Assembly (NCBI GenBank): GCA_016929985.1
Contig: JAFGIH010000758.1
Span: forward strand, 1 to 6,870
DNA from: Thermoleophilia bacterium
GTDB lineage: Bacteria; Actinomycetota; Thermoleophilia; RBG-16-64-13
Direction: 5' to 3'
DNA: 6,870 nt
This document shows positions 1-6,870 of the stretch, one piece after another (the stretch's first letter is position 1; each line of letters begins with the position of its first letter). A program made the position numbers and the translations under genes. Below the pieces are notes generated by a model that saw only the letters and a program-made list of their open reading frames with translations, was not told where the DNA came from and did not search any database.

Positions 1-44
1 ACCTTTCTTGGGCGCATACCTCCTTCTGCCAGGGTGTTTCTGTG

Positions 45-245
45 CTAGGTACAACGCCGGCCCCCGCTCCTCAGTTGCCGGTGACAGGGTGTTAGACCGG
101 AAGGGGCTGCTCTTTTTGGGCCACGTCTCAGTACGTCGAAGGAGTAGTGTCTGCCACCGTACTTGCCGGGATAGACGCCCCGGCCCGCTTCCTCCGCTCC
201 CGAATCGTCGTCGGTGAACAACTGGAGGTCTTTGAGCGCCACCAT
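45..245 (-). CDS. Possible small protein, 66 residues, unrecognised
   Basis: I do not recognise this protein. The reading frame starts at ATG 243-245 and ends at TAG 45-47. A G-rich Shine-Dalgarno (GA followed by eight G) ends 5 nt before the ATG. It lies about 94 nt downstream of the start point expected from the leftward promoter at 346-395, so a transcript through it is plausible. The first ~40 codons look protein-like (MVALKDLQLFTDDD, then YPGKYGGRHYSFDVL). The last ~28 residues are Arg/Pro/Cys-rich and look like untranslated sequence read by chance, so a frameshift, a decayed gene remnant or a non-coding leader are alternatives. An in-frame ATG at 350 falls inside the -10 box and is unlikely. 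Further left, an AAGGAGGT sequence sits directly before ATG 15-17 (MRPRK), and AGAAAGG lies at 2-8; either could mark the start of the next leftward gene beyond the window. Confidence 0.3.
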   Translation of the reverse strand: MVALKDLQLFTDDDSGAEEAGRGVYPGKYGGRHYSFDVLRRGPKRAAPSGLTPCHRQLRSGGRRCT

Positions 246-345
246 TGCCACCCCCCCCTCTGAGGTAGAGCACGCCCCTGGGCTGGACACACGCACCACT
301 ACCATGACCAAGCGACCCACACGCTCGGCCCGGTCGCGCGTGACC

Positions 346-395
346 AACATAACGCGCGATCAAGCATTCAGTCAACAACTTATTTAACCTAAACT
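346..395 (-). promoter_or_regulatory. Leftward promoter with shared operator motif
   Basis: On the minus strand, -35 TTGACT (370-375) and -10 TATGTT (346-351) are 18 bp apart. Immediately upstream of the -35 is the AT-rich motif AGTTTAGGTTAAATAAGTTG (395 down to 376), which contains the dyad TTTA-N3-TAAA. The motif plus -35 matches the dctP promoter at 22 of 26 positions. It lies downstream of the cyclase gene and points left, so it should serve the small reading frame at 45-245 or a gene beyond the window. The predicted start point is near 339. Confidence 0.6.
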
Positions 396-504
396 TATCT
401 GGAGGTCGGCCCCTGGGCGAAGGGGTGCGCAGGTTGCGGCCTCGTCGAAGCGCCATCAGCGATAGGTCTGCGCCATATCCCAAGCAGGCCCAGTGACGCC
501 GGCA
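396..504. other. Non-coding stretch after the cyclase gene
   Basis: No credible gene is seen here. A short hairpin (CCCCT 410-414 with AGGGG 421-425, 6-nt loop) lies about 80 nt past the cyclase stop codon, but no T-run follows on the minus strand. It is only a weak terminator candidate. Confidence 0.4.
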
Positions 505-1167
505 TCACTTCGCCAACGGCCGAAGGATAGCGCGCACGGGACTGGCATCCCCGTGCAGTATGCGAAGTGGAAGACAGAGCAGTTCGTACTCACCCGGCGG
601 TACGTCTGCAAGGGCGCAGCCCTCCATGATGTAGATCCCAGCGTCCAGAAGAGCCCGATGCGTCGCGTGGATGCTGGCGTCGTCTCTCCAGTTGCCTACC
701 GTGATGGCATCCATACCGAACAAACGGATTTCCTTCTCAGCGAGATACCTGGCCGCTTCCTCGCCGAGGTAGACGTAGTCCTCGATCCATTCCTTCGATT
801 CGTAGACCGCAGGCGAGTTCAACGTTTTGCAAAGGATACGCTCGCCCTTATTGATGCCGTGCTTCTGGAGTTCCTCTGGTGTGATGACGACCGGGTCCTC
901 GATCTCGATCACCCGTGCCGGTCCTATGGTCGCGTCGAGCGCCATGTCGGTGACTGTGGATCCGCCCTGGATGAAGTGAAGAGGGCAGTCGATATGCGTG
1001 CCTGTGTGGGTAAGGATCTCGAGCATCGTGATCGTCACCGGCGATCCGAGTTCATGCTGATGAAGACGGTAGATCTTCGGCTTCTGGGGATCCAAGATGA
1101 GATTGTGCATCCCTTGTTTCAAGACGAGCGAGATGTCGTACCAACCCTGAGGAACGATTCGGGCCAT
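505..1167 (-). CDS. Cyclase-family metal-dependent hydrolase (KynB-like fold)
   Basis: This is a 220-residue protein of the cyclase / arylformamidase family, whose members use divalent metal to hydrolyse amide, ester or lactone-type bonds. The family signature HxGTHxDxPxH is intact at 54-64 (HTGTHIDCPLH), giving His54, His58, Asp60 and His64. A second pair, His170 and Glu182 twelve residues apart, matches the C-terminal metal and catalytic positions of bacterial kynurenine formamidase. There is no signal peptide, so it should be cytoplasmic. The start at ATG 1165-1167 is chosen because GGGAGG lies 5 nt upstream; the 20 extra residues of a longer frame from 1227 are Arg-rich and lack such a site. 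Known family members include KynB, isatin hydrolase and enzymes of unknown substrate. No kynurenine-pathway gene lies nearby, so I do not name it kynB. It has its own promoter with the shared operator motif, about 107 nt of leader, and is divergent from the MarR gene. Confidence 0.9.
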   Translation of the reverse strand: MARIVPQGWYDISLVLKQGMHNLILDPQKPKIYRLHQHELGSPVTITMLEILTHTGTHIDCPLHFIQGGSTVTDMALDATIGPARVIEIEDPVVITPEELQKHGINKGERILCKTLNSPAVYESKEWIEDYVYLGEEAARYLAEKEIRLFGMDAITVGNWRDDASIHATHRALLDAGIYIMEGCALADVPPGEYELLCLPLRILHGDASPVRAILRPLAK

Positions 1168-1280
1168 GAGAGCCTCCCTGACGCGTGATCGATGTTCGGT
1201 CTGCCGCTTAGCGATCCGCCGCTGCACCCGGTGCGACCGGAGAGGCGATTACCGACCCCATCTGCCGTGCAGTCACGCAC

Positions 1281-1330
1281 ACCATAGCGTGAGTATCATA
1301 GAGCCGTCAAGAACTTGGTTAAGTCTAACT
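1281..1330 (-). promoter_or_regulatory. Cyclase-gene promoter with shared operator motif
   Basis: On the minus strand, -35 TTGACG (1305-1310) and -10 TATGGT (1281-1286) are separated by 18 bp. The motif AGTTAGACTTAACCAAGTTC (1330 down to 1311) abuts the -35 and contains the dyad GTTA-N4-TAAC (1318-1329). It shares 18 of 25 positions with the copy at 371-395. A further CTAAATAGTTAG stretch, resembling part of the dctP operator, continues upstream to about 1337 and may be a second, overlapping half-site. The predicted start point is near 1274. Confidence 0.65.
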
Positions 1331-1341
1331 ATTTAGTAATA

Positions 1342-1427
1342 TGCACCATCATTGTCCGGCCATTGAACCATACGCCGACATTGGCCGGCGGTCACTCGAT
1401 AGGCCCTGAATCCTTCACGATGGTGCA
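1342..1427. repeat. Nested inverted repeats in the divergent control region
   Basis: A perfect 9-bp inverted repeat, TGCACCATC (1342-1350) and GATGGTGCA (1419-1427), encloses a second one, CCGGCCA (1356-1362) and TGGCCGG (1382-1388). Both lie between the two opposite-facing operator motifs (1305-1330 and 1447-1466). No reading frame occupies the stretch 1331-1446. The 9-bp pair could be a divided site for another DNA-binding protein or help in looping; no function can be assigned from sequence alone. Confidence 0.5.
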
Positions 1428-1446
1428 ACAACGACCGGTTGCCTTT

Positions 1447-1495
1447 AGTTAGTTCTACTTAATTTGTGCCGTGAAGGCGTATGGTCTACTATATT
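1447..1495 (+). promoter_or_regulatory. Promoter and operator motif of the MarR-SDR operon
   Basis: A plus-strand copy of the operator motif, AGTTAGTTCTACTTAATTTG, occupies 1447-1466. It matches the cyclase copy at its first six bases and at most of the positions invariant among the other three sites. A good -10, TATATT, is at 1490-1495. The -35 position next to the motif (TGCCGT, 1467-1472, 17-bp spacer) is poor. The predicted start point, about 1502, lies downstream of ATG 1497, which argues for the GTG start at 1524. Confidence 0.5.
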
Positions 1496-1523
1496 GATGC
1501 CATCGATTGCGGAAACGAGAGGG

Positions 1524-2129
1524 GTGAGTGAGCTGAGTAACGCTACACCGGCTATCGCCGACAAGGCCGGTTCTTGCGACCGTGCGAACCAGTCCGCGAT
1601 GAGCGAGATCCCCAAATCGATCTGGCAACTCACCGAGGATGTCCTCGAACTCCTGCGTTCGCGGTCAAGCGCCGCCGTGCATAGAGAGAGAAGATCGGAC
1701 CTCCTATGGCTGGACGATCTGACTGAGACTCAGGGCAACACCGTCATAGCCATCAGACAGCTCTGCGAGCACTCTCCGGAAGGAATCACGCTCAAGAAGC
1801 TCGCGGAGACCATGGGCGTGACACCCGCCGCCGCCTCAGTCATGGTCGACCTTCTGGTCAAGAAGAAGATGCTGAGGCGCACGAAGTCCAAGAACGACCG
1901 GAGAGCCGTCCTCATCCGGCTGACGCCGGATACCGAGGGGCTCTTCGAAATCAGCGAACGCAGCCTCCTGCATACCTTCATGAACCTGGAAGAGTCTGTC
2001 GGTCCGGAGTTCTTGCTCGATTGGCAAAGGACCCTGCGTACCGCCGCGGCGGCGCTCCGTCAGACGGTAGGCGCAAAGTCGCCTGAGGAGGCCGGAGCAG
2101 AGGAGTCGACGTCCGAGGAGCCGACATGA
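1524..2129 (+). CDS. MarR-family transcriptional regulator
   Basis: This is a winged helix-turn-helix regulator of the MarR type, about 201 residues, acting as a dimer on DNA and typically released by small aromatic or other organic ligands. The helix-turn-helix runs over residues 88-119 (ITLKKLAETMGVTPAAASVM, ending KKKMLRR), followed by the wing signature NDRRAVLIRLT at 124-134. Long helices on both sides would form the dimer interface. The start is uncertain. GTG 1524 has a purine-rich upstream stretch (GGAAACGAGAGGG) and lies downstream of the predicted start point. ATG 1497 has no Shine-Dalgarno and probably precedes the start point; ATG 1599 also lacks one, yet would give a more usual MarR N-terminus. 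The C-terminus carries an acidic tail (about 20 residues, ending EESTSEEPT). The stop codon overlaps the start of the SDR gene (ATGA), implying translational coupling. It is the likely reader of the operator motif found four times in the window, including before its own gene. Confidence 0.88.
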   Translation: MSELSNATPAIADKAGSCDRANQSAMSEIPKSIWQLTEDVLELLRSRSSAAVHRERRSDLLWLDDLTETQGNTVIAIRQLCEHSPEGITLKKLAETMGVTPAAASVMVDLLVKKKMLRRTKSKNDRRAVLIRLTPDTEGLFEISERSLLHTFMNLEESVGPEFLLDWQRTLRTAAAALRQTVGAKSPEEAGAEESTSEEPT

Positions 2130-2920
2130 AGCTGGAAGGCAAGACCGCACTCGTCACCGGCGGGGGTACCGGCATCGGCGCCGCCATCACTGAACGGTTC
2201 GTCGCCGAGGGAGCCAAGGTCTGCATCACGGGACGCCGCAGAGAGAGGCTCGAGCAAGAGGCTGCCCAGTTCCCGCCGGGTTCCGTGTCGGCATGCCCCG
2301 GTGACGTCGCAGTACATGAAGATATCAAGAGAATGGTCGCGTCCACCGTCGATCTGGGTGGGAGCATCGACATACTGGTCAACAACGCCGCCTCCGATGT
2401 CTACGGGGTCATCACGGAACTCGAGCCCGAGGATTGGGACCAAGTCATGGCCGTCAATCTCAAGGCTCCTTTCTTGTTGATGAAGGAGACCATTCCCCAC
2501 ATGATCGAACGTGGTGGCGGATCGATCATCAACATCGCGTCCATCGGCGGGATCCGCTGCATGGCCGGTAGCCCGGCGTACGGGACGGCTAAGGCCGGCC
2601 TCATCCACCTCACGAAGGCCGTGGCCCTGGATTACGGCCCTTACGGGGTTAGATGCAATGCTGTGTGCCCCGGCGCAACCCGTACGGAGATGTTCGAGGA
2701 CACTCTTGGCAAGGTGGCCTCGGCCAAGGGCACGGATATCGAGAGCCTGCTCAAGCAGTTCTCGAAGCCTGTCCCCCTGAGAAGGGTATCGGTACCCGGC
2801 GAGATGGCCGGAGCATGCGTCTTCTTGGCCGGCGAAGATTCGTCCTTCATGACCGGCGCCGTGCTGGTAGTCGACGGCGGGGCCATCATTGTTGACGTAG
2901 CCGGCGTGTCAGACGACTGA
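2126..2920 (+). CDS. Short-chain dehydrogenase/reductase (classical SDR)
   Basis: This is a 264-residue NAD(P)-dependent oxidoreductase of the classical SDR family, interconverting an alcohol and a ketone or acting on a related group. All signatures are present: the nucleotide-binding glycine motif TGGGTGIG (11-18), Asp60 in CPGDV, the NNAA motif (86-89), structural Asn111, the catalytic Ser139, Tyr152 and Lys156 (YGTAK), and PG at 182-183. The arginines after the second strand (GRRRE, 36-40) suggest NADP(H) preference, an inference. The C-terminal GAVLVVDGG is typical. There is no signal peptide, so it is cytoplasmic. GAGGAG lies 5 nt upstream of ATG 2126, and the ATG overlaps the MarR stop codon, so the two are co-transcribed. 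Substrate cannot be deduced; family members with this layout include 3-oxoacyl-ACP reductases and sugar or cyclic-alcohol dehydrogenases. Co-expression with the regulator and proximity to cyclase, cycloisomerase and transporter genes favour a catabolic role. Confidence 0.93.
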   Translation: MKLEGKTALVTGGGTGIGAAITERFVAEGAKVCITGRRRERLEQEAAQFPPGSVSACPGDVAVHEDIKRMVASTVDLGGSIDILVNNAASDVYGVITELEPEDWDQVMAVNLKAPFLLMKETIPHMIERGGGSIINIASIGGIRCMAGSPAYGTAKAGLIHLTKAVALDYGPYGVRCNAVCPGATRTEMFEDTLGKVASAKGTDIESLLKQFSKPVPLRRVSVPGEMAGACVFLAGEDSSFMTGAVLVVDGGAIIVDVAGVSDD

Positions 2921-2940
2921 CCGATTGTAGAAGAGGGCCC

Positions 2941-2960
2941 CGAGGCTAATCCCGGCCTCG
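2941..2960. terminator. Weak hairpin between convergent genes
   Basis: CGAGGC (2941-2946) pairs with GCCTCG (2955-2960) around an 8-nt loop, within the 72-nt gap between the convergent ends of the SDR and dctM genes. It could serve both strands. There is no T-run on either side, so it is not a classical intrinsic terminator. Confidence 0.3.
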
Positions 2961-2992
2961 ACCTCCTCAGGCCAACATTCGCTTGAGAAACC

Positions 2993-4300
2993 CTACTTGC
3001 CGATCATCGCGCTCGGAAGCCACAAAGACAGCTCCGGGAAAGCCACGATGATGCCCAGAAACACCAGCTCGAAGGCTAGGAAGGGAGCTACTCCTCGGAT
3101 TATCTCGCTCGTTGGGATGTTGAATATGGTCTTCACCGCGAAAAGGTCGGTACCCATGGGCGGGGTGATCAAACCGATCTGAGTGTTGATGCAGAACATC
3201 ACTCCGAACCAGATCGGATCGAATCCCAGGCTCACGATCAACGGTACGAAGATCGGAACGGTAAGCAGTGTGATCGTGATGGGGTCTATGAACATGCCCA
3301 GCGCCAACACCAGCACATTGATGAGGACTATCACCACGTACCGGGACAGACCCGATTCGCCTACCAGGTTCTCCAGCCCAGACGCCACATTCGTACTCCC
3401 GATCACGTACGTGAAGAAATTGGCGGCGATGATGATGAACAGAATCATGCCGTTGATGAGCGCCGCTTCCCTGAGCGCCTCTTTCAGCTGCTTCCAGCGC
3501 ATCTTGTAGAAGGCGACCGCTATGATGAGCGCCACGACCACCCCGACACCCGCAGTCTCGGTGGCGGTCGCGATACCGGCGTAGATGCATCCGAGAATGC
3601 TGACCATGATCACGATAATGGGCCAGACCCCTTTGAGAGAGCTGCACCTATCGCGCCACGAAACCTTGTACCCCTTCGGAGCCAAGCCGGGTATCGCGTA
3701 CGACATCCCTATGGCGGGCAAAGCCAGAAACGCTACCAGCAGGATGCCGGGAACGAGCCCAGCTATGAAGAGCTTGCCTATCGACTCGCCGGCGATCACT
3801 CCGTAGATGATGAAAGTAGCACTGGGCGGTATCAGTGGACCCAGCGCGCCTCCAGCGAGTAGTGCTCCCAAGCCGAAGCCTCGCTTGTACCCCTGACGCT
3901 CAAACTCCGGTACGGCTACCTTACCCACGACGATGATGGTCGCTGCGCTCGTTCCCAGAGCCGCCGCGAGTACGCCCTCTCCAACGATGCCGGCCGCTAC
4001 CAGGCCGCCTCGGACCCTAGACAGCCAATTGGCGGCGGCCTTGAATAACCCCTCGCCCATCCCAGAGGACGCGATGATCGTTCCCAGAAGAACGAACAGC
4101 GGTAGTGCGGTCCATGACAGGTTGAAAGCCGTGGTGAAGGGTGACGCGCCCGCCTTGAACAGTCCTGCCGCGCCGTAGCCCAACAAGGCCGCCACGACCG
4201 ACGAGAAGCCCAACGAATAGACGATGGGCACGCCCAAGAACATCAAGACGACAAGGCCACCAACAGCGACCAAGCTGACATAGGTCGGATCGAGCCCCAT
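2993..4300 (-). CDS. dctM: TRAP transporter large permease subunit DctM
   Basis: This 435-residue integral membrane protein is the ion-coupled transport subunit of a TRAP system, moving the DctP-delivered solute inward with a sodium gradient. Length is normal for the family. It is very hydrophobic, with about a dozen membrane segments starting at residues 8-30. Family motifs are visible in the two repeated halves: ALPLFVLLGTIIASSGMGEG (65-84), GTSAAT (116-121), PEFERQGY (131-138), LGPLIPPS (153-160), and in the second half GLITPPMG (376-383). These regions form the hairpin loops carrying the sodium and substrate sites. AAGGA lies 6 nt before ATG 4300. It is the last gene of the dctPQM operon, 29 nt after dctQ, and separate from dctQ rather than fused as in SiaQM. 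Its stop codon is 72 nt from the end of the convergent SDR gene. The transported substrate is not predictable from this subunit. Confidence 0.96.
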   Translation of the reverse strand: MGLDPTYVSLVAVGGLVVLMFLGVPIVYSLGFSSVVAALLGYGAAGLFKAGASPFTTAFNLSWTALPLFVLLGTIIASSGMGEGLFKAAANWLSRVRGGLVAAGIVGEGVLAAALGTSAATIIVVGKVAVPEFERQGYKRGFGLGALLAGGALGPLIPPSATFIIYGVIAGESIGKLFIAGLVPGILLVAFLALPAIGMSYAIPGLAPKGYKVSWRDRCSSLKGVWPIIVIMVSILGCIYAGIATATETAGVGVVVALIIAVAFYKMRWKQLKEALREAALINGMILFIIIAANFFTYVIGSTNVASGLENLVGESGLSRYVVIVLINVLVLALGMFIDPITITLLTVPIFVPLIVSLGFDPIWFGVMFCINTQIGLITPPMGTDLFAVKTIFNIPTSEIIRGVAPFLAFELVFLGIIVAFPELSLWLPSAMIGK

Positions 4301-4329
4301 AGCGTGTCCTTATCGAGCCATTTTCGACA

Positions 4330-4866
4330 TTACAGTTGGATCCTGTTGTCCTCTCGGACCGTCCCTTTCACCACGTTGATGATGCCGTGCACCAATTGTG
4401 AGACGAGGGTCAAAAACAACCAGCCCATGCTGATCGGGACCAGGAGCTTCATGGGCCAGAGCGGTTCCTGCCACGCCGATTGGCTGGTCTCGCCCGATTG
4501 GAAGGCGCTCATGAATATCCCCCAGCTCTTCCAGATCACCACGGACAGGAAGACCATGGCCAAGAGCGCAGTGAAGACGTCGGTCATGATGCCCTGCCAT
4601 TTTGGCGACATGTGATTGATGAGAAAGTCGACCCGAAGATGGCGCCGGTCCTTCTGGATGGCAGGTATGGATATCAATATGCAGGTCACTAGGAAGATGA
4701 CGCTCAGCTCGTAGGAGTACGGCTCCGGATCGTCGAACACGTATCGTCTTCCCACCCCATACGTGGTCAAGATGCCCATGAGCATGATCAAGATACCGCT
4801 GATGAGCAGCCCCCAGTCACTGACCTTCGCGACGACGCTGTCAATCCTGAGTAAGAATCTCTTCAC
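4330..4866 (-). CDS. dctQ: TRAP transporter small permease subunit DctQ
   Basis: This is a 178-residue small membrane subunit that stably associates with DctM and is needed for transport. Four membrane segments are expected at about 18-38, 51-71, 93-112 and 138-160. Family hallmarks include RRYVF (40-44) after the first segment, a Glu in the second (YELSVIFL, 52-59), the HLRVDFL loop (76-82), and the GE...P.WP segment before the last helix (125-138). The start codon is GTG (4864-4866), with GGAGGAG 6 nt upstream; no better start lies nearby. The Shine-Dalgarno is partly inside the base of a 17-bp hairpin in the dctP-dctQ gap, so translation of dctQ is probably held below that of dctP. The gap to dctP is 63 nt and to dctM 29 nt, consistent with one transcript. 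Confidence 0.95.
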   Translation of the reverse strand: MKRFLLRIDSVVAKVSDWGLLISGILIMLMGILTTYGVGRRYVFDDPEPYSYELSVIFLVTCILISIPAIQKDRRHLRVDFLINHMSPKWQGIMTDVFTALLAMVFLSVVIWKSWGIFMSAFQSGETSQSAWQEPLWPMKLLVPISMGWLFLTLVSQLVHGIINVVKGTVREDNRIQL

Positions 4867-4877
4867 GGCTCACTCCT

Positions 4878-4918
4878 CCGCCGTGCGGCCTGCTGGATCA
4901 GAGCAGGCCGCACGGCGG
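4878..4918 (-). promoter_or_regulatory. Strong hairpin between dctP and dctQ
   Basis: A perfect 17-bp inverted repeat pairs 4878-4894 with 4902-4918 (AGCAGGCCGCACGGCGG on the minus strand at its downstream arm) around a 7-nt loop. It starts 11 nt after the dctP stop codon. No T-run follows, so it should not stop polymerase efficiently. Its last two bases are the first two G of the dctQ Shine-Dalgarno (GGAGGAG, 4873-4879). It likely protects the 3' end of a processed dctP message and limits dctQ translation, giving excess binding protein over membrane subunits. Confidence 0.8.
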
Positions 4919-4929
4919 TGCATGTCCGG

Positions 4930-6000
4930 TTAGTCCTGGTACGGAAACTGCGTGTCAAGGTCCGCTGTGATCTTCTTCACCTGGTCCGCGAGGGCCGGAT
5001 CCACGGCGCCCAGAAGCTCGTCAGAGTAGGGCTGGCATTTCTCTGCCCACTTGTCGCGTTCTGCGCTGGGCAGGGGGTAGACCTCAATACCCATCTCGGC
5101 GATCTTCGCGTAGTTCGTCTTGTAGAACTCGATCATGTGGTTATTGATGGCCGTCTGCGCGTCAGCGGCGCACTTGTCGAAGATGACCTTGATATCCTCA
5201 GGCATCTTGTTGTAGGCGTCCAGGTTCATGAAGAGGGCGATGCTCGCCGGCGTCAGGTAGGCTCTCGTGAGGTGCTTGGCGACTTCATTCATCTTGAACA
5301 TGATGATCATCGAACCCGACTGCGGAGAGGCTTCGATGACCCCTTTCTGCATGGCCTGGTAACCCTCGGCGAAGTCCATCGCTACGCCCGCGCCTCCCAG
5401 TAGATCGACCACCTTGGCCGTCGGCGGGGAGATGGTCTGGCAGAGCAAACCGTCCCAGTCATCCAACGTCTTTACCGGCTCGGTGCTGATGATGTCGAGC
5501 CCCTGGCAGGTAAAAGCAAGGACGCATTTCATGTTGTATTTCTCTTGACAGACCTGGTCGTAGACCTTCTGCATCTGTTGCGTGTAGGCGGCGTCGGCCT
5601 CGATGCTGTTGACCGAGAAGGGTAGTTCAGCCATGTTGAATAACGGGTCGACACTCCCGAACACGGCGATGGCCCACTCACCCATTTCCACGGCACCGGC
5701 TTTGACGCCCTCAAAGCTGTCGGGCACGGAGACAAGCGAGGCATTCGGATGGATCTCGATGGTGTACTTGCCCCCGGCTTGGGCGTTGAACTTGTCGGCG
5801 AACTCCTTCTGGAACTCCTCTGTGACCGGATCGCCCGCCGGGTGAGGCGCGGATAACCTCAGAACCACACTCTTCTCTGGTTGCTCGGCTGTAGCCACAG
5901 TGGTTTCGGTGCCTCCTCCGTCGTCACCGCAGGCAACCAAGAAACCCGCCGAGCATGCGACAAACAGCAACATCATCAAAACATAGATCGATCTCTTCAT
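4930..6000 (-). CDS. dctP: TRAP transporter substrate-binding lipoprotein DctP
   Basis: This is the extracytoplasmic solute receptor of the TRAP system, 356 residues from ATG 6000. The N-terminus is a lipoprotein signal: MKRS, a hydrophobic stretch, then LVAC with Cys24 as the probable lipidated residue (an earlier FVAC at Cys16 is less likely). A low-complexity Gly/Asp/Thr linker (25-35) tethers the domain, as expected in an organism without a periplasm. The body follows the DctP pattern: LRLSAPHPAGDPV (48-60), an FEGVKAGAVEMGE segment (96-108), the AMDFAEGYQAMQKGVIEA segment (207-224) and MPEDIKVIFD (266-275). At the place where most DctP proteins have an Arg that clamps a substrate carboxylate (G-L-K-I-R), this protein reads GLLCQ, with Gln188. 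The substrate may therefore not be a simple carboxylate. AGGAGGG lies upstream (6014-6020); GTG codons at 6003 or 6012 are possible in-frame starts. First gene of dctPQM, with its own promoter. Confidence 0.95.
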   Translation of the reverse strand: MKRSIYVLMMLLFVACSAGFLVACGDDGGGTETTVATAEQPEKSVVLRLSAPHPAGDPVTEEFQKEFADKFNAQAGGKYTIEIHPNASLVSVPDSFEGVKAGAVEMGEWAIAVFGSVDPLFNMAELPFSVNSIEADAAYTQQMQKVYDQVCQEKYNMKCVLAFTCQGLDIISTEPVKTLDDWDGLLCQTISPPTAKVVDLLGGAGVAMDFAEGYQAMQKGVIEASPQSGSMIIMFKMNEVAKHLTRAYLTPASIALFMNLDAYNKMPEDIKVIFDKCAADAQTAINNHMIEFYKTNYAKIAEMGIEVYPLPSAERDKWAEKCQPYSDELLGAVDPALADQVKKITADLDTQFPYQD

Positions 6001-6197
6001 CACTCCGTTCACTCCCTCCTCATACAGTGGTGACCCACACTACGGTCCGTGTCCGGCACACACCTCCTTTGCCACCGCAAACGATGACTCCAACAGTGCG
6101 AGCACCGCCTCCCAACATCGCCCAGTCACCAATCCGGCGCACTGTGCGACTCCTCAAGGGTCTGGTGAATCGCCCCGCGCCGTGCCTTGTGCACGTT
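6001..6197 (-). promoter_or_regulatory. Long untranslated leader of dctPQM
   Basis: The predicted start point near 6196 leaves about 195 nt before dctP. On the minus strand the leader contains a full-strength Shine-Dalgarno, AAAGGAGGTG (6061-6070), about 60 nt before the real start. Closely following GTG codons open tiny frames: GTG 6061 gives 13 codons, GTG 6059 gives 16 ending within the dctP Shine-Dalgarno region. Spacing is too short to be ideal. Two pairings compete: CGCAC-T-GTGCG (6138-6148) as a local hairpin, or CGCACTGT (6138-6145) with ACAGTGCG (6093-6100). I recognise no known riboswitch class. Confidence 0.35.
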
Positions 6198-6202
6198 TGC
6201 CC

Positions 6203-6252
6203 ACTATAAAACCCCTATGGTAGTGTAGTCAAGAAGTTATTTAGACTAAACT
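6203..6252 (-). promoter_or_regulatory. dctPQM promoter with shared operator motif
   Basis: This is the best promoter of the window: on the minus strand, -35 TTGACT (6227-6232) and -10 TATAGT (6203-6208), each five of six consensus bases, are 18 bp apart. The motif AGTTTAGTCTAAATAACTTC (6252 down to 6233) abuts the -35 and contains a perfect 11-bp dyad, TTTAG-A-CTAAA (6240-6250 as read on the plus strand), with outer arms AGTT and AACT. The predicted start point is near 6196. Confidence 0.75.
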
Positions 6253-6489
6253 ACCTACTTTGGGATTGGCTGCGGAGCCGCATGTGACACGGTATCGAGC
6301 AGGGTTCGATCCTTGTGCACGCATGATTTGACCAGGGTCCCCCCGGATCCCTGATCGGTGGCTCCGGCGGGGTCGGGGGGATCAGTCGCCGGGGTCTCGG
6401 ACGACTGACCCATCCGGGGCAAGACTCCGCCTCACCCCCCTGCGCGGCCACCCAGCGGTGGCCGGCATATGTGCCTCCGTGGCCTGAGG
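6253..6489. terminator. Non-coding gap with hairpins after the cycloisomerase gene
   Basis: No gene is supported here. Two GC-rich hairpins lie downstream of the minus-strand stop codon at 6490: CGGCCACC (6445-6452) with GGTGGCCG (6457-6464) around a 4-nt loop, and TCAGTCG (6382-6388) with CGACTGA (6402-6408). CTGATC (6351-6356) can also pair with GATCAG (6380-6385). None is followed by a T-run on the minus strand. They may slow or end transcription from the right-hand gene before the dctP promoter; this is the least certain regulatory call in the window. Confidence 0.35.
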
Positions 6490-6870
6490 CTACTTGCCGA
6501 TGACCACCGGCTGTTTGCCGGGGGTGGCGAGCTTCTTGACAGAAGCCTCGTCGAGCTCAACACCCAGCCCCACACCATCGGGCGGGTACAGGAACCCCTT
6601 TTCGTAGCGGGGAGGCTTCTTGGCCAGATCGTTCTCGATGGGTCCACTGACCGTGTCGTAGATGTTGTAGAGGTTCAGAGGGCCGATGGCTTCCTGCTCT
6701 ATCTTGCCCAACCAGGCAGTCGCGCCCAGGAAGGCCGCCTCGGCCGCACTGCCCAGACCGGAGTTGACCATACACCCGCACATCACCGGCAGGTTGGCGG
6801 CCTGCGCCACCGATACCCACCGCCTCGACTTGAGGATCCCGCCGGCCTTGGGGACCTTGAGGAAGAAGCC
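6490..6870 (-). CDS. Muconate cycloisomerase-like enolase-superfamily enzyme, 3' part
   Basis: Only the last 126 residues are inside the window; the gene begins beyond the right edge and stops at TAG 6490-6492. The fragment is the C-terminal half of the barrel and the closing segment of a mandelate racemase / muconate lactonizing enzyme family protein. FFLKVPKAGGI (fragment residues 2-12) matches the strand carrying the second catalytic Lys (Lys5 here) followed by the GG turn. AQAANLPVMCGCMVNSGLGS (22-41) is the conserved next strand and loop. EQEAIGPL (58-65) corresponds to the Glu-x-x-Gly-Pro segment of muconate cycloisomerases, and GVGLGVELDEASVKKL is the usual family end. Such enzymes abstract a proton next to a carboxylate and cycloisomerise, racemise or dehydrate acids, using Mg or Mn. 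The metal ligands and first Lys are outside the window, so the exact reaction is open. It lies upstream of dctP on the same strand, 258 nt from the dctP -35 box. Confidence 0.88.
   Translation of the reverse strand, partial: GFFLKVPKAGGILKSRRWVSVAQAANLPVMCGCMVNSGLGSAAEAAFLGATAWLGKIEQEAIGPLNLYNIYDTVSGPIENDLAKKPPRYEKGFLYPPDGVGLGVELDEASVKKLATPGKQPVVIGK

Follow-up and report, generated by a model that had tools for sequence, protein, structure and literature searches.

Proteins of the MarR family are in general described as repressors (PMC10458429). One of them, BadR of Rhodopseudomonas palustris and Aromatoleum, controls a catabolic cluster for cyclic acids from inverted-repeat operators; in Aromatoleum, two inverted repeats at divergent promoters overlap predicted -35 boxes (PMC9795900). 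That paper gives the BadR site as CAATacATTG or CAAN4TTG and calls the protein a repressor, whereas PMC13118786 quotes the site as ATTTGAT-N4-ATCAAAT and calls BadR an activator; on its mode of action the two disagree. PMC13118786 also describes AcsR of Corynebacterium glutamicum, an actinobacterial MarR protein with several AT-rich inverted repeats, of the form AATTTA-N9-14-TAAATT with variable spacing. The targets of AcsR are genes for aromatic degradation and for a transport protein that binds dicarboxylates; it is reported to activate one target from an upstream site and to repress another from an overlapping one, and sites upstream of the -35 box often accompany activation (PMC13118786). 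In gene content, a parallel is the phloroglucinol cluster of Clostridium scatologenes, which combines an SDR reductase, a cyclase-family C-C hydrolase, a transporter and a regulator (PMC10470551).

The locus analyzed here, a 6,870-nucleotide stretch from a Thermoleophilia bacterium (hereafter the window; Table 1), is best read as an autoregulated MarR regulon that would place a TRAP transporter, a cyclase and a dehydrogenase under ligand control. Its putative operators are four copies of an 18-bp palindrome, TTAGTTA-N4-TAACTAA, each with 2-3 mismatches at the 14 specified positions. The size falls within the 16-20 bp expected of a MarR operator, and a gap of 4 was the best fit among gaps of 0-10 (11 operators, 126 of 154 positions). 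The 7-4-7 geometry is that of the BadR site as quoted in PMC13118786, but the half-site sequence differs, and the window sites lie just upstream of the -35 box. At operators A, B and C, exactly 4 nt separate the palindrome from TTGAC(T/G), and TAT(A/G)(G/T)T lies beyond an 18-bp spacer.

Table 1. Operators, predicted promoters and genes in the window
Feature	Position	Strand	Details
SnoaL_4-like fragment	69..233	-	Downstream of promoter A; 42% and 44% identical over 55 aa by tblastn (E 1e-8 and 4e-9)
Promoter A	346..375	-	TTGACT 370-375, 18-bp spacer, TATGTT 346-351; predicted promoter
Operator A	380..397	-	TAAGTTTAGGTTAAATAA; 3/14 mismatches
Cyclase-family protein (PF04199)	505..1167	-	Behind promoter B; Pfam E 2.2e-23; predicted start
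Promoter B	1281..1310	-	TTGACG 1305-1310, 18-bp spacer, TATGGT 1281-1286; predicted promoter
Operator B	1315..1332	-	ATAGTTAGACTTAACCAA; 2/14 mismatches
Operator D	1445..1462	+	TTAGTTAGTTCTACTTAA; 2/14 mismatches
Promoter D	1467..1495	+	TGCCGT 1467-1472 (weak -35), 17-bp spacer, TATATT 1490-1495; predicted promoter
MarR-family regulator	1524..2129	+	PF01047 40.3 bits, cut-off 24.6; predicted start; proposed operator reader
Short-chain dehydrogenase (SDR)	2126..2920	+	Overlaps end of MarR gene; putative shared operon
TRAP transporter DctM	2993..4300	-	
TRAP transporter DctQ	4330..4866	-	
TRAP transporter DctP	4930..6012	-	Behind promoter C
Promoter C	6203..6232	-	TTGACT 6227-6232, 18-bp spacer, TATAGT 6203-6208; predicted promoter
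Operator C	6237..6254	-	GTAGTTTAGTCTAAATAA; 3/14 mismatches
Enolase-superfamily gene (MR_MLE_C), partial	6490..6870	-	Upstream neighbor; start beyond contig

An earlier note on this DNA had described the three minus-strand promoters as sharing a 26-bp unit, a 20-bp motif fused to TTGAC(T/G), with a fourth copy of the motif in the opposite orientation ahead of the MarR gene. We reproduced its promoter coordinates, the 22 of 26 identities between 370-395 and 6227-6252, the 16 of 26 columns invariant among the three minus-strand copies, and the 18-bp spacers with their -10 boxes (TATGTT, TATGGT and TATAGT). The shared unit is real, but it is better defined as the palindrome plus a 4-bp gap. In these terms, the AAGTT that closes the 20-bp motif consists of the palindrome's last two bases and most of the gap to the -35 box. 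The fourth copy likewise holds up as a palindrome, in which register operator D equals the others in quality, and not as the 26-bp unit, where it shares only 14 and 15 of 26 positions with copies A and C.

We considered whether the repeats could lack regulatory meaning and have arisen by recent duplication of promoters or, as AT-rich stretches, by chance. The best 26-bp pair, taken alone, would fit this explanation, as it barely exceeds chance: 25 shuffles gave best pairs of 19-21 identities, with 21 reached in 4 of them. The palindrome behaves differently. Allowing up to 3 mismatches, it occurs at four places in the 6.87-kb window against a shuffle mean of 0.01, and none of 200 shuffles reached four, with a consensus drawn up after sight of the sites in the window and at two related loci (L001 and L002, below). 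The four-site set is thus beyond chance. Adding TTGAC left three places (shuffle mean 0.00), a count that is circular because the pattern came from these very sites. Symmetric half-site positions agreed at 18 of 28 in the four operators (shuffles 9.3 +/- 2.4; 2 of 5000 as high), in a register chosen by the analyst. Across the four sites, the operator and the 4-nt gap each had a mean pairwise identity of 0.62 and the -35 box one of 0.58; flanks and spacers remained at a background of 0.22-0.34. This profile and the recurrence of the sites in two other genomes both speak against duplication or chance, which we regard as very improbable. A de novo motif search (EM script) returned a palindromic but smeared model with 61.6 expected sites, a hint only.

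Close relatives of the MarR protein were present in 2 of 18 searched genomes from one order (G001 and G002), each of which has the palindrome close to its MarR gene. At the level of the class, two overlapping samples of 399 and 370 genomes added no genome with this MarR, and viral contigs, when scanned, yielded no relative. In G002 (2.7 Mb), all four palindrome places fall within a 6.3-kb stretch (C27:21049-27365) that contains the MarR gene (23253-23810); in G001, two of five lie 1.3-1.5 kb from MarR. Such grouping was thus seen in both positive genomes, and in none of the remaining 16 genomes did any 10-kb stretch contain over two places. TTGAC begins at +4 in three of the six palindromes of the two related loci (L001 3545, L001 3705 and L002 6395), against a background frequency of 0.0008-0.0013 per position, and two weaker L002 sites, spotted with the help of their promoters, share the 4-nt gap. 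An abutment of 4 nt to the -35 box at six sites in three loci is more regular than is usual for MarR-family operators. The composite palindrome-N4-TTGAC, at up to 3 mismatches, occurs at five places in the 18 genomes, four of them at the two MarR loci, compared with one for the control; the lone match in G042 falls within a frame of 433 aa and was set aside.

The earlier note had also proposed a matrix scan. When a matrix built only from the four window sites was run on L001 (15.6 kb) as held-out sequence, the best scores were 23.3 and 21.3 with the third at 10.8, and the top two fall in a single intergenic region adjoining a SnoaL_4 gene, 1.3-1.5 kb from MarR. On L002 the scan separated less well: the best scores were 18.4, 17.3 and 15.7, and the unrelated locus L003, with a best of 14.8, was not far below. 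The palindrome, its 4-nt distance to TTGAC at three of the four window sites and its recurrence at two relatives' loci are established at the level of sequence, and the local regulon put forward in that note is supported, with its sites found again at these MarR loci.

The palindrome by itself is not enriched in the 18 genomes (67 places versus 137 for a reversed control; 5 versus 6 in G001 and 4 versus 4 in G002). Other regulators use similar palindromes; the weight of the argument lies with the clustering of the sites and the geometry of the promoters. Related palindromes adjoin TetR genes and DtxR-FeoB in sister genomes, and TTGGTTA-N4-TAACCAA or a near form precedes cyclase genes in G012 and G087; a MarR of the A1 type is absent from G087 at E 0.001, and G012 has only a distant one (6.8e-6). 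L002, moreover, includes a TetR gene. These observations would suit a reader of TetR, DtxR/IdeR or some other type, with MarR a bystander or co-target. However, MarR was the sole regulator recognized among the eight window proteins scanned, and all palindrome places in G002 surround the MarR gene. The IdeR/DtxR reading was rejected because the 19-bp consensus box fits the operators, at best 12/19 in the window and 13/19 in L002, no better than a stretch inside dctP (13/19 at 5843), and because the targets are TRAP, SDR and cyclase genes, with no metal genes among them. A different reader thus appears improbable. That MarR (1524-2129) reads the palindromes, as the earlier note suggested, is highly probable and well supported by the genomic evidence.

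Several off-locus matches were not counted. TTGGTTA-N4-TAACCAA at C2:19154 in G001, upstream of a cyclase gene, was a candidate distal member of the regulon; it was left out because it or a near form precedes the G012 and G087 cyclases without a close MarR and because identity between the G001 and window cyclases is only 29% over 140 aa. The two other off-locus places in G001 are contained in short open frames (128-159 aa; mechanical frames, no proof of genes). Of two looser matches in G002, one is within a 398-aa frame; the other sits right at the beginning of a frame of 508 aa, possibly upstream of the true start.

The regulator itself is also recognized as a MarR domain by PF12802 (37.1 bits versus a cut-off of 27). 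R119, D125, R126 and R127 are invariant across 61 aligned sequences; a conserved wing with D-R residues is a hallmark of the family. A site at the regulator's own promoter is found in the window and in L002 (9826-9843). L001 has no site directly before MarR, and one of its sites (3705-3722) precedes the gene upstream of MarR.

In the model we favor, a MarR homodimer would bind four promoters through TTAGTTA-N4-TAACTAA: the one for its own MarR-SDR unit, those of the cyclase gene and dctPQM, and one directed toward the left end of the contig, whose target is a SnoaL-type gene in the relatives and a fragment here. The bound dimer, with the operator centered near -50, would abut the -35 box and exclude RNA polymerase from near-consensus promoters. 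A pathway substrate or intermediate would release MarR from the DNA; uptake and catabolism would thereby be induced in concert, and MarR would also restrain its own production. The earlier note had allowed either mode; we lean toward repression because promoters A, B and C have TTGAC and TATRKT boxes, because an L002 palindrome (12694-12711) lies over the predicted -10 position that goes with TTGACA at 12671, and because MarR proteins are generally repressors. If MarR is the reader, repression is moderately favored as its mode; for the joint claim that MarR reads the palindromes and represses, we estimate a probability of about 0.5.

An activator would need exactly such a fixed distance to the -35 box, an observation that counts against repression. 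MarR bound to the same sites near -50, with face and distance fixed, could contact RNA polymerase at the -35 edge; the invariant 4-nt gap at A, B, C, L001 3545, L001 3705 and L002 6395, the same gap at the two weaker L002 sites, a -35 box never overlapped at any of these, and the upstream activating site of AcsR (PMC13118786) would all agree with this. However, the promoters look strong unaided, and the L002 site over the -10 position and the general habit of the family point the other way, which makes activation rather unlikely and repression the more likely mode. We also view as doubtful a position-fixed activator, from an uncultured actinobacterial lineage, whose dimer, 4 bp from the -35 box at at least six promoters in three loci, recruits or remodels RNA polymerase and perhaps represses over the -10 box. 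Mixed action, with activation from sites upstream of the -35 box and repression over the core promoter, or a ligand-dependent switch, would accommodate both placements seen in L002 and has its reported precedent in AcsR (PMC13118786). It needs more assumptions, and its overlapping cases involve predicted promoters alone; we give it a small chance. The unusually regular distance from operator to -35 box would let a reporter test decide between repression and activation.

None of the papers listed in our literature searches described this regulon. For a MarR subfamily whose window member has 123 homologues in public genomes and metagenomes, the locus offers a concrete candidate regulon together with its operator. 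The TRAP importer, cyclase and dehydrogenase suggest one inducible pathway. Judged from sequence, the sites and the regulator very probably make up an ordinary circuit that controls a neighboring cluster of genes for nutrient breakdown; apart from the regular -35 distance, the regulation is ordinary and local. The likeness to Clostridium scatologenes is at the family level only, and the available text of PMC10470551 does not describe the transporter there as TRAP.

Gene content partly recurs at the related loci, with TRAP, SDR, enolase and SnoaL genes in L002 and SnoaL, SDR and enolase genes in L001. No palindrome directly precedes the L002 TRAP genes with up to 4 mismatches allowed, and neither TRAP nor cyclase was seen among 12 L001 proteins scanned. 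L002 also contains a perfect palindrome (14/14; 10781-10798) with no clear promoter nearby. Both related loci carry full SnoaL_4 genes behind promoters that match promoter A.

The operator and local regulon described in the earlier note hold and recur at three loci. No earlier description of either was among the matches listed in the literature search, whose sources were available in part. The claims that the outer 26-bp copies agree at 22/26 positions and that 16/26 columns are invariant across the three minus-strand copies were exact on recount, and the 18-bp spacers and TATRKT -10 boxes of these promoters were confirmed. Taken by itself, the 22/26 pair carries little weight, because the best 26-bp pairs in 25 window shuffles already gave 19-21 matches. 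By contrast, the set of four sites is strong evidence. In register, operators A-D share the form TTAGTTA-N4-TAACTAA, an 18-bp palindrome that has four matches in the window compared to a shuffle mean of 0.01 (0/200 shuffles had four). A gap of 4 was the best of gaps 0-10, with 126/154 half-site matches over 11 operators and gap 8 as runner-up (118). Symmetry was 47/70 compared to 23.8 +/- 3.7 in shuffles (0/5000 reaching) and 18/28 for the window four by themselves (2/5000 reaching); the consensus was composed once the sites of the window, L001 and L002 had been viewed, which leaves this test and the counts below dependent on it to some extent. In A, B and C, exactly 4 nt separate the palindrome from TTGAC, and in D this place is occupied by TGCCGT. 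Mean pairwise identity among A-D was 0.62 in the operator, 0.62 in the 4-nt gap and 0.58 in the -35 box, exceeding that of the spacer (0.31) and flanks (0.22-0.34). Accordingly, the sites look to have been kept or regained by selection, and not to be merely recent copies of whole promoters.

Features of the window and of related loci (window gene calls rest on a protein family scan of its 8 proteins; "4 nt" is the palindrome-to--35 distance)
Feature	Position	Strand	Details
Cyclase (PF04199)	505-1167	-	
MarR	1524-2129	+	
SDR	2126-2920	+	
TRAP DctM	2993-4300	-	
TRAP DctQ	4330-4866	-	
TRAP DctP	4930-6012	-	
Enolase-superfamily gene, end portion	6490-6870	-	
Operator A	380-397	-	TAAGTTTAGGTTAAATAA, 3/14 mismatches
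Operator B	1315-1332	-	ATAGTTAGACTTAACCAA, 2/14 mismatches
Operator C	6237-6254	-	GTAGTTTAGTCTAAATAA, 3/14 mismatches
Operator D	1445-1462	+	TTAGTTAGTTCTACTTAA, 2/14 mismatches
L001 operator	3545-3562	-	TAAGTTTAGGTTAAGTAA, one base from A; before SnoaL_4 gene; 4 nt, TTGAC, 18-bp spacer, TATGGT
L001 operator	3705-3722	+	4 nt, TTGAC; spacer partly unreadable in record
L002 operator	6395-6412	-	before SnoaL_4 gene; 4 nt, TTGACT, 17 bp, TATGGT
L002 site	12589-12606	-	4 mismatches; 4 nt, TTGACC, 18 bp, TATAGT
L002 site	6451-6468	+	5 mismatches; 4 nt, TTGACT, 18 bp, TATGTT
TTGGTTA-N4-TAACCAA type, L009/L029	G001:C2:19154		upstream of cyclase-type gene
Same type, L024	G012:C84:13282		upstream of cyclase-type gene
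Same type, L025	G087:C67:2798		upstream of cyclase-type gene

Scanning genome contigs with a MarR alignment found three related loci: L001 (RBG_16_64_13), L002 (uncultured actinobacterium) and, weakly, L003 (Verrucomicrobiales). Named MarR relatives include Thermoleophilia bacterium and Actinobacteria bacterium RBG_16_64_13. The earlier note's proposal that a matrix of the window's four sites be scanned against relatives, here applied as a held-out test, gave 23.3 and 21.3 for the top two places at L001 (3541-3560 and 3707-3726) and 10.8 for the next. At L002 the best scores (18.4, 17.3, 15.7, 15.7) were less well separated and not far above the 14.8 reached at L003. Both L001 sites have TTGAC 4 nt beyond the palindrome, and L002 holds a perfect palindrome, TTAGTTATGATTAACTAA, at 10781-10798. 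The L002 sites at 12589-12606 and 6451-6468 were spotted via their promoters and are therefore not counted as independent. No palindrome with up to 4 mismatches was found directly upstream of the L002 TRAP genes, which come after an enolase gene with a site (12694-12711) in its upstream region. Among 12 scanned L001 proteins, neither TRAP nor cyclase was found. The proteins adjoining the operators, L001 3813-4904 (363 aa) and L002 6575-7690 (371 aa), had no match in Pfam or NCBIfam at E 0.001; the former gave a sub-threshold cupin hint.

Genome-wide, allowing up to 3 mismatches, all four palindrome places in G002 (2.7 Mb) fell in C27:21049-27365, with MarR at 23253-23810, and two of five in G001 (2.6 Mb) lay 1.3-1.5 kb from MarR on C70. 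The reversed-pattern control gave 4 and 6 places, respectively, so placement, not number, carries weight. TTGAC stood exactly at +4 in 3/6 sites at these MarR loci, compared to a background of 0.0008-0.0013 per position. Across 18 genomes of the order, palindrome-N4-TTGAC with 3 mismatches or fewer occurred at 5 places (control 1); four are at the two MarR loci, one of these being the perfect palindrome, which lacks TTGAC, and the fifth lies within a 433-aa frame in G042. MarR relatives occurred in 2/18 genomes of the order at E <= 1e-15 and in 2/399 and 2/370 genomes of the class (overlapping draws) at E <= 1e-20, the same two genomes throughout.

The palindrome alone was found at 67 places in 18 genomes compared to 137 for the reversed control. 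Among six of the surrounding stretches, some palindromes clearly lay beside other regulators: immediately upstream of TetR genes (G059, G036) or, also in G036, between genes for DtxR and FeoB. In three genomes, G001, G012 and G087, TTGGTTA-N4-TAACCAA or a near form lies a short way upstream of a cyclase-type gene (the G087 product being recognised as a cyclase through likeness to the G001 protein), followed in G001 and G012 by a pyrogallol-hydroxytransferase-like molybdoenzyme gene. This seems to be a second operator of related type, read by a different protein; in this group, several regulators probably read related palindromes. The G001 cyclase site was therefore not counted in the MarR regulon, a like palindrome being present in G087, where no A1-type MarR was found at E 0.001.

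Genomic arguments make MarR the putative reader of A-D: it is the sole regulator recognised among the 8 scanned window proteins, and the same subfamily is present at the window, L001 and L002, the last additionally carrying a TetR gene. In 61 aligned sequences, many residues of its recognition region and of the wing are either invariant or >=90% conserved, in keeping with a shared operator. With the -10 box as reference point, the operator would span about -58 to -41. Activation from this predicted upstream site would fit the invariant palindrome-to--35 distance, and upstream sites often accompany activation, according to the accessible part of PMC13118786. Repression is the likelier reading, with a probability of roughly 0.6 if MarR is the reader: the -35 and -10 boxes are near-consensus, MarR proteins usually act as repressors (PMC10458429, available portion), autoregulation is predicted, and L002 12694-12711 overlies a predicted -10 position 17 bp past TTGACA. 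MarR bound at the predicted operators would repress the promoters until released by an inducer, a pathway substrate or intermediate. The TRAP importer, SDR, cyclase-family protein and nearby enolase-superfamily member point to the import and degradation of an acid, cyclic or aromatic. A phloroglucinol cluster also unites an SDR and a cyclase-family hydrolase, a likeness at family level only, as far as the available text of PMC10470551 describes it.

A distant MarR in G002 (L006) has its own palindrome, CTTTAGGTTACCTAAGTAAAG, at 1942-1961, ~50 bp upstream of its start. The G001 MarR matched region (L001 ~5051-5596) contains one in-frame TGA, and the listed open frame (5168-5596) starts within it. 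In L002, the earliest ATG/GTG/TTG of the MarR frame (10052) lies within the match, and a CTG preceded by a good ribosome-binding site lies at ~9940. The window is apparently the entire contig (6870 bp). Behind promoter A (1-350, minus strand), a SnoaL_4-like fragment alone is readable (55 aa, 42-44% identity), and the family scan matched no family to protein 45-350(-); full SnoaL_4 genes stand behind the corresponding promoters in L001 and L002. The dctP/dctQ interval (4878-4918) contains a perfect hairpin of 17 bp whose loop is 7 nt long, and by eye a strong hairpin of different sequence directly follows dctP in L002 (~15225-15257); the position is kept and the sequence is not. Finally, VAGVSDD plus a stop at 6385-6408(+) copies the final residues of the window SDR (E 6.0, weak) within an 83% direct repeat of 29 bp, and is possibly the relic of a rearranged SDR gene.
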